Assembly (NCBI GenBank): GCA_902800525.1
Contig: CADCEV010000001.1
Location: 124,001 to 188,000, forward strand
DNA from: an uncultured Bacteroidales bacterium
GTDB taxonomy: Bacteria > Bacteroidota > Bacteroidia > Bacteroidales > Paludibacteraceae
Length of the DNA: 64,000 nt
Reading direction: 5' to 3'
Shown here: piece after piece, positions 1 through 64,000 of the stretch
Layout: the number at the start of each line of letters is the position of its first letter
How positions within the stretch are numbered: position 1 is the stretch's first letter
Translations under genes and position numbers: made by a program
Notes under the pieces: model-generated
What the model was told of the DNA's origin: nothing
Seen by the model: only the letters and a program-made list of their open reading frames with translations
Databases searched by the model: none

Positions 1-1028
1 TCAAACTCATCTTGGCCTTCTCGCTGCAATACATATCTTGGGACAAATTGATCTGGTATGGAATTGGTATGGCGATTATTCCTTTCCTCAACTTACTGAT
101 AAAATTCATATATACACGTAACAAATATAAAGATTTATATCTCTGCCGCTCTTTACTTTGGAAGCCCGAAGTATTCAAACAGATGTTAAATTTTACAAGT
201 TGGAATACATTTGGAGCCTTAGCTCTGGTAGGCAGGAATCAAGGCATCGCCATCGTTCTTAATCTTTTTTATGGTACCGTCATGAATGCCGCCTATGGCA
301 TTGCAAACCAGATCAATGGTGTTATGGGGTTCTTCTCCCAAACATTGCGTAAAAGCATACATCCGCAACTTATGCTAAGTTATGGACGAAACGAGCATGA
401 ACGTATGACACGATTGGTCTTCACATCATCCAAATTTTGCGTATTAGTCATGGGCGTGATCGCGATTCCGCTTATTGTAGAATTACCATTGGTACTGAAT
501 CTATGGCTAACAGATGTACCTCCATACGCTTTGGAATTTACCAGATTGATTCTAATCTTTTCCATGGTATACCAAATGAGTGCAGGTCTTATGGCCGGTA
601 TATTGGCGGTAGGAAAAATGAAAACATACCAGATAGTGATAAGCATTATTATGCTTCTGACACTGCCATTTGCATACTTCATGCTTAAATTAGGCTATGA
701 GCCATACTGGGTACTTATCAGCATGCTTATCTTTGAGATATTAGACCTCGTGGCTCATCTAATCTTCTCTAAACATTTGTTTGACTTGAATATATCTCTG
801 TTTTGTTGGAAAGTGGTTATACCTTTAATCCTTATACTCGGTATATGCTGGCTAACCTTATCAGGAATCACGCATATCATGGAGACATCTTTCCTGCGCC
901 TTATTATCAATAGCGTTGTCAGTGTCATTATCATTGGGTCACTCTCTTGGCTCTTACTCATCAATGATACAGAAAAGAAATCAATTGGACAGTTTGTACA
1001 AAAATTCACCCATAGAAAGGAATCATGA
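1..1028 (+). CDS. Wzx-type polysaccharide flippase, 5' end missing
   Basis: The reading frame is open from the left edge (in frame from base 3), so only the C-terminal part, about 341 residues, is present; the family is usually near 480-500. The protein is almost entirely hydrophobic, with at least eight apparent membrane segments separated by short basic loops, as in the MATE/MVF-type polysaccharide exporters. Its expected role is to flip lipid-linked repeat units across the inner membrane. It overlaps the next gene by ATGA, which ties it to the glycan operon that follows. Family-level assignment rests on membrane topology and context; the substrate cannot be read. Confidence 0.8.
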   Translation, partial: KLILAFSLQYISWDKLIWYGIGMAIIPFLNLLIKFIYTRNKYKDLYLCRSLLWKPEVFKQMLNFTSWNTFGALALVGRNQGIAIVLNLFYGTVMNAAYGIANQINGVMGFFSQTLRKSIHPQLMLSYGRNEHERMTRLVFTSSKFCVLVMGVIAIPLIVELPLVLNLWLTDVPPYALEFTRLILIFSMVYQMSAGLMAGILAVGKMKTYQIVISIIMLLTLPFAYFMLKLGYEPYWVLISMLIFEILDLVAHLIFSKHLFDLNISLFCWKVVIPLILILGICWLTLSGITHIMETSFLRLIINSVVSVIIIGSLSWLLLINDTEKKSIGQFVQKFTHRKES

Positions 1029-2122
1029 AAATTGGCATTCTCACATATCATCGTGCACATAATTATGGTGCCATGTTGCAGGCTTATGCATTGCGTACTT
1101 ACCTTCAAGCACAAGGACATGAAGTGGAATTTATAGACTACTGGCCCACCGGGCATGCTAAAGAGTACAATTGGCTTCGCAGTATCAAAGGGCACACCCA
1201 ACGTGAGCGCTGTGTTTACTTATTATACCTGGTACTTACAGCTATCCGACGTGCTTTCCGTATCCATAAATTTGAAAAATTCCGTGAGTTATATCTGCAA
1301 CTACCTTCTCAACCTCGTTATACGCAGTACGGCGCAACTATTAACGAGTCTTATGACTTAGTAATTGTTGGCAGTGACCAGATATGGCGCAATCACTGCA
1401 CCACATTGGAGCATATAGGATTCGATCCCGTCTATTTCTGTCAAACGCTTAACCACCCGGCTCATTGCGCTACTTATGCAGCAAGCATGGGAGTTATCCG
1501 TATGTCGGATAGCGAAGAAAAACAACTGAAACAGTATTTATCCTGTTTCTCATCCTTATCTGTACGGGAAAAAACATTGCTTCAGAAATTAGCGGAACTG
1601 GGCTTCGAAAGCACATTGGTTTGCGACCCTACTCTGCTCCTTAGCAAAGAGCAATGGAACACCTTACTTCCCAAAAAACGCTTTCGCAATGCGCCATACG
1701 TTCTATATTACGAGATGACGCAAAGTGGCGTTTCCCGACAATATGCACAGATAGTAGCAAAAGAGCATCATTGCGAACTTCTCATCATCTCAGCTACTCT
1801 TCATACAATATGGAGAAGTAATGAACTGACGAACATTGGTCCTATCGAACTGATACACGCCATCCGTGATGCGGAGTTTGTGGTAAGCACGTCCTTTCAT
1901 GGAACAGCTTTCTCGGTCATCTTTGAGAAGCAGTTCATCAGCATGGGAGCCCGCAACAACTCCGACCGGATACAAACTTTGTTGACACAGATTAATATTC
2001 CGGATCATTACACAGCGATACCGCCCGTTGCCTATACACCAATTGACATCGATGCGGCACATAAAAAATTGGAAACATATACCCATCACTCAAAACAATA
2101 CATCAACGCCATACAACAATGA
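1025..2122 (+). CDS. polysaccharide pyruvyl transferase family protein
   Basis: The 365-residue protein opens with MKIGILTYHRAHNYGAMLQA and carries VGSDQIWR (about residues 115-122) and VVSTSFHGTAFSVI (about 284-297). These three blocks are characteristic of the PF04230 pyruvyl transferase family (CsaB/WcaK). Members move pyruvate from PEP to a sugar hydroxyl pair, making an acidic ketal on a cell-surface glycan; some Bacteroidota members may have other roles. It overlaps both neighbours by four bases (ATGA), so it is translationally coupled inside the polysaccharide operon. Substrate unknown. Confidence 0.88.
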   Translation: MKIGILTYHRAHNYGAMLQAYALRTYLQAQGHEVEFIDYWPTGHAKEYNWLRSIKGHTQRERCVYLLYLVLTAIRRAFRIHKFEKFRELYLQLPSQPRYTQYGATINESYDLVIVGSDQIWRNHCTTLEHIGFDPVYFCQTLNHPAHCATYAASMGVIRMSDSEEKQLKQYLSCFSSLSVREKTLLQKLAELGFESTLVCDPTLLLSKEQWNTLLPKKRFRNAPYVLYYEMTQSGVSRQYAQIVAKEHHCELLIISATLHTIWRSNELTNIGPIELIHAIRDAEFVVSTSFHGTAFSVIFEKQFISMGARNNSDRIQTLLTQINIPDHYTAIPPVAYTPIDIDAAHKKLETYTHHSKQYINAIQQ

Positions 2123-3291
2123 AGGTAACGTACATCCTCCATTCAACAGGACCCCATGAAGGATCCACCATAGCCTTTTTGCGTCTCCTGACAATTGTTC
2201 GCAAAAAAGGAATAGAACCCACTGTCATCGTGCCTGATACAGAGGGTATCTATCCTCTGCTCCTAAATGATGGTGTCGATGTAGTGTCTCTCAACTTTCG
2301 CATAGCCACCTATCCTAGAATCCGAACGCTTAAAGATGCCGTACTTTGGTTGCCACGTCTAATAGGACGAATCGTGGTTAACAAGATAGCAAGTCGATCC
2401 GTTATAGACATCTGTCGGCAGCGAAAGAGCCAACTCATCCATACAAACGTGAGCGTTGTTGATATCGGCTACCGCGCTGCCCGACAATTATCAATTCCAC
2501 ATATATGGCATCTGCGCGAATATAGCGATTTGATTGGTTATCATTACATATTTACGCGCGCACAACAACTGCGGAATTACAAAACCGATTTATCCTATAC
2601 AGTATGCATCACACGCGGTGTGCAACAATATTATCAATTGGAAAAACATCCTTATTCAAGAGTCATATACGATGGTGCCATTGAAAAAGAATATGAAACA
2701 ATCACCTCATCCATCGCACAACCTTTTTTCCTTTTTGCTGGACGCTTGGAAAAAGGAAAAGGTATTGAAGATTTGTTAGTTGCCTATACTCTGTATGCAA
2801 AACAATGTCCGATGCATTGGCCATTGCGCATAGCTGGAGACACAGCTATCGTGTCCTACAAACAACATTTAAAAAACTTCGTCCGACAACATGACATGGA
2901 TAATGACATCACCTTCCTTGGTATGCGTAATGATATTCATAACTTGTACGCACAAGCAGGAGCTTTGATTATGAGCAGTTTGAGTGAAGGTTTCGGATTA
3001 GCTACCGCCGAAGCAATGAATGCCGGTTGTCTCGTTATCGGTTTTGACGCATCGGGAACAAAAGAGCAATTCGACAATGGCAAACAATTTACTGGACAGG
3101 AAATTGCCTTACGTTACACCACACAAGAGGAATTAGTTCTCCAAATGCAACATGTCACTCTTACACCGCAACAAGATTTCCTTCCTATGAAACTGCGTGC
3201 CAAGCAAACGGTAGAGCATTTCTACACCGACCAAAAGAATGCTGAACAAATAATACAATTATATCAAGGTATTTTAGATAAAACTATGTAA
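2119..3291 (+). CDS. GT4-family glycosyltransferase
   Basis: The 390-residue protein has a GT-B fold layout: an N-terminal acceptor domain (HSTGPHEGSTIAFLRLL near the start) and a C-terminal donor-binding domain beginning near residue 199 with LFAGRLEKGKGIEDLL. The EGFGLATAEAM block near residue 290 is the E-x7-E type nucleotide-sugar site of family GT4. It should add one sugar to the lipid-linked repeat unit on the cytosolic face of the membrane. It starts in the stop codon of the pyruvyl transferase gene. Donor and acceptor are not predictable. Confidence 0.9.
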   Translation: MKVTYILHSTGPHEGSTIAFLRLLTIVRKKGIEPTVIVPDTEGIYPLLLNDGVDVVSLNFRIATYPRIRTLKDAVLWLPRLIGRIVVNKIASRSVIDICRQRKSQLIHTNVSVVDIGYRAARQLSIPHIWHLREYSDLIGYHYIFTRAQQLRNYKTDLSYTVCITRGVQQYYQLEKHPYSRVIYDGAIEKEYETITSSIAQPFFLFAGRLEKGKGIEDLLVAYTLYAKQCPMHWPLRIAGDTAIVSYKQHLKNFVRQHDMDNDITFLGMRNDIHNLYAQAGALIMSSLSEGFGLATAEAMNAGCLVIGFDASGTKEQFDNGKQFTGQEIALRYTTQEELVLQMQHVTLTPQQDFLPMKLRAKQTVEHFYTDQKNAEQIIQLYQGILDKTM

Positions 3292-3295
3292 TAAT

Positions 3296-4453
3296 ATGAA
3301 TAGCAAAAAAGCACGTGTAATCGCATTCTACCTTCCTCAATTTCATCCGACACCGGAGAACGATTTGTGGTGGGGGAAAGGATTTACCGAATGGACGAAC
3401 GTCGGCAAGGCTAAGCCGCTTTTTAAGGGGCATCTGCAACCTCGTGTTCCAGCCGATTTAGGATATTATGATCTGCGCATTCCGGAAGTGCGCGAAGCAC
3501 AGGCTCAAATGGCCAAAGAAGCAGGCATAGAAGGCTTCTGTTATTGGCAATATTGGTTTAGTCATGACAAGCAATTGTTAACCATGCCATTTAACGAAGT
3601 GATTAAATCCGGCAAACCGGACTTTCCTTTCTGTCTCGGATGGGCAAACCACGACTGGACCAACAAATCATGGGATATAGGCACACGGAAGCAGAAGAAA
3701 CAGACACTGATGGAAATGATATATTCGGAAGAGGAATATACCAAACATTTCTATGACAATCTACCGGCATTCAAGGATAAACGCTATATCACCGTGGATG
3801 GCAAACCTCTGTTCTATATATTTGCTCCATCCGCAATTCCTGATCCACAGGGTTTTATTTCCCTATGGCAGAAGCTGGCTAAAGAAAACGGGTTGAAAGG
3901 CATTTATTTCGTGGGGTTGGGATTCAGTATGCGCGCAGACGAGATCAATGCCAAAAACACTCTTTTCAACCATGCACCGGACAAAGCCGCAGAGAATTTC
4001 GGCAAAATTCTCCAAATGGGTTTTGACGCTGTGAATGCACGAGGTTATAACCGGGCTGATTTCATGACACGCAGCTGGTTGGAAAAAGTATGGCGCTCTG
4101 TAGTTATGCGTGTTTTTAAATACACTCCTGTCAGCAAAATCAAGCAAAAGGAGATCAACAAGTATCTATACGTCAAAGAAGAAAAGGAAGAAAACATCTT
4201 CCCTACTCTGTTGCCCAATTGGGACAGATCGCCGCGTTCCGGAAGGAAAGCCAGAGTATATTACGAAAGCACACCTGAAGTGTTTGAACAACAAATCAAA
4301 CAAGTCCTCCGGCTCATTCAGGACAAACCCTATGAACACCGGATTGTTTTTCTACAATCATGGAATGAATGGGCAGAAGGCAATTACGTCGAGCCGGACT
4401 TGGTATATGGTCACGGCTATTTGGATGCACTGAAAAGACAATTAATGCAATAA
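3296..4453 (+). CDS. WbsX-like (GH99-like) glycan protein
   Basis: The 385-residue protein starts with RVIAFYLPQFHPTPENDLWW and continues with GFTEWTNV and, near the C-terminus, SWNEWAEGNYVEPD. These are hallmarks of the WbsX / glycosyltransferase WbsX family, related to GH99 endo-mannosidase domains and found in O-antigen and capsule clusters. No signal peptide is seen, so it probably acts in the cytosol. Whether members transfer or cleave sugars is unsettled. It lies four bases after the GT4 gene and is clearly in the same operon. Confidence 0.88.
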   Translation: MNSKKARVIAFYLPQFHPTPENDLWWGKGFTEWTNVGKAKPLFKGHLQPRVPADLGYYDLRIPEVREAQAQMAKEAGIEGFCYWQYWFSHDKQLLTMPFNEVIKSGKPDFPFCLGWANHDWTNKSWDIGTRKQKKQTLMEMIYSEEEYTKHFYDNLPAFKDKRYITVDGKPLFYIFAPSAIPDPQGFISLWQKLAKENGLKGIYFVGLGFSMRADEINAKNTLFNHAPDKAAENFGKILQMGFDAVNARGYNRADFMTRSWLEKVWRSVVMRVFKYTPVSKIKQKEINKYLYVKEEKEENIFPTLLPNWDRSPRSGRKARVYYESTPEVFEQQIKQVLRLIQDKPYEHRIVFLQSWNEWAEGNYVEPDLVYGHGYLDALKRQLMQ

Positions 4454-4466
4454 ACACACATTTACT

Positions 4467-5450
4467 ATGACATTAAAATACATATACAATCGCTTCCATC
4501 AGATGAAGCATGATTACATCGGTGAGACCTCTTTTGTCCGTACATGCTGGCTATGGCTCGGATGGATTAATAACGCCATATTATATGGAGCATCAATAAG
4601 TGATTATTTTGCTTATGGTTTCTATAAGCTAAATCACACAGGAAAACAAGAATTTATTACATATCGACGATTCCACAAAATTTTGCGGAAGGCTAATAAT
4701 CAAAACGATATAGATATATATAGAAGTAAAATCCATTTCAACAATGTATTTTCTGACCTATTGGGAAGAGAGTGGTTAGACACAAAGACTATAACCGCAG
4801 AAGAGTTAGCTGGCTTTTTAAAAAAACACAATTACTTTTTCATAAAAGAGATAATGTCATTTAGAGGAACTGGAGTAAAAAGAATTGAATCAAATGGGAT
4901 ACATCCAGAAGAATTTCTAAAAGATTGTTTAGCCGATAAATGTAGTCATTATATAATAGAAGAGCCACTGATGGAATTAGATGCATTAAAAGAATTTCAT
5001 CCGTGGTCTGTCAACACATTGAGAATCGTTACATTATATGATACTCAACATGAAATTGTCCATATAATGTCTGCAACTTTGAGAGTGGGGAACAATCAAA
5101 AAAATGTTGATAATCTTCATTTTGGAGGGATCGGATGTAATATTGACATCCCGAGCGGTGTAGTTGCAACTATAGGATATGACACGCATAACAACACATA
5201 CATTGTTCATCCCATTACGCAAAAGCAACTTGTCGGTTTTAAAATTCCATATTGGCAAGAATGTTTGAGAGAAATTAAAGAAGCAGCAAAACGTACTCCT
5301 ACGGTTCGCTATGTCGGGTGGGATGTTATTTTAGACAAATATGGTAAATGTTGTATTATAGAAGGTAACGATAACGCTGATCATGATTTACAACAATTAC
5401 ATAACAAAGGACTTTGGAAAGAATACAAATCTATACTTAAACATTTGTAA
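4467..5450 (+). CDS. sugar-transfer-associated ATP-grasp protein
   Basis: The 327-residue protein matches the ATPgrasp_ST pattern: IKEIMSFRGTGVKRI (nucleotide-binding loop region, about residue 127), HPWSVNTLRIVTLYD (about 179-193), and a metal/ATP-binding end with GWDVILDKYGKCCIIEGND. ATP-grasp enzymes join a carboxylate to an amine through an acyl phosphate; this subfamily is found in polysaccharide loci, where it may attach an amino acid or other acid to a sugar. Base composition is visibly more AT-rich than its upstream neighbours, suggesting recent acquisition or recombination. Substrates unknown. Confidence 0.82.
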   Translation: MTLKYIYNRFHQMKHDYIGETSFVRTCWLWLGWINNAILYGASISDYFAYGFYKLNHTGKQEFITYRRFHKILRKANNQNDIDIYRSKIHFNNVFSDLLGREWLDTKTITAEELAGFLKKHNYFFIKEIMSFRGTGVKRIESNGIHPEEFLKDCLADKCSHYIIEEPLMELDALKEFHPWSVNTLRIVTLYDTQHEIVHIMSATLRVGNNQKNVDNLHFGGIGCNIDIPSGVVATIGYDTHNNTYIVHPITQKQLVGFKIPYWQECLREIKEAAKRTPTVRYVGWDVILDKYGKCCIIEGNDNADHDLQQLHNKGLWKEYKSILKHL

Positions 5451-5452
5451 TT

Positions 5453-6616
5453 ATGTACATTCTAATGATAGCACGTGGTGTCCCTACTCCGCAAGATCCG
5501 CAATGGGGATGCTTTGAAAAGGACCAAGCTGAAGCATTAGCCTCTCTTGGACATAAAATTGTTGTGGCATCTGTAGATAGTCGGTTTAGATTAAGATGGA
5601 GACATTTAGGCATAACACATTATCATATTAATAATATTGACTATTACAATTCATTTATAATTCCGGGAGCGATTACAAAGATATTTGGTTCTGCATTTAA
5701 TTCAAAAATTAAAGAGTGGCAATTGGAACGAATTTATACTATTGTAGAAAAAAAATGGGGGAAACCGGATGTTATATACGGGCAGTTCTTCTTCAATTCA
5801 TATATTGCCGTTCCCATAAGTAAAAAGCATAATATTCCTTTGGTTACAATTGAACATGCTGCCAGGTTTAATAACGAGATCATTGACACACAATCTTTAT
5901 ATCAATCGCAAGAGGTATATAAAAACACATCTGCCAACATTGCCGTTTCTCAATCATTACAAAAAGCACTGCAAAAGAGATTCGGAATAGATTGCCATGT
6001 TGTGTATAATGTCTATGGCAAAGAATTCTACTATAACCCACCCGAACAGGAATTAGATACCTTTTCATTTATAACTACGGGTAGTTTGATTAGCCGCAAA
6101 GGGTTTGATCTGCTGCCCAAAGCATTTGCATTGGCTGATTTGCCGAAAGACAAATGGAAGATGCAGATTACAGGAGAAGGCGAGGAACATGCCACGCTCC
6201 AGCAGCAAATAGATGTAGCAGGGTACCACGACAATATTATATTGGTAGGCAAAAAGGGGAAAGAAGAAATCGCCCGGTTGCTCAACCAAAGCAATGTGTT
6301 TGTACTTCCATCACGCAATGAGAATTTTTCTGTAGCCGTTTTGGAGGCATTGGCATGCGGTTTGCCGGTGGTAGCCAGTATCTGCGGAGGGATACGCGAA
6401 TGTATTGACGAAAAGAATGGTCTTTTGTTCGAGGTAGATGATGTAGAGGGATTAGCAAAATGCCTGAAACACATGTATGGGCATTATCAGGAATACGACC
6501 GCCAAGCCATCGCAGACAATTGTCAGGCACGGTTCTCATCCGAGGTGATTGCCAAGCAACTGACGGAGATTTTTGAGGATGTAGTGGCCAATTACGCTTC
6601 AAATACTAAAAATTAG
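5453..6616 (+). CDS. GT4-family glycosyltransferase
   Basis: The 387-residue protein begins MYILMIARGVPTPQDPQWGC and has a C-terminal GT4 donor domain from about residue 200: TTGSLISRKGFDLLPKAF, then VFVLPSRNENFSVAVLEALA near 281-300 and LPVVASICGGIRECI. It should add a sugar in the same pathway as the first GT4. The first half is AT-rich like the preceding ATP-grasp gene, whereas the donor domain from about base 6060 returns to the composition of the rest of the cluster, so the gene may be a recombinant. It is the last gene before an internal promoter. Confidence 0.9.
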   Translation: MYILMIARGVPTPQDPQWGCFEKDQAEALASLGHKIVVASVDSRFRLRWRHLGITHYHINNIDYYNSFIIPGAITKIFGSAFNSKIKEWQLERIYTIVEKKWGKPDVIYGQFFFNSYIAVPISKKHNIPLVTIEHAARFNNEIIDTQSLYQSQEVYKNTSANIAVSQSLQKALQKRFGIDCHVVYNVYGKEFYYNPPEQELDTFSFITTGSLISRKGFDLLPKAFALADLPKDKWKMQITGEGEEHATLQQQIDVAGYHDNIILVGKKGKEEIARLLNQSNVFVLPSRNENFSVAVLEALACGLPVVASICGGIRECIDEKNGLLFEVDDVEGLAKCLKHMYGHYQEYDRQAIADNCQARFSSEVIAKQLTEIFEDVVANYASNTKN

Positions 6617-6626
6617 AAGATTTTTC

Positions 6627-6657
6627 TTGCATATATTAAAAAAAATTAGTATCTTTG
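6627..6657 (+). promoter_or_regulatory. internal promoter of the polysaccharide cluster
   Basis: TTG at 6627-6629 and TATCTTTG at 6650-6657 with a 20-base spacer match the Bacteroidota primary sigma consensus. It lies in the 63-base gap after the GT4 gene and 22 bases before the ATG of the acyltransferase gene, so the second half of the cluster can be transcribed on its own. Confidence 0.85.
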
Positions 6658-6679
6658 CACAATTTTTGAGACCACGAAA

Positions 6680-7309
6680 ATGAAACAATTAATAATCATA
6701 GGAGCAGGGGGAATGGGACGCACATTCTATGACATGGCACGAGAAAGCATCGGCTATGGAACGGAATATGTGATCAAAGGTTTTATCGACGATAACCTGT
6801 CAGCATTAGATAGTTTTGAAAACTATCCGCCTATGCTGGGCACTATTAGTGATTATCAGCCCCAAGCAGATGAGGTGTTTGTATGCTCTATAGGTGGAGG
6901 CGCACGCCGCAAATGTATGGAAGAGATCATTGCCAAAGGCGGCCAATTCCTAACTATGATTCATAGTACCGCCCGTATTGGAACCAATGTACAAGTAGGT
7001 GAAGGAACCGTAATCGGAGCCTTTACGACATTGGGAGCGGATGTACATGTCGGTAAATGTAATCTCATCCAATCCTACACCGTAATCGGTCATGACACGC
7101 AAATCGGCGATTGGAACAGAATTGACACGCACGTTACGCTCGTTGGCGGAACCAAAGTAGAAGATGAAACGGATATACATACCGGCGCAATGATTAGCCA
7201 TAATGTGACCATAGAGAGTAACTCGCGAGTAGCAGCATGCAGTTTCGTCATCCGTCGCGTCAAAAGCGGAACTACCGTAATGGGTAATCCTGCTAAACGA
7301 TTAATGTAA
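6680..7309 (+). CDS. PglD/NeuD-family sugar acyltransferase
   Basis: The 209-residue protein has an N-terminal Rossmann-like sugar-nucleotide domain (LIIIGAGGMGRTFYDMARE at the start) followed from about residue 95 by left-handed beta-helix hexapeptide repeats. GHDTQIGD near residues 138-145 contains the likely catalytic His of this family, and it ends GNPAKRLM as hexapeptide transferases do. PglD-type enzymes N-acylate UDP-4-amino sugars, normally with acetyl-CoA. Because acyl carrier proteins and acyl-chain enzymes follow immediately, the acyl donor here may instead be an acyl-ACP; that is inference. It is the first gene after the internal promoter. Confidence 0.85.
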   Translation: MKQLIIIGAGGMGRTFYDMARESIGYGTEYVIKGFIDDNLSALDSFENYPPMLGTISDYQPQADEVFVCSIGGGARRKCMEEIIAKGGQFLTMIHSTARIGTNVQVGEGTVIGAFTTLGADVHVGKCNLIQSYTVIGHDTQIGDWNRIDTHVTLVGGTKVEDETDIHTGAMISHNVTIESNSRVAACSFVIRRVKSGTTVMGNPAKRLM

Positions 7310-7325
7310 TTAAAACTATACAAAT

Positions 7326-7553
7326 ATGGATATTAAAGAATTTATTGAGCATTTTGCAGAGCAGTTTGACGAGTTAAACTCCGAATTAACACCGGAAACC
7401 AATTTCCGCCAACTGGAGGAATGGAGTTCGTTAGTAGCATTATTAGTCATCACTATGGTAGATGAGGAGTATGGTATCGTATTACCTCCAGAGGAAATGC
7501 GCAAAACAAATACTATACAAGAATTGTTTGACCTTGTTCAAAGCAAATTATAA
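7326..7553 (+). CDS. acyl carrier protein (first of two)
   Basis: The 75-residue acidic helical protein carries FRQLEEWSSLVALLVITMVD at residues 27-46; the Ser-Leu pair of WSSL aligns with the phosphopantetheine site, although the usual Asp before Ser is Ser here. The rest (EEYGIVLPPEEMRKTNTIQELFDLV) fits helices 3 and 4 of an ACP. It would carry an acyl chain as a thioester for the reductases and ligase next door. Its stop codon overlaps the start of the next gene by one base, so synthesis is coupled. The missing DSL motif lowers certainty slightly. Confidence 0.85.
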   Translation: MDIKEFIEHFAEQFDELNSELTPETNFRQLEEWSSLVALLVITMVDEEYGIVLPPEEMRKTNTIQELFDLVQSKL

Positions 7554-8299
7554 TGTATAATCCTTTCTCACTTTCCAGTAAAACCATTCTGGTTACAGGC
7601 GCTTCCTCCGGTATCGGCAAAGCAACTGCTATAGAGTGCTCTAAAATGGGCGCTACTATCATCATGACCGCACGGAATGAAGAGCGACTGCAAGAAACCA
7701 TGCAACTTCTGGAAGGAGAAGGACATCAGTACATAATTACAGATTTAACCAACGAGGACGCCATCAAACAACTGACAGAACAAGTACCCGAATTGGACGG
7801 TGTGGTATGTGCTGCCGGTATCAGCATGCTAAAGCCCATCCAGGTTTTAGCAGAAAAAGATATTAAAACCATTTTTGACACCAACTATAATGCGCCGGTT
7901 CTTCTGACAAAGACATTAGTCAAAAAACGCAAACTGAATACGGAAGCATCGCTGGTATATATATCTTCTATATCCGGAAACGGCAATACGGCGACAGCAT
8001 TATCACTGTATGGCAGTTCAAAGAGTGCATTGAACAGTTTTGTCAAATATGCCGCTATTGAACTTTCCGGAAAGAGAATCAGGTGCAATACGATCTGCCC
8101 CGGACGCATCGAAACCAAGTTGCTGCAAAACCAGACCATGAACGAAGAGGACTTGGCAAAAGATTTAGCTAAATATCCTCTGCATCGTTACGGCATGCCG
8201 GAGGAGGTTGCGCAAGCGGCTGTTTATCTGTTATCAGACGCGGCGAAATGGATTACAGGAACAAGTATCACCATTGACGGAGGAAGAACTCTGATTTGA
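7553..8299 (+). CDS. SDR oxidoreductase, FabG-like (first of two)
   Basis: The 248-residue protein shows the classical short-chain dehydrogenase pattern: cofactor site TGASSGIGKA (residues 15-24), VYISSISG with the catalytic Ser (about 139-146), LYGSSKSAL with Tyr and Lys spaced YxxxK (about 152-160), and a C-terminal ITGTSITIDGG. FabG-like enzymes reduce 3-oxoacyl-ACP to 3-hydroxyacyl-ACP with NADPH. Its position directly after an ACP gene and before a second SDR supports a carrier-bound substrate. A nucleotide-sugar or free-keto substrate cannot be ruled out. Confidence 0.87.
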   Translation: MYNPFSLSSKTILVTGASSGIGKATAIECSKMGATIIMTARNEERLQETMQLLEGEGHQYIITDLTNEDAIKQLTEQVPELDGVVCAAGISMLKPIQVLAEKDIKTIFDTNYNAPVLLTKTLVKKRKLNTEASLVYISSISGNGNTATALSLYGSSKSALNSFVKYAAIELSGKRIRCNTICPGRIETKLLQNQTMNEEDLAKDLAKYPLHRYGMPEEVAQAAVYLLSDAAKWITGTSITIDGGRTLI

Positions 8300-8301
8300 T
8301 T

Positions 8302-9030
8302 ATGGAACGATTATTGGAAAATAAAATTTGTATTATAACCGGCGCCGCACAAGGCATCGGGCGTGAGATAGCCCGCCGGTTTGCAGAGGACGGAGCAATC
8401 GTCTATGCATGCGACCGACAGGAGTTCACTTCCGATAACGAGCGTATTCATCCGCTGGTGTTTGACATCACGGACGCAGCAGCGGTCAAGGCATCGATGA
8501 TGCAAGTGTTCAAGGCGGAAGGCCGCATTGATGTATTGGTAAACAATGCCGGTGTTGTCTTTAACCGCAAAATCGGAATGATCATGCGTGAGGAGACCGA
8601 ACTGATGTTCCGCATCAATGTGATTGCGGTCCTGGAATTAATTCAGTTAGTGAGCCGACTTATGGCACGCAATGGAGGAGGAAGCATCGTCAATATAGCA
8701 TCTGTCACAGCCGTATTAGGTTCGCCCGGTCAGGTAGCCTACTCCGCTACCAAAGGCGCAATCATCGCCATGACCAAATCCGCAGCCAAAGAGTTGGCTC
8801 CGCAAGGCATCCGCGTCAATGCGGTAGCTCCCGGTATTGTCAAGACAGAGCGTTTTGCAGAGCTATACGAAGCCAACGGAGAGAAGATTGACGAGCGAAT
8901 CAGCCGCATTGCATTAGGACGACTCGGAACACCGGAAGATATCGCGAACGCTTGTTCGTTCCTCGCGAGTGACAGAGCAAGTTATGTCTCCGGACATATT
9001 TTAGGCGTAGATGGATGCGCATCGATTTAA
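8302..9030 (+). CDS. SDR oxidoreductase, FabG-like (second of two)
   Basis: I take ATG at 8302, three bases after the previous stop; a TTG six bases earlier is less likely. The 242-residue product has ITGAAQGIGRE (cofactor glycine motif), NIASVTAVLG (catalytic Ser region), YSATKGA (YxxxK), and ends SGHILGVDGCASI. It closely follows the FabG plan. Two reductases in one cassette suggest either two reduction steps or different substrates, for example one acyl-ACP and one sugar. Its 3' end overlaps the ligase gene. Confidence 0.87.
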   Translation: MERLLENKICIITGAAQGIGREIARRFAEDGAIVYACDRQEFTSDNERIHPLVFDITDAAAVKASMMQVFKAEGRIDVLVNNAGVVFNRKIGMIMREETELMFRINVIAVLELIQLVSRLMARNGGGSIVNIASVTAVLGSPGQVAYSATKGAIIAMTKSAAKELAPQGIRVNAVAPGIVKTERFAELYEANGEKIDERISRIALGRLGTPEDIANACSFLASDRASYVSGHILGVDGCASI

Positions 9031-10384
9031 TATGTTATTGGGATTAGAACATATTGATACTACCCGTTTAGCTGCTATTGACAGCGAAGGCGGAAAACTG
9101 GCTTACGGTGATATACTCAGCCGTGCAAAAGAGATTGAGACCAAGGTCTCGGAAAGAGCGCTGTGTTTCATGTTGGTGGAAAACAACGTGCATTGCATCG
9201 AATGGGTAATGGCTTCTTTAATCAGCTGCAGATTAGTGCCGCTGATTCTGAACGCCAAGACGGACGAAGCATTATACGGGAACTTGTTAGAGACTTACAA
9301 ACCGGCTTACATCTGGCAGAACGGGGAACTCACCCGCACTGATAATCCCATTACTCCGCTCTACCCGGAGTTGTCCCATTTATTGCCAACTTCAGGAAGT
9401 ACAGGAAGCCCAAAGTTAGTACGGCACAAATACGACAATATAGAAGCGGCAGGATTGAATATTTCCACGTTCTTTGAGTTAAAAGAAACGGATCGTCCCT
9501 TGATGGTTCTACCGTTGTATTACACCATGGGACTTTCCATGATATTCAGCCATTTCAAAGTAGGCGCAACGGTGCTCATCACCGGCAGAAACATGACGGA
9601 TCCTGTATTCTGGAAATTCATCAAAGAGGAAGCTGCTACATCGTTTACCGGCGTTCCCTACTCCTTCCAGATATTGAATCTAATGCGGTTCTTCCGCATG
9701 GATCTGCCTGCATTGGAGTTGATGACGCAAGGAGGCGGAAAAATGGAACGGGGTTTGAATCTCAAATTCGCTGAATACTGCCGCGACAACAATAAACGTT
9801 GGATTGCAACTTATGGTCAATCCGAATGTACCGCACGCATGGCTTGGCTCCCCGCTAAATGGGCAATCGAGAAAGTAGGAAGCATAGGAATTGCCGTTCC
9901 AAATGGCGAGTTGAGCCTGATTGACGCAGACGGAAATGCAATAACCACTCCGCACACAGAGGGAGAGATGTGTTATCGAGGCAAGAACGTAACGCTTGGA
10001 TATGCACGTAGCCTTGAAGATCTCACTTTAGGCGATGAGAGAAACGGTTTTATCAGAACAGGCGACTTGGCTTATTTCGATGAAGACGGATGTTATTACA
10101 TCGTTGGCCGTATGGGACGATTCCTTAAACTATTCGGTATGCGTGTCGGATTGGATGAATGCGAGCAGATTATTGCATCGGATTGCCATGCGGAAAGTGC
10201 ATGTGTTGGCACTGACGAGAAGATGATAGTCTATATCACCGACCCGTCTAAAATACAATCCGTTAAAGACGCACTCGTAGAAAAAACACATATTGTAGCT
10301 ACCTCGTTTGAGATCCGGGTCATACCGGAGATTCCTAAAAATGAGGCAGGCAAAAAATTATTCAGTAAACTCGAAAACAAATAA
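9011..10384 (+). CDS. AMP-dependent acyl ligase (ANL superfamily)
   Basis: The 457-residue protein contains the adenylation motifs in order: LPTSGSTGSPKLVRHKY (P-loop, about 127-143), YGQSECTARMAWLP (about 265-278), GEMCYRGKNVTLGYA, RTGDLAYFDEDGCYYIVGR (about 350-368), and a C-terminal Lys region PKNEAGKKLFSKL. It activates a carboxylic acid as acyl-AMP and loads it on a thiol, here probably one of the two adjacent ACPs. It is shorter than typical acyl-CoA synthetases (500-600). The start may be ATG 9011, overlapping the SDR by 20 bases, or ATG 9032 just after its stop. Confidence 0.87.
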   Translation: MDAHRFNMLLGLEHIDTTRLAAIDSEGGKLAYGDILSRAKEIETKVSERALCFMLVENNVHCIEWVMASLISCRLVPLILNAKTDEALYGNLLETYKPAYIWQNGELTRTDNPITPLYPELSHLLPTSGSTGSPKLVRHKYDNIEAAGLNISTFFELKETDRPLMVLPLYYTMGLSMIFSHFKVGATVLITGRNMTDPVFWKFIKEEAATSFTGVPYSFQILNLMRFFRMDLPALELMTQGGGKMERGLNLKFAEYCRDNNKRWIATYGQSECTARMAWLPAKWAIEKVGSIGIAVPNGELSLIDADGNAITTPHTEGEMCYRGKNVTLGYARSLEDLTLGDERNGFIRTGDLAYFDEDGCYYIVGRMGRFLKLFGMRVGLDECEQIIASDCHAESACVGTDEKMIVYITDPSKIQSVKDALVEKTHIVATSFEIRVIPEIPKNEAGKKLFSKLENK

Positions 10385-10389
10385 TTAAT

Positions 10390-10629
10390 ATGACCAACTT
10401 GGAAAAATACAATGACATCTTTGTGCAAGTATTTGGCGCAGATGTAGCTCAGTTAGGAGACAACTATAGTAAGGAAACGGTTGCCGAATGGGATTCTGTA
10501 CACCAACTGAATATCATTTCTCTCATGGAAGAGGCATTCGATTTGATGCTTGATCCTGAAGACATCATGGCTTGTACCAGTTATAATGCCGGCAAAGAGA
10601 TTCTTGCCCGCAATGGTGTAGAGTTATAA
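10390..10629 (+). CDS. acyl carrier protein (second of two)
   Basis: The 79-residue protein has VAEWDSVHQLNIISLMEEAF at about residues 31-50; the DSV triplet contains the phosphopantetheine-accepting Ser. Charge and helix pattern fit an ACP. It differs clearly from the first ACP of the cassette, so the two may serve different partners, such as the ligase upstream and the KAS III downstream. It starts five bases after the ligase stop. The 35-base gap that follows contains imperfect repeats of the word ATCGTAAAT. Confidence 0.9.
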   Translation: MTNLEKYNDIFVQVFGADVAQLGDNYSKETVAEWDSVHQLNIISLMEEAFDLMLDPEDIMACTSYNAGKEILARNGVEL

Positions 10630-10664
10630 ATTGCACATCGTAAATATCTAAATCGTAAATTAAA

Positions 10665-11729
10665 ATGGCTCGTTGGAATATTAAGAATGTACGCGTTGCG
10701 GGTGTGAGTGCTTGCGTTCCTAAAGAAGCAGTACATACCGAAGATTTTCCTTTCTTCGATGCTGAGGGAGCCGAAGTATTCAACAACACCGTAGGCATCC
10801 GGGAACGTCATTTAGGTCCAGATACGCTCTGTGCATCAGACATGTGCCAAGCGGCAGCAGAGAAACTCATCGCAGAATTAGGATGGGAGAAAGAGAGCAT
10901 TGACATGATGGTCTTTGAGTCTGTGACCGCAGATTTTCATCCTACTCCACCTACATCCTGCTTACTCCAAGACAGACTTGGCCTGTCTGAAGATTGTTTC
11001 TGCCTGGACATCCCGATGGGATGCTGCGGATGTATGTACGCTATGAATGTAGCCGGAAATATGCTTTCAAGCGGAAATATCAAACGCGCACTTCTCCTTA
11101 TTGGCGATACGGCTTTACGAATGGGCTCAATGCAGGACAAAAGCCGAGTACCTCTCTTCGGCGATATGGGAACTGCTGTTGCTTTGGAATATGACACAAC
11201 AGCGGAACCTATTCTCATTGATTTTCATACCCAAGGTAGCGGTTACAAAGCGTTGATGACACCTCATGGAGGTTTCCGTCATCCGTTGACACCGGAATCT
11301 TTTATTCAAGAAGATTTTGGCAATGGCATACTCCGCGCTCCAAAAGACACCTTAATAGATGGTATGGCGGTATTTACATTCGCCATCAGCAAACCGGCAA
11401 AGACCGTGGCCAACCTGATGGAAGAACTCAACATCGACAAGGATAACGATATTGATTACTACTTGATCCATCAAGCGAACAAATTGATCGTGGATCGTCT
11501 TGTCAAGAAGCTTAAACTGCCGGTTGAGAAAGTGCCTTATAACTTGGAATCTTTCGGAAATACCGGCGGTGCCAGTGTTCCGGGACTGATGGTAACTCGC
11601 CTGCGTGAGCAACTGCAAAAAGACGAACCGCATCGTTTACTTTGTTCTTCTTTTGGACTTGGTCTTAGCTGGGGAACAATGATATTGAATGTAAAAAATT
11701 TGGTTATTCCGGAATTGATTGAGATTTAA
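10665..11729 (+). CDS. 3-oxoacyl-ACP synthase III-like (KAS III)
   Basis: The 354-residue protein has the KAS III catalytic set: Cys120 in DIPMGCCGCMYAM, His269 in LIHQANKLIVD, and Asn299 in ESFGNTGGASVPG, matching the Cys-His-Asn triad of FabH. Such enzymes condense an acyl-CoA starter with malonyl-ACP. With two ACPs, two FabG-like reductases and an acyl ligase upstream, it is likely to build a short acyl chain for glycan decoration rather than to serve bulk fatty acid synthesis; that is inference from context. It ends the acyl cassette; a 39-base gap follows. Confidence 0.9.
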   Translation: MARWNIKNVRVAGVSACVPKEAVHTEDFPFFDAEGAEVFNNTVGIRERHLGPDTLCASDMCQAAAEKLIAELGWEKESIDMMVFESVTADFHPTPPTSCLLQDRLGLSEDCFCLDIPMGCCGCMYAMNVAGNMLSSGNIKRALLLIGDTALRMGSMQDKSRVPLFGDMGTAVALEYDTTAEPILIDFHTQGSGYKALMTPHGGFRHPLTPESFIQEDFGNGILRAPKDTLIDGMAVFTFAISKPAKTVANLMEELNIDKDNDIDYYLIHQANKLIVDRLVKKLKLPVEKVPYNLESFGNTGGASVPGLMVTRLREQLQKDEPHRLLCSSFGLGLSWGTMILNVKNLVIPELIEI

Positions 11730-11768
11730 TAAGTTCATTATTCATATACACTATGAATTCCACACGTT

Positions 11769-12911
11769 ATGATAAGTAACAATTTTATTCTTATATTAGG
11801 TGGGGGATTACAGGCACTTTCCGTAGCATATTCGCTATGGAAAGAAGGAATTAAACCCATATGCTTGGCAGCAGAAGAGGAAGAGATACGAAACTCCAAA
11901 TTTATCAAACACTTTTATCCTGCTGCACATAAGAATATATGGGAACAAATCATTGACATTATTAGGTCCGAACAAATCAGTTTGATCATTCCAATGAGTG
12001 ACTATTTTGCGGAGCTTGTTAGCAAAAATAAATCCATATTGGAGGCCGAATATCTTTGTCATGTTCCCGTTCCTAAGTTCGATATTTTTCTGCAAGGAGC
12101 AGACAAAGCCAAATTGATGAGATTCTGCGAAGGACATCAGTTTCCGCATCCTCGGACAAGAGATATTGATCTCACTAATATAGAAACAGCTGCAAAATAT
12201 GTCAAGTTTCCGGCTCTGATTAAACCGAACCGATCCGTTGGAGCCCGGGGCATCAAACTGGTTCACTCATTATCGGAACTTACAAAAGAGTTGCCAAGCA
12301 CTCTGAAGAATTATGGTAGTACGACCTTGCAAGAATATATAGACACCAATGATGCACCATATTACAATGTGATGCTCTATCGTTCTAAAAACGGAGTAAT
12401 ACTGGGCTCTACTATCATTGAAATCCTTCGATTCTACCCCATCAAAGGAGGAAGTAGTTCGTTATGCCGAACAATAGAGGAACCAAACTTATTGAATATC
12501 TGTTCTAAAGTGTTAGACAAACTCCAATGGGTTGGAATGGCTGATTTTGATGTGCTTAAAAATCAGTATGGAGAATACAAAATCATAGAAATCAACCCCC
12601 GTGTTCCTGCTTCTTTGCGCGCAGCAGATATTGCCGGAGTTAACTTTCCGATGCTTATGCTTGCGGATTCGCTAAACGTAACAATACCACGATATTCCTA
12701 TAAAAAGAATATGTATCTGCGTTATTTGGGACTGGATTTGATGTGGTTTATTCAATCTCCGAAACGTTTTACGAACAAACCAAACTGGTTCTTGTCAATA
12801 GGACGTAACTTTTATTTTCAAGATATATATGCCAAAGATCCATCAACTTGGTTCTCTTGGTTAATTAACGGCTTTAAACGTTTCTTAAAGAAACGCAAAC
12901 ACATGCAATGA
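11769..12911 (+). CDS. ATP-grasp domain protein (CPSase L-chain-like)
   Basis: The 380-residue protein begins ILILGGGLQALSVAYSLWKE, a Rossmann-like pre-ATP-grasp domain, then the ATP-grasp core: FPALIKPNRSVGARGIKLVH (about 149-168), TTLQEYID, and the metal-binding EINPRVPASLRAADIAG (about 275-291). It should ligate a carboxylate to an amine or thiol with ATP. It is a different subfamily from the ATP-grasp at 4467. In this locus the likely acceptor is an amino sugar or its acyl substituent. It overlaps the deacetylase gene by four bases. Confidence 0.83.
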   Translation: MISNNFILILGGGLQALSVAYSLWKEGIKPICLAAEEEEIRNSKFIKHFYPAAHKNIWEQIIDIIRSEQISLIIPMSDYFAELVSKNKSILEAEYLCHVPVPKFDIFLQGADKAKLMRFCEGHQFPHPRTRDIDLTNIETAAKYVKFPALIKPNRSVGARGIKLVHSLSELTKELPSTLKNYGSTTLQEYIDTNDAPYYNVMLYRSKNGVILGSTIIEILRFYPIKGGSSSLCRTIEEPNLLNICSKVLDKLQWVGMADFDVLKNQYGEYKIIEINPRVPASLRAADIAGVNFPMLMLADSLNVTIPRYSYKKNMYLRYLGLDLMWFIQSPKRFTNKPNWFLSIGRNFYFQDIYAKDPSTWFSWLINGFKRFLKKRKHMQ

Positions 12912-13792
12912 ACATACTAACTTTCGACATAGAAGAATGGGCATTGGAGACCGGTCGCTCAGGAGGAGCACGCCCCGAGAAGATAGCAGAGTATGACAGA
13001 ATGTTAAAACAGTTGTTAGAACTGTTATCTAAACGTGGTATACATGCTACATGTTTCTGCACCGGGAAAATGGCAGAAACATACCCTCATATTATCAGAC
13101 TTCTTGCAGACAATGGGCATGAGATTGCATGCCATTCATATATTCATACATGGTGCAACAAGATGTCTCCTGGACAAATGCAAGAGGACACTCATGCTGC
13201 CGTTGATGCGTTGGAACAATGCATCGGAAAAAAAATTAAAGGCTATAGAGCTCCCGCCTTTTCTATCACGGAAAAGAATTTATGGGCATTTGAGATACTG
13301 GCGCAAAACGGAATAGAATATGATGCCTCCGTCTTTCCTGCCAAACGGGATTTTGGCGGCTTTCCTTCATTTGGATATGACGTCCCCACTCTAATTCAAT
13401 ACAAAGATATTAAAATCAAGGAATACCCTATTCCGCTATTGCATATCGGCAGTTGGAAAACCGCATACTCAGGTGGCGGCTATTTCCGGCTTTTTCCTTA
13501 TAATATTATTCAACGGACGATGAATAAGTCTGATTATGCTATGACATATTTTCATTTGAATGATTTGATCTCTGAGCCCAAGAAATTAATGACCCGCGAA
13601 GCATACGAAAGATATTTTAAGGAGAAAGGGACATTGATCAATCGCTACAAACGTTTTATCAAAAGTAGTATTGGCACAGGCGATTCAATGGGTAAACTTG
13701 TCAAACTGATTAGGGAAAACGACTTTGTCAATATAGAAACAGCAGGAAAACAAATTGATTGGACAGAAACTCCAATTGTAAAATTGTCGTAA
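12908..13792 (+). CDS. NodB-type polysaccharide deacetylase
   Basis: The 294-residue protein has TFDIEEW near residue 5 (catalytic/metal Asp), ATCFCTGKMA, the zinc ligands in CHSYIHTW (HxxxH, about 76-83), and GYRAPAFSI (about 114-122). This layout is that of carbohydrate esterase family 4 with the longer C-terminal part seen in exopolysaccharide loci. No signal peptide is visible, so it may act on a lipid-linked intermediate in the cytosol. It would remove N-acetyl groups from a HexNAc, exposing an amine that other cassette enzymes might acylate. Confidence 0.87.
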   Translation: MNILTFDIEEWALETGRSGGARPEKIAEYDRMLKQLLELLSKRGIHATCFCTGKMAETYPHIIRLLADNGHEIACHSYIHTWCNKMSPGQMQEDTHAAVDALEQCIGKKIKGYRAPAFSITEKNLWAFEILAQNGIEYDASVFPAKRDFGGFPSFGYDVPTLIQYKDIKIKEYPIPLLHIGSWKTAYSGGGYFRLFPYNIIQRTMNKSDYAMTYFHLNDLISEPKKLMTREAYERYFKEKGTLINRYKRFIKSSIGTGDSMGKLVKLIRENDFVNIETAGKQIDWTETPIVKLS

Positions 13793-13793
13793 C

Positions 13794-14402
13794 ATGTATA
13801 AGTATTTTTTGAAACGAATATTTGATTTTACGTTGGCACTGGTGGTTATCTTGTGCCTCAGTCCGATATTGATTGTAGTCACTATCTGGCTGCATTTTGC
13901 CAATAAGGGTGCAGGAGCGTTCTTCACCCAAGAGCGTCCGGGAAAGGGAGAAAAGATTTTCCATGTAGTGAAGTTCAAATCCATGACCGATGAACGCGAT
14001 GAGAAAGGAAATCTCCTTCCCGATGAGAAACGCCTGACACCAATCGGCAATTTTATCCGCAAGACATCCATTGATGAACTTCCCCAGTTGTTCAATGTGC
14101 TGAAAGGCGACATGGCATTGATTGGACCAAGACCGCTGTTAGTCAAATACTTACCACTCTACTCTCCCGAACAACACAGGCGTCATGAAGTGCGGCCGGG
14201 TATTACGGGATGGGCACAAGTAAATGGACGTAATGCCATTTCGCACACAAAAAAATTTGAATATGACGTATGGTATGTAGATCATTTGAGTTTGGGCTTG
14301 GATATCAAAATAATTTTTATGACAATACATAATGTCTTGCATCGTAAAGATATTTCTCACGAAGGAGCTGCTACCGCAGAAACATTTAATGGACACAATT
14401 GA
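13794..14402 (+). CDS. PglC-like phosphoglycosyl transferase (initiating sugar transferase)
   Basis: The 202-residue protein has one N-terminal re-entrant hydrophobic helix (KRIFDFTLALVVILCLSP), then QERPGKGEKIFHVVKFKSM, the catalytic Asp-Glu pair in TSIDELPQLFNVLKGDM, and RPGITGWAQVNGRNA. Size and motifs fit the small monotopic PGT family (PglC, WcaJ C-terminal domain), which transfers a sugar phosphate from a UDP-sugar to undecaprenyl phosphate and starts repeat-unit assembly. It begins one base after the deacetylase stop codon. Confidence 0.92.
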   Translation: MYKYFLKRIFDFTLALVVILCLSPILIVVTIWLHFANKGAGAFFTQERPGKGEKIFHVVKFKSMTDERDEKGNLLPDEKRLTPIGNFIRKTSIDELPQLFNVLKGDMALIGPRPLLVKYLPLYSPEQHRRHEVRPGITGWAQVNGRNAISHTKKFEYDVWYVDHLSLGLDIKIIFMTIHNVLHRKDISHEGAATAETFNGHN

Positions 14403-14416
14403 TTAATCAAATTCTT

Positions 14417-15691
14417 ATGGAAAGAAAAACTATATATTTATGCTTGGCTCATATGTCCGAAGAGGGATTAGAGCAAAAGTACATCAAAGAGGCGTTTGAC
14501 ACAAATTGGGTTGTACCTCTGGGACCGAATGTCAATGCCTTTGAGGAAGACCTCAAGAAGTTCGTCAATTCGCAGGAAAACGGCAGTGAAAATCCGAATA
14601 GAGAAATTGTTGCGCTTTCTGCCGGAACGGCGGCTATACACTTGGCATTGATTGCTTGCGGCGTACAAGCAGGAGATGAAGTTATTTGTCAGTCATTTAC
14701 CTTCTGTGCATCCGCGAACCCCGTTACTTATATCGGTGCTACACCTGTATTCATCGATTCTGAAAAAGACTCATGGAACATGGATCCCGAATTACTAGAA
14801 AAAGCCATTGTTGATCGTAAAGCCAAAACCGGCAAATATCCGAAAGCCATTATCCCTGTTGCACTGTATGGTATGCCTTATCGCATTGAGAGAATCATGG
14901 AAATCGCTAATAAATACGGCATTCCTGTGATTGAAGATGCCGCAGAAGGTATGGGTAGCCGTTGGAAAGGACAAGTTTTGGGCACATTCGGTACTTTCGG
15001 AATCTTGTCTTTCAATGGAAACAAGATGATCACCACTTCCGGTGGCGGAGCTCTGATTTGTAAAGATGCCGAAGCTAAGAATAAAGTAATGTGGCTGGCG
15101 ACACAAGCACGCGAGGCTTATCCGTATTACCAGCATGAAACAATCGGCTTCAACTATCGTCTCTCCAATATCTGCGCAGGTATAGGTCGCGGCCAGATGA
15201 CGATTCTGGATAAACACTTGGCACATCATAGACATGTTCAAGCCCGCTATGCAGAGTTGTTGAAAGATGTTCCGGGTATTCATCTACATGAGGCGCCGAA
15301 CGCTGATTTTGATGCAAACTATTGGCTTTGTACCATCACTATTGATCCGGAGGTTCGCATCAAAGGACAAGAAAATGCTTACAAAGAGACCGTTAAATCC
15401 GCTGTCGGAGGAGCAGCTGGTGTAATCCACCAAGTGGACTCACCAACTACTGACTGCCAGCCAAATGAGAACGTAGAAGCACTGCGCGTATATATGTTGG
15501 AGCGCAAGATTGAGGCTCGCCCTGTTTGGAAACCGATGCACAAACAGCCTGTTTTCAAAAATTCACCGGCGTACGTTAATGGCGTGAGCGAGGCTATCTT
15601 CAAAGTCGGAATGTGCTTGCCCGCTGGTCCAATGGTAACGGACGAAGATATCGAATATATTGTTGAGTCTATCAAAAGCGCAATCCTTTAA
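14417..15691 (+). CDS. DegT/DnrJ/EryC1/StrS-family sugar aminotransferase
   Basis: I use ATG 14417; a TTG at 14399 would overlap the previous gene. The product (424 residues) has ALSAGTAAIHLALIACG (PLP phosphate contacts), VIEDAAEGMGS, and LSFNGNKMITTSGGG with the PLP-binding Lys. DegT enzymes put an amino group on a 4-keto or 3-keto UDP/dTDP-sugar with glutamate as donor. With the PglD-like and PglC-like genes it could form a bacillosamine-type pathway; the required 4,6-dehydratase (PglF-like) is not in the window. Confidence 0.92.
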   Translation: MERKTIYLCLAHMSEEGLEQKYIKEAFDTNWVVPLGPNVNAFEEDLKKFVNSQENGSENPNREIVALSAGTAAIHLALIACGVQAGDEVICQSFTFCASANPVTYIGATPVFIDSEKDSWNMDPELLEKAIVDRKAKTGKYPKAIIPVALYGMPYRIERIMEIANKYGIPVIEDAAEGMGSRWKGQVLGTFGTFGILSFNGNKMITTSGGGALICKDAEAKNKVMWLATQAREAYPYYQHETIGFNYRLSNICAGIGRGQMTILDKHLAHHRHVQARYAELLKDVPGIHLHEAPNADFDANYWLCTITIDPEVRIKGQENAYKETVKSAVGGAAGVIHQVDSPTTDCQPNENVEALRVYMLERKIEARPVWKPMHKQPVFKNSPAYVNGVSEAIFKVGMCLPAGPMVTDEDIEYIVESIKSAIL

Positions 15692-15698
15692 ATAGCTT

Positions 15699-17171
15699 AT
15701 GGGAAAGAAAAAAAATCTACCAATCATAGAGAACGTGGAGATCACCGGTGTTGCCGCGGAAGGAAAAGCATTAGTGAGGATTAACGACATCGTCACTTTT
15801 GTGCCGAATTGTGTTCCGGGTGACGTGGTGGATCTGCAAGTAACCAAGAAAAAGCATAGCTTCATGGAAGCTAAAGTGCTGCGTGTCGTGAAGCCGAGTG
15901 CAATTCGTTGCGAAGCGAAGTGCAAGCATTTCGGCATCTGCGGAGGCTGCAAATGGCAAATCCTGCCATACGGGGAGCAACTCAAATACAAACAGCAACA
16001 AATCGTTGATAATCTGACACGTATTGGTAAGATTGAACTGCCGGAAATTTGTCCGATCTTGGGTTCAAAGCATATATACGAATATCGCAACAAACTGGAG
16101 TTCACTTGTGCGGATCGAAAATGGTTCCCATGGGAAGTGATTGAAGCTGCCGGCGGATTGGATAAGATCGATAGTTCGTATGGCTTGGGATTCCATATAC
16201 CTAATGCTTTTGACAAGGTGTTGGATATAGAGGAATGCCATCTCATGCCGGATATCAACAATATAATAAGGAATAGCGTGCGCACATACGCGCGTGAACA
16301 CGGTCTAACTTTCTATAACGAGCACACCCACCAAGGTCTGTTGCGGACGCTGATTTTAAGAAACAACCACAAAGGCGAGTTGATGCTGATAGTGGTCTTT
16401 GGAGAAACTATCGCCGATCACAAATCACAAATCACTGATTTTCTGGAATATATTCATCTGAATTTTCCGGAAATAATCTCCCTACTCTATGTGGAAAACC
16501 TGAAGTTCAACGACACCATCGGAGACTTGGATGTCTTGACCTATTTCGGTCAGGATCACATCATCGAAGAGATGGAAGGCTTGCAATTCAAAGTTGGACC
16601 CAAATCCTTCTATCAGACCAACACCGAACAGGCGTACGAACTATATAAAGTGGCGCGTGATTTTGCCTTTGAAAACCTTCAAACAACATCCAACCAAGCT
16701 GAAGGCTCAAACCCTCTAACAGAGGCGATGCCCCTCGTCTATGACCTTTATACCGGAACTGGAACAATCGCCAATTTCGTGGCTCGTCAAGCGCGGCAGG
16801 TGATCGGTATTGAGTATGTCCCCGAAGCAATAGAAGACGCAAAAGTCAATTCGAAGATGAACAATATCAAGAACACACTCTTCTTCGCAGGAGATATGAA
16901 GGATATTTTAAACAATGACTTTGTGGCGCATCATGGACGACCGGACGTCATTATAACAGATCCGCCACGGGCTGGTATGCACGAAGATGTGGTCAATGTC
17001 ATTCTCAATGCGGAGCCGAAACGGATTGTCTATGTCAGTTGCAATCCCGCTACTCAAGCACGCGACTTGCAACTCTTGGATGCCAAATACAAAGTCACCA
17101 AAGTGCAACCGGTGGACATGTTCCCTCATACACAACACGTCGAGAATGTAGTGCAATTGGTTCTTAAATAA
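15699..17171 (+). CDS. rlmD: 23S rRNA (uracil-5-)-methyltransferase RlmD/RumA family
   Basis: The 490-residue protein has an N-terminal TRAM domain (about 10-65), an iron-sulfur Cys cluster CEAKCKHFGICGGCKWQ (about 71-87), a SAM-binding DLYTGTGTIANFVA block (about 350), DPPRAGMHEDVV (about 425-436), and the catalytic Cys in YVSCNPATQARDL. It methylates a 23S rRNA uridine; the exact position (1939 or 747) is by family. A short CACAAATCA tandem repeat lies inside the gene near 16418-16438, and a roughly 12-residue extra loop precedes the SAM motif. It follows the polysaccharide cluster by seven bases but is functionally unrelated. Confidence 0.9.
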   Translation: MGKKKNLPIIENVEITGVAAEGKALVRINDIVTFVPNCVPGDVVDLQVTKKKHSFMEAKVLRVVKPSAIRCEAKCKHFGICGGCKWQILPYGEQLKYKQQQIVDNLTRIGKIELPEICPILGSKHIYEYRNKLEFTCADRKWFPWEVIEAAGGLDKIDSSYGLGFHIPNAFDKVLDIEECHLMPDINNIIRNSVRTYAREHGLTFYNEHTHQGLLRTLILRNNHKGELMLIVVFGETIADHKSQITDFLEYIHLNFPEIISLLYVENLKFNDTIGDLDVLTYFGQDHIIEEMEGLQFKVGPKSFYQTNTEQAYELYKVARDFAFENLQTTSNQAEGSNPLTEAMPLVYDLYTGTGTIANFVARQARQVIGIEYVPEAIEDAKVNSKMNNIKNTLFFAGDMKDILNNDFVAHHGRPDVIITDPPRAGMHEDVVNVILNAEPKRIVYVSCNPATQARDLQLLDAKYKVTKVQPVDMFPHTQHVENVVQLVLK

Positions 17172-17180
17172 TAAATCATT

Positions 17181-18593
17181 ATGAAATTATTACTTGTCAT
17201 ACTAAATATCTTCTTCGTTTCATTTCTGGATAAACCGGAAAAGAGTGCGCCGGCTTTGTCTCAACGCGCTTTGGAGCAGCGAGCCAAATGGAAAATTGCA
17301 ACCGACGAAATGGATTATCCCGTTTGCAAAATGTACATGGATAGCATCTGCCATATGGGAGCTAAACTACACCACTCCAGCCGGTGGATGAACGGAGCAA
17401 CCATGGAAATGACGGACTCGCTGGCAGACGAAGTCAGTAAATTGAAATTCGTTACTGACGTTGAAAAAACACGCGAAGATGGCACGCCCAAAAATATGAA
17501 CACAAAACGCAAAATGCCATTGTGGAAAACAAACTATCAAGATGCAACGAACTTCACAGACCAACAACTGGCGTTGTTTAACCTCACCCCGCTTCACGAA
17601 CTGGGCTTTGAAGGACAAGGCATCTTAATGGCTGTTTGTGATGGAGCATTTCAAAATGCAAATACACTCACCTGTTTTCGGCAAAACGAACTGCAAAAAG
17701 GGCATTTCGATTTCACGGATGAAAAATATGATTTTTATGGAGAAAAGGGCAGCCATGGAACGCAGTGTCTAAGTACCATTTCCGGCATGTGCGAAGGATT
17801 TAAGGGAGCTGCCACCAAGGCGCAATATTATCTGATGCGCTCTGAAGAGAATGATACCGAATCGCCTAAAGAGATGGACAACCTCGTCGTGGCGTTGGAA
17901 ACAGCGGATTCATTGGGTGTCAATGTGTTCTCTGTTTCGTTGGGCTATGCTAAGTTTGATAATGAGGATTGGACGCTCCCCAAATCAGCCTTGGATGGTG
18001 TTTCTACCCGTGTAAGCCGTGCAGCTACCATCGCCGCACGTAAAGGAATGCTGGTCTGTGTAGCTGCCGGCAACGAGGGAAGCGATTCATGGCACACTAT
18101 TAGTGTTCCGGCGGACGCTGACAGCGTGCTGACAGTGGGAGCCGTGGGAGTGGATAGTATCATTGGCGCATTCTCCAGTTTTGGACCTTCTGCCGACGGA
18201 CGGATCAAACCCGAAGTATGCGCGGTGGGGGTAAAAACAACGCTGGTTCGCTCAAGTGATGGTACAATCATTCGTAGCAACGGTACGAGTTATGCTACTC
18301 CGCTTCTGGCGGGTTTGGCGGCTTCTTTGTGGTCTGCTTTGCCGGACGAGAACGCAATGCAGATCCGCGAACGAATCATCAGTTCCGCGGACAGATATGA
18401 CAATCCCGACGAAAATCAATACGGCTATGGCATTCCGGACGCATGGAAAGCCTATAAAATGGGAGACGAACAAAGCACCGAATTATTGCAAAACATGGAG
18501 ATCGAACAACCTTCGAAAATCATTCGCGGAGAGCAGATACTTATCTTCCGTCATGGACATATCTACAACCTTGCCGGGCAACGGATAGAATAA
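17181..18593 (+). CDS. subtilisin-like serine protease (S8), exported
   Basis: The 470-residue protein has a short hydrophobic N-terminus (LLLVILNIFFVSFL), a pro-region to about 120, then the S8 triad: Asp154 in MAVCDGAF, His192 in KGSHGTQ, Ser370 in NGTSYATPLLAG; AAGNEGSD supplies the oxyanion Asn. The last residues, GHIYNLAGQRIE, resemble the short terminal YNxxGQR motif of secreted Bacteroidales proteins. It probably acts in the periplasm or outside the cell. Its stop codon lies in the T-run that ends the opposing SRP RNA gene. Confidence 0.9.
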   Translation: MKLLLVILNIFFVSFLDKPEKSAPALSQRALEQRAKWKIATDEMDYPVCKMYMDSICHMGAKLHHSSRWMNGATMEMTDSLADEVSKLKFVTDVEKTREDGTPKNMNTKRKMPLWKTNYQDATNFTDQQLALFNLTPLHELGFEGQGILMAVCDGAFQNANTLTCFRQNELQKGHFDFTDEKYDFYGEKGSHGTQCLSTISGMCEGFKGAATKAQYYLMRSEENDTESPKEMDNLVVALETADSLGVNVFSVSLGYAKFDNEDWTLPKSALDGVSTRVSRAATIAARKGMLVCVAAGNEGSDSWHTISVPADADSVLTVGAVGVDSIIGAFSSFGPSADGRIKPEVCAVGVKTTLVRSSDGTIIRSNGTSYATPLLAGLAASLWSALPDENAMQIRERIISSADRYDNPDENQYGYGIPDAWKAYKMGDEQSTELLQNMEIEQPSKIIRGEQILIFRHGHIYNLAGQRIE

Positions 18594-18594
18594 A

Positions 18595-18697
18595 AAAAGA
18601 GCAAGCTTACTACATCGCACCGCTACAACCTCCTACCCTTGCTCCGGTCAAGGCCTGGGGGAGTTCAGAGGGAGCTGGTCGTGTAGGACTTGCTCAT
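18595..18697 (-). ncRNA. ffs: signal recognition particle RNA (4.5S-like)
   Basis: Read on the minus strand, the block TGAACTCCCCCAGG followed ten bases later by GGAGCAAGGGTA reproduces the conserved symmetric and asymmetric loops of SRP domain IV. The ends GAGCAAG and CTTGCTC pair to close a roughly 97-base hairpin, followed by seven T (18592-18598) that would end transcription. A consensus promoter lies upstream. The apical loop is not the common GGAA type: CC TTGACC GG at 18644-18653. Exact ends are estimated. Confidence 0.85.
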
Positions 18698-18740
18698 ACT
18701 TATTTAACCAAATTAGATCTCTTAATTTTGAAATCGGGTG

Positions 18741-18772
18741 CAAAGGTACTACTTTTTTTTGACATATGCAAA
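18741..18772 (-). promoter_or_regulatory. promoter of the SRP RNA gene
   Basis: On the minus strand TTG (18771-18769) and TACCTTTG (18748-18741) are 20 bases apart, with the extended TTGCATATGTCAAA block. It points toward the SRP RNA, 44 bases downstream. Confidence 0.87.
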
Positions 18773-18799
18773 TTTTTTTGCAAAAAAATGACTTTTTAA

Positions 18800-20206
18800 T
18801 TGTTAGAAGACTTTATCATAGGACGCATTAAGGCGGAATTACCCTTTGAACCCAATGAGGAAAAAGAGGGGCTTTTCAAGGCGCTCGGAACCTTTATTGT
18901 CTCGCGGGATGAGCGAAAAGCCTTTATCTTGCGGGGATATGCCGGAACCGGTAAAACAAGCGTTATGAGCGCTTTAGTGCGAGCGCTGGCAGGGCTCAAA
19001 CAACCTTGCGTACTACTCGCTCCTACCGGACGTGCCGCGAAAGTGCTGAGTAAATACTCCGGCTCGCAAGCTTACACTATACATAAGAAGATCTACCGCC
19101 AAAACCAATTAGGCGTTGAAGCCTTCTCTCTCAGCGATAATCTGCATAAAAACGCGCTTTTTATTGTGGACGAGGCATCAATGCTTTCCGGTAACCGGGA
19201 TAATGGAACCTTCGGAAGCGGATGTCTTTTGGACGATTTGGTCAGATATGTCTATCATGGGCAAGGATGCAGTCTCATGCTGCTTGGCGATGATGCGCAG
19301 TTGCCGCCGGTGGGAAGCAACAACAGCCCGGCTTTGGATTCCGATTTCATGGCTACCAATTATCAATTGTCAATTTTCAATTATCAATTAAAAGACGTAG
19401 CGCGACAAGCCTTGGATAGTGGTATCTTGAGCGAGGCGACAAGAATTAGAAACCTGCTTTCTGATTTCAACGGCAGGATATCGGATCTCTCCGTGAGTCC
19501 GAATGGAAAAGACATCGTCAAACTGCCCGGTGAAGAGGTTATTGAGACCTTGGAACAGAGTTGGCATGACGTGGGAGCAGAAGACACACTCATCATTGCC
19601 AGAAGCAATAAAATGACGAACCTCTATAACGGAGGTGTACGCGCACGTGTCTTGTGGAAAGAAGATGAACTTTCCAACGGAGACCGGATAATGGTTAGCA
19701 AAAACAACTACTTCTGGACAAAAGATTACAAGGATTTGGATTTTTTGGCGAATGGCGATATGTTCGAAATTGAGCGGCTTTCCGGGCAGCATGAGATGTA
19801 CGGCTTCAATTTTGCCAAAGCCAGCCTCCGTTCGGTCGATTATAATTGGGAGATTGAAGCGTTGATCTGGCTCGACACATTGACAACCGATTCACCGGAA
19901 GCCAATTATTCCCTGCAAAAAGAACTCTTCTCACGCATTGCGGAAGATTATCAGGAAATCAGAAACAAAAAAGAACTGGTAAAAAAAATCTACGAATCGC
20001 CGTATTACAATGCCCTGCAAGTCCGTTTTGCCTATTGTGTCACATGCCATAAAGCGCAAGGCGGGCAATGGAAACATGTGTATATAGACACTGGCTTCAG
20101 CGAGGATTGGATCAGCGGTCTAACCCGAAACGAGCAGGTAGAATACCTGCGATGGCTATACACGGCTCTTACTCGTTCCACGCAGAAAATATACTTATTA
20201 CGCTAA
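18800..20206 (+). CDS. RecD/Pif1-like AAA helicase with UvrD-type C-terminus
   Basis: The 468-residue protein has Walker A GYAGTGKTSVMSAL (about 46-59), LAPTGRAAKVLSK, Walker B FIVDEASML (about 117-125), GDDAQLPPVGS, and a C-terminal VTCHKAQGGQWKHV motif (UvrD_C_2). It is a superfamily 1B DNA helicase, probably acting in repair or replication fork maintenance. The start is TTG at 18800; no ATG upstream is in frame, and the N-terminal EELPFEPN-type region looks native. Bases 19357-19390 are an AATTATC-type tandem repeat encoding NYQLSIFNYQL in the middle of the helicase core. Confidence 0.87.
   Translation: MLEDFIIGRIKAELPFEPNEEKEGLFKALGTFIVSRDERKAFILRGYAGTGKTSVMSALVRALAGLKQPCVLLAPTGRAAKVLSKYSGSQAYTIHKKIYRQNQLGVEAFSLSDNLHKNALFIVDEASMLSGNRDNGTFGSGCLLDDLVRYVYHGQGCSLMLLGDDAQLPPVGSNNSPALDSDFMATNYQLSIFNYQLKDVARQALDSGILSEATRIRNLLSDFNGRISDLSVSPNGKDIVKLPGEEVIETLEQSWHDVGAEDTLIIARSNKMTNLYNGGVRARVLWKEDELSNGDRIMVSKNNYFWTKDYKDLDFLANGDMFEIERLSGQHEMYGFNFAKASLRSVDYNWEIEALIWLDTLTTDSPEANYSLQKELFSRIAEDYQEIRNKKELVKKIYESPYYNALQVRFAYCVTCHKAQGGQWKHVYIDTGFSEDWISGLTRNEQVEYLRWLYTALTRSTQKIYLLR
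19357..19390 (+). repeat. in-gene AATTATC/AATTGTC micro-repeat
   Basis: Four to five imperfect copies of CAATTATC-like units lie in frame in the helicase gene. The same kind of word (AATTGAT units) forms the intergenic repeat upstream of asnS. Confidence 0.7.
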
Positions 20207-20230
20207 AAAACGTTGAAAATATGAATTTTA

Positions 20231-20262
20231 TTTGCATATATGCAAAATTTTTTGTATCTTTG
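20231..20262 (+). promoter_or_regulatory. promoter of the lipoprotein-OmpA pair
   Basis: TTTG at 20231-20234 and TATCTTTG at 20255-20262 have a 20-base spacer; the -33 region includes the palindrome TTTGCATATATGCAAA. The ATG of the lipoprotein gene lies 54 bases after the -7 box. Confidence 0.88.
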
Positions 20263-20316
20263 CACGCAAAATTATGTAAATAATACTAATTACAAACAAT
20301 TTAAATTTATAAAACT

Positions 20317-22182
20317 ATGATTTACAAACAACTACGCGCTGTAATTGCGATTTTTGCAGGGTGCCTGTTGATGAGTTGCCATTCGGATATTCAGCTTGGC
20401 AATCTCGATCCAACAATGGAGGCACAAATTAAAATGGCGCTACCACTTGGTACTATTCATGCCAAAGTGAGTGATTTTATCAAGTCAAATGACTCCATGA
20501 ATCTGGAAATCGGTCCCGATGGCACATATACATGGAGAATGACTTTCAATCGCGCCAGTAAGTTTGAGCACTTCGACTTGGAAGGCAAATTGCAAAATGC
20601 TAACTTCAAGGTGAACCTCTACAATCAATTAGAGGGAAAAACATTCTACAATCCGTACACTCACAAGGATGATTCCATTTTAAAATTATTAGAGGCTTCT
20701 GGCATTAACCAGATTGTTCTGCCTTATGGCTGCGAATTTAAGGATAGATTCAAATTCGACATGCCTCTGGACTTAACAGATATCAATACTGCGGGTGCGC
20801 AAAACCGTGTGGATAGTGCATACCTTCCGGCGGCAAGCTTCAATATCACGATCTCCAAAGATAACTTTGAGGGATTGGATTGGAATTGGGTTGATACGAT
20901 TAAACTGGATCTGGGCAAATACATCGTCCGTCGTAATAATCCTTCCAGCGAGATCATTCTCTTTAAGAAAGGAGATCCTGTTCCCAACTCCGAAACATTA
21001 AATTTGGCCATGGATTTGGGAGCTGTTCAGTTGAACCTCATGAAAGATCCTAATGCTGCTCCGGGAGATGATAATGTGTATAATAAGGTTACATTCCCTG
21101 TAGAAATTGTGTATGAGATTCCTCCTGGAAGTACATACAATATTAACAAGAATTCGGGTATCGAGTGCGATTTCCAGAAAAACAAACTGGAGATTGCTGC
21201 TATTTGGGGTTGGTTCAAACAAACACAAGGCCAAGAGGCTTCTGATACAATCGACATATCGAGCCAATTGGATAGTATTCCCTTCTTAAAGAACTCCAGT
21301 TTCCCGATTGCGGAACCCACAATTGACGCTACTATCAAAACCAACGCTGCCGGCGATATTAACTTGAACGGATCGCTCGCTGCATTGGATAAGGGCTCTA
21401 TCGAGCCGCGTTATGCTATGTTCAGCGGGCTGCCCTTCTTCAATTGGACATTCAAAGGAATGAATCCGGCTACCAGCAGTTTCAATGATTCTACCATTAT
21501 TCCGCTGCATTTCAGCAATCATGTTGATAGTGGTCAGATTGATATGTTGTTCTCTAAGATGCCGGAGAAATTAGCTTTCAATGTAAAATTCCAATTTGAC
21601 AAGAAAGCAACGCCGCAAATCCGTCTCGTAAACGACATGTATTTCGATATGAAAGCAACGGCTACTATTCCGTTCAAATTCAAACCGGGACTCGAGTTTA
21701 ACTTTACCGATACGATGGCGGGTGTAGCTATCTCGCAACTGCAAGTGGATTCGCTCTTGAGCGGTGTACCGGCTATTGATTCGGCGAAAGTAAACGAAGC
21801 TACGCTCGTTATGACTGTGATCGATAGTATTCCTTTGGATTTGTATGTGTCGTTCAAATGTCTCAGAGAGGACAAATCGGTCATCATGGATCCGGAAGAT
21901 AATTCGAAACCGTTCACTATCTTCCCTAAAGACACAATCTGCATTCCTACGGAACTATATAAAGAGCAGCAAAGAGAACCGATTACATGTATGCTCAACC
22001 AGGCACGCATGAATATCTTCCCGGAGGTTAAATCGATCGTTTATACCATTATTGCGAAAGCTCCGGAAGGACAATCTACGGTCATCAAGGGTAGCAATAG
22101 CCTCTACATCCAGATGGGTATTACTGCGGACTTGAATGCCTATATCAACCCGAAAGGTAATAATAACGGTAATAACAAATAA
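20317..22182 (+). CDS. large lipoprotein of unknown function
   Basis: The 621-residue protein has a lipoprotein signal: IAIFAGCLLMSC with the lipidated Cys at 21. The rest is rich in beta-forming stretches with repeated patterns of the type FDMPLDLTD, TFPVEIVYEIP and TATIPFKFKPG, suggesting several immunoglobulin- or barrel-like units. I do not recognise a named domain. It is likely to sit in the outer membrane or periplasm. It shares a promoter and is 16 bases ahead of an OmpA-type gene, so the two probably work together in the envelope. Confidence 0.8.
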   Translation: MIYKQLRAVIAIFAGCLLMSCHSDIQLGNLDPTMEAQIKMALPLGTIHAKVSDFIKSNDSMNLEIGPDGTYTWRMTFNRASKFEHFDLEGKLQNANFKVNLYNQLEGKTFYNPYTHKDDSILKLLEASGINQIVLPYGCEFKDRFKFDMPLDLTDINTAGAQNRVDSAYLPAASFNITISKDNFEGLDWNWVDTIKLDLGKYIVRRNNPSSEIILFKKGDPVPNSETLNLAMDLGAVQLNLMKDPNAAPGDDNVYNKVTFPVEIVYEIPPGSTYNINKNSGIECDFQKNKLEIAAIWGWFKQTQGQEASDTIDISSQLDSIPFLKNSSFPIAEPTIDATIKTNAAGDINLNGSLAALDKGSIEPRYAMFSGLPFFNWTFKGMNPATSSFNDSTIIPLHFSNHVDSGQIDMLFSKMPEKLAFNVKFQFDKKATPQIRLVNDMYFDMKATATIPFKFKPGLEFNFTDTMAGVAISQLQVDSLLSGVPAIDSAKVNEATLVMTVIDSIPLDLYVSFKCLREDKSVIMDPEDNSKPFTIFPKDTICIPTELYKEQQREPITCMLNQARMNIFPEVKSIVYTIIAKAPEGQSTVIKGSNSLYIQMGITADLNAYINPKGNNNGNNK

Positions 22183-22198
22183 TGAGGAGGGCTGAACA

Positions 22199-24826
22199 AT
22201 GAAAAATGTGAATAAATACATCGTGGCAGCCCTGATGGCAGCCATCACCCTTACGGCAAGCGCGCAGCAAGTGACTACCATGTATTTCTTGGAGAACACA
22301 CCGATGCGCCACACCATCAACCCGGCGTTCCAACCGGTTAGCCAGGGATACATCAACTTCACTCCGCTGGGTTGGAGTTCCATCAGTTTGGGCAATAACT
22401 CGCTGACAATGAGCGATATATTCTTGGTGGACAGAGATCCGAATAGTCCTACGTACGGCAAAACGATTACTATCCTTCACCCGAATGCGAAAGCGCAGCA
22501 GGCTAATTTCCTCAAGCAAATCAGATCGGTTACGGCTATCAATGGAGACATCACCTTGGGTTTGTTGAACTTAGGTACACGTATCAAAGACAATGGATAC
22601 CTCACCATCGGTATCAACGAGCGCATTGAGTTGGGTAACACGCTCCCGAGAGATCTCATCGCCTACCCTATGGGAGGCATTGATTTCACCGGAACAGGTT
22701 CTACTCCGTTTAACCTCATGGGACTCGGACTTGGAGGTACTATGTACACCGAGGTAAGTGGTGGTTATAGCCATAAAATCAACGATAAATGGACGGTCGG
22801 TGGTAAGTTGAAATTCCTGATGGGACATATCTACGGAAAGTTCAATAGCAAACAATTGACCATCAATGGTAGCACGAATACGATTAACCTGAACGGACAA
22901 TTGGATTTGGATTTCGCCGGACCGATCAATACGGCTTATCTCAACTCCTACATGGCGGGAAAGAACGCGCAACAAGTGATTGACGGTTTCTCCGATGGTA
23001 CGTTTGATACAAACCAATTACTGAATACCGCGAACTTTACATCTCTTATTGTTCCTTCCGGATACGGAGCGGCTATCGACCTCGGTTTTACGTTCAAACC
23101 TATTGAGCAATTGCAAATTAGTGCCGCCGTTACGGACTTAGGTTTCATCTATTGGACCAAAGGTACGCACTATGACTGTAACATGAACTCCACCTTCAAC
23201 GGTGTCGGAAACATCGATTACGGTGATCCGCAATACCGCGATGCACAGGGTAATTTTGATATCAGCAAGGTGTCTAACCAGGCTACTCAGAATCTCCAAA
23301 ACATCCTGAATGGTATTACTTTCAGCACTCCGACGAATAACGTGGGCATGGCTCGCATGATCTCTACTCGTTTGAATGTCGGATTTGATGCAAATTTCTG
23401 GGACAACCGCGTCGGTGTGGGCGTTGTTTCTGCTACTCGTTTGTATAACGCACGCCTGTATGAGGAAGTCACCTTCGGTTTCGCTTTCCGTCCGGTTAAC
23501 TGGTTCAACATTGCGGCATCATACTCGCTCCTCAATAACGGTAAATACAGCAACATCGGAGCCGGTATCGGTTTCATGCCATATGATGGTATTAACCTCA
23601 CCTTGGCTTTGGATTATATCCCGACCAGCTATGCTGCGCTGCCCAATACACAAACTTACGTCATTCCTGACAAAGCGAAAATGGTCAATGTTGCTCTCGG
23701 ATTCTCCATCTGCTGGGGTTCGAACCGTCGGGATAAAGACCATGATGGCGTTTGGGATAAAATTGACCTCTGCCCCAATACACCGCGGGGTGTACAGGTG
23801 GACTCGGTCGGTTGTCCGTTGGATGAGGACCATGATGGTGTGCCCGATTACCTCGATCATTGTTTAGGTACGCCGGCGGAAGCAAGACGCTTCGTGGATT
23901 CAACGGGCTGCATGTTGGATACCGATGGTGATGGCGTTGAGGATTATAAAGATCAATGCCCGAACACGCCGGCAGAGGCGGCTGGTAAAGTGGACAGCAT
24001 CGGTTGTCCCCTCGATAGCGATGGTGACGGTGTGCCTGATTATAAAGACGAGTGCCCCGATACACCGCAAGAAGCTTGGGGTAAAGTGGACGCTAAGGGA
24101 TGTCCGATTGATAGCGATGGAGACGGCGTTCCCGATTATCTGGACCAGTGTCCCAACACGCCGGAAGCAGCTCGTGGTTTAGTGGACGAGAAGGGATGTC
24201 CCGTGGATAGCGATGGAGATGGTGTTCCTGATTTCATGGACGAGTGCCCAAACACACCGAAAGAGGTAAACGGCAAAGTAGATCCGAAGGGATGTATACT
24301 TGATAGCGATGGTGACGGTGTGCCTGATTACAAAGATGAGTGTCCGTTCGTCATCGGTGTGCCCGAGAACAAAGGATGCCCGGAGGTGAAACGAGAAGTT
24401 CGCCAACTCCTCAATAAGGCAATGCAAGGTATCGAGTTTGAAACCGGTAAGGCTTCTATCAAATCCAAATCGTACCCGCTCCTCGACCTCATTGCTACTA
24501 TCTTCATTGATAACAGCAATTACATCGTGGAGGTACAAGGCCACACCGATAACACCGGTAAGGCTGAAATCAACAAAGAACTCTCGCAGAAACGTGCAAA
24601 TGCCGTTATGGAATACCTCATCGGTAAGGGTGTTCCGGCGGAGCGTCTCTCGGCTAAGGGATACGGAGATGAGATGCCTGTTGCGGATAACAAAACCAAG
24701 GCTGGTCGAGCTAAGAACCGCCGCGTTGAGTTCAAGATCAGCTTCGAGCAAATCAGTTATGAGACCGTTCTGGATCACGCTGATCCTGCGCCGGCTCAAA
24801 CGGATAGCACTGCTGTCGCTCAATAA
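22199..24826 (+). CDS. OmpA-family outer membrane protein with DUF5723-like barrel and TSP3 repeats
   Basis: The 875-residue protein has a signal peptide ending near TLTASAQ (residue 23), an outer-membrane barrel of DUF5723 type to about 510, seven thrombospondin type 3-like calcium-binding repeats (DSDGDGVPDYxDxCPNTP) at about 512-728, and an OmpA peptidoglycan-binding domain with VEVQGHTDNTGKAEINKELS and RAKNRRVEFKI. It should link the outer membrane to the cell wall. The upstream gene encodes a lipoprotein of the same operon; a GC-rich hairpin follows the stop codon. Confidence 0.9.
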   Translation: MKNVNKYIVAALMAAITLTASAQQVTTMYFLENTPMRHTINPAFQPVSQGYINFTPLGWSSISLGNNSLTMSDIFLVDRDPNSPTYGKTITILHPNAKAQQANFLKQIRSVTAINGDITLGLLNLGTRIKDNGYLTIGINERIELGNTLPRDLIAYPMGGIDFTGTGSTPFNLMGLGLGGTMYTEVSGGYSHKINDKWTVGGKLKFLMGHIYGKFNSKQLTINGSTNTINLNGQLDLDFAGPINTAYLNSYMAGKNAQQVIDGFSDGTFDTNQLLNTANFTSLIVPSGYGAAIDLGFTFKPIEQLQISAAVTDLGFIYWTKGTHYDCNMNSTFNGVGNIDYGDPQYRDAQGNFDISKVSNQATQNLQNILNGITFSTPTNNVGMARMISTRLNVGFDANFWDNRVGVGVVSATRLYNARLYEEVTFGFAFRPVNWFNIAASYSLLNNGKYSNIGAGIGFMPYDGINLTLALDYIPTSYAALPNTQTYVIPDKAKMVNVALGFSICWGSNRRDKDHDGVWDKIDLCPNTPRGVQVDSVGCPLDEDHDGVPDYLDHCLGTPAEARRFVDSTGCMLDTDGDGVEDYKDQCPNTPAEAAGKVDSIGCPLDSDGDGVPDYKDECPDTPQEAWGKVDAKGCPIDSDGDGVPDYLDQCPNTPEAARGLVDEKGCPVDSDGDGVPDFMDECPNTPKEVNGKVDPKGCILDSDGDGVPDYKDECPFVIGVPENKGCPEVKREVRQLLNKAMQGIEFETGKASIKSKSYPLLDLIATIFIDNSNYIVEVQGHTDNTGKAEINKELSQKRANAVMEYLIGKGVPAERLSAKGYGDEMPVADNKTKAGRAKNRRVEFKISFEQISYETVLDHADPAPAQTDSTAVAQ
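23732..24381 (+). repeat. seven in-frame TSP3-type repeats
   Basis: Seven units of about 96 bases (32 residues), the last shortened, each encode D-x-DGDGVPDY-x-DxCPxTP and end in GCP or a related triplet. DNA identity is highest among the last four units, as expected for recent unit duplication. Confidence 0.9.
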
Positions 24827-24831
24827 ATCTG

Positions 24832-24857
24832 GATGGCGGCTTTGACCGGCCGCCATC
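24832..24857 (+). terminator. hairpin after the OmpA gene
   Basis: GATGGCGGC and GCCGCCATC form a perfect nine-base stem with an eight-base loop, starting five bases after the stop codon. The following T-run is weak (interrupted by A), so termination may be partial. Confidence 0.65.
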
Positions 24858-24896
24858 TAACTATTATATTTAATAACATTAAAATTTACATTTAAT

Positions 24897-25616
24897 ATGG
24901 GACGCGCATTTGAATATCGCAAAGCAACTAAATTGAAACGTTGGGGACACATGTCCCGCACATTTACTAAACTCGGTAAAGAAATCACTATTGCTGCCCG
25001 TGAGGGTGGACCGGATCCTGATTCGAACCCTCGTCTGCGTGCATTGATCCAACAGTGTAAACGCGAGAACATGCCGAAGGACAATATCGACCGTGCTATT
25101 AAGAAAGCTACCGATAAATCCTCTGAAGGCTACAAGGAGATCAACTACGAAGGATACGGTCCACACGGTATTGCTATCTTCGTGGAGACAGCTACGGACA
25201 ACCACATGCGTACGGTGGCTAACATCCGTTCGTATTTCACCAAATTCGGCGGTACTCTCGGTACACAGGGTAGCCTCCAGTTCCTCTTTGACCGCAAGGC
25301 TTGCTTCACCGTTACAATGAAGGACGGCATCGATCTGGATGAACTCGAATTGGAGTTGATTGACTTCGGTGTAGAGGAACTCGGCGTGGACGAGGAGGAG
25401 AACACAATCGTCATTTACTCCGATTTCAACGAGGCTATCAACATGCAGAAATACCTCGAGGAGCAAGGATTCGAAATCCAATCCATCGAGTTCGTTCGTA
25501 TTCCGAACGACACCAAAGAGCTAACCGATGAGCAACGTGAGTCCGTTCAGAAACTCATCGACAAAATTGAAGAGGACGAAGACGTACAGAACGTATTCAC
25601 CAACATGGCGGAATAA
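24897..25616 (+). CDS. yebC: YebC/PmpR-family protein (TACO1-like)
   Basis: The 239-residue protein begins MGRAFEYRKATKLKRWGHMS and has the YebC core IAAREGGPDPDSNPRLRALI, NMPKDNIDRAIKKA, and YEGYGPHGIAIFVE. Family members were described as DNA-binding regulators and more recently as ribosome-associated factors that help translate proline-rich stretches. It is cytosolic. It lies 70 bases after the OmpA stop and its own promoter is not evident. Length is typical. Confidence 0.92.
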   Translation: MGRAFEYRKATKLKRWGHMSRTFTKLGKEITIAAREGGPDPDSNPRLRALIQQCKRENMPKDNIDRAIKKATDKSSEGYKEINYEGYGPHGIAIFVETATDNHMRTVANIRSYFTKFGGTLGTQGSLQFLFDRKACFTVTMKDGIDLDELELELIDFGVEELGVDEEENTIVIYSDFNEAINMQKYLEEQGFEIQSIEFVRIPNDTKELTDEQRESVQKLIDKIEEDEDVQNVFTNMAE

Positions 25617-25650
25617 ACGTGCAAAGCACAATAAACGCGAAGCAATAAAC

Positions 25651-26265
25651 ATGAAATCAATCACCGATTATTTTAAATTAACCGATCGTCAGGCTGAGCA
25701 GTTTGCTCAGCTTGACGCGCTTTATCGCGACTGGAATAGCAAAATCAACGTAATCTCGCGTAAGGATATTGATAACTTATACGAACACCATGTACTCCAC
25801 TCTCTCGCGATTGCCAAACTGCTGCCTTTTCAGCCCGGATCAACCGTCATGGATGTCGGAACAGGAGGCGGGTTCCCAGGTATTCCCTTGGCGATTATGT
25901 TTCCCGAGTGCCAATTCCTGCTCATTGATTCAATTGGAAAGAAAATCAAAGTAGCCTCAGAAGTAGCGCAAGCTTTGGGTCTCACGAACGTAGTCTGTAA
26001 GCAGGAACGTGCTGAAGAAGAGAAGCAGAAGTTTGACTTTGTCGTTAGTCGGGCGGTCATGCCCATGCCCGAACTCGTGAAGTTGGTTCGTAAGAACATC
26101 TCTAACAAACAGCGAAACGCAGTTCCGAACGGATTGGTAGTCCTCAAAGGCGGTGACTTGAAAGAAGAACTCCGCCCCTTCAAAGAGGCGGAGATCACTC
26201 CGTGCAGCCAATTCTTCAAGGGAGAATGGTTTGAAACTAAACAAGTCATCTATCTCCCCTTGTAA
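25651..26265 (+). CDS. rsmG: 16S rRNA (guanine-527-N7)-methyltransferase RsmG
   Basis: I choose ATG 25651 (MKSITDYFKLTDRQAEQFAQ), which fits the family start; the frame stays open upstream into the YebC gene but that part is not conserved-looking. The 204-residue protein has the SAM motif VMDVGTGGGFPGIPLAIMFP (about 64-83) and NVISRKDIDNLYEHHVLHSL. It methylates G527 in the 16S rRNA decoding region. It converges on the TolC-like gene with only four bases between stop codons and no clear terminator. Confidence 0.92.
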   Translation: MKSITDYFKLTDRQAEQFAQLDALYRDWNSKINVISRKDIDNLYEHHVLHSLAIAKLLPFQPGSTVMDVGTGGGFPGIPLAIMFPECQFLLIDSIGKKIKVASEVAQALGLTNVVCKQERAEEEKQKFDFVVSRAVMPMPELVKLVRKNISNKQRNAVPNGLVVLKGGDLKEELRPFKEAEITPCSQFFKGEWFETKQVIYLPL

Positions 26266-26269
26266 CATA

Positions 26270-27634
26270 TTAATGTTCCGAGCGGATTAGGTCTTTATAC
26301 CTTCTCTTGTGTACCCGGTAAGCGATCTCGGCGTCGGTAAGGTCGGATTCCGCTTGCGTGAGTGCCATTTGCGCTTGAAGCCATTCCGCGATAGTGGCTC
26401 TACCCGCTTCGTAATTGGTTTGCATGTGGCTGTGAGACTCACGCGCATGATCACATGCACGCTGACGCAACTGAACCATCGCTAACGCATCGTTCATCTG
26501 GTCATATGCCTGCTGCGTACGCAACTGCAACTGCGTACCCAGATTCTCTTCATCTATCTTAGCCTGCTCGATAGCGTATTGTTTCTCGCGCATCTTGTGC
26601 GTCGTCTCCCACCAACCGGTGATAGGCACATTCAGCGTAACAAACAATGCGCCGTTACCGTTCTTATTATGGATTCCGTCACGCAGGAAATTGGTTTGGA
26701 AATGTGAATAACCATAGTTGGCACCAAGTGCTATCTGCGGCAAAGCGTCCGCCAAAACCATCCGCTTCTCCAATTCCGCTGCACGCACTTGGAGCGAAAG
26801 CAACTGCTGCTCCGGCGTAGCCGCTGCGGAATCATTCGGCAGTAACTCGGTGATCAGTTCTTCACTCTTCTCTTGCTCGGCTAAATCAAGCGAATCGCTG
26901 CTCTCCAAACCGATTGACAACGCCAGCGCACGCTTAGCCAAACGAATTCCGCTCTGTAATTGTAATAACTGACGAGCCACTTCGTCACGCTTGATTTCTA
27001 CTTGCGAAAGGTCATATGGCAATGCCAAACCGGCTTCTACAGCGCTATGAACCATTTGATAAGTAGTGTCCAACAATGCGTTCGCATCGTCTATGATCTT
27101 GCGTTTTTGCTGCAATCCATATACTAACCAGTAACTTTCCTCTACTTCCTCTAACTTGTCGCGCTCACTCATCTGCGCTTGCAGTTTGGCTGCTTCTACA
27201 CCCAATTTAGCAAGTTGATTGCCGGCTACGATCTTGCCGCCCACAAACACCGGCTGGATAGCTACAACACTCGCGCCGTAACCATGTTGCAAAAGACTGA
27301 AGGTATTCGGCATTCCCAAAGCGGCGCCGAAATTACCATATAACACATTGAGCAGATCGCGCACCGTGGCGTTTCCTATATCATTAACACCTATATCTAC
27401 TAACGGGTTCAAAGCGTGATAGCCGAACGCGACACCCTTGACCTGCGGGAAATACTTGGTCATGGCTTGCATCCGGACTTCTTCTGCACGCTTGACTGAC
27501 AATTCCGCCTTGCGCAAATCGGGATTGTTCCGTTTTGCCATCGCCAGACAGGAATCTAACGTCAACGCTTGCGCGTAACAGCCCAATGCTATCACACAGT
27601 TAACCAAAAGCACTATGTTCCGTTTACTTATCAT
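26270..27634 (-). CDS. TolC-family outer membrane channel protein
   Basis: The 454-residue protein has a signal peptide (IVLLVNCVIALGCYAQ), then LTLDSCLAMAKRNNPDLRKAELSVKRAEE, the typical start of the outer membrane efflux protein repeat, and long coiled-coil helices with repeated Ala/Gln-rich heptads to the end. It should form the trimeric exit duct for the RND pump encoded just upstream. Its start overlaps the end of the pump gene by 11 bases, so the two are translationally coupled. Confidence 0.9.
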   Translation of the reverse strand: MISKRNIVLLVNCVIALGCYAQALTLDSCLAMAKRNNPDLRKAELSVKRAEEVRMQAMTKYFPQVKGVAFGYHALNPLVDIGVNDIGNATVRDLLNVLYGNFGAALGMPNTFSLLQHGYGASVVAIQPVFVGGKIVAGNQLAKLGVEAAKLQAQMSERDKLEEVEESYWLVYGLQQKRKIIDDANALLDTTYQMVHSAVEAGLALPYDLSQVEIKRDEVARQLLQLQSGIRLAKRALALSIGLESSDSLDLAEQEKSEELITELLPNDSAAATPEQQLLSLQVRAAELEKRMVLADALPQIALGANYGYSHFQTNFLRDGIHNKNGNGALFVTLNVPITGWWETTHKMREKQYAIEQAKIDEENLGTQLQLRTQQAYDQMNDALAMVQLRQRACDHARESHSHMQTNYEAGRATIAEWLQAQMALTQAESDLTDAEIAYRVHKRRYKDLIRSEH

Positions 27635-30600
27635 ATACTTTCCAATATACCACAGGCAGAATAGTTACTGTCAGCGGCAGAGTAAAAATTGTACCAAAAC
27701 AAATCACAACTCCCATCGGCATCCAGAGGCTGGTATGCGCAAGGATCATCGGCAATACGCCGAGCGCCGTAGTAGCGGAAGTCAGGAATACAGGCCTCAT
27801 TCGTCTCAAACCGGCGTAGTAAGCCGCCTGACGAGTGTCAAAATGCTTGTATTTCTTGCAATCCTCGGCGTATTCATACATCATAATCGCGTTACGCACG
27901 ATGATTCCGATCAAACTGACTACACCCAAAACGGCGGTAATGGAAATATCCAATTGGAAGATCCACAGACCTAACATAGCGCCGAAAAGACACAACACCG
28001 CGCTGGACAAAGCTAACAACGCCAAACCAAGTTTGCCGAAGTGATAAATCAGCAATACTAACATCACAGCCAATGCTGCTACGACGGACCACATAATCCG
28101 CGGAACTATTAGTTTGTTGAGGAAGGTCAGACCACCATCTTGAATTTCTACCCCGTCGGGCAGTTGATTAAGGTGTTCGCTCATCCATTTCTTCACTTTC
28201 TTATCCGCACTCACCTGACTGATGTTGCCGCGCAAATCCGCGCCGATGGTGATAGCACGCATCGAGTTGCGGTGCTCTAACGAAGTATGATGCCAGTACG
28301 GCTCGATATCTGCTACCTGACGAAGCGGAACCCATTTGCCCGGAACTGCCGTTGGGATCATAATCTCACCCAATGCCTGCGGGGAAAGGGTATCCATTCC
28401 TGCCATATAGAGCACTACCGGCAGTTTATAACTGCCTTCATAAAGCGTGGTAAGAGTTGCGCCTTTGGTAGCTTGACGGAGATAGAGCGAGAGCATCGTC
28501 TCGGTCACACCCAAACGGGTTGCCTCGTCTGCCTTAAGCACAATGCGCGTCGAGGGAGACATACCATGATATTCGCTGTGTACCCATTGTAATTCCGGCA
28601 TCTGCGCCATGTATTGATACAAACTGTCAGCATATATCTCCATCTGCTCATAATCATCGCCTATCACGCGCAACTCAAGTGGGTTGGTTGCGGATTGATA
28701 ATCCAACTGCTTGAAACGAGCATAGGCATTCGGGAAATAGTTCTCATAAGCCACGCTGTATTTCGCAATCACTTGTTCTGTCGCTTTACCGGAAAGCGTA
28801 TTGACAATCAGTTGAGCATAATTGGATCTCGGCGTCTGGGGAGTATAAGCCGCATGGAAACGCGGAGAAGATTGTCCGATAAACGCTGTAACACTGGTCA
28901 CTAACGGGTCCGAACGCAGAATATTTGCTAACGAATCGGCCACTACCGCACTCTCCTCTACCGTGGCACCTTCGCGTAAGTGAATCTCTACGGCGAAGAA
29001 CTCACGCTCCGCTTTCGGCAATAACTGCAAATTGAGACGTGTCATCAAAAATAAACCGATGAATATAGAACCGCCTAATAAGATCCATACTATCCATGTA
29101 TGAGCAAAGCAAGCCCCTAAAATACGCTCATACGTTTTCTGCAACCAACCGAAGAATCGGTTCTGTACACGCTCCACAGGATTCAGTTCACTCTCGTTGC
29201 GCAACTTGATAAAGCGGTAAGAGAGATACGGGGTCACCCAAGTGGAATAGAATATACTGGCTCCCAAAGCATAGAGTACCGCCCATGGGAAGAGTTGCAA
29301 GAACTCACCAAGAGGACCTTCTATAATACGTGTCATCGGGAAGAACATTCCGCTGATGGCGCAAGTTGCAAGCGACATCGGAACGAACAGCAGACTCGTG
29401 CTCACTACCGCCGAATACCAACGGGAATGTCTGCGCGCCAACTGGTTCGTATAACCGTCTATCACTATAACCGAATCATCGACAATCATTCCTAACACAA
29501 AGATCAATGCCGCTAACGTCACCGTATTCAACTCAATACCTGTAATGTACATCAATCCGATACAGATCGCCGTACAGACGGGTACACCCGTGGATGCCAC
29601 CAAAGCCGTACGAAGCGGGAAGAAGAACAACATTACCGCTATCACCACAATAATAGAAATAGCTATGTCGTGCAGGAAAGAAACTACGGAACTTTGAACC
29701 ACCTTGGGCTGATCCGTTATTCGGTGGAAATGAATATCCGGCGGCAAAAGTCTCATCGCCTCTGCCAATTGTTTATCCACTTTTTCTCCAAACTCCACAA
29801 TGTTATTGCCCGGCTCCATCTCTATGTTCAATACCACACAAGCCGCGCCGTTGTGCTCCACGTATCGCTCCGCTTTCTGGTATCGGCGTTCGATGGTGGC
29901 AATATCTTTCATGCGGATAGTAGCTCCTGTCAACGGGTCCGCCCACACGATCTGTTCCTGAATCTCGTATTCCGTTTGGTAAGGAATAACCACCTGTAAA
30001 GCCGCGCCATCTGCCTCTCCGCCTATGGTCCTAAGACCTTGCAACGCTAACTGAGCCTGCAACATAGTCGGACTGACACCATACATGGACAGCCGTTCGG
30101 GATCTATCGTCAAAGCAATCTCTTCGGTTTGTTGACCCATAATACGCAACTTACCCATCTCTTTGATCGTGCGTAAGCGCGAACTGACCTGCTTGGCGTA
30201 TTGTTCCAACTCACGAGGACTTCGCTGCTCACTCTCAATAGCAATGAGCAACGAGGATGTATAGCCGAAATCATCAATGATCAGTGTCTGTACAACTCCG
30301 GACGGCATAGCCGTTTTTTGCAGCAAAGGTAATCCTGCACGCATTTTGGTCCATGTACCTTCGGTATCGTCTACCGAGTTGCGAAGCATGACGTAAACGT
30401 ACGAAATACCGTCTTCTGACACGCTGAAAGTCATGGAGCGGTCCACTTCTTCAAACGAGTTGATGTAATCCTCAAGCGGCATCGTCACCTGTTCTTCCAC
30501 CTCTTGAGCCATTGCTCCCGGATAAACTGCCGCTACTACACCCTGACGGATTGTGAACTGCGGAAACTCATCCTTGTTCAGTCGTGGCAGACACCAGATA

Positions 30601-30683
30601 CCGAAGCCCATGAGCAGCATAAACAAAGCAATCACCACATTGTGATGCTTCATGGCTCCTTCTATGTGCTTGCTCGTTTTCAT
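27624..30683 (-). CDS. RND-family efflux pump, inner membrane subunit
   Basis: I take ATG 30683, which forms an ATGA overlap with the adaptor gene; an ATG six codons earlier is possible. The product (1019 residues) has twelve predicted membrane helices, two large periplasmic loops, the TM4 proton-relay acids in LGMIVDDSVIVIDGY, and IGIIVRNAIMMYEYAED in the second half. It is an AcrB/MMPL-like proton-driven exporter. Drug, bile-acid and other substrates are all possible; the metal-pump (CusA) Met motifs were not recognised. Confidence 0.9.
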   Translation of the reverse strand: MKTSKHIEGAMKHHNVVIALFMLLMGFGIWCLPRLNKDEFPQFTIRQGVVAAVYPGAMAQEVEEQVTMPLEDYINSFEEVDRSMTFSVSEDGISYVYVMLRNSVDDTEGTWTKMRAGLPLLQKTAMPSGVVQTLIIDDFGYTSSLLIAIESEQRSPRELEQYAKQVSSRLRTIKEMGKLRIMGQQTEEIALTIDPERLSMYGVSPTMLQAQLALQGLRTIGGEADGAALQVVIPYQTEYEIQEQIVWADPLTGATIRMKDIATIERRYQKAERYVEHNGAACVVLNIEMEPGNNIVEFGEKVDKQLAEAMRLLPPDIHFHRITDQPKVVQSSVVSFLHDIAISIIVVIAVMLFFFPLRTALVASTGVPVCTAICIGLMYITGIELNTVTLAALIFVLGMIVDDSVIVIDGYTNQLARRHSRWYSAVVSTSLLFVPMSLATCAISGMFFPMTRIIEGPLGEFLQLFPWAVLYALGASIFYSTWVTPYLSYRFIKLRNESELNPVERVQNRFFGWLQKTYERILGACFAHTWIVWILLGGSIFIGLFLMTRLNLQLLPKAEREFFAVEIHLREGATVEESAVVADSLANILRSDPLVTSVTAFIGQSSPRFHAAYTPQTPRSNYAQLIVNTLSGKATEQVIAKYSVAYENYFPNAYARFKQLDYQSATNPLELRVIGDDYEQMEIYADSLYQYMAQMPELQWVHSEYHGMSPSTRIVLKADEATRLGVTETMLSLYLRQATKGATLTTLYEGSYKLPVVLYMAGMDTLSPQALGEIMIPTAVPGKWVPLRQVADIEPYWHHTSLEHRNSMRAITIGADLRGNISQVSADKKVKKWMSEHLNQLPDGVEIQDGGLTFLNKLIVPRIMWSVVAALAVMLVLLIYHFGKLGLALLALSSAVLCLFGAMLGLWIFQLDISITAVLGVVSLIGIIVRNAIMMYEYAEDCKKYKHFDTRQAAYYAGLRRMRPVFLTSATTALGVLPMILAHTSLWMPMGVVICFGTIFTLPLTVTILPVVYWKVYDK

Positions 30684-31717
30684 TGTATGTGCAGTTTGCA
30701 ACCGTTATATAATTTCTGGTAGCCGTCAATAATGAGTGTATCGCCGGCGTGCAAACCGTCTGTCACCTCTACTCCATCGGCCTTGTATCGTCCTGTTGTG
30801 ATCGCGCGGCGCTCTGCCTTACCGTCCGCCGCAATCCAAACCGTCGGACCGTTCTTCGTCAGCAGCACACATCTGTTCGGAATCACAATCTCATTATTCT
30901 CCGCTTGTGCGTTCTTATGTCCGTCCAGACGGCATTTGGCTACCATGCCGGGCATCAATCGCGAATCCGTTGTTCCGCTCACGCGCGCAGAAACAGTATA
31001 AGTATGAGCCACAGGATCGGCTTTCATGCTTTTCTCCGTCACTTGAATAGCGTACGAACTGTTCACCGCCGCACAATCCATCTCTCCGCGCTGACCGATT
31101 GTTACCATGCCGATTTCTGTCTCCGGCACAGTGAATAGCACTTGATAGGCGGAAAGGTCTAGGATCACTCCGATTCGCATAGCAGGCAATACTGATTGAC
31201 CGGGCTGAATTTTCCATCCGCTTATCACTCCGTCCTGCGGGGCGCGCAAAGTACATTCGCTGAGTTGTTGGCGCGCTGCATCGTAGAGTGAACGGGCCTG
31301 TGTGTATTGGCTCTCTATTTCCACCATCTTCTGGTCGGTCACAGCGCCTTTGTCATACACTTGTTTGGCGCGCTCGTATCCGTCTTTGGCTTGTTCATAC
31401 ACCGCTCTTGTCGAACGAACTGCATTAAGAGCCTGAGCGCTATCCACGCGGAGCAGAACTTGCCCTTTCTTCACATACTCGCCGTCTTTTACAGGCACAC
31501 TCAGCACTCTGCCGCCTGTCTGCACACTAAGCGGTGTCTCGCGTATCGCCTCTACGGTGCCTACATAACGGGATGGAGACGATGCCACACCGGCTGTCAC
31601 TACCTGCACGCGCACTGGAATCGGCTGAAGTGCCGTTTTCTGCTCACTCACCTTGCCGCAAGCAGTTATGAACAGCAGACAAACACAAACCACACCTGAC
31701 TGACACGCCTTTTTCAT
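30680..31717 (-). CDS. RND efflux periplasmic adaptor (HlyD/MFP family), lipoprotein
   Basis: ATG 31717 is preferred: AAAGGA lies 7-13 bases upstream, a rare clear Shine-Dalgarno site for this genome. The 345-residue product has a lipobox (LLFITACG), a barrel-sandwich pair (GGRVLSVPVKDGEYVKKGQV and APQDGVISGWKIQPGQSV) flanking a coiled coil, and beta-barrel domains. It bridges the pump to the TolC-like channel. Stop codon and pump start overlap as ATGA. Confidence 0.9.
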   Translation of the reverse strand: MKKACQSGVVCVCLLFITACGKVSEQKTALQPIPVRVQVVTAGVASSPSRYVGTVEAIRETPLSVQTGGRVLSVPVKDGEYVKKGQVLLRVDSAQALNAVRSTRAVYEQAKDGYERAKQVYDKGAVTDQKMVEIESQYTQARSLYDAARQQLSECTLRAPQDGVISGWKIQPGQSVLPAMRIGVILDLSAYQVLFTVPETEIGMVTIGQRGEMDCAAVNSSYAIQVTEKSMKADPVAHTYTVSARVSGTTDSRLMPGMVAKCRLDGHKNAQAENNEIVIPNRCVLLTKNGPTVWIAADGKAERRAITTGRYKADGVEVTDGLHAGDTLIIDGYQKLYNGCKLHIQ

Positions 31718-31719
31718 TG

Positions 31720-32139
31720 TTAGTTCCTTTTGCATACCATTACCAAATTATCCGCCTTTAACGATGAACCGATGTACATAAGATCAAAGATGATGGTTCC
31801 GTCGTAGATCTTGCCGCTTCCTATCACCTGCACGTCGTATTCTCCGAAGGATTGCGAAATACGGCGGCTGAAAACCTCCATGTCAATGTTCTTGTCTTTA
31901 ATTTTTGCATTAGTGTAGTAAACGGATCCTCCCATGGCGTTAAAAGTGAGTAACGCCGTACTGTCGGTCTTATGGATAATGTCCAAAGTGCCGATTTCAT
32001 CGGATAAATTTCGGCTGACACCATTCACTGTTGCCTTACCGCTGATTTTGTAGGAATAGGATCCGGAAACCTGTTGCACCTGATCCTTGCATGCTACCAG
32101 TGCTAACATCAGCATGGCGATTGTAAAGAACTTCTTCAT
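31720..32139 (-). CDS. small lipoprotein, lipocalin-like size, unknown function
   Basis: From ATG 32139 the product has 139 residues and a lipobox (LMLALVACKD). The mature part is beta-rich (GSYSYKISGKATVN, ALLTFNAMGGSVYY, YDGTIIFDLMYIGSS), a pattern seen in calycin-type or META-like small barrels, but no named family is recognised. It sits two bases before the adaptor ATG of an efflux operon and 22 bases after the pectate lyase stop, so it is co-transcribed with both. Confidence 0.75.
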   Translation of the reverse strand: MKKFFTIAMLMLALVACKDQVQQVSGSYSYKISGKATVNGVSRNLSDEIGTLDIIHKTDSTALLTFNAMGGSVYYTNAKIKDKNIDMEVFSRRISQSFGEYDVQVIGSGKIYDGTIIFDLMYIGSSLKADNLVMVCKRN

Positions 32140-32161
32140 ATCATCAAATATTCTCAAAATC

Positions 32162-33838
32162 TTATTGTTGTAAATACTTTTGTCCGTTTTGGATCACAAT
32201 TCCTTTGTAGTCTTCGCCCACACGCTGGCCTAAGATGTTGTAACGCTCAGGGCTGTTATCGGGCTGAATATGGGTGTACTCTAATCCTTCCGGCTTTTGA
32301 TAACCATCCTCCATCTGCGGACGATGACTCATGGCATAATCCAGATACATCTCTAACATCGTATAGCCGCTTGCGTGACGCACATTATTGTCCGGCGTCG
32401 TCGGATCACACCCGTTCTCGCTCTCCCATACATCCGGCATTCCGTCCATATCCGTATCTTTCAGCGCTTCTACAGCCGGATAATCATAGAATCCCTCTGC
32501 GTCTTCCTCGGTGTCAATAATACCGTTTCCTCTGGAGGCACCGCTATAAGTAGCTTGCTTATTACGGGTATCGTTCACTAATCGTAACTCCACATGGTCA
32601 CGTGGGAAACAACCTGCTGTGTCCAAAACGGTCTCGTACGCTTCCTCAGCCGTTTCGTAATCGCTGACAGCATAAGCATACATCTCGAAATCATAGCGAC
32701 CATAGATAGAATCGGTAGTCCATTTCCACCAAGGTGTTTTCGGACGAATGAGTGTATCTACCCGTATATCGTCTTTCGTATAGGTCTTCACGTTCACAGC
32801 CGACCAGTTATCTGCCGTAGCCGAAGCTGCTCCATCGAACACATTACCGGAGAGATACCATTTGCTTGGTCCCCAAGACGTGGCTCCAGAGCGCGCTTTC
32901 TCTACTGAAACAAAATTTTTCTTATTCGTCGTATTCGGTCCTGCTTTGTAGTAGTTATTGATAAAATTGCACTCATGTGCCGAGTTCAGACCATTATATT
33001 CACCTTCCGCTAATTTAGCAGTATTCTCACCACCATAACAACCGTTCGAACCGCCCTCAAAATTATACTGCACATTATTGATATAATCAATATAGACCAC
33101 ACAATCGTTTACCCCTTGCGCTCCGTTAAAACGGCACGAACGTTTGTTGTTATGAACCAACAAGTTATGATGATATGTAGCCGGCGAACCGCCCCATTGA
33201 CAACCATAGGCACGCTGACCTTTTTTGTGTCCCGCATCGTACAAACCTTCATGCACGATACAGTATTGCACAGTGATAAAATGGCTGTCGTAAGAGTTCA
33301 TATTCTCTTCCATTGACCAACCGAAATCGCAATGGTCGAAGATATAACTCTCGCAATTCTCCGCTCCAACAGCGTTTGCGTCCAACAATTTTCCATTCAC
33401 ATCATATTGACCTAAACGGAAACGGATATTGCGGATAATAAAGTTCTTGGATCCACCGCAGTTGACTTTGTTGTGCGTGATTACGATACCCATTCCCGGT
33501 GCTGTCTGTCCGGCTATAGTATAATTCTGGCGGTTGATTCGCAGGTCCTTAACCAGCCTGATCTCACCTGAAACAGCAAAACAAACCGTTAACGGCTCAC
33601 CCGGATATTGTTGCATCGCCCAACGGAGCGTGCCTTCTTTGGCGCCGGTAGCGTCGTCTTCCAGCGAAGTGACATAAACCACCTGTCCTCCGCGGCCACC
33701 GGACGTGTATTTACCGAAACCTTCCGCGCCCGGGAAAGCCACAAGCGTGTCGGGTAACAAACCGGCACTCGCCATTAAGGAACTAACGCAGCAAACTGCT
33801 GCCATAATGAATCGTCTGGTACAGGAGCTGTAATACAT
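32162..33838 (-). CDS. pectate lyase-like polysaccharide lyase (PL1 type), exported
   Basis: The 558-residue protein has a signal region (FIMAAVCCVSSLMASA), then AFPGAEGFGKYTSGGRGGQV, GTLRWAMQQ, a right-handed beta-helix with NFIIRNIRFRLGQYDVNG, YIFDHCDFGWSMEEN and NNKRSCRFNGAQG, all typical of Bacteroidota PL1 pectate lyases. A calcium-like acidic stretch (DTDMDGMPDVWE) precedes a C-terminal tail with YNILGQRVGEDYKG. ATG 33838 overlaps the pseudouridine synthase gene by 64 bases; ATG 33805 would shorten this to 31. It cleaves (homo)galacturonan by family. Confidence 0.88.
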   Translation of the reverse strand: MYYSSCTRRFIMAAVCCVSSLMASAGLLPDTLVAFPGAEGFGKYTSGGRGGQVVYVTSLEDDATGAKEGTLRWAMQQYPGEPLTVCFAVSGEIRLVKDLRINRQNYTIAGQTAPGMGIVITHNKVNCGGSKNFIIRNIRFRLGQYDVNGKLLDANAVGAENCESYIFDHCDFGWSMEENMNSYDSHFITVQYCIVHEGLYDAGHKKGQRAYGCQWGGSPATYHHNLLVHNNKRSCRFNGAQGVNDCVVYIDYINNVQYNFEGGSNGCYGGENTAKLAEGEYNGLNSAHECNFINNYYKAGPNTTNKKNFVSVEKARSGATSWGPSKWYLSGNVFDGAASATADNWSAVNVKTYTKDDIRVDTLIRPKTPWWKWTTDSIYGRYDFEMYAYAVSDYETAEEAYETVLDTAGCFPRDHVELRLVNDTRNKQATYSGASRGNGIIDTEEDAEGFYDYPAVEALKDTDMDGMPDVWESENGCDPTTPDNNVRHASGYTMLEMYLDYAMSHRPQMEDGYQKPEGLEYTHIQPDNSPERYNILGQRVGEDYKGIVIQNGQKYLQQ

Positions 33839-34455
33839 ATATCTTGTTTGCTTACAGGGTGAATAAATTCAATTTTGCGTGCGTGAAGACAAATACCTCC
33901 ATCGGGATTGGACCGTTTGGCGCCATATTTCAGATCGCCCTTTATCGGACATCCTATCGCCGCCAATTGGCAGCGGATCTGATGATGCCGGCCTGTCTCC
34001 AAATTAACTTCCAAGAGCGTATAATGGTCGCCTTTGACCAGGGTTTTATAACTCAACACAGCCAACTTGGCTTCTTTCGCGCCGGGTTTGGCTATATAAC
34101 TCTTGTTCTGCGCTTCATTGCGGACAAGCCAATTCTCTAAACGTGCTTCCGCCTGTTTAGGAGCACCTTGCACAATCGCCCAATAGGTCTTGCGGATTTG
34201 CTCGTGGCTCTTGAACATCTCATTCAAACGCGAGAGCGCCTTGCTCGTGCGCGCAAAGAGCACTACTCCGCTTGTCGGACGGTCTAATCGGTGTGTTACA
34301 CCTAAAAATACTTCGCCGGGCTTATGGTATTTCTCTTTGATATAGACCTTTACTGTCTCCGAAAGCGGAGTATCGCCTGTCTTGTCGCCTTGTACGATTT
34401 CGTTGCAAGTCTTATTGACCGCAATAATATGATTGTCTTCGTATAAAACGGTCAT
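33775..34455 (-). CDS. RluA-family pseudouridine synthase
   Basis: From ATG 34455 ([16 protein letters not shown]) the product has 226 residues. It contains the catalytic Asp in THRLDRPTSGVVLFART, KTYWAIVQG, and ETGRHHQIRCQLAAIGCPI, all RluA-family motifs. No S4 RNA-binding domain is present, and it is shorter than RluC/RluD. It isomerises uridine in rRNA or tRNA; the site is unknown. Its start codon overlaps the rubredoxin stop (TAATG), and its 3' end overlaps the pectate lyase gene. Confidence 0.9.
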   Translation of the reverse strand: MTVLYEDNHIIAVNKTCNEIVQGDKTGDTPLSETVKVYIKEKYHKPGEVFLGVTHRLDRPTSGVVLFARTSKALSRLNEMFKSHEQIRKTYWAIVQGAPKQAEARLENWLVRNEAQNKSYIAKPGAKEAKLAVLSYKTLVKGDHYTLLEVNLETGRHHQIRCQLAAIGCPIKGDLKYGAKRSNPDGGICLHARKIEFIHPVSKQDICITAPVPDDSLWQQFAALVP

Positions 34456-34613
34456 TATTCCTTGGTGAACTGGTCTTTGCCAACTCCGCAGAGAGGACAA
34501 CTCCACTCTGCCGGAAGGTCTTCAAATGCGGTTCCTGCGGCGATGCCGTTGTCCGGATCACCAACGCTGGGGTCATATTCGTACCCGCAGACATCACAAA
34601 CATACTTTGCCAT
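34455..34613 (-). CDS. rubredoxin
   Basis: The 52-residue product, too short for many gene finders, begins [15 protein letters not shown] and ends with [14 protein letters not shown]. The two CxxC pairs (Cys6/Cys9 and Cys39/Cys42) bind one iron, and the spacing, Tyr11, Tyr13 and Trp37 fit rubredoxins exactly. It is a small cytosolic electron carrier, often in oxygen or peroxide defence in anaerobes. It stands between rlmB and the pseudouridine synthase, sharing TAATG with the latter. Confidence 0.95.
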
Positions 34614-34641
34614 AATATTCAATTTTAAGAGTTTATAATTT

Positions 34642-35418
34642 TCAGTTGTTCAGTGCTCTCTGCCGAACGGCCTCGTAGATGAAAACACCGGCGGCAACAG
34701 AGACATTGAGCGATTCAATCACGCCTGTCATCGGCAGACGCACTTGGTCTGTACAGAGTTTGAGGTTCTCCTCATAGATACCTTTTTCCTCGCTGCCCAT
34801 TACGATACAGGTCGGAACGGTCATATCCACTTCGGTGTAATTACGGTCGGTATGTTCCGTAGCCGCAACAATGCGCAAACCACTTTCTTGCAGGTAACGC
34901 AACGCGTTTTGCAGGTTCTCTACCTTACAAATCGGCAATGAATGCAACGCTCCGGCGGACGCTTTGACAGCATCGCCGTTGATGGCGGCACTCCCGCGCG
35001 AACCTATTATTAATGCGTGTACGCCCGCACACACGCAAGTACGCGCGATAGCTCCGAAATTGCGTACATCCGTCACGCCGTCCAGAAGCATCAGAAGAGG
35101 CACTTTGCCCTCATCGAACAACGATGCCACCATATTCTCCAGCGGATAGAACTCGATCGGACTAAGAAAAGCTATCACGCCTTGGTGGTTCTTGTCCGTG
35201 AATTGGTTGAGTTTCTCTAATGGAACACGCTGGATCGGCGTCGATGTGCCTTCTAACTTAATAAGCAACTCACGCCCGATAGCCGAAGACATGTCTCTGC
35301 GCACAAGCACTTTGTCCAGCGCTTTGCCGGCGTCGATGGCTTCCATAACTGCGCGCACACCGAAGATCATTTCCTTCTCCGGCGGACGCTTGGTCTCATA
35401 ATTTTTCTTCGCAATCAT
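34642..35418 (-). CDS. rlmB: 23S rRNA (guanosine-2'-O-)-methyltransferase RlmB (TrmH/SpoU family)
   Basis: The 258-residue protein has an N-terminal substrate-binding part with [11 protein letters not shown], and the SPOUT motifs: [12 protein letters not shown] (motif 1), [10 protein letters not shown] (motif 2) and [19 protein letters not shown] (motif 3). It methylates the ribose of G2251 in 23S rRNA by family. It starts four bases after the PepSY-like lipoprotein gene, so it is read from the promoter at 35.9 kb. Confidence 0.93.
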
Positions 35419-35422
35419 CCTG

Positions 35423-35860
35423 TTAGTCGTCTATACCGATAAATTCAAAACTGCTGTTGAACTTGAGGTCCAACTTGTTATTGAGTTCAGCCTTCCATCC
35501 CCAATCGTCTTTCCCCCACTCTACGATGAATGCTTGCGGGAACTGAGCAGCTACTTGCTGACGAACGATCTCGGGAACCAAAGCGTCCGGAACGGCCTGA
35601 AACTTGCAATCCACATGCTTGAAGCTTCCGTCGCCTTCCATATCCAACTCGGAGCCGTCGTTAAAACGTACCTCATATTCCTTGTCAAACCACTCTCTAT
35701 CCTGCTTCACATAAGCGATATTGGCAACGTCAAAATTAGCTTGTACCAATTGTTGACCTGCTGCCGGCAGTTGGGCAAATGTGATGAGTTGGTCACGCGT
35801 ATTGCAGGAACTCAAACCGAATAATACTGCCATAATGGCCATTAAAAATGTCTTTTTCAT
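35423..35860 (-). CDS. PepSY-like (DUF2874) putative lipoprotein
   Basis: The 145-residue protein has a signal peptide with lipobox-like GLSSCNTRD (Cys near 19). The mature part has two PepSY-like repeats, seen as YEVRFNDGSELDMEGDGSFKHVD and WKAELNNKLDLKFNSSFEFIGI with acidic VP-x-IVRQQV helices between. Family members bind or inhibit unknown periplasmic partners. It is the first gene of the long minus-strand unit and has a strong promoter 22 bases upstream. Confidence 0.83.
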   Translation of the reverse strand: MKKTFLMAIMAVLFGLSSCNTRDQLITFAQLPAAGQQLVQANFDVANIAYVKQDREWFDKEYEVRFNDGSELDMEGDGSFKHVDCKFQAVPDALVPEIVRQQVAAQFPQAFIVEWGKDDWGWKAELNNKLDLKFNSSFEFIGIDD

Positions 35861-35882
35861 ATCTTTATATATTAAAACGGTG

Positions 35883-35913
35883 CAAAGATACTATTTTTTT
35901 TTCATATATGCAA
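35883..35913 (-). promoter_or_regulatory. promoter of the 35.9-26.3 kb minus-strand unit
   Basis: On the minus strand TTG (35913-35911) and TATCTTTG (35890-35883) are 20 bases apart, with the TTGCATATATGAAA extension and A-tract. The next ATG is 22 bases downstream. Confidence 0.88.
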
Positions 35914-35942
35914 ATTTATTGTCAAAATTTTGCTACATATTA

Positions 35943-37574
35943 TCAATATTTTAACCATTCTATAAACTCATTCGGATCCGTTGTAAAGGCCATCGGTTCA
36001 GCAACCTGATTGCCTTTCGCGTCTAATTGCACGAAGTACGGCTGTGCATTGGAGCCGTAAAGTTCCCGTTGAATTCGGCTATTTTCAGTGCCTTCACTCT
36101 CTCCGTCGCTGTCTGCATCCAAACGGTCATCCACAAAAAGCTCGATGAAAACGTAACTTTTTAACCGTTCCTTCACGCTGTCGTTAGCCAACACAAAGGC
36201 TTCCATCTTCCGGCAATTAACACATCCATAGCCGGTGAAATCGAGAATAATCGGCTTTCCCGTCTGTCGTGCATAAGCCATTCCCTCTTCATAATCGTTA
36301 AACACCACACGGCCTTCAATCTCCATCGGAGGAGCGAAAGCACTGATTGCTTTTACCGGCGCGCCCCATAAACCCGGAACTAAATAGCCCGCAAAAGCCA
36401 AAGAAGGAATGATCACAAGTGTGCGAATGATCTTACGTGTGGTGGATACGTTCCGTATATTCCATAAGAGATAGATTCCAATTCCCGCAAAGCAAACAAT
36501 CCATATGGCGATAAACAGCCATCTCGGCAATATACCCCACCCGTACGCCATGTCTGCCACACTTAGGAACTTCAGCGAGAGTGCCAACTCCAAAAACGCC
36601 AACACCACTTTGAAACTCGTCATCCAGTCGCCAGACTTAGGAGCCTGTTTGAGCCACTGAGGGAACATAGCAAACAGCGAGAAAGGCAAAGCGAGCGCAA
36701 TCGCAAAGCCCAACATACCTATAGCCGGAGCCAACAATGACTTGCCTGCCGCCTCTACCAACAGCGTGCCGATAATAGGTCCCGTACACGAAAACGATAC
36801 TATCACTAACGTAAACGCCATCAGCAGAATACTAAGGAAACCGCCCGTACTCCGTGCTTTGCTGTCCAATGCCGTGGACCAACTATCCGGCAAAGTGATC
36901 TCGAACAATCCGAAGAAAGAGAGCGCAAAAATCACCAAGATCAGGAAGAACACGATATTCACTACCGCGTTGGTACTCATCTCGTTCAGAGCCGAAGCGC
37001 CGAATAGAATCGTCACCAACAGTCCTAATCCCACATAAAGGATCACGATACTCAGCCCATAAAGAACGGCATCCTTCAGTCCGCCGCCTTTCTTCAGGAA
37101 GAAACTTACCGTCATCGGAATAATCGGCCACACGCAAGGCGTGAAGATTGCCAACAATCCTCCCAACAATCCCAACAGGAAAATCAACCACAGCGACCTA
37201 TTACCAGAAACTGAGTCTGTGTAACCATCTTCCCCCGCGGAAATATTCTCCCTCCCTTGTGGGGAGGGCTGGAGAGGGGTTTTCTCCTCATAACTCCACA
37301 CTTCCGGGGCCGTACACATCACATCGTTGCACGCGTTAAACCGAATAGGCGCCATTTCCGTTTTAGCGACAGTCATCACAAAGGAATCCTTGTATTCCTG
37401 AGTAAACATGAACTCTCCCATTTCGAGAATGCTCATATGCCATCCCTCTTCCACGGTCGCCCGTATCCGCACGCTATCCCCTCTATCTTCTCCACTCCAG
37501 TGAACAGGTTGTACCATCTGTCCTGCCACCATCATCGGCAAAATTGCCAATAAAATACCTAATACCCTTTTCAT
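35943..37574 (-). CDS. dsbD: thiol:disulfide interchange protein DsbD
   Basis: From ATG 37574 the product has 543 residues: signal peptide (LGILLAILPMMVAGQ), a short N-terminal DsbD-alpha-like domain with NACNDVMCTAP, a CcdA-type membrane core with the paired Cys in IFTPCVWPIIP and SFSCTGPIIG, and a C-terminal thioredoxin domain with GYGCVNCRKME. It carries electrons from cytosolic thioredoxin to periplasmic proteins. The linker before the membrane core contains PLQPSPQGREN, encoded by a GGGAGGG-type micro-repeat. Confidence 0.93.
   Translation of the reverse strand: MKRVLGILLAILPMMVAGQMVQPVHWSGEDRGDSVRIRATVEEGWHMSILEMGEFMFTQEYKDSFVMTVAKTEMAPIRFNACNDVMCTAPEVWSYEEKTPLQPSPQGRENISAGEDGYTDSVSGNRSLWLIFLLGLLGGLLAIFTPCVWPIIPMTVSFFLKKGGGLKDAVLYGLSIVILYVGLGLLVTILFGASALNEMSTNAVVNIVFFLILVIFALSFFGLFEITLPDSWSTALDSKARSTGGFLSILLMAFTLVIVSFSCTGPIIGTLLVEAAGKSLLAPAIGMLGFAIALALPFSLFAMFPQWLKQAPKSGDWMTSFKVVLAFLELALSLKFLSVADMAYGWGILPRWLFIAIWIVCFAGIGIYLLWNIRNVSTTRKIIRTLVIIPSLAFAGYLVPGLWGAPVKAISAFAPPMEIEGRVVFNDYEEGMAYARQTGKPIILDFTGYGCVNCRKMEAFVLANDSVKERLKSYVFIELFVDDRLDADSDGESEGTENSRIQRELYGSNAQPYFVQLDAKGNQVAEPMAFTTDPNEFIEWLKY
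37248..37280 (-). repeat. in-gene inverted GGGAGGG micro-repeat in dsbD
   Basis: CTCCCTCCC and GGGGAGGG face each other across TTGT, followed by CTGGAGAGGGG. It sits in frame in the linker between the periplasmic and membrane parts of DsbD. Similar GC-rich words are common between genes in Bacteroidota. Confidence 0.65.
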
Positions 37575-37593
37575 ATGTAATAATTTATCTTTA

Positions 37594-38010
37594 TTATTCG
37601 TCAACTATATTATTTTCGTTTTTGGAACTTAGCATGGAAAAATGAGCTATTACGAAGCCTCGGAGAGTTTTGTAGAATTTATTTTGTACTACAGCCGGAG
37701 ACTCGGGTCCAAAGAAAATCGTATTGGCTTTGTTTAGATTCTTGTTTGCAAGGCGTTTATATTGGTCGTATTGTGTTTGCCAATAGTCGTGTCGCGCCGG
37801 ATCTGAAAGCTCTGCTTTAGCCTGTTTAGAACATTCTCCGAAAGCAGAGAAAGTAGCACGCTGAACAGCAGAGAGATCCTTAGGGTTTTTATGCAAAGGA
37901 TAATTACTAATAACCGTTCTGCCATAACGATTTGTAGCGTAAAATTTGCTACTTCCCGTAATGCGCCCTTGCAGTTTGTTCAATAATATTTCTAATTCAG
38001 CTTTCGCCAT
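37594..38010 (-). CDS. hypothetical protein, 138 residues
   Basis: I do not recognise a family. The protein starts MAKAELEILLNKLQGRI, is basic and rich in Lys, Asn, Gln and aromatic residues, and has no signal peptide or membrane helix. A stretch with RTVISNYPLHKNPKDLSAVQR and WQTQYDQYKRLANKN suggests a helical, possibly nucleic-acid-binding protein. It lies 19 bases before dsbD and after a 117-base gap with a CGTTTACGTGTCG-type repeat, so it may be transcribed with dsbD. Confidence 0.6.
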   Translation of the reverse strand: MAKAELEILLNKLQGRITGSSKFYATNRYGRTVISNYPLHKNPKDLSAVQRATFSAFGECSKQAKAELSDPARHDYWQTQYDQYKRLANKNLNKANTIFFGPESPAVVQNKFYKTLRGFVIAHFSMLSSKNENNIVDE

Positions 38011-38056
38011 AAATTCAGTATTATTTATCGTTACAATTAGGAAAAAACCAGCATCC

Positions 38057-38101
38057 GATTACGTGTCGATTACGACTCGACTACGTGTCGTTTACGTGTT
38101 T
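38057..38101. repeat. intergenic TTACGTGTCG micro-repeat
   Basis: About four imperfect copies of a TTACGTGTCGA/TTACGACTCGA unit lie between the RhuM-Doc gene and the hypothetical gene. The same word recurs inside the amidase gene at 52.8 kb. Confidence 0.8.
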
Positions 38102-38127
38102 ACCCGCTATTTAACCGTAGATTTCCT

Positions 38128-39150
38128 TTAATTCTTCTGGTTTATCAAATTTACTACCACTTTTACCATGGTGTCTTTTTCTTCTGTGCGGCTCTCGGCA
38201 ATCATGAGGGTCAAGGCGACAAGGGTGTTATCCGCCAGACGCTTGGTACCATCTTCACGGTAGAGAATGCCGTTGTTGTTCAGGAACCAAAGGAACAGCG
38301 TTGCTGCTATACGTTTATTTCCGTCAGAGAATGAGTGGTTCTTGGTAACCAAATACAGCAACATCGCCGCTTTCTCTTCCACGCTCGGATAGAGGTCCTT
38401 TCCTCCGAAGGTCTGATAAATCTGACCTATACTGCTTTTGAAGGAATCGTCTTTCTCATTGCCGAACAAAGTGCTTCCTCCGAATTTCTCACGCAACGCA
38501 CTAATTGTCTGCATAGCATTCTCGTACGTAGCATGGAATCGCTCTTCGGGTGTCGTCTCTTTGACGGTCAGCCGCTCGTAATCATAATTATCAAGCGTGT
38601 CCAGCGCGTACGTGTAATCCAAAACCACATCAAAAATAGCCTGTGTCTCATCCTCGCTCTCTACAGCCTTGCTTTGCACCGTTCGTCCCACAGTCTGAAC
38701 CAACTGCCGCAAATCCGACAACTGTTCACGGCGAATCTTTTCGTTGATGGCGTAGCCTTTGACAAGGTAGTCTTTGAGGATCTTCGATGACCACTGGCGG
38801 AAAGCTATAGCACGCTTAGAATTAACGCGGTAGCCGATAGAAAGAATCATGTCCAAGTTGTAATAATCTACGGTATCTAATACCATTCCTCGGAATCCCC
38901 TATTTACGACTGTTTCCATTTTGGAAACTGTCATGTCAGGGCTTAATTCTCCTTGGCTAAAGATGTTTGACACATGCTTCGAAATGGCTGCTTTTTTCAC
39001 TCCGAATAAATCTGCCATTTGCTTTTGCGTCAGCCACACGGTTTCGTTCTCCATGCGCACATCGAGTTGTACCGTGTTGTCTTCCGCACGATAGATGATT
39101 ACTTCGCCTCTATTTTCAATGGGTTTCTCGTTCATAGTGTATATATTCAT
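38128..39150 (-). CDS. RhuM-type N-terminus fused to a Fic/Doc domain
   Basis: The 340-residue protein has a RhuM-family N-terminus (VRMENETVWLTQKQMADLFG, VVNRGFRGMVLDTVDYYNLD, YRVNSKRAIAFRQW) and a C-terminal Doc-type Fic motif, HSFSDGNKRIAATLFLW, with His272 as the likely catalytic base. Fic/Doc proteins move AMP or phosphate groups onto target proteins; the motif has Lys at the second variable site as in Doc. No antitoxin gene is next to it. Its start overlaps the sulfatase stop as ATGA, which ties it to a cell-wall operon. Confidence 0.9.
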   Translation of the reverse strand: MNIYTMNEKPIENRGEVIIYRAEDNTVQLDVRMENETVWLTQKQMADLFGVKKAAISKHVSNIFSQGELSPDMTVSKMETVVNRGFRGMVLDTVDYYNLDMILSIGYRVNSKRAIAFRQWSSKILKDYLVKGYAINEKIRREQLSDLRQLVQTVGRTVQSKAVESEDETQAIFDVVLDYTYALDTLDNYDYERLTVKETTPEERFHATYENAMQTISALREKFGGSTLFGNEKDDSFKSSIGQIYQTFGGKDLYPSVEEKAAMLLYLVTKNHSFSDGNKRIAATLFLWFLNNNGILYREDGTKRLADNTLVALTLMIAESRTEEKDTMVKVVVNLINQKN

Positions 39151-40913
39151 TTAGCAGTACTTGGGGTGAAATACCTGCCACGAATCAGTTTATCACTCAG
39201 TTCTGTTGCCTGGTTCATGTCCAACAAACGCGGCTGTGTTCCTAAAAGGTCCAAACCGACACCTCGCCATTCAGGCTCTTCACACCCGATCATATGCAAT
39301 ACAGAAGGATATATATCCATCTGGAAAGTGGCATCGCCGGAATGCATGGAGGTTGTAAAAGTCGGGGAATACATCATCAGCGCTGTTGTATTTGCGCCAT
39401 TCCCCAGACAAGTTATTCCTTTGGAAGCGGCATAATCTTTCATCGCCTGCCAATCCTGAGAATAGAAGATGGTGTGGTCACCGGTGATGACGACATCCGT
39501 ATTTTGAAGTGCCGGGTCTGAGTCTAAGCGTTTGAGGAATGTTCCTAAATGTTCATCCATGTAATGGAGACACTTCAGATATTTAGCCATCGTTTCAGGC
39601 ATATCGTCATCCAACGGCAGTTCTATCTCATTTGCCTTCGCATAAGGGACATGTGAAGAAACGGTGATAGCCAACACAAAAGTCGGTTCCGAGAAATCAA
39701 CCGTATTCAAGCGCTTAAAGATACCTGCATCATCGCGTATCGAATCACTCTCCTCCAAGATCTGAATACCATAATTGGGATTAACAATCGGCTGTTTCCA
39801 CACGCCGGGAGAAGGATTAAGCGTCATAGAATGCGGGAAATAGTGCGCATAATTAGGGAAAGGCTGGTCACCATAAAGGGCAACAGAAACACCTTTTCTA
39901 ACCGGCAACAATCCTGTTATCGCCATCATTTGTCCATCGCTGGAACCGCCATAAGCAACCTGTGAGTAGGTTTGCGACGAATAATAGGTATCATGAGAAT
40001 GAATGAAGCTATGCAAATACGGCATCACATATGTATCGCCGAGCGGATAATCAACCGCCCAACTCTCAAGGCTCTCTACCAAAACAAGCACAAGACTGCG
40101 TTGCGGCGTAAAATCCGTTGGAGGATTGGTCAACTTGGTCATTAGTTCCTGTTGCTCCGGTGTCAGTTCGACAGATTCACCCATTACGGTTTGTTCCAAC
40201 TCACTATACCGCTTATCAAAAGCCATGATCGCCGGTCCGAAACGGATAATACCAAATTGCCTTACGAAAGGCCGCTCCCAGTCTTGGGGAACTTGGAACA
40301 TAAAGGCATCATATGCCGCCTCGCGGGGCCAGATATTCGGGCTGAACAAAGGTTCATAAATATGCCACCAGTGCGCAAATCCCACATTATTGTTATACCC
40401 GACACGACGCTCATAAGTCTTATTAAAATAGTAAATCTGCTGAATAGGTATGCATAACAGATACAACCCGAGCACTATTCCGAAACTCTTCCAAAGCCGC
40501 TGCTCCTGCGTTTTCCATAACGCAATACCGGCTATACATATTACATCCGGCACTACCAGCCAATAGAGCATATCCGGATTAAAATACAGCAGCACACTAT
40601 CTTCAAATCCATGCAGATTGCCAGCCATTCGGACCATGTCCATTGAGAGCATTTTTCCCCATGCACGCTCATAGGAGAAATTAGCAAAAAGCCATATATT
40701 CGCGGCTATAAGCACTACAAGAATCCACCATGGGCGACGCTTGGAAACCAGAATTCCGGAAGCTAACAACAAAGACGAGCATATATAGCCGAATACAGGG
40801 ATCATTTTGTCCCAGAAGAACTGCATATGCCAAATCGAGCACTTAGCTGTTAAGCATAATACCACCACTAAAAAAAGTAGTATTTGCTGATTTTTTTCTA
40901 TAAACGCTCTCAT
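39147..40913 (-). CDS. LtaS-like membrane sulfatase (phosphoglycerol transferase family)
   Basis: From ATG 40913 the product has 588 residues: four to five N-terminal membrane helices, then a large extracytosolic alkaline-phosphatase-superfamily domain with LVLVLVESLESWAVD (metal-binding Glu), GGSSDGQMMAITGLLP (nucleophile Ser/Thr region) and DVVITGDHTIFYSQDW (metal-binding Asp-His). Members transfer phosphoglycerol or phosphoethanolamine to lipids or glycans. Start and stop codons overlap with murA and the RhuM-Doc gene (ATGA in both cases). Confidence 0.88.
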   Translation of the reverse strand: MRAFIEKNQQILLFLVVVLCLTAKCSIWHMQFFWDKMIPVFGYICSSLLLASGILVSKRRPWWILVVLIAANIWLFANFSYERAWGKMLSMDMVRMAGNLHGFEDSVLLYFNPDMLYWLVVPDVICIAGIALWKTQEQRLWKSFGIVLGLYLLCIPIQQIYYFNKTYERRVGYNNNVGFAHWWHIYEPLFSPNIWPREAAYDAFMFQVPQDWERPFVRQFGIIRFGPAIMAFDKRYSELEQTVMGESVELTPEQQELMTKLTNPPTDFTPQRSLVLVLVESLESWAVDYPLGDTYVMPYLHSFIHSHDTYYSSQTYSQVAYGGSSDGQMMAITGLLPVRKGVSVALYGDQPFPNYAHYFPHSMTLNPSPGVWKQPIVNPNYGIQILEESDSIRDDAGIFKRLNTVDFSEPTFVLAITVSSHVPYAKANEIELPLDDDMPETMAKYLKCLHYMDEHLGTFLKRLDSDPALQNTDVVITGDHTIFYSQDWQAMKDYAASKGITCLGNGANTTALMMYSPTFTTSMHSGDATFQMDIYPSVLHMIGCEEPEWRGVGLDLLGTQPRLLDMNQATELSDKLIRGRYFTPSTAK

Positions 40914-42217
40914 TCTTCTCTCCTTATGCATGCACCGAGGGCGTTGAGGCGGGACTCGATGTCTTCGTATCCACGGTCGATCTGGTCGATGTGGTCAATA
41001 CGGGATGTACCTTCAGCAGACATGGCGGCAATGAGCATGGCTATACCTGCACGGATGTCAGGAGAAGTCATGTTATTGCGTTTGAGTTGGCGGGTATGAT
41101 CGTGACCGACTACAACTGCACGGTGAGGATCACAGAGGATGATCTGCGCGCCCATATCAATCAGTTTATCTACAAAGAAAAGACGGGATTCGAACATCTT
41201 CTGGTGGATGAGCACAGAGCCTTTTGCCTGTGTGGCTACCACCAAAAGAACCGAAAGCAAGTCCGGCGTCAGACCCGGCCACGGGGCATCAGCTACCGTA
41301 AGAATAGAGCCATCGAGGAACGATTCAATCTGATAGTGTTCCTGCGCCGGAATAACGAGATCGTCTCCTTCTTCCTCAATGCGAATTCCTAAACGACGGA
41401 ACGCATCGGGAATGATTCCAAGGTCACGAATACCAGCCTCTTTAATACGCAGTTCAGAACCGGTGATAGCTGCCATGCCGATAAATGAACCGACTTCGAT
41501 CATATCCGGCAGAAGTTTATGCTGTGCGCCGTGAAGCGATTTTACACCTTCAATGGTCAACAAGTTCGAGCCAACTCCGCTGATCTTCGCGCCCATGTTA
41601 TTGAGGAGACGGCAAAGTTGCTGCACGTACGGTTCGCAGGCTGCATTGTAGATCGTAGTGGTTCCTTCGGCAAGGACAGACGCCATAATGATGTTCGCTG
41701 TTCCGGTGACAGACGCCTCGTCCAAGAGCATATACGCGCCTTTGAGGTGCTTGCCCTCAAAACGATAAGCGAGCAAGTCTTGATCGTACTCAAACGTAGC
41801 ACCGAGGTTCACCATTCCTTGAAAATGCGTATCGAGACGTCGACGACCTATTTTGTCTCCACCAGGCTTGGCGTACGTTACTTCGCCCAGACGCGCCAAA
41901 AGCGGGCCGATGAGCATGACCGAACCGCGGAGTTTATTGCATTTCTTGAGGAAATCCGCACTCCGCAAGTATGCTGTGTCGAGATTAGCCGCAGTAAAAG
42001 CAAACTTGCCTTTGGATAGTTTCTCGACCGTCACGCCAATAGATGCCAACAGGTCGATGAGATTGTTTACATCCAATATATTCGGGAGATTGTCAATAAC
42101 GACCGTCTCCTTCGTCAACAGAACAGCACAGAGCACTTGAAGCGCCTCATTCTTAGCGCCTTGCGGGGTGATAGATCCATGTAATTTATGTCCGCCTTCA
42201 ACAATAAATGATGACAT
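40910..42217 (-). CDS. murA: UDP-N-acetylglucosamine 1-carboxyvinyltransferase MurA
   Basis: The 435-residue protein starts MSSFIVEGGHKLHGSITPQG AKNEAL, with the active-site Lys in that block and Arg in KKCNKLRGSVMLIGPLLARLG. The flexible-loop motif is AKPGGDKIGRRRLDTHF, with Asp121 where E. coli has Cys115. That exchange keeps activity and is known to give fosfomycin insensitivity in other bacteria. It makes the first committed step of peptidoglycan synthesis. The 37-base gap to murB is filled with a TTTGAAGA repeat. Confidence 0.95.
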   Translation of the reverse strand: MSSFIVEGGHKLHGSITPQGAKNEALQVLCAVLLTKETVVIDNLPNILDVNNLIDLLASIGVTVEKLSKGKFAFTAANLDTAYLRSADFLKKCNKLRGSVMLIGPLLARLGEVTYAKPGGDKIGRRRLDTHFQGMVNLGATFEYDQDLLAYRFEGKHLKGAYMLLDEASVTGTANIIMASVLAEGTTTIYNAACEPYVQQLCRLLNNMGAKISGVGSNLLTIEGVKSLHGAQHKLLPDMIEVGSFIGMAAITGSELRIKEAGIRDLGIIPDAFRRLGIRIEEEGDDLVIPAQEHYQIESFLDGSILTVADAPWPGLTPDLLSVLLVVATQAKGSVLIHQKMFESRLFFVDKLIDMGAQIILCDPHRAVVVGHDHTRQLKRNNMTSPDIRAGIAMLIAAMSAEGTSRIDHIDQIDRGYEDIESRLNALGACIRREE

Positions 42218-42221
42218 ATAT

Positions 42222-42254
42222 ATTTGAAGATTTGAAAATTTGAAGATTTAAAAA
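42222..42254. repeat. intergenic TTTGAAGA micro-repeat (murB-murA gap)
   Basis: Three to four copies of a 9-10-base unit (ATTTGAAGATTTGAAAATTTG type) fill the gap between murB and murA. The same family occurs inside murB 200 bases away. Confidence 0.8.
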
Positions 42255-43220
42255 TTATATATAATTCACTTCGGGATGAATGTCGATACCGAATTTCTCT
42301 TTGACGCTTGCGCTGACTTGTGCGGCAAGGGCGATGATGTCTTCGGGCGTAGCGTTATTCGCATTGACGATGACCAGCGGCTGTTTGTGCCACACTTGCG
42401 CACCGCCAAGCGTTTTGCCTTTCCATCCGCATTGCTCGATTAGCCATGCAGCGGGGATCTTAACAAGATTTGAGGATTTGAGGATTTGAGGATTTGAAGA
42501 TTGCACTTCAAAGTGAGGCATGTCGGGATAGAGTTCCAACAATGCTTTCGCTTTTTCTTCGGGCACAAACGGATTCATAAAGAACGAACCGGCGGAACCC
42601 ACTTCGCCCACTGTCGGCAGTTTCGCCATGCGCGTCTGGATGATCTCTTCGCGGGTCTTGGATGCTTCGCCGGGTTTGACCTTATAAACCACCGACGTGA
42701 CGATATACTTACCTTTCAGTTCGTGTTTGAAAATACTATCCCTATAACCAAACTTACACTCCTCGTTGGTAAAGACCCGTTCTTCCTGCGTCTCCACGTC
42801 CATCGTATAAACGCGCTCGATCACATCTTTGGCTTCGACGCCATACGCCCCGACATTCTGTACTGCCGAAGCGCCCACTTCGCCCGGAATGAGACTCAGT
42901 TTCTCCATGCCGCAGTACGCCATGTCGGTTAGTTGGGCAATGAGATCATCGAGCCGCAAACCGTTCTGCGCCTCCACCGTTTCATCGTCTATAAAACGCG
43001 CACGAGCCATGCCGGAATGGAGAATTATTCCGTTGAAATCGCGGGTAAAGAGCAGGTTTGAACCCTGCCCGATATGCAAGATCTGCTCGCCTTTATGCTC
43101 TTTCAGTACTTGCCGCAACTCGTCCAGCGAGTAGTACTCGATGAACAACCGCGCTTTGACATCTATGCCGAAGGTGTTATACGGCAAAAGGGAAATATTT
43201 TCGTATTTTTTCATTTTCAC
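42255..43220 (-). CDS. murB: UDP-N-acetylenolpyruvoylglucosamine reductase MurB
   Basis: The 321-residue protein has FAD-binding motifs ILHIGQGSNLLFTRDF and VGASAVQNVGAYGVEAKDVI, the catalytic Ser region VGSAGSFFMNPFV, and ends with HPEVNYI containing the catalytic Glu: a type I MurB. It reduces UDP-GlcNAc-enolpyruvate to UDP-MurNAc with NADPH. Between MPHFEV and VKIPAAWLIEQCGWKG it carries about 11 extra residues (QSSNPQILKSSN), encoded by a tandem AAATCCTCA repeat. ATG at 43220 or 43214 both possible. Confidence 0.93.
   Translation of the reverse strand: MKMKKYENISLLPYNTFGIDVKARLFIEYYSLDELRQVLKEHKGEQILHIGQGSNLLFTRDFNGIILHSGMARARFIDDETVEAQNGLRLDDLIAQLTDMAYCGMEKLSLIPGEVGASAVQNVGAYGVEAKDVIERVYTMDVETQEERVFTNEECKFGYRDSIFKHELKGKYIVTSVVYKVKPGEASKTREEIIQTRMAKLPTVGEVGSAGSFFMNPFVPEEKAKALLELYPDMPHFEVQSSNPQILKSSNLVKIPAAWLIEQCGWKGKTLGGAQVWHKQPLVIVNANNATPEDIIALAAQVSASVKEKFGIDIHPEVNYI
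42465..42502 (-). repeat. in-gene AAATCCTCA micro-repeat in murB
   Basis: On the coding strand four tandem 9-base units (AAATCCTCA and variants) lie in frame and encode SSNPQILKSSN. The intergenic TTTGAAGA repeat after murB is the same word with one base changed. Confidence 0.85.
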
Positions 43221-43230
43221 AATTTCTCAT

Positions 43231-45171
43231 TTAAATACAGCACGCGTCGCTCGGCATTCTCCAGTCGCCGCGCGGCGAGAGTGAAACGGAAACAACTTTC
43301 GGACCATCGGGCATACAACTGCGTTTGAACTGCTGCTGGCAGAAACGGCGCATGAATACATTCAGCCATTTGTCAATGGTCTCTTCGTCATACAGATCTT
43401 CGAACGCCCTGACAGCCATGTATTTGATCTTCTCGCGTGTGAAACCGAAGCGCATAAAATAGTATAAGAAGAAATCATGCAACTCGTACGGTCCCACTTT
43501 GTCCTCGGTCTTTTGAGCGATCTCTCCATGCTCATCCGTCGGCAGAAGTTCCGGTGAAACCGGTGTGTCAACGATGTCGAGCAGAATACTCCGCAAAGGT
43601 TCACCATACAGATTCTGCGCCGCATAGCTGACCAGATAGCGGACAAGCGTCTTTGGTATTCCGGCATTGATGCCGTACATAGACATCTGGTCGCCGTTGT
43701 AAGTAGCCCATCCGAGTGCCAATTCGCTCAAGTCACCGGTTCCGACCACCAAACCGTTCAGTTCGTTAGCCAAATCCATTAATATTAAGGTACGTATACG
43801 CGCCTGCGCGTTCTCGTACGTCACGTCATGACTGCTGATATCATGTCCGATGTCGCTCAAGTGCTGTGTGGCTACATCGCGAATAGAAATCTCCCGATGC
43901 GTGATTCCTAACTCTTTCATCAGACTCAGCGCATTCTGGTACGTACGGTCGCTGGTTCCGAATCCCGGCATCGTCACACCCACTATACGCTCGCGGTCAT
44001 AGCCCAACAGATCAGCAGTCTGCACGCAAACCAACAAAGCAAGCGTACTATCCAAACCGCCGGAGATACCTAATACGAGCGTATCCGTGTGTGTATGCTC
44101 CCAACGTCTCGCAAGAGCGCTCGTCTGGATAGAGAACACATCCATACAATACTGATCTTCTTTGCCTTTCTTGGGCAAGAACGGCGAAGGCGAGAAAGTA
44201 CGATGAATCGGCTCCGTGCAATCTTCCTCCCGGTCGATTGGCGCTACGTTAATATGGCGGTAATGACCTGTTTTGTCTTTCGTGAAGTTCGTATTGCGCT
44301 GTCTATCGGTACGCAAACGCTCAATATCAATCTCTTGAATGATCATCGAATTTTCACGTTGGAATCGTTCGCCCATGGTCAGTATATCACCGTTCTCCGC
44401 GATATAGGTACTACCGGAGAATACCACATCCGTTGTGGATTCACCGACGCCTGAAGAGGTATAGACATAGCCGCAATGGACACGCGCCGACTGCTGCTTG
44501 ATCATCTGCTTGCGGAAGATGTGCTTGCCGATCACGCAGTTGGACGAGGAGAGGTTGAAGATCAGTTCTGCGCCTTGAATAGCTAATTGCGTAGAAGGAG
44601 GCAGCGGTGACCAAAGATCCTCGCAAATCTCTATACCAAAGGTATAAGTGCGTGTGCAGAACAGCAGATCCGTTCCAAACGGCACTTCTCCACTCCATAT
44701 TTCTATTTTCGGGATACGCGGCGCGATGCCTCCGGGCGTATATTCGCGCGCTGCACGTCCGGAAGTAAACCACCGTTTCTCGTAGAACTCACCGGTGTTC
44801 GGCAGGTTGACTTTAGGTACAACACCCATCACTTCGCCGTCTGTCATCACAAACGCGCAGTTGAACAGGTCGTTATCCACTTGCAGCGGTGCGCCGACCA
44901 ACACAATGATTGCTTTGCCGCGCGTGTAATCGCATATTGATTCCAACTCACGCATCGAACTCTGTTGGAGCGCTTGCGTAAAGAACAAATCGGCACACGA
45001 ATAGCCGGTTATGCTCAACTCAGGGAAACAGATTACCTCGACGCCTTCAGCTATCGCTTCGTCGATTTGCAACTTAATTTGCTCCGCATTGTAGCGGCAG
45101 TCTGCAACGCGCATGGTCGGCACTGCGGCCGCTACACGCACAAATCCGAAATTCGCATTCATGATATTCAT
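43231..45171 (-). CDS. nadE: glutamine-dependent NAD(+) synthetase NadE
   Basis: The 646-residue protein has an N-terminal nitrilase-type glutaminase with the Glu-Lys-Cys triad in CFPELSITGYS, VPKVNLPNTGEFYEKRWF and GIEICEDLW, and a C-terminal synthetase with the P-loop LGISGGLDSTLALLV and VVGTGDLSELALGWATYNGD. It converts nicotinate adenine dinucleotide to NAD. ATG 45171 or 45162 may be used; both are very close to the -7 box, so the leader is only some 6-17 bases. It heads the nadE-murB-murA-sulfatase-RhuM/Doc unit. Confidence 0.94.
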   Translation of the reverse strand: MNIMNANFGFVRVAAAVPTMRVADCRYNAEQIKLQIDEAIAEGVEVICFPELSITGYSCADLFFTQALQQSSMRELESICDYTRGKAIIVLVGAPLQVDNDLFNCAFVMTDGEVMGVVPKVNLPNTGEFYEKRWFTSGRAAREYTPGGIAPRIPKIEIWSGEVPFGTDLLFCTRTYTFGIEICEDLWSPLPPSTQLAIQGAELIFNLSSSNCVIGKHIFRKQMIKQQSARVHCGYVYTSSGVGESTTDVVFSGSTYIAENGDILTMGERFQRENSMIIQEIDIERLRTDRQRNTNFTKDKTGHYRHINVAPIDREEDCTEPIHRTFSPSPFLPKKGKEDQYCMDVFSIQTSALARRWEHTHTDTLVLGISGGLDSTLALLVCVQTADLLGYDRERIVGVTMPGFGTSDRTYQNALSLMKELGITHREISIRDVATQHLSDIGHDISSHDVTYENAQARIRTLILMDLANELNGLVVGTGDLSELALGWATYNGDQMSMYGINAGIPKTLVRYLVSYAAQNLYGEPLRSILLDIVDTPVSPELLPTDEHGEIAQKTEDKVGPYELHDFFLYYFMRFGFTREKIKYMAVRAFEDLYDEETIDKWLNVFMRRFCQQQFKRSCMPDGPKVVSVSLSPRGDWRMPSDACCI

Positions 45172-45184
45172 ATTATTTTGGGCG

Positions 45185-45215
45185 CAAAGTTACAAAAAAA
45201 AATTGACATACGCAA
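45185..45215 (-). promoter_or_regulatory. promoter of the nadE-murB-murA unit
   Basis: On the minus strand TTG (45215-45213) and TAACTTTG (45192-45185) are 20 bases apart with a TTGCGTATGTCAA extension and T-tract. Only 13 bases separate the -7 box from the first ATG. Confidence 0.85.
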
Positions 45216-45314
45216 GTGCGCGCGCGAAAATTTGTCAAAAAGGAGGTAAAAAAGCCTGTTTTTTACATAAAAATGCAAAAAAATGCAATAAAAATGAATT
45301 TTTTTTCAAAAATA

Positions 45315-45346
45315 TTTGGTCATGTCAAAAAAAAGCAGTACCTTTG
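45315..45346 (+). promoter_or_regulatory. promoter of tRNA-Glu
   Basis: TTTG (45315-45318) and TACCTTTG (45339-45346) are spaced by 20 bases, with CATGTCAAAAAAAAGCAG between. It is nearly identical to the dnaA promoter, even past the -7 box (GCACTCG). Confidence 0.88.
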
Positions 45347-45371
45347 CACTCGGTTTTGAAATTAACCCCTT

Positions 45372-45444
45372 GGTGCTATCGTCTAGTGGCCTAGGACAAC
45401 GGCCTCTCACGCCGTAAACCCCGGTTCGAGTCCGGGTAGCACTA
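45372..45444 (+). tRNA. tRNA-Glu (anticodon CTC)
   Basis: A full cloverleaf can be drawn: acceptor GGTGCTA with TAGCACT (one G-T pair), D-arm GTCT...GGAC, anticodon stem ACGGC/GCCGT with loop CTCTCAC (anticodon at 45406-45408), and T-arm CCCGG-TTCGAGT-CCGGG. No CCA is encoded. A strong hairpin with a T-run follows four bases later. CTC decodes GAG. Confidence 0.93.
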
Positions 45445-45447
45445 CTG

Positions 45448-45478
45448 AAAAAAGGAACGCAAGGACGTTCCTTTTTTG
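45448..45478 (+). terminator. terminator of tRNA-Glu
   Basis: AAAAAAGGAACG and CGTTCCTTTTTT form a perfect twelve-base stem with a six-base loop; the T-rich arm serves as the U-run. Confidence 0.9.
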
Positions 45479-45572
45479 TGCTACAACCGGCTCGTAACCG
45501 GGGGTTCTCCGCCACTTCGTTCTGTCGATTATTGCTCCGATGAGCAATTCTCGAGTCCGGGTAGCACTACTG

Positions 45573-45603
45573 AAAAAGGAACGCAAGGACGTTCCTTTTT
45601 TTT
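45573..45603 (+). terminator. second copy of the tRNA terminator
   Basis: AAAAAGGAACG and CGTTCCTTTTT pair over eleven bases, followed by more T. It is the 3' part of the duplicated segment and may shield the gene downstream from read-through. Confidence 0.85.
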
Positions 45604-45681
45604 GTAGTATTTAAAAAAGCAAACATTTTTTTACTATTCATTTACCAATATTATTTTTTTTGTAAAAAAATTCAATAATAT

Positions 45682-45712
45682 TTGCACATGTCAAAAAAAT
45701 GTTGTAATTTTG
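45682..45712 (+). promoter_or_regulatory. promoter of the outer-membrane-barrel gene
   Basis: TTG (45682-45684) and TAATTTTG (45705-45712) with 20 bases between, including CACATGTCAAAAAAA. The ATG lies 31 bases beyond the -7 box. Confidence 0.82.
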
Positions 45713-45743
45713 TAGTCCGAAAGGTTAATAAACACACAAAATT

Positions 45744-46592
45744 ATGAGATTTAGGTCTTTTGTATCGATTTGTCTTATAGGGATATTTGTGCTATTCTCT
45801 TCGACAGCATATGGTCAGCGCGTTAGTTCACGCCGAGGGGGAATTCGAAATTCCCGTACTGGTTTATATGGAACCAATAATTATATTGCCAGTGGAATAA
45901 CGTTTGGAGGAAATGTAGCATATTATTATGGAGATGCTGATAATACAGGTCTCCCTTTCAATGGTGGTTTTAACAAAAATAATATCGGAGGATGCGCCTC
46001 TGTTTACTATACCTTGGGCTTGCCGGCCACAGGGTGTTTGAATCTGCGATTTGGCTTGCAAGGAGGAATCATGCAAGGTAACAACAAAGAAAAAATTAAA
46101 ACGAATCTGAACCGGGACGATTATCGTATCTTCAAAAACTATTTCATTGAACCCTCAATTGGTGTGGAATTTTACCCGCTTGCGTTTTTAGGAGTCGGAT
46201 TGTATATTTATGGCGGTGTTTCTTTCACTGCCGGCATCATTGAATACGATTATGCTTTCTTCAAGCGTGTGGAGAATCAGCGTGTTCTGACTCAGATTAC
46301 AGGTAACACCTTCGGTTTTTTACCGATGGCCATAGTGGGTATCGGGTGTAGTTGGCCACTGGGAGGGTCTTGGCTCATGAGTGCAGAATTGATGCTGCAT
46401 GAGGGCTTTGTGGATACTTATTACATGAATTTGGATTGTTATCCCATGGCACCAAGTCAAAACACGGAACATGCAACCATCGGCCGCGGAGCAGGACAAG
46501 GTAAATGGAGCGATGCGAATGGAGAACCGCATATGCGATGGGATGATGGATGGTTTCAATTCGGATTCGCAGTTTCTTATCGATTCCAATAA
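45744..46592 (+). CDS. outer membrane beta-barrel protein, PorG/OmpW-like, unknown function
   Basis: The 282-residue protein has a signal peptide (ICLIGIFVLFSSTAYGQ, cut near residue 25) and then alternating amphipathic strands: GITFGGNVAYYYGDAD, GCLNLRFGLQGGIMQG, FIEPSIGVEFYPLAFLGVGLYIYGG, and a C-terminal strand ending in FAVSYRFQ with terminal aromatic-x pattern. This fits an eight- to ten-stranded outer membrane barrel, similar in size to PorG-like proteins of the type 9 secretion system, but identity is uncertain. It has its own promoter and a shared terminator. Confidence 0.72.
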   Translation: MRFRSFVSICLIGIFVLFSSTAYGQRVSSRRGGIRNSRTGLYGTNNYIASGITFGGNVAYYYGDADNTGLPFNGGFNKNNIGGCASVYYTLGLPATGCLNLRFGLQGGIMQGNNKEKIKTNLNRDDYRIFKNYFIEPSIGVEFYPLAFLGVGLYIYGGVSFTAGIIEYDYAFFKRVENQRVLTQITGNTFGFLPMAIVGIGCSWPLGGSWLMSAELMLHEGFVDTYYMNLDCYPMAPSQNTEHATIGRGAGQGKWSDANGEPHMRWDDGWFQFGFAVSYRFQ

Positions 46593-46605
46593 AACTAATT
46601 GAATA

Positions 46606-46645
46606 AAAACGGCGTAACATATTTCGTTTACGCCGTTATTTTTTG
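46606..46645. terminator. bidirectional terminator
   Basis: AACGGCGTAA and TTACGCCGTT form a ten-base stem (46608-46617 with 46628-46637) with A-run before and T-run after, so it can stop both the barrel gene (+) and menG (-). Its right arm is the end of menG. Confidence 0.85.
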
Positions 46646-47344
46646 TGCAGTATAGATGGTTGCTATGCCGAATGTCAGAGGTTCGAAATGCTCCTGAATG
46701 AAACCGGCATCTTTCAGATGTTGAACAAACGCTTCACCCCAGACGAAACCTTTCACACTGCGATTGAGATACGTGTAAGCCGTTTTGTCACGGCTGACAA
46801 GCCGACCGATGAACGGTAACAGATGCGTGAAATAGAAATCATACAGCGCGCGTATTACCGGATTCTTCGGATAAGAAAACTCCAAAATGGTCACTTGCCC
46901 ACCGGGACGCAGCACACGGAACATCTCTTTCAGCCCTGCATCCAAATCGCTGAAATTACGGCAACCGAAAGCACATGTTACCGCTCCAAACGTCTCATCC
47001 GCAAAAGGCATTTGCTGCGCGTTGCCATAGACAAACGTGACTTCGGAGTTCTTGTCCAACGTGCCTTTCTGTTTTAACTGTTCCACTTTCTGCTCCCCTA
47101 TTGCCATCATTTCTTTCGACAAATCAAGACCTGTCACACGTACAGCCTTACCCTGCCGAAGCATTTCGATGGTCAAATCAGCTGTTCCGATTGCCACATC
47201 CAACACATGCTCCGCAGACTGCATTTTCGCGACCGTCTTTCGTCGCCATAAACGGTCAATATTAAGCGACAGACCATGATTCAGCCCGTCGTACGTCTTA
47301 GCTATTCGGTCAAATAAACCGCCAATATTTTGTTTCTCTTCCAT
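46628..47344 (-). CDS. menG: demethylmenaquinone methyltransferase MenG/UbiE
   Basis: ATG 47344 (MEEKQNIGGLFDRIAKTYDGL) fits the family start. The 238-residue protein has VLDVAIGTADLTIEML (SAM motif I), FADETFGAVTCAFGCRNF, and GGQVTILEFSYPKNP with the UbiE signature. It methylates demethylmenaquinone, the last step of menaquinone synthesis, in the cytosol at the membrane. Only nine bases separate its ATG from the -7 box, so the transcript is probably leaderless. Confidence 0.93.
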   Translation of the reverse strand: MEEKQNIGGLFDRIAKTYDGLNHGLSLNIDRLWRRKTVAKMQSAEHVLDVAIGTADLTIEMLRQGKAVRVTGLDLSKEMMAIGEQKVEQLKQKGTLDKNSEVTFVYGNAQQMPFADETFGAVTCAFGCRNFSDLDAGLKEMFRVLRPGGQVTILEFSYPKNPVIRALYDFYFTHLLPFIGRLVSRDKTAYTYLNRSVKGFVWGEAFVQHLKDAGFIQEHFEPLTFGIATIYTAQKITA

Positions 47345-47353
47345 AATTCTGCG

Positions 47354-47384
47354 CAAAGGTACTAAAAAATTTTGATATTTGCAA
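47354..47384 (-). promoter_or_regulatory. promoter of menG (overlaps a divergent promoter)
   Basis: On the minus strand TTG (47384-47382) and TACCTTTG (47361-47354) are 20 bases apart. The -33 element lies in the palindrome ATATTTGCAAATAT (47375-47388), which is shared with the promoter pointing the other way. Confidence 0.85.
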
Positions 47385-47401
47385 ATATTTTTGTACCTTT
47401 G
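47372..47401 (+). promoter_or_regulatory. promoter of the DUF4250 gene
   Basis: TTG (47372-47374) and TACCTTTG (47394-47401) have a 19-base spacer. It interlocks with the menG promoter, so the two polymerases compete for the same site. Confidence 0.78.
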
Positions 47402-47447
47402 CAGCAAATTTCGAAGAATTTAACCCTCTAAACTCAATAGAAAGAAT

Positions 47448-47624
47448 ATGAATATCCCTACAAACCCGGACATGTTAGTCAGTTTCGTGAACATGAAATT
47501 GCGCGATGAGTATGCTTCGTTGGAAGAACTCTGTGACGATTTGGACATCAATTTGGACGAACTCTGCCAAAACCTGCATAACGCAGGCTACGAATACAGC
47601 GCGGACGCCAAACGCTTCTGGTAA
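47448..47624 (+). CDS. DUF4250-family small protein
   Basis: The 58-residue product begins MNIPTNPDMLVSFVNMKLRD and continues YASLEELCDDLDINLDELC, ending YEYSADAKRFW. This is the whole DUF4250 domain, a small helical protein found across Bacteroidota and Firmicutes; its function is unknown. The acidic helix-turn-helix-like LEELCDDLDINLDEL part suggests a regulator or adaptor. It is divergent from menG and has a consensus promoter with a leader of about 40 bases. Confidence 0.9.
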   Translation: MNIPTNPDMLVSFVNMKLRDEYASLEELCDDLDINLDELCQNLHNAGYEYSADAKRFW

Positions 47625-47691
47625 ACTGCCATTTTGGCAGACACACTCCGTTTGGCATAGCGTTTGATACTCATTTAGCGGAACGGAAGTT

Positions 47692-47729
47692 TTTCGTGGG
47701 TCTTTCGCGGGTATTTCGCGGGTATTTCG
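47692..47729. repeat. intergenic TTTCGCGGGTA micro-repeat upstream of groES
   Basis: Three to four copies of an 11-base unit (TTTCGCGGGTA and a TTTCGTGGGTC variant) lie in the 176-base gap between the DUF4250 gene and groES. No consensus TTG/TAnnTTTG promoter was found in this gap. Confidence 0.8.
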
Positions 47730-47800
47730 AGATGTGACACACATAAATATTGTATTCCGTGATAAAAAATAAGGTATTTTATATTTAAAACACATATATT

Positions 47801-48072
47801 ATGAGCAAGATTCAACCATTAGCAGACCGCGTGCTGATCAAGCCCGCAGCTGCAGAAGAAAAAACAATCGGCGGTATTATTATTCCTGATAGCGCCAAAG
47901 AGAAACCCCTGCGCGGTGAAGTACTCGCTGTGGGTAAAGGAACAAAAGACGAAGAGATGGTTCTCAAAGCCGGAGACCAGGTGCTCTACGGCAAATATGC
48001 CGGAACAGAGTTGGAGTTAGACGGTGAGAAATACCTGATCATGCGTCAGAGCGACGTGCTCGCTGTGGTTTG

Positions 48073-48076
<4 letters not shown>
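47801..48076 (+). CDS. groES: co-chaperonin GroES
   Basis: The 91-residue protein has the GroES start [20 protein letters not shown], the mobile loop [19 protein letters not shown] with the GroEL-contacting IGGIIIP, and [26 protein letters not shown]. It caps the GroEL cavity during protein folding. It stands 30 bases before groEL; the gap is a tandem GTTAAATC repeat. Length is typical. Confidence 0.96.
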
Positions 48077-49735
<1,659 letters not shown>

Positions 49736-49785
49736 ACATCATAGGCCCATAACGAACCGTGCTTGAAGCACGAAAGGCAATCATC

Positions 49786-49823
49786 AAAAATGGCACCCGA
49801 AAGAGTGCCATTTTTGCTTTTTT
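49786..49823 (+). terminator. terminator of groES-groEL
   Basis: AAAAATGGCAC and GTGCCATTTTT pair over eleven bases, with T-rich sequence after the stem. A second small hairpin (CGTGCTT/AAGCACG, 49758-49772) precedes it. Confidence 0.88.
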
Positions 49824-49836
49824 AACCCTTTAGTTG

Positions 49837-51207
49837 TTATGCTGTTAAAGCAGCTTGGAGTTGTGCTACGCGCTGGCGCAGAACGGGATCGAACTCCAAT
49901 TGTGATTTGACCAGACTGATTGAATGAAGTACCGTTGCGTGTGTGCGTCTTCCCATCTTGAAGCCTATTTCGTTGAGCGAGCAGTTGGTCAGCTCTTTGC
50001 TCAAATAGAGCGCCACATGCCGCGCCTGACTGATGTCCTTCGAGCGATTTTGCGCAACAATCGATTTCGGGGGGACATTGAAATATTCTGCTACAGTAGC
50101 AATAATGTCCGGAATCGTAGTCTGGCGCGGCTGAATAGCCACAATACGGCTGATGATCTGCTCCGCCAATTGAACATCAATCTCTTTGTCAGTAAGCGTA
50201 GAGTGCGCAAGGAGAGAGGCTAATATACCTTCGAGGTCACGAACGGATTCACGCACGTTCTGCGCAATGAAATCGATTACATCGTCCGAAAGCGTAATAC
50301 CGTCTCTATGCATTTTGCTGAGCAGAATATTCCTTCTCAGTTGATAATCCGGCCGTGTTATTTCCGCCGCCAAGCCCCATTTGAAACGGGTAAGGAGGCG
50401 CTCCTCTATGTCTTTCAACTCGATAGGAGGACGATCGGAAGTCAATATCAACTGCTTGCGAGACTGCTGCAAATAATTGAAGATGTGGAAGAAAGTGTCC
50501 TGTGTACCTTTTAAGCCTGCAAAATACTGAATATCATCGACAATCAGCACATCTACCGCCTGATAGAAATTCAGGAAATCCGGTATTCTGTTCGCTTTCG
50601 CTGCATCCTGGTATTGGAGTTTGAAGGTGTTGGCACTCACGTACAACACGCGTGCGTACGGATTGAGCGCCAAGACCTGGTTTCCGATGGCATTTGCCAA
50701 GTGCGTCTTTCCGACTCCACTTCCTCCATAGATGAACAATGGGTTGAAAGCGGTTCTACCGGGATTCTGCACAATACTCATACCGGCGTTACGCGCCAGT
50801 TTATTCGGTTCTCCTGCGACGAACGAATCAAAGGTATAAAAGGTATTGAGCTGTGTATCAAAGTTGTTCGCAGAAGCCGGTTGCGGCATATTAGGCAACA
50901 TCTGGCTTTTTGAAGGAGCTCCCGCAGAAGGAAGCATCGTTCCCGCTCCGGAAGTAGCATCTATCAGCACGCGGTACTCCAGTTTGGTACCTTGTCCGAA
51001 CACACGGAAGATAGCGGCAGAGAGCAAAGGAATATAGTTTTCCTCAATATACTCCGCCACGAACTGCGATTTGACTTGCAGCGTCAGAACACCTTGCGCA
51101 AACTGCAACGGTACAATAGGCGCGAACCACGTCTGGTAAGCGCTGGTCGTCAAGTTATCAGCCAAGATGGTCTGACACTGTGCCCATTGTTGTTGTAATG
51201 TTTGCAT
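49837..51207 (-). CDS. dnaA: chromosomal replication initiator DnaA
   Basis: The 456-residue protein has domain I (MQTLQQQWAQCQTIL), a linker, AAA+ motifs with Walker A IYGGSGVGKTHLANAIG (about 157-173) and Walker B VLIVDDIQYF, and domain IV with the DNA-binding signature RSKDISQARHVALYLSKELT and MGRRTHATVLHS. It binds DnaA boxes and opens the origin. A strong promoter lies about 100 bases upstream and a DnaA-box-like TTATCAACA sits in the leader, suggesting autoregulation. Confidence 0.97.
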   Translation of the reverse strand: MQTLQQQWAQCQTILADNLTTSAYQTWFAPIVPLQFAQGVLTLQVKSQFVAEYIEENYIPLLSAAIFRVFGQGTKLEYRVLIDATSGAGTMLPSAGAPSKSQMLPNMPQPASANNFDTQLNTFYTFDSFVAGEPNKLARNAGMSIVQNPGRTAFNPLFIYGGSGVGKTHLANAIGNQVLALNPYARVLYVSANTFKLQYQDAAKANRIPDFLNFYQAVDVLIVDDIQYFAGLKGTQDTFFHIFNYLQQSRKQLILTSDRPPIELKDIEERLLTRFKWGLAAEITRPDYQLRRNILLSKMHRDGITLSDDVIDFIAQNVRESVRDLEGILASLLAHSTLTDKEIDVQLAEQIISRIVAIQPRQTTIPDIIATVAEYFNVPPKSIVAQNRSKDISQARHVALYLSKELTNCSLNEIGFKMGRRTHATVLHSISLVKSQLEFDPVLRQRVAQLQAALTA

Positions 51208-51307
51208 TTTTTAATTCTATTATATAATAAGGTGTATATTGTTTCGCGAGTTATCAACATGGAGTTTTATAAGCATGTTTGACATCCATTTTAGGCGAAA
51301 ACGAGTG

Positions 51308-51339
51308 CAAAGGTACTGCTTTTTTTTGACATATGCAAA
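51308..51339 (-). promoter_or_regulatory. promoter of dnaA
   Basis: On the minus strand TTG (51338-51336) and TACCTTTG (51315-51308) are 20 bases apart, with CATATGTCAAAAAAAAGCAG between them. Leader length to the ATG is about 95 bases. Confidence 0.9.
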
Positions 51340-51498
51340 TATTGGAAGAAAGGCAGATTTCACAGACTTTTGTAAACCACGTAATTTCAGCACTTTAGAA
51401 ATAAAACATTGATTTACAAGCACTTATGCACTTTGTCGAGTTCTAAACCCTTGATTTTCAGCGGGTTTGACATATGCAAGAGGTAGCTCATTTTTTTC

Positions 51499-51539
51499 AA
51501 AAAAAGTGCGTAAAGCCAAAGTTTTTGGGGCTTTACGCA
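51499..51539 (-). terminator. terminator of the amidase-mlaD-like unit
   Basis: TGCGTAAAGCC and GGCTTTACGCA form a perfect eleven-base stem (51507-51517 with 51529-51539); on the minus strand it is followed by C and seven T (51505-51499). Confidence 0.9.
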
Positions 51540-51612
51540 GGGTAGAAGATTGTTTCAATTTAGAAAAAGTACAAATTATCCTATGTTCAATTTGGTAGGT
51601 TATCAACAGGCT

Positions 51613-52494
51613 TTATTTATCTTTTTTTCCGAATAAGCTGAAGTGAACATAACGCTTCGGATGCGCCTTCAGATCGACCAATAAGGAGTCGGCAGAAACG
51701 ACCGTAGCATCTATGTGTTGCATAAGCGGCGCAATAGGCTTCCGCACTTCTGTAACAAGGGAATTGACGTTCTCGACAGCGGTGTCCACACGCGCTACAG
51801 TAGATGCCAAATCGGCAGACTTGATATCCGCTACAACGGCATTCAAATTAGCCAATGTCGTGTCCGCGTTATTAACAATTCTCGGCACTTGGTTTTTCAT
51901 CACATGTTTGAGGTCGGAAGAAACGGTTGTAAGGTCGCTGGTGATACGATCTACGTTCACTAAGGAACTCTTAATATGTCCGCCGTTCACTTGATTCTGG
52001 AGCGATGCTACCAAGGAGTCCACACTCAGGATCGCCTGATCGATATGCGCCATGAGATCGCCTTTGAGCGATTCCATAATACCCGGTACATACATTGTAG
52101 GCAGATAAGCCCCCTTCTCTACCGTTGCCAAGTCCGCATTGTTCGTGTTCTCGGGGAACTGCAATTCAACCGCCATTCCTCCCAGAAGACCGTCCGAGAC
52201 GAGTGCCATCGCTGTTCCTTGGGGCAAAGCGATGTCTTTGCGAATTGACAAGTCCACAGTAAAAGCACTATCGGCAGTAAAGTCATAATGAATAACGTCC
52301 ACTTGTCCGACCCGGTGTCCGCGGATATACACCGCCGCTTGCTCCTCGAGACCGTGGAGGTTATAGAAAACACCATGGTAACTGTTGGTCGGCGAGAAGA
52401 TATTCACTCCTTTGAGGAAATTCAAGCCAAAGAAGAGCAAAAACAAACAGACTGCGGCCAGAACGCCGACTTTGATCTCACGTGCGTATTTCAT
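51613..52494 (-). CDS. MlaD/MCE-family lipid transport protein
   Basis: The 293-residue protein has one N-terminal membrane helix (VGVLAAVCLFLLFFGLNFLKG), an MCE domain (about 38-120; GLEEQAAVYIRGHRVGQVD and VSDGLLGGMAVELQFPE), and a long C-terminal helical part (repeated LTTVSSDLKHVM-type heptads). MlaD-like proteins form hexamers that carry phospholipids between membranes with an ABC transporter; the partner genes are not adjacent. It follows the amidase gene by 46 bases and has its own terminator. Confidence 0.88.
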   Translation of the reverse strand: MKYAREIKVGVLAAVCLFLLFFGLNFLKGVNIFSPTNSYHGVFYNLHGLEEQAAVYIRGHRVGQVDVIHYDFTADSAFTVDLSIRKDIALPQGTAMALVSDGLLGGMAVELQFPENTNNADLATVEKGAYLPTMYVPGIMESLKGDLMAHIDQAILSVDSLVASLQNQVNGGHIKSSLVNVDRITSDLTTVSSDLKHVMKNQVPRIVNNADTTLANLNAVVADIKSADLASTVARVDTAVENVNSLVTEVRKPIAPLMQHIDATVVSADSLLVDLKAHPKRYVHFSLFGKKDK

Positions 52495-52540
52495 ATTTTA
52501 ATATAAAGCTAAAATGTTTTTTTATATAAAACTTAAATGG

Positions 52541-53692
52541 TTATTTCTCAAATGTTATGATCCAACAATCCGGGAAAGCGGCTTTGAGTTTCTTTTGCGC
52601 TTCCTCTGCTTTTTTCCGGTCCGTATTGGCGGCGGTATAATACTTATACCATTCGCCGAGTTGCAGATATTCGCACTCCGTTCCTTTCAGTTTCGGGTCA
52701 TTCTTCTCCAAGGGCGCCTTGGAAGCACAAATCTGCACAGCGTAATACTTAGTTTTTTCCTTCGTCTCCACTTTTTTCATCTGTACAGTGTCCGCTTTAA
52801 GTACGGTAAAGGTAGCAGACGAGTCCGATTCGTTTACGTCTCGTTTACGTGTCGTTATCGTCTCGTTTACGTCTCGTTTACGTGTTGATGTCGATTCTGA
52901 AAGCTGAGTTTTAGTAGATTCTATGATGAGGACCTCGGATTTGGCGGCCTGACGATGGGTATATGCAGCAAAGGCTTTGACCAGCGCGTCCGCCATTTGT
53001 GTCATGGCGGTGTCGGAACTGAGGTATTTCTCCTCTGCGGGATTAGAGACGAAGCCCATTTCGAAGAGGATTGAGGGGCATGCCGTTTTGAGAAGCACCC
53101 AGAACGCCGCCTGACGAACGCCTCTGTCGGAGCGGTTGAGATGTCCCACAAAGTGGTTTTGGACCTGAGTAGCAAACTGCAAGGACTGATCCATGTAGTT
53201 ATTCTGCATGAGTTCGAACATGATATACGAATCAATGGAATTGGGGTCAAAACCCTGGTATGTGGTCTTGTAGTCGGATTCCAGTTTCATAACGGCGTTC
53301 TCCCGCATAGCGACATCCAAGTTCGCCTCCATTTTGTCGGTTCCGAGGATGAAGGTCTCTACTCCGCAAGGATCTTTCTTTTCCGCGGAATTGGTGTGGA
53401 TAGAGATGAAAAGATCCGCGTTACTTTTATTGGCGATATTGGCTCGTTCCTGCAAAGGGATGAACACATCTGTCGAACGTGTGTACACGACTTTGACATC
53501 CGGGAACTGCTCTTTCATCTGTTTTCCCACTTCGAGCGCGAGCGAGAGGTTCAAGTCCTTTTCCTTGGCAAACTTACCCACCGCTCCTGGATCTTTACCA
53601 CCATGTCCTGCATCAAGGACAACCGTATATGCGTTTGCCACCATCGGAAGCAAACCAAGCGCTATGATAAGAAAAAAATGATTTTTACGCAT
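52541..53692 (-). CDS. N-acetylmuramoyl-L-alanine amidase with C-terminal SPOR domain
   Basis: ATG 53692 begins a signal peptide (FFLIIALGLLPMVANA). The amidase_3 domain (about 21-240) has the zinc ligands in VVLDAGHGGKDPGA and FISIHTNSAEKKDP and Glu in ILFEMGFVSNPAEE. A low-complexity linker contains two copies of a TRKRDVNE unit, then an SPOR-like domain starts near KTKYYAVQICASK. It cleaves the peptide stem from peptidoglycan, likely at the septum through the SPOR domain. The linker repeat is encoded by a 30-base tandem repeat. Confidence 0.92.
   Translation of the reverse strand: MRKNHFFLIIALGLLPMVANAYTVVLDAGHGGKDPGAVGKFAKEKDLNLSLALEVGKQMKEQFPDVKVVYTRSTDVFIPLQERANIANKSNADLFISIHTNSAEKKDPCGVETFILGTDKMEANLDVAMRENAVMKLESDYKTTYQGFDPNSIDSYIMFELMQNNYMDQSLQFATQVQNHFVGHLNRSDRGVRQAAFWVLLKTACPSILFEMGFVSNPAEEKYLSSDTAMTQMADALVKAFAAYTHRQAAKSEVLIIESTKTQLSESTSTRKRDVNETITTRKRDVNESDSSATFTVLKADTVQMKKVETKEKTKYYAVQICASKAPLEKNDPKLKGTECEYLQLGEWYKYYTAANTDRKKAEEAQKKLKAAFPDCWIITFEK
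52830..52887 (-). repeat. in-gene 30-base tandem repeat in the amidase linker
   Basis: Two copies of a 30-base unit built from ACGTAAACGAGACG encode TRKRDVNETI and TRKRDVNESD. The same word forms the intergenic repeat at 38.1 kb. Confidence 0.85.
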
Positions 53693-53714
53693 ACTCGGGC
53701 ATTTTAATCTTTTG

Positions 53715-53746
53715 CAAAGGTACAAAAAAATTTCGGAAGTAGAAAA
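53715..53746 (-). promoter_or_regulatory. weak promoter of the amidase gene
   Basis: TACCTTTG (53722-53715, minus) is a perfect -7 box, but the -33 position holds TTT instead of TTG. The start codon is 22 bases downstream. Confidence 0.6.
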
Positions 53747-53813
53747 TATTCTGTATAAAGAAGTAAAAAAAAGTGCATTTTTTGCATTTTTTTCATTTTT
53801 TATGCGTGCGCAC

Positions 53814-53844
53814 TTGCGTATATGAAATATTTTTTGTAATTTTG
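53814..53844 (+). promoter_or_regulatory. promoter of rel/spoT
   Basis: TTG (53814-53816) and TAATTTTG (53837-53844) have a 20-base spacer with CGTATATGAAAT after the TTG. The ATG lies 20 bases past the -7 box. Confidence 0.83.
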
Positions 53845-53864
53845 CGCGTCATTTTGGCTTTACT

Positions 53865-56135
53865 ATGCAAAAGAGTGAATTTACACCGGAAGAGGATTTG
53901 ATGATCCAGCGCGAGTTTGAAGCGTTGTTAGCGGATTATGCCCAAACTCCCCACCGTCAAAAGACGGAATTGATAACTCATGCGTTCAATTTTGCCTACA
54001 AGGCTCACTATGGTGTACGTCGTTTGAGCGGCGAGCCTTATATCATGCACCCGTTGGCGGTTGCCCGTATCTGCGTGCGCGAAATAGGTTTAGGTAGTAC
54101 CAGTATCTGCTCCGCCCTGCTGCACGACGTAGTAGAAGACACCGATTACACGGTGGAGGACATAGCGGGTTTGTTCGGCGACAAGATCGCGCAGATCGTT
54201 AGCGGTCTGACCAAAATCAGCGGCGGAGTGTTCGGCAGTCAGGCTTCGGAACAGGCGGAGAACTTCCGCAAATTGCTTTTGACCATCAGCGACGATATCC
54301 GCGTAGTACTGATCAAAATTGCGGACCGTCTTCACAACATGCGCACGTTAGGCGCTCAGCCGAAAGACAAACAATACAAAATCGCCGGCGAGACGCAATA
54401 CATCTATGCGCCGCTTGCCCACCGTTTGGGTTTGTTCCCCATCAAAACGGAATTGGAGGATCTGAGTTTCCACTACGAACATCCGGAGACATGGCAGGAG
54501 ATACACGACAAGTTGGAGAAAGTGAAAGCGAGCCAAATGGAGACCTACGAGCAGTTTGCGGCTCCTATCCGCGAGCGTTTGACGAGTATGGGCTATAATT
54601 TTGTGCTCAAAGCGCGTATCAAGTCGGTCTATTCGATCTGGAAGAAAATGGTCCGCCAACAGTGTGCGTTTGAGGACGTATATGATTTACTGGCTGTCCG
54701 GATCATCTTCACTCCCAATGAATCGATGAGCGAGAAAGACCAGTGCTGGATGATTTATTCCGCGATCACGGAGCTTTACCGTCCTCATCCGGAGCGAATC
54801 CGGGACTGGATTTCGACGCCGAAAGCAAACGGCTATGAAGCACTTCATGTGACGGTCATGGGCGCCAACGGCGAATGGATAGAAGTTCAGATCCGCACGG
54901 ACCGCATGAACGAAATAGCGGAACGAGGCTATGCCGCACACTGGAAATACAAGACAGGCGAGTCCGACGACAGCGAGTTGGACAAATGGATACGCGAGAT
55001 CAAAGAGATCTTAGCGCACCCGGAGAAAGACGCCATGGAGTTCTTGGGTACATTCAAGTTGAACCTGTTTGCACAGGAAGTGTTTGTATTCACTCCTTCC
55101 GGCGAGATCAAGACGATGCCATTAGGATCAACGGCATTGGACTTTGCATTCCTGCTTCACTCGGAATTAGGCGAACATTGTATCGGCGCCAAAGTGAACC
55201 ACAGCCTTGTACCGCTGTCCTATAAGCTCAAAGGCGGCGACCAGATCGAGATCCTCACCTCCACGAGCCAACATCCGCAGCAGGAATGGTTAGACATAGT
55301 GACCACCGCCAAAGCCAAGAATGTGCTCAACCAGTATTTCCGCCGCGAAGAACGCCGTTATATGAAGCACGGCGAGCAGTTGGTGGAAGATGCGATTGCC
55401 ATGGATAACAAGTTGTCCACGAACCACGACATGGTTTTGGCACGATTGTTGAGTTATTACGGCATGACGCAACCGACCGAACTGTACTTGCAAGTCGGTC
55501 AAGGCACGATCCGGTTAGACAACATCAACGAGATTGTCTTCCCCAAACGCGGTTGGAGATCGTATATCCCGTTCATCGGTCGAATGACTAAACAGGAAGA
55601 GCCTGTGACGCTGCCCAAAGAACAAGAGACACCAGCTACGGAGAACAAACCGGCGGACAAACCGAAGAAAAAAGAGCCTCACGCGATTGTTCTGACCGAT
55701 GAAAACTTAGGAAAACAATATATTTTGAGTAACTGTTGTCATCCTATTCCGGGCGACGAGGTATTAGGTTACCTGGACAGCGACGGAAAAATGTATATCC
55801 ATAAGATCGATTGCCCGGAAGCGAACCTGCTGAAGACCAGTTTCGGCAAACGGATCTATTCCGCGACCTGGAACACGCATCGTGTGCAATCGTTCGTGGA
55901 AACCATCGAGTTCAAGGGAATAGACAAATTCGGTGTGTTCATCCAAGTGCTGCAGACAATCACCACCGACTTCCATATCAACATGCGCACGGTACACGTG
56001 ACGAGCGAAGACGGAATCTTCAAAGGCACTATGGAAATATACGTCTATGACCGCAGCGAGTTGGACGACCTGCTGAAGGCAATCCGCAAAATAGAAGACA
56101 TAAAAGAAGTTAAACGAGTAGTTAACGATAACTAA
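53865..56135 (+). CDS. bifunctional (p)ppGpp synthetase/hydrolase (RelA/SpoT family)
   Basis: The 756-residue protein has an HD hydrolase domain with intact ICSALLHDVVEDTDYT (about 80-95), a synthetase domain with VYDLLAVRIIF and STPKANGYEALHVTVMG (about 313-340), a TGS domain (VFVFTPSGEIKTMPLGSTA, about 407), and a C-terminal ACT domain. Both catalytic halves keep their key residues, so it should make and break the stringent-response alarmone. It is the first gene of a plus-strand string reaching asnS. Confidence 0.95.
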   Translation: MQKSEFTPEEDLMIQREFEALLADYAQTPHRQKTELITHAFNFAYKAHYGVRRLSGEPYIMHPLAVARICVREIGLGSTSICSALLHDVVEDTDYTVEDIAGLFGDKIAQIVSGLTKISGGVFGSQASEQAENFRKLLLTISDDIRVVLIKIADRLHNMRTLGAQPKDKQYKIAGETQYIYAPLAHRLGLFPIKTELEDLSFHYEHPETWQEIHDKLEKVKASQMETYEQFAAPIRERLTSMGYNFVLKARIKSVYSIWKKMVRQQCAFEDVYDLLAVRIIFTPNESMSEKDQCWMIYSAITELYRPHPERIRDWISTPKANGYEALHVTVMGANGEWIEVQIRTDRMNEIAERGYAAHWKYKTGESDDSELDKWIREIKEILAHPEKDAMEFLGTFKLNLFAQEVFVFTPSGEIKTMPLGSTALDFAFLLHSELGEHCIGAKVNHSLVPLSYKLKGGDQIEILTSTSQHPQQEWLDIVTTAKAKNVLNQYFRREERRYMKHGEQLVEDAIAMDNKLSTNHDMVLARLLSYYGMTQPTELYLQVGQGTIRLDNINEIVFPKRGWRSYIPFIGRMTKQEEPVTLPKEQETPATENKPADKPKKKEPHAIVLTDENLGKQYILSNCCHPIPGDEVLGYLDSDGKMYIHKIDCPEANLLKTSFGKRIYSATWNTHRVQSFVETIEFKGIDKFGVFIQVLQTITTDFHINMRTVHVTSEDGIFKGTMEIYVYDRSELDDLLKAIRKIEDIKEVKRVVNDN

Positions 56136-56156
56136 TTGAAAATTAATAGATTTATT

Positions 56157-57236
56157 ATGAAAAAGATTTTTAGCACTCTCTGCATGGCTCTCGTAGCAGT
56201 AGCCATGATGGCACAAGACCCAGTAATCACGTTTGAGAAGACCGAACACGATTTCGGTAAGATTCATGAAGAGAACGGTCGTGTATCAGTAGTGTTCAAC
56301 TTCAAGAACGAAGGCATGTCCCCGCTGGTATTGAGCAACGTACGCGCGAGCTGCGGTTGTACCACTCCGACTTGGACCAAAGAGCCGGTAGAACCGGGAC
56401 AAACCGGCAGTATTACCGTTACTTATAACCCGAACGGCCGTCCGGGTCGTTTCCAAAAGACCGTGACCATCACCTCCAATGCTACCGAGGCCACCAAGCG
56501 CGTATATATCAAAGGTGAAGTGATTCCGAAGCCGGCCAAACCGGTGAACGTATATACCGTAGCTGTCGGCGAACTGAGCATGAAGAGCAAAACGCTGAAT
56601 CTGGGCACTATCAAGAAAGGCGAGACCATGAACGGCGAACTGGAGTATGCTAACCTCACTCAAGCCGAGCACAGCGTTGATCTGGCTACTAACAGTCAGG
56701 ATGCATTCCTGGTAAGCCAGACGACTTTGGCAACCGTCAAACCGAACGAGACCGGCAAATTTGTATTCGCAATCGACACCCGCAACACCAAGTTGTACGG
56801 ACCGGTAGAGGCATATGCCTATGTCATTGTGGACGGCAAGAAAGAGCTGAGCGAGGCTTATCAACTGACCATCAAAGCCGAGATCGTGGAAGATTTCAGC
56901 CAAATGAGCGTTGAGGAGAAACAAGCAGCTCCGATTATCGAAGTAGCAGGCGAAATCGAGGCCGGCAAAGTAGCAGCGGGCAAGAATCTCAAATGCGTGC
57001 TTCCGGTAAAGAACGCCGGTGAGAACGCATTGGAAGTACGCCGTGCTTACTCGACCGACAAAGCGCTGAACGTAAAACAGCCGAAAGCCATCAAATCCGG
57101 CAAAAAAGGCAACGTAGCCATCGAGATCAACACCAAAAATCTGCAACCGGGCACATACAGCCGCGAGGTAGTGATCATCAGCAACGACTACGCAAACCCG
57201 GTAAAACGCGTAAAAGTCAACTTTGTTATTGAATGA
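56157..57236 (+). CDS. DUF1573-family exported protein
   Basis: ATG 56157 gives a signal peptide (FSTLCMALVAVAMMAQ); an upstream TTG in frame is less likely. The 359-residue protein has a DUF1573 unit near the start (FDFGKIHEENGRVSVVFNF-type, VRASCGCTTPTWTKEPVEPG, PGRFQKTVTITSN) and further immunoglobulin-like repeats. Two Cys of CGCTTP are typical. Such proteins are predicted periplasmic or outer-membrane lipoprotein-like factors of unknown function. It overlaps meaB by four bases (ATGA). Confidence 0.88.
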   Translation: MKKIFSTLCMALVAVAMMAQDPVITFEKTEHDFGKIHEENGRVSVVFNFKNEGMSPLVLSNVRASCGCTTPTWTKEPVEPGQTGSITVTYNPNGRPGRFQKTVTITSNATEATKRVYIKGEVIPKPAKPVNVYTVAVGELSMKSKTLNLGTIKKGETMNGELEYANLTQAEHSVDLATNSQDAFLVSQTTLATVKPNETGKFVFAIDTRNTKLYGPVEAYAYVIVDGKKELSEAYQLTIKAEIVEDFSQMSVEEKQAAPIIEVAGEIEAGKVAAGKNLKCVLPVKNAGENALEVRRAYSTDKALNVKQPKAIKSGKKGNVAIEINTKNLQPGTYSREVVIISNDYANPVKRVKVNFVIE

Positions 57237-58324
57237 TAGAGCATCCTGAAAATAGCGAGGAATATAAAGGACTGACGGTGAATGCAGGTGTAGAAAACCT
57301 GCCTTCCGTCAATCCTTATGCCACTTTCCGCCGGAAGAAGATCGTGCTGAGCCCCGAAGCGTATTTCGAGGGAATCCGTTGCGGGGACATGACGATATTG
57401 AGTCAGGCCGTGACGCTGGTAGAAAGCAATCTGTTGGCGGATCAAGAGATCGCCCAGAAAGTGATCGAGTTGTGCCTGCCATATGCCGGCAATTCGATCC
57501 GCGTCGGCATAACCGGTGTTCCGGGAGCCGGCAAATCCACTTTTATAGAGGCTTTAGGCAGCAAACTATGCGACAAAGGCAAGAAATTAGCGGTATTGGC
57601 GATAGACCCATCGAGCGAACGCAGCAAAGGTTCGATTCTGGGTGACAAGACCCGTATGAACGAGTTGTCCGTTAAATCCAACGCGTTCATCCGCCCGAGT
57701 CCGTCCGCAGGTTCCTTAGGCGGCGTAGCCCGTAAGACCCGCGAGACAATTGTGCTTTGTGAGGCGGCAGGCTTTGACACCATTCTCCTGGAGACTGTGG
57801 GTGTGGGACAATCGGAGACAGCGGCTCACTCGATGGTGGATTATTTTCTGTTACTGCAAGTGACGGGAACCGGCGATGAGTTACAAGGTATCAAACGCGG
57901 TATCATGGAGATGGCTGACGGCATTGCCATCAACAAATGCGACGGTAATAATATGGAGCGTGCGCGCGCCGCGCGCGTGAGTTTCAAAAATGCGCTCGCG
58001 CTCTTTCCGCCCTCCGAGTCAGGGTGGAAACCGGAAGCCATCTGTTGCTCGTCCATCGATTATACCGGCGTAATGGATGTATGGGAAAATATAGAAGAAT
58101 ACATCCGTTTCACCAAAGCAAACGGCTATTTTGACGCTCACCGCACGGAACAAGCCAAATACTGGATGTACGAAACAATCAATCAAGCGCTGTTGGACGG
58201 CTTCTACAAAAACGAGCGAATGGAAAATCATATTACCGTAGCCGAACGACAAGTGCTGAACAACGAAATAAGCAGTTTCATCGCTGCGCACAACTTATTA
58301 ACCGAATATGGCAGGATCAAGTAA
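57233..58324 (+). CDS. meaB: methylmalonyl-CoA mutase-associated GTPase MeaB
   Basis: The 363-residue protein has Walker A GITGVPGAGKSTFIEALG (about 93-110), AIDPSSERSKGSILGDKTRM (about 122-141), ETVGVGQSETAAHSMVD and NKCDGNN (about 232-238), the G-domain of the MeaB/ArgK family. It guards and reloads the B12 cofactor of methylmalonyl-CoA mutase, used in propionate metabolism. The mutase genes are not in the window. It overlaps dnaB by 17 bases. Confidence 0.92.
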   Translation: MIEHPENSEEYKGLTVNAGVENLPSVNPYATFRRKKIVLSPEAYFEGIRCGDMTILSQAVTLVESNLLADQEIAQKVIELCLPYAGNSIRVGITGVPGAGKSTFIEALGSKLCDKGKKLAVLAIDPSSERSKGSILGDKTRMNELSVKSNAFIRPSPSAGSLGGVARKTRETIVLCEAAGFDTILLETVGVGQSETAAHSMVDYFLLLQVTGTGDELQGIKRGIMEMADGIAINKCDGNNMERARAARVSFKNALALFPPSESGWKPEAICCSSIDYTGVMDVWENIEEYIRFTKANGYFDAHRTEQAKYWMYETINQALLDGFYKNERMENHITVAERQVLNNEISSFIAAHNLLTEYGRIK

Positions 58325-59888
58325 AAATACCAAACGTACCGCTCAACCGACGATCATCAAAGTGGGCGCCAACGAGATGGGCAAACTGCCCCCTCAGGCA
58401 CAAGAGTTGGAAGACTCCGTGCTCGGCGCATTGATGATCGAGAAAGAAGCTTACGGAACCGTAGCGGATTTGTTGCGCCCGGAGGTGTTCTATAAGGATC
58501 AGAATCGCATGATTTACGAAGCAATTCGTGAATTAGCGTCCAAAGATCAGCCGATCGATCTGCTTTCCGTGGGTGAGAAGATGCGCAGTTTAGGCACTTT
58601 GGAGCGTGCCGGCGGCGCGGTTTATATAGCGGATTTGACGAAACGCGTGGCATCTACCGCGCATCTCCGCTATCACGCAGAGATCATCGCCAAGAAAGCC
58701 ACCGCGCGCGATTTGATCGCCATGGCGGCGCAGATAGAAGAGAAAGGTTTCGACGAGACACAGGATATAGACGAGCTGATGCAAGAAGCGGAAGCCGGCA
58801 TCTTCGAGATCTCACAACGGTCGCAGAAACGCGATGTTGTGCAGATTGATTCCGTGATCGAAGAAGCGTTTGCCCGCATGGAGAAAGCCTCGCTGAATAC
58901 GGGGTCTATCTCCGGTATTCCTTCCGGTTTCACCGCATTGGACAAGATCACCTCAGGCTGGCAAACACCGGACTTGATCATCATCGCCGCTCGTCCGGCA
59001 ATGGGTAAGACGGCTTTCGTGCTTTCGATGGCAAAAAACATCGCCGTGGATCGCAACATACCGGTGGCTATCTTCTCGCTGGAGATGTCCAACGTGCAGT
59101 TAGTCAACCGTTTGATCATGAACGTGTGCGAGTTGGAAGGCGATAAGATCAAGACCGGAAAAATGACCAAAGAGGACAAGATCCGGTTGAATACCAAGAT
59201 TAATATTATGAAGGGCAAGCCGCTCTACATGGACGACACCCCTTCTCTATCCATCTTTGAGTTGCGCTCGAAAGCCCGCAAGTTAGTCCGCGAACACCAA
59301 GTGAAGATGATCATCATCGACTACTTGCAGCTGATGAACGCACAGGGTTCGTCTTTCGGTAGCCGTGAGCAGGAGGTGTCTATCATCTCACGAAGCTTGA
59401 AAGCGCTTGCCAAAGAGTTGGACATCCCAATTATCGCCCTGTCGCAGTTGAACCGTGGCGTTGAGTCCCGTCAAGGCGTGGAAGGAAAAACGCCTCAGTT
59501 GAGCGACCTCCGTGAGTCCGGAGCCATTGAGCAGGACGCCGACATGGTGTGTTTCATTCACCGACCGGAATACTATCACCTCTATAATGATGACAAGACC
59601 GGTAAGGATTTGCGCGGTTTAGCGCAGATCATCGTGGCAAAGCACCGTAACGGCGCCACGGACAGCGTGTGGCTTCGTTTCCGCGGCAAATATGCCAAAT
59701 TTCAGAATGAGGACGAGGCAGTAGATGCCGATGAGATGAATATGCCGCCGGTAGCAGGCAGCGAAAGCGTGTCCATACAATCGAGCATGAACAGTTCCAT
59801 GGGAGCTGTCTCCTTCGGACAACAAATGTCGCCGGACGGCATGAGTACCAACAGTTTAGGCGAAGATTTAAGCCAATTCACATTGTAA
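58308..59888 (+). CDS. dnaB: replicative DNA helicase DnaB
   Basis: The 526-residue protein has the N-terminal DnaB domain (LPPQAQELEDSVLGALMIEK) and the RecA-like motor with Walker A AARPAMGKTAFVLSMA (about 224-239), IIIDYLQLM and SQLNRGVESRQ, plus a long low-complexity Ser/Gly-rich tail. It unwinds DNA at the fork as a hexamer. ATG 58308 lies inside the end of meaB, so the genes are translationally coupled; no intein is present. Confidence 0.94.
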   Translation: MAGSSKNTKRTAQPTIIKVGANEMGKLPPQAQELEDSVLGALMIEKEAYGTVADLLRPEVFYKDQNRMIYEAIRELASKDQPIDLLSVGEKMRSLGTLERAGGAVYIADLTKRVASTAHLRYHAEIIAKKATARDLIAMAAQIEEKGFDETQDIDELMQEAEAGIFEISQRSQKRDVVQIDSVIEEAFARMEKASLNTGSISGIPSGFTALDKITSGWQTPDLIIIAARPAMGKTAFVLSMAKNIAVDRNIPVAIFSLEMSNVQLVNRLIMNVCELEGDKIKTGKMTKEDKIRLNTKINIMKGKPLYMDDTPSLSIFELRSKARKLVREHQVKMIIIDYLQLMNAQGSSFGSREQEVSIISRSLKALAKELDIPIIALSQLNRGVESRQGVEGKTPQLSDLRESGAIEQDADMVCFIHRPEYYHLYNDDKTGKDLRGLAQIIVAKHRNGATDSVWLRFRGKYAKFQNEDEAVDADEMNMPPVAGSESVSIQSSMNSSMGAVSFGQQMSPDGMSTNSLGEDLSQFTL

Positions 59889-59928
59889 TTGATAATTGAT
59901 AATTGATAATTGATAATTGATAATTAAT
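59887..59928. repeat. intergenic AATTGAT micro-repeat upstream of asnS
   Basis: Five full copies of the seven-base unit AATTGAT plus a partial one fill most of the 49-base gap between dnaB and asnS. It begins in the dnaB stop codon. Confidence 0.85.
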
Positions 59929-59937
59929 ATATACTAT

Positions 59938-61335
59938 ATGCAAAGAACAGTAATTATAGACGCATTAAAGCGCACGGATTTCGGAGCAACGATCAACGTG
60001 CGCGGCTGGGTTCGCAGCCGTCGAGGCAACAAGAACGTTTCGTTTATTGCCCTCAATGACGGCTCTACCATTAAAAACATCCAGATCGTCGTTGATTTGG
60101 AGAAATTTGACGAAGAACGTCTCAAACCAGTAACGACCGGATCGTGTATCTCCGCTACCGGTACTTTGGTAGAGAGCCAGGGAGCAGGTCAGGCGGTAGA
60201 GATTCAGTTGACGGATTTGGAGGTGTACGGAACAGCCGATCCTGAGAAATACCCGCTGCAAAAGAAAGGATTGTCGATGGAGTTCCTGCGCACAATAGCG
60301 CATCTCCGTCCGCGTACAAACACTTTTGGCGCGGTATTCCGTATCCGTCACAACATGGCAATGGCTATTCACACCTATTTCCATGAGCACGGCTATTTCT
60401 ATTTCCACACTCCTCTGATCACGGCTTCGGACTGTGAGGGAGCAGGTCAGATGTTCCAAGTAACGACCAAAAACCTCTATAACCTCAAATTTAATGAGGA
60501 CGGTCAGATCGACTACTCCGATGATTTCTTCGGCAAACAGGCCGCACTGACAGTTAGCGGTCAGTTGGAAGGAGAGTTAGGCGCAATGGCGTTAGGCAAG
60601 ATCTATACGTTCGGTCCTACTTTCCGCGCTGAGAACAGCAACACTCCGCGCCACTTGGCGGAGTTCTGGATGATCGAGCCGGAAGTGGCTTTCATCCAAA
60701 AGGACGAACTGATGGACCTCGAAGAGGACTTTATCAAATTCTGCGTTCGCTGGGCATTGGAGCATTGTATGGACGATTTGGAGTTCCTCAACCAATTTGT
60801 AGACAAAGGTCTGATAGAGCGTTTGAAGTCCGTTGTAGATACCGAATTCATCCGTCTGCCTTATACAGAGGGCGTTCGCATTCTCCAAGAGGCGATCAAG
60901 AACGGTAAGAAGTTTGAGTTCCCCTGCAACTGGGGCGATGATTTGGCTTCCGAGCATGAGCGTTATTTGGTAGAAGAGCACTTCAAGAAACCGGTGATCA
61001 TGACCGATTATCCGAAGGAGATCAAGGCATTCTACATGAAGATCAACGAGGACGGCAAGACCGTACAAGGAACTGATGTACTCTTCCCGCAGATTGGTGA
61101 GATCATCGGTGGCAGCGTGCGTGAAGAGAGTCTGGATCTGCTCAATGCAGAGATAGAGCGCCGCAATATTCCGATGAAAGATATGTGGTGGTACTTGGAC
61201 ACCCGCCGTTTCGGCTCAGCGCCGCACGCAGGTTTCGGTTTAGGCTTCGAGCGACTGATGCTCTTCGTAACGGGTATGCAGAACATCCGCGACGTCATTC
61301 CGTTCCCGCGTACACCTAAATCAGCAGAATTTTAA
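59938..61335 (+). CDS. asnS: asparaginyl-tRNA synthetase
   Basis: ATG 59938 ([20 protein letters not shown]) fits the family; a TTG 21 bases upstream lies in the repeat and is unlikely. The 465-residue protein has an N-terminal OB-fold ([23 protein letters not shown]), class II motif 2 ([21 protein letters not shown]) and motif 3 ([27 protein letters not shown]). It charges tRNA-Asn with asparagine in the cytosol. It closes the rel-dnaB string; only 35 bases lie before the next gene. Confidence 0.95.
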
Positions 61336-61370
61336 ATACATAGCATAAAAAATACAAACAAACAATCGTT

Positions 61371-64000
61371 ATGAGAAACAAGCTCTTTACACTGATGTCT
61401 GTGCTGATAATCTCCGTAACCGGAGTAGCACAGACCTCACTCAAGGGTCGCATCATTGATGCCAACTCGCAGGCTCCTGTCGTTGGCGCCAAGATCACGC
61501 TCGCAAACCAAAACATTTCCACTACGACCAACGCAGCCGGAGAGTTTACGTTGCTTTACCTTGAAGCAGTTGACGAAGAGGTGTTGATTGAAGCTGATGG
61601 TTTCGTTTCCGAACTGGAGTTAGTAGCCCTGAAGGAAAATCAAGAGAATCAGTTAAATGCGATTCCTCTCCAACAGGACTTATCCTCGCAAGTACAAAGC
61701 GAAATCTTGCTGAATTTGACCGAAGAGGAGATGAACGATGATGAAGGCCGCTCTCAGGCGCAAGCATCATCTTCATCGGCTTCGACGGACGTATTCAATT
61801 CCAACACCTCTTTCGCATGGTCAACAGCGCGTTACCGAAACCGCGGCTATGAGTCAAAGGAAGAGAACTACTACATTGAGGGTCTGTCCTTTAACTCGCA
61901 GGAACGCGGTCAGTTTAACTTCTCCGCAATGGGCGGTCTGAATGACGCAAGCCGCTACAAGGAGGTGCTCAATCCGCTGGAAGCAACTAACTTCAGTTTC
62001 GGCGGTATCGGTCAGTCCACCAATTACCTGATGGGTGCAAGCCGCTACGCGCAGGGGTGGAAAGTAGGTGTAGCCGGAGCAAACCGTAACTACAAAGCCC
62101 GTATCAATGCCACCTACTCTACCGGTATCATGGACAACGGATGGGCCGTGACCGCACAAGTAGCTTATCGTTTCTCGCCTTACATCGATGCCAAAGGAAT
62201 CATCGGTGAAGGTATTAAGTATTATTCGTTAGGCTATTTCCTGACCGCAGAGCGTATTTGGGAAAATTCAAGGCTCAAACTCATCACATTCGGTGCACCG
62301 ACAGAGCGCGGACAGAACGCAGCCGTGACACAGGAAGTGTACGATTTGACCGGAAGTATTTACTACAACCCGAACTGGGGATATCAGGACGGCAAAGTAC
62401 GTAACTCACGCATTATCAAATCCTATGATCCGACCGTAATCGCCGCCTTTGAGCACAATATCGACGAGCAGCAAAAGATCAAAGTAGCTGCCGGATATCA
62501 TTACTCAATGTATTCCGGCTCTGCGCTGAACTTCTATAACGCGCCAGATCCTCGCCCGGACTATTACCGCAACCTGCCTTCATTCATGTGGGACGGACAG
62601 ATTATAAACCCAAATGTAGAGAGTTCGTTTATGCAGCTCTATGACGCAGCCGGAGCTCACTACCCATGGGGATTATTTGCCGGCGCAGACATGAACGGAA
62701 ACAGCTTTGGCTCCGGTTTCATCGGACATGACGGCAATCTGGTAGGTCCTTCTATCAATAAAGATCAGTACAACCACCTTGTAGATCTTTGGAAGAGCCG
62801 CGACGACAAAACGACGCAGATTGATTGGAACAACATCTACGCCTCCAACTATGCCAACAATGCAAACGATGCAGCCCATGGCACGATGACACCGGCTCGA
62901 TATATTCTGGAGCGCCGCCACAATGACATCCAGGAAGCCAACGCATCTTTCAACTACGTAAATACGAAATTTGACCACCTGAAGATGACGGTCGGCGTAG
63001 AGGGCAAGTACTCACAAGGTATTCATTATAAGACCATTGATGACTTATTGGGAGCTAACCAATGGATAGATCTGGATGCTTTTGCCGACCGTGACATCAA
63101 GGAGTTGGCTGCTAACAGCGACTATACGCAGCAGGACATACAAAATGTTATCCAAAACGATTTGTTTCACCCCAGCAAAGTCATCAAGAACGGAGACAAG
63201 TTCGGCTACGACTATCGTATCAACATGACTAACACCAAGGCTTGGTTCCAGAACGAATGGACCTTCAATGAAGTAGATTTCTACTATGCTTTGGCGCTTG
63301 AATACAACAGTATGCAACGTACGACCAGCATGTATAACGGCCGTCAATGGTATTTGGCTAAATTAGCGGACACTCGCGGTACGATGTATAAATACTTAGG
63401 TGATAACACGCAGCAATACAACAGTGTTAAACCGATGTACTATGGTAACACCCACTATTTCTTGGATCCGGCCTTCAAGATCGGCGCTACCTACAAGATC
63501 AACGGACGCAACAAATTGAAGATCAACGCGTTGGCAGAGACTCGTGCTCCGTACGCACGCAATGCCTATATTTCGCAACGCGTACACGACCGTGTTCTGG
63601 ACGAAATTTACATCCACGACAAAGCCAAAAACCTCAAAGAGTTCTATGCTGCCAACGAGAAAGTGTTCTCCGGTGACCTGACGTACGAGTTCAATTATCC
63701 GTTGGTTCGCGGCCGCGTGACAGGATTCTTTACCAAGACATGGGACGGTACCGAGCTCAACAGTTACTATGATGACGAGACTCGCACCTTTGTAAACCAA
63801 GCTCTGTCGGGCATTGACAAGCGCTACATGGGCGTTGAGGCCGCAATTGCCGTTAAACTCGGTACGTACTTCACCCTCACCGGTGTGGCTTCGGTAGGCG
63901 ACTATCGCTATACCAAAGATGCCACCTCGATCACTTCCGCCGAAAACGGAATGCCTATGACGCAAGACGTAGCAACGAAAGAATACATCTTCGAGGTACG
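61371..64000 (+). CDS. TonB-dependent receptor with carboxypeptidase-regulatory-like domain, 3' end missing
   Basis: The frame is open from ATG 61371 to the right edge (877 codons), so the C-terminus is missing. A signal peptide (LFTLMSVLIISVTGVAQ) is followed by a CarboxypepD_reg-like unit (SLKGRIIDANSQAPVVGAKITL to about 95), a Ser/Ala-rich linker, a shortened plug (STARYRNRGYESKEENYYIEGLSF and MGGLNDASRYKEVLNPLE) and barrel strands. It should import a ligand across the outer membrane with TonB energy. No SusD-like gene is visible before the edge and no consensus promoter lies in the 35-base gap. Confidence 0.87.
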   Translation, partial: MRNKLFTLMSVLIISVTGVAQTSLKGRIIDANSQAPVVGAKITLANQNISTTTNAAGEFTLLYLEAVDEEVLIEADGFVSELELVALKENQENQLNAIPLQQDLSSQVQSEILLNLTEEEMNDDEGRSQAQASSSSASTDVFNSNTSFAWSTARYRNRGYESKEENYYIEGLSFNSQERGQFNFSAMGGLNDASRYKEVLNPLEATNFSFGGIGQSTNYLMGASRYAQGWKVGVAGANRNYKARINATYSTGIMDNGWAVTAQVAYRFSPYIDAKGIIGEGIKYYSLGYFLTAERIWENSRLKLITFGAPTERGQNAAVTQEVYDLTGSIYYNPNWGYQDGKVRNSRIIKSYDPTVIAAFEHNIDEQQKIKVAAGYHYSMYSGSALNFYNAPDPRPDYYRNLPSFMWDGQIINPNVESSFMQLYDAAGAHYPWGLFAGADMNGNSFGSGFIGHDGNLVGPSINKDQYNHLVDLWKSRDDKTTQIDWNNIYASNYANNANDAAHGTMTPARYILERRHNDIQEANASFNYVNTKFDHLKMTVGVEGKYSQGIHYKTIDDLLGANQWIDLDAFADRDIKELAANSDYTQQDIQNVIQNDLFHPSKVIKNGDKFGYDYRINMTNTKAWFQNEWTFNEVDFYYALALEYNSMQRTTSMYNGRQWYLAKLADTRGTMYKYLGDNTQQYNSVKPMYYGNTHYFLDPAFKIGATYKINGRNKLKINALAETRAPYARNAYISQRVHDRVLDEIYIHDKAKNLKEFYAANEKVFSGDLTYEFNYPLVRGRVTGFFTKTWDGTELNSYYDDETRTFVNQALSGIDKRYMGVEAAIAVKLGTYFTLTGVASVGDYRYTKDATSITSAENGMPMTQDVATKEYIFEV

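Follow-up and report, generated by a model that had tools for sequence, protein, structure and literature searches.

A ligase-linked acyl carrier protein cassette in Bacteroidales polysaccharide loci that probably builds an N-acyl group for a surface-glycan amino sugar

Layout and recurrence of the cassette

The window analyzed in this study is a 64,000-nucleotide stretch of contig CADCEV010000001.1 from an uncultured gut bacterium of the Paludibacteraceae (order Bacteroidales). Between positions 6680 and 11729, seven genes lie on the + strand in the order PglD/VioB-like acyltransferase, ACP1, SDR1, SDR2, AMP-forming ligase (LIG), ACP2 and KAS III. The strand, order and coordinates given in the initial annotation held for all seven frames, though the starts of LIG and SDR2 had to be corrected (to 9032 and 8302), and with these starts the genes are spaced -1 to +35 bp apart. 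The content it proposed, two ACPs, two SDRs, an AMP ligase and a KAS III after a PglD-like acyltransferase, was confirmed by Pfam and NCBIfam matches for six of the seven proteins (PglD_N and Hexapep; PP-binding for ACP1; adh_short for each SDR; AMP-binding; ACP_syn_III) and, for ACP2, by a W-D-S-V site.

The initial annotation had suggested a search for this gene order elsewhere, and the exact order was found in 22 distinct loci, counting the window, in records from Paludibacteraceae, Prevotellaceae, Butyricimonas and Parabacteroides, among others. Recurrence on this scale excludes chance. All catalytic residues that were checked are invariant in the 22 loci. Two named species, Butyricimonas synergistica (DSM 23225) and Parabacteroides distasonis, carry the full cassette, which makes predictions about its product accessible to glycan chemistry. 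The cassette was not extended to the ATP-grasp and deacetylase genes at 11769-13792, because strong matches to both were otherwise found only in L039.

Upstream of the cassette is the motif TTG-N20-TATCTTTG (6627..6657, + strand; -53/-30 from the acyltransferase ATG), which matches the Bacteroidota-type promoter consensus. In 17 of the 22 loci, the 120 bp preceding the acyltransferase contain a motif of the form TTG-N17-22-TAnnTTTG, compared to 0.165 expected from mononucleotide shuffles. The internal promoter proposed earlier is therefore supported, but not proven.

Acyltransferase, carriers and reductases

The first gene (6680..7309, +) encodes a PglD/VioB-like left-handed beta-helix N-acyltransferase. 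A PglD_N domain (E 9.7e-08), a hexapeptide beta-helix (Hexapep 2.5e-16) and the catalytic His, the features of the PglD/NeuD/VioB group, are all present, and the His138-Asp139 pair is found in 22/22 loci. Against NeuD_NnaD (TIGR03570) the protein scored 160.2 bits, slightly below the cut-off of 160.8, and its best PDB sequence match is VioB (7txp, E 6.2e-27). The structural model (pTM 0.50) superposes poorly on the PDB structures that it matches, and no match reaches E<=0.001. Going by structure titles, the characterised PglD, VioB and PglB relatives are acetyltransferases, and their acetyl donor is acetyl-CoA. This would fit ordinary acetylation of a 4-amino sugar, with the ACP and KAS genes as a passenger lipid or secondary-metabolite set. 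However, the acyltransferase is always the first gene of a fixed order, its aligned sequence reads AACS where VioB has GMGS, and a LIG cluster is present in 18 of the 20 genomes that carry a PglC homolog (E<=1e-60) among the 101 of the genus, all of which makes plain acetylation very unlikely.

ACP1 (7326..7553, +; PP-binding E 4e-06), the proposed extension carrier, has Ser35 in all 22 loci. ACP2 (10390..10629, +), the proposed starter carrier, had no match in Pfam (E<=0.01) or NCBIfam (E<=0.001), and the Asp35-Ser36 pair of its W-D-S-V site is found in 22/22 loci. SDR1 (7553..8299, +; adh_short 2.8e-41) is FabG-like and the proposed 3-ketoacyl reductase, with N111, S139, Y153 and K157 present in every locus and R41 in 21/22; the position of Arg41 after beta2 suggests an NADPH-type enzyme. 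In SDR2 (8302..9030, +; adh_short 7e-52), the proposed starter-side reductase, Asp38 after beta2 points to an NAD(H)-type enzyme instead. All 27 homologs clustered with LIG have Asp38, and the best PDB matches of SDR2, 4nbu and 4nbt, are both given as NAD-bound in PMC5264612. The greatest similarity of SDR2 is to NADH-dependent FabG. SDR2 is missing from four KAS-bearing ligase clusters (L032, L056, L062 and L083).

The ligase and its proposed carrier

LIG (9032..10384, +) is a predicted AMP-forming acid:ACP ligase with a TSGSTG P-loop at residues 120-125 and Lys441, and its 16 checked motif residues are present in all 22 loci (AMP-binding 5.1e-37 for the 9011 frame). Its start is most likely ATG 9032, giving 450 aa, and not 9011, because 11 of 17 related loci (L002-L018) gave matches that leave out the first seven residues of the 9011 frame and start at residue 8. 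Matches to LIG by phmmer are generic, with a DltA-type chain (7r27) only at E 5.1e-12, and pLDDT in the model falls below 50 at residues 119-147 and 259-369.

ACP2 lies in the same cluster as LIG in 34 of 39 LIG clusters, and three ACP2-like matches were found in clusters without LIG. Among the five LIG clusters with no recognised ACP2, L067 has one about 2.5 kb away, L068 is on a short contig, L083 has a second annotated ACP, and L085 and L086 are remote. As an alternative to loading of ACP2, the product of LIG could be acyl-CoA. A relative of LIG with 40% identity is encoded on a Metabacillus plasmid in the order ACP-LIG-MBOAT, beside an acyltransferase and with no annotated KAS.

KAS III

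The Cys-His-Asn triad claimed for KAS III (10665..11729, +; ACP_syn_III_C 1.7e-21) is intact as C120/H269/N299 and is invariant in 22/22 loci. This is the sole KAS III found in its 92.7% complete genome, which would fit housekeeping fatty-acid initiation displaced into a polysaccharide locus. That explanation is extremely improbable. Within the genus, 63 of 101 genomes gave no KAS III match (any PF08541 match: 38/101), as did 22 of the 42 with completeness of 90% or more and contamination of no more than 5%, and an ACP and a ketosynthase stand side by side elsewhere in the genome (C2:74909, C2:75213). With KAS III missing from 63/101 genomes, a role as a housekeeping FabH was rejected, and the refuting condition set in the initial annotation, conservation of the two ACPs and KAS III solely with housekeeping fatty acid genes, does not hold.

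In a KAS III tree of 58 rows, all 28 LIG loci that are represented, the window among them, have a KAS in one clade of 30 rows (98/87); L055 and L056 each have a second KAS from another clade. Presence of LIG is clustered on the tree, yet four changes are required, and the placement of the long branches L019 (two rows), L032 and L047 is uncertain. Across the order (393 genomes, E<=1e-60) KAS relatives were found in 61 genomes and LIG in eight, so that most KAS relatives occur without such a ligase. In the two of 15 Azospirillum records that were viewed, KAS relatives lie amid sugar genes with no annotated ligase cassette.

Sugar genes beside the cassette

Genes for a PglC-like initiating sugar-phosphate transferase (13794..14402, +; Bac_transf PF02397, E 4.8e-63) and a PglE/LegC-like 4-aminotransferase for an amino sugar (14399..15691, +; DegT 2.2e-87) follow on the same strand. 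The latter scored 339.6 bits against the LegC-family model and did not reach the cut-off of 420. A PglF/CapD-like frame of 676 aa is located elsewhere in the genome. These genes suggest that the 4-amino sugar is UDP-Qui2NAc4N, though the P. distasonis locus holds a dTDP-glucose 4,6-dehydratase, which counts against this sugar.

Starter and extension genes are separable

The LIG-ACP2 pair is separable from ACP1, SDR1 and KAS. Locus L064 consists of PglD-SDR2-LIG-ACP2 and lacks ACP1, SDR1 and KAS III. A KAS relative at E<=1e-60 was found in 61 of the 393 genomes but not in that of L064 (G211), and five of the eight genomes with LIG likewise lack one at that threshold. Loci L025, L040 and L043 are ligase-free and have the order PglD-ACP-KAS-SDR-KAS. 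The acyltransferase of L064 groups closely with those of full cassettes (98/94 clade), and therefore an unextended acyl group may be accepted, or the ligase may load a complete acid.

Taken further, L064 would mean that the sugar side involves no elongation at all: LIG would load a finished acid on ACP2 for direct use by the acyltransferase, and ACP1, SDR1 and KAS III would make that acid or another product. The Metabacillus plasmid, where a LIG relative and an acyltransferase occur without an annotated KAS, is in line with this. However, none of the 22 full cassettes has lost the extension genes, ACP1 and SDR1 standing between the acyltransferase and LIG, and absence of elongation is considered distinctly unlikely.

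Loci L055 and L056, from congeneric genomes, are 95.0% identical in DNA up to the end of SDR1 and 94.4% identical from the PglC frame on. Their middle blocks, SDR2-LIG-ACP2-KAS and KAS-ACP2-LIG, gave no blastn match to each other at 1e-10 and encode distant homologs, and the exchanged block holds the LIG-clade KAS together with LIG-ACP2. The pair amounts to a natural experiment in starter-unit swapping. A tentative model, put at somewhat less than an even chance, is that a split mini polyketide line, swappable by recombination, N-acylates the first sugar of the surface glycan in gut Bacteroidales: the choice of acid would lie with an exchangeable LIG-ACP2-KAS starter unit, to which SDR2 may or may not belong, and its finishing and transfer would fall to a second unit of ACP1, SDR1, PglD and sometimes another KAS. 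If so, swapping one 3-kb block would change the surface acyl group.

Discussion

The catalytic residues of the cassette are intact, its gene order and promoter motif recur, it is linked to PglC and PglE homologs, and it has no housekeeping role. It probably builds an unusual N-acyl group, a 3-hydroxyacyl group, from a starter loaded by LIG-ACP2, and this group would decorate a 4-amino sugar in the surface glycan. In the proposed pathway, LIG would activate a free carboxylic acid and load it onto ACP2, and the NADH-type SDR2 would adjust the starter in the loci that have it. KAS III would then condense the ACP2-borne acyl group with malonyl-ACP1, the malonyl group coming from housekeeping FAS, and SDR1 would reduce the 3-keto group. 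Because a dehydratase, an enoyl reductase and a thioesterase are absent from the seven genes, the chain is expected to stop at 3-hydroxyacyl-ACP1. The PglD-like enzyme would move the 3-hydroxyacyl group onto the amino group at position 4 of UDP-Qui2NAc4N, which the PglF homolog and the PglE-like aminotransferase would supply, and the PglC-like enzyme would begin the repeat unit with the acylated sugar. The cassette is probably a swappable means of varying the surface coat. The layouts of the loci also suggest a readable code, in which the number of KAS III genes and the presence of the ligase predict the type of chain.

The starter-loading step resembles DltA-DltC, in which an AMP-forming D-alanyl ligase has its own small carrier and feeds a transferase (an MBOAT partner). 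The carrier gene is likewise near the AMP ligase here, and LIG is predicted to load ACP2. In contrast to the cassette, DltA-DltC is not known to include a KAS or a sugar N-acyltransferase, and no MBOAT partner was found among ten proteins scanned from 6680-15691 or in another scan of seven.

An acyl-ACP pathway had been proposed for this locus from the start, and comparative genomics upholds it as a dedicated pathway feeding the PglD-like enzyme beside PglC and PglE homologs, with KAS III extending and SDR1 reducing. That proposal gave no role to the ligase and ACP2, read here as a pair that loads the starter, and it did not cover the fact that starter and extension genes can be separated or the published precedents (PMC3927599, PMC6519341). 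In the first of these, a Pseudomonas syringae island, vioA-vioB-vioS-vioR-acp, goes with 4-N-(3-hydroxybutanoyl) viosamine, which is lost in a vioR (reductase) mutant (PMC3927599). KAS III, a 3-oxoacyl-ACP reductase, an ACP, a VioB-type acyltransferase and an aminotransferase are common to the island and the cassette locus. By analogy, KAS III could use acetyl-CoA and malonyl-ACP1, with SDR1 giving a 3-hydroxybutyryl group for transfer, while LIG, ACP2 and SDR2 serve another modification; among solved structures, VioB is also the closest to the acyltransferase. However, the seven genes named for the island include no ligase, second ACP or second SDR (PMC3927599), whereas LIG and ACP2 are inside the cassette in all 22 full loci, KAS III belongs to the ligase-linked clade, and the block exchanged between L055 and L056 carries the KAS of that clade along with LIG-ACP2. 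This makes the analogy an unlikely account of the cassette. The sugar also differs, being a dTDP sugar on flagellin in P. syringae (PMC3927599) and part of a proposed polysaccharide repeat unit here.

In Flavobacterium psychrophilum, wfpC-G are predicted to provide a 3,5-dihydroxyhexanoyl group on Qui2NAc4N, and the R-group genes vary by strain and go with differences in antigenicity (PMC6519341). Like the cassette locus, and judged by gene descriptions, this is a Bacteroidota O-polysaccharide locus with PglE, PglC and PglD homologs, an ACP, a KAS and a reductase. Two KAS, one ACP and one KR are named for the wfp set, and the word "ligase" is absent from the main text (PMC6519341); the cassette, which has a ligase and a single KAS along with two ACPs and two SDRs, does not belong to it. 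The genes proposed to make 3,5-dihydroxyhexanoyl (PMC6519341) are those seen in the ligase-free loci L025, L040 and L043. Flagellin glycosylation islands of Aeromonas (PMC7874193) and Enterobacteriaceae (PMC4875605) place an ACP, a FabG-like SDR and an AMP-dependent or CoA ligase beside sugar genes, as in the starter unit, but are linked to LuxE and LuxC, and the passages that describe them name neither KAS III nor a PglD-like gene. Among the matches listed from open-licence PMC main texts, no paper had a cassette of ligase, two ACPs, KAS III and PglD in Bacteroidota, and none among those listed from open-licence PMC described glycans of gut Bacteroidales with such acyl genes. Close precedents have been published, and what seems new here is the start from a ready-made acid that is loaded by an enzyme and a carrier of the cassette's own.

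Recurrence of the seven-gene order

Reading frames and family models placed all seven cassette genes (6680-11729, + strand) where the initial annotation had put them: a PglD/VioB-like acyltransferase, ACP1, the FabG-like reductases SDR1 and SDR2, the AMP-forming ligase LIG, ACP2, and a KAS III whose catalytic triad is, as had been claimed, intact (C120/H269/N299). Pfam and NCBIfam models matched the PglD_N and hexapeptide acyltransferase, one ACP, two SDRs, the AMP-binding ligase and KAS III; ACP2, in which a W-D-S-V site is present, matched no model at the limits used. SDR2 starts at 8302, and the LIG start is better set at 9032 than at 9011, because 11/17 related loci match the 9011 frame only from residue 8 on. 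Upstream of the cassette are genes for a pyruvyl transferase, two group-1 glycosyltransferases, a WbsX-type glycosyltransferase and a sugar-transfer ATP-grasp protein. The first frame in the window (12-1028) matched no Pfam family.

A KAS III scan of genome contigs gave 18 related loci, and the 101 genomes of the genus held 50 KAS III places in 38 genomes, the 49 outside the window being covered by 43 stretches. Another 18 stretches from genus and order searches and seven plasmid regions were added, and scanning with custom HMMs, made from the genes of the window plus close relatives, left 76 distinct clusters with KAS or LIG after eight duplicates were taken out. The order PglD-ACP1-SDR1-SDR2-LIG-ACP2-KAS III was exact in 22 of the 76 clusters, window included, although such layout counts are not an unbiased survey because loci were picked up via KAS III or LIG. 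Within the genus the full order occurs in 14/101 genomes, counting that of the window, and the checked catalytic residues of all seven proteins were invariant in 22/22 loci. Carriers include Butyricimonas synergistica DSM 23225 (L017) and a record of Parabacteroides distasonis labelled as a plasmid (L082). The latter, NZ_OY725780.1, is a circular 19-kb record on which a polysaccharide locus has the full cassette; it could be a fragment of the assembly or a locus that was excised. Loci L011 and L015 are truncated at contig ends, and L069 keeps the order with six of the seven genes.

The proposed internal promoter also recurs as a prediction: in 17/22 loci TTG-N17-22-TAnnTTTG lies no more than 120 bp upstream of where the acyltransferase starts, against an expectation of 0.165 from mononucleotide shuffles, with the TTG at -50 to -54 in 13 of the 17. 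The motif is absent from that interval in L009, L013, L016, L017 and L082.

KAS III and fatty acid synthesis

Conservation only with housekeeping fatty-acid genes, the alternative raised by the initial annotation, does not hold, as 63/101 genomes of the genus had no KAS III. KAS III (PF08541) was also absent from 22/42 genomes of the genus with completeness of 90% or more and contamination of 5% or less. A housekeeping role for KAS III was rejected since most sampled genomes of the genus are without it. The window's genome has one KAS III match, and elsewhere in it an ACP and a ketosynthase are adjacent (C2:74909 and C2:75213). It seems that fatty acids in this genus start without a FabH of the PF08541 type, or that the search missed such a FabH.

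In the same genome, ketosynthase and ACP matches cluster at C4:95701-102538, and C5 has a 2378-aa frame in which there are two ACP domains. Six loci of the genus (L021, L026, L028, L029, L030 and L031) form a second, remote type, in which genes resembling ACP1, SDR1 and KAS occur without a PglD match; its deacetylase matches were weak in all six, none strong.

A separable ligase-ACP2 unit

ACP2 shares the cluster with LIG in 34/39 LIG clusters, and KAS is present in 31/39. Of the five LIG clusters with no ACP2 match, L067 has ACP2 about 2.5 kb off, L083 has a second ACP annotated, the contig of L068 is 7.5 kb long, and the LIG relatives in L085 and L086 are remote and sit inside longer proteins. 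ACP2-like matches occurred in three clusters without LIG. L064 retains PglD-SDR2-LIG-ACP2 without ACP1, SDR1 or KAS III, and its genome is among the 5/8 order genomes with LIG that had no KAS relative (both at E<=1e-60).

In the KAS III tree (58 rows, without L069, L082 and L083), the window KAS III falls in a 30-row clade (98/87). Each of the tree's 28 LIG loci contributes one KAS to this clade, and L019, whose LIG relative is weak (126 bits), contributes two. KAS proteins adjoining ACP1 form a separate six-row clade (100/100), and L055 and L056 have one KAS from each clade. The LIG label changes 4 times on the tree versus 19.5 when shuffled; L019, L032 and L047 are on long branches of unsure placement.

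L055 and L056 share 95.0% identity across 8.6 kb up to the end of SDR1 and 94.4% across 5.9 kb from the PglC frame on. Between these flanks one has SDR2-LIG-ACP2-KAS and the other KAS-ACP2-LIG, with no blastn match between the blocks at 1e-10 and with proteins that are distant homologs. On this alignment, a ligase-ACP2-KAS block appears to have been exchanged naturally between such loci. In the second P. distasonis record, L083, a short unannotated KAS-like frame (12169-12528, 156 bits) after the SDR of the ligase cassette may be what is left of a second KAS.

Reductases and acyltransferase

In the SDR family, an Asp after beta2 generally points to NADH and an Arg to NADPH. SDR1 has Arg41 in 21/22 loci, and SDR2 has Asp38 after beta2 in 27/27 homologs sharing a cluster with LIG; the two homologs whose clusters have no LIG carry Glu (L072) and Thr (L077). 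The best PDB matches of SDR2, 4nbu and 4nbt, are given as NAD-bound in PMC5264612. SDR1 is less than 62% identical in 11 cassette pairs whose KAS is at least 88% identical, as in L012 (6757-7497) versus L018 (6852-7598), where ACP1 is 98%, KAS 94% and SDR1 51% identical; the window (7553-8299) and L002 (6926-7666) are another diverged pair. Diverged SDR1 forms thus appear swapped among otherwise very similar cassettes, and changed stereochemistry is a possible reason.

A branch (82/79, bootstrap still unsettled) sets the 22 full-order acyltransferases apart, with those of L062 and L064 just outside and all 24 together at 98/94. The VioB stretch GMGS is AACS in the cassette enzyme, with A186 and S188 in 22/22 and C187 in 21/22. 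The AlphaFold model was too weak to read the acyl pocket; L064 counts against a strict acyl-size filter, because it has a close acyltransferase without the extension genes.

The acceptor sugar

PglC-like (Bac_transf) and PglE-like genes follow the cassette (13794-15691). A PglC homolog (E<=1e-60) is present in 20/101 genomes, 18 of which have a LIG cluster; the other two, G013 and G054, had no LIG in the retrieved stretches L080, L081 and L033, and in G005 a LIG cluster (L047) occurs although the window-type PglC is missing. A PglF/CapD-like 676-aa frame lies on another contig of the window's genome. The PglC/PglE-like neighbours, the co-occurrence of PglC and LIG and the PglF/CapD-like frame together suggest that UDP-Qui2NAc4N is the likely acceptor. 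The sugar may differ between carriers, since upstream genes of the P. distasonis locus encode a dTDP-glucose 4,6-dehydratase, along with a DegT aminotransferase.

Between KAS III and PglC in the window is a pair of ATP-grasp and XrtA-like polysaccharide deacetylase genes (11769-13792); of the other loci compared, L039 alone matched both strongly. In L080:2422-8538, from the same genus, a PglC/PglE locus has genes of the IspD, FemAB-like and ATP-grasp families where the acyl cassette would be; the six genes scanned there included these families and no PglD.

Proposed route and known systems

The cassette findings and family chemistry suggest a route in which LIG would load ACP2, KAS III would extend the starter with malonyl-ACP1, SDR1 would reduce the product and the acyltransferase would pass it to the UDP-4-amino sugar. 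One specific but unlikely guess has acetoacetate or 3-hydroxybutyrate as the acid loaded by LIG; SDR2 would then set the 3-hydroxyl, and a single extension step with KAS III and SDR1 would give 3,5-dihydroxyhexanoyl. L065 (6481-10704) and L067 (6586-13043) group ACP2, SDR2 and LIG relatives with a split transketolase, L067 having LuxE and LuxC in addition, and perhaps represent another use of the starter genes, on a branched or extended sugar. These sets resemble the ACP-SDR-ligase sets of flagellin islands, as outlined in PMC7874193 and PMC4875605.

Sugar N-acylation by an ACP pathway is already known, from mutant and mass data in Pseudomonas syringae (PMC3927599) and as a prediction in Flavobacterium psychrophilum (PMC6519341). 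The ligase-primed seven-gene version and the exchange of its units are absent from the papers listed in searches of the open PMC literature, several of them capped, and are apparently new relative to those papers. The group guessed here is the one predicted for F. psychrophilum, where it would be made with two KAS and where the main text of PMC6519341 names no ligase. That proposed gene set corresponds to the PglD-ACP1-KAS-SDR1-KAS arrangement, without a ligase, of L025, L040 and L043.
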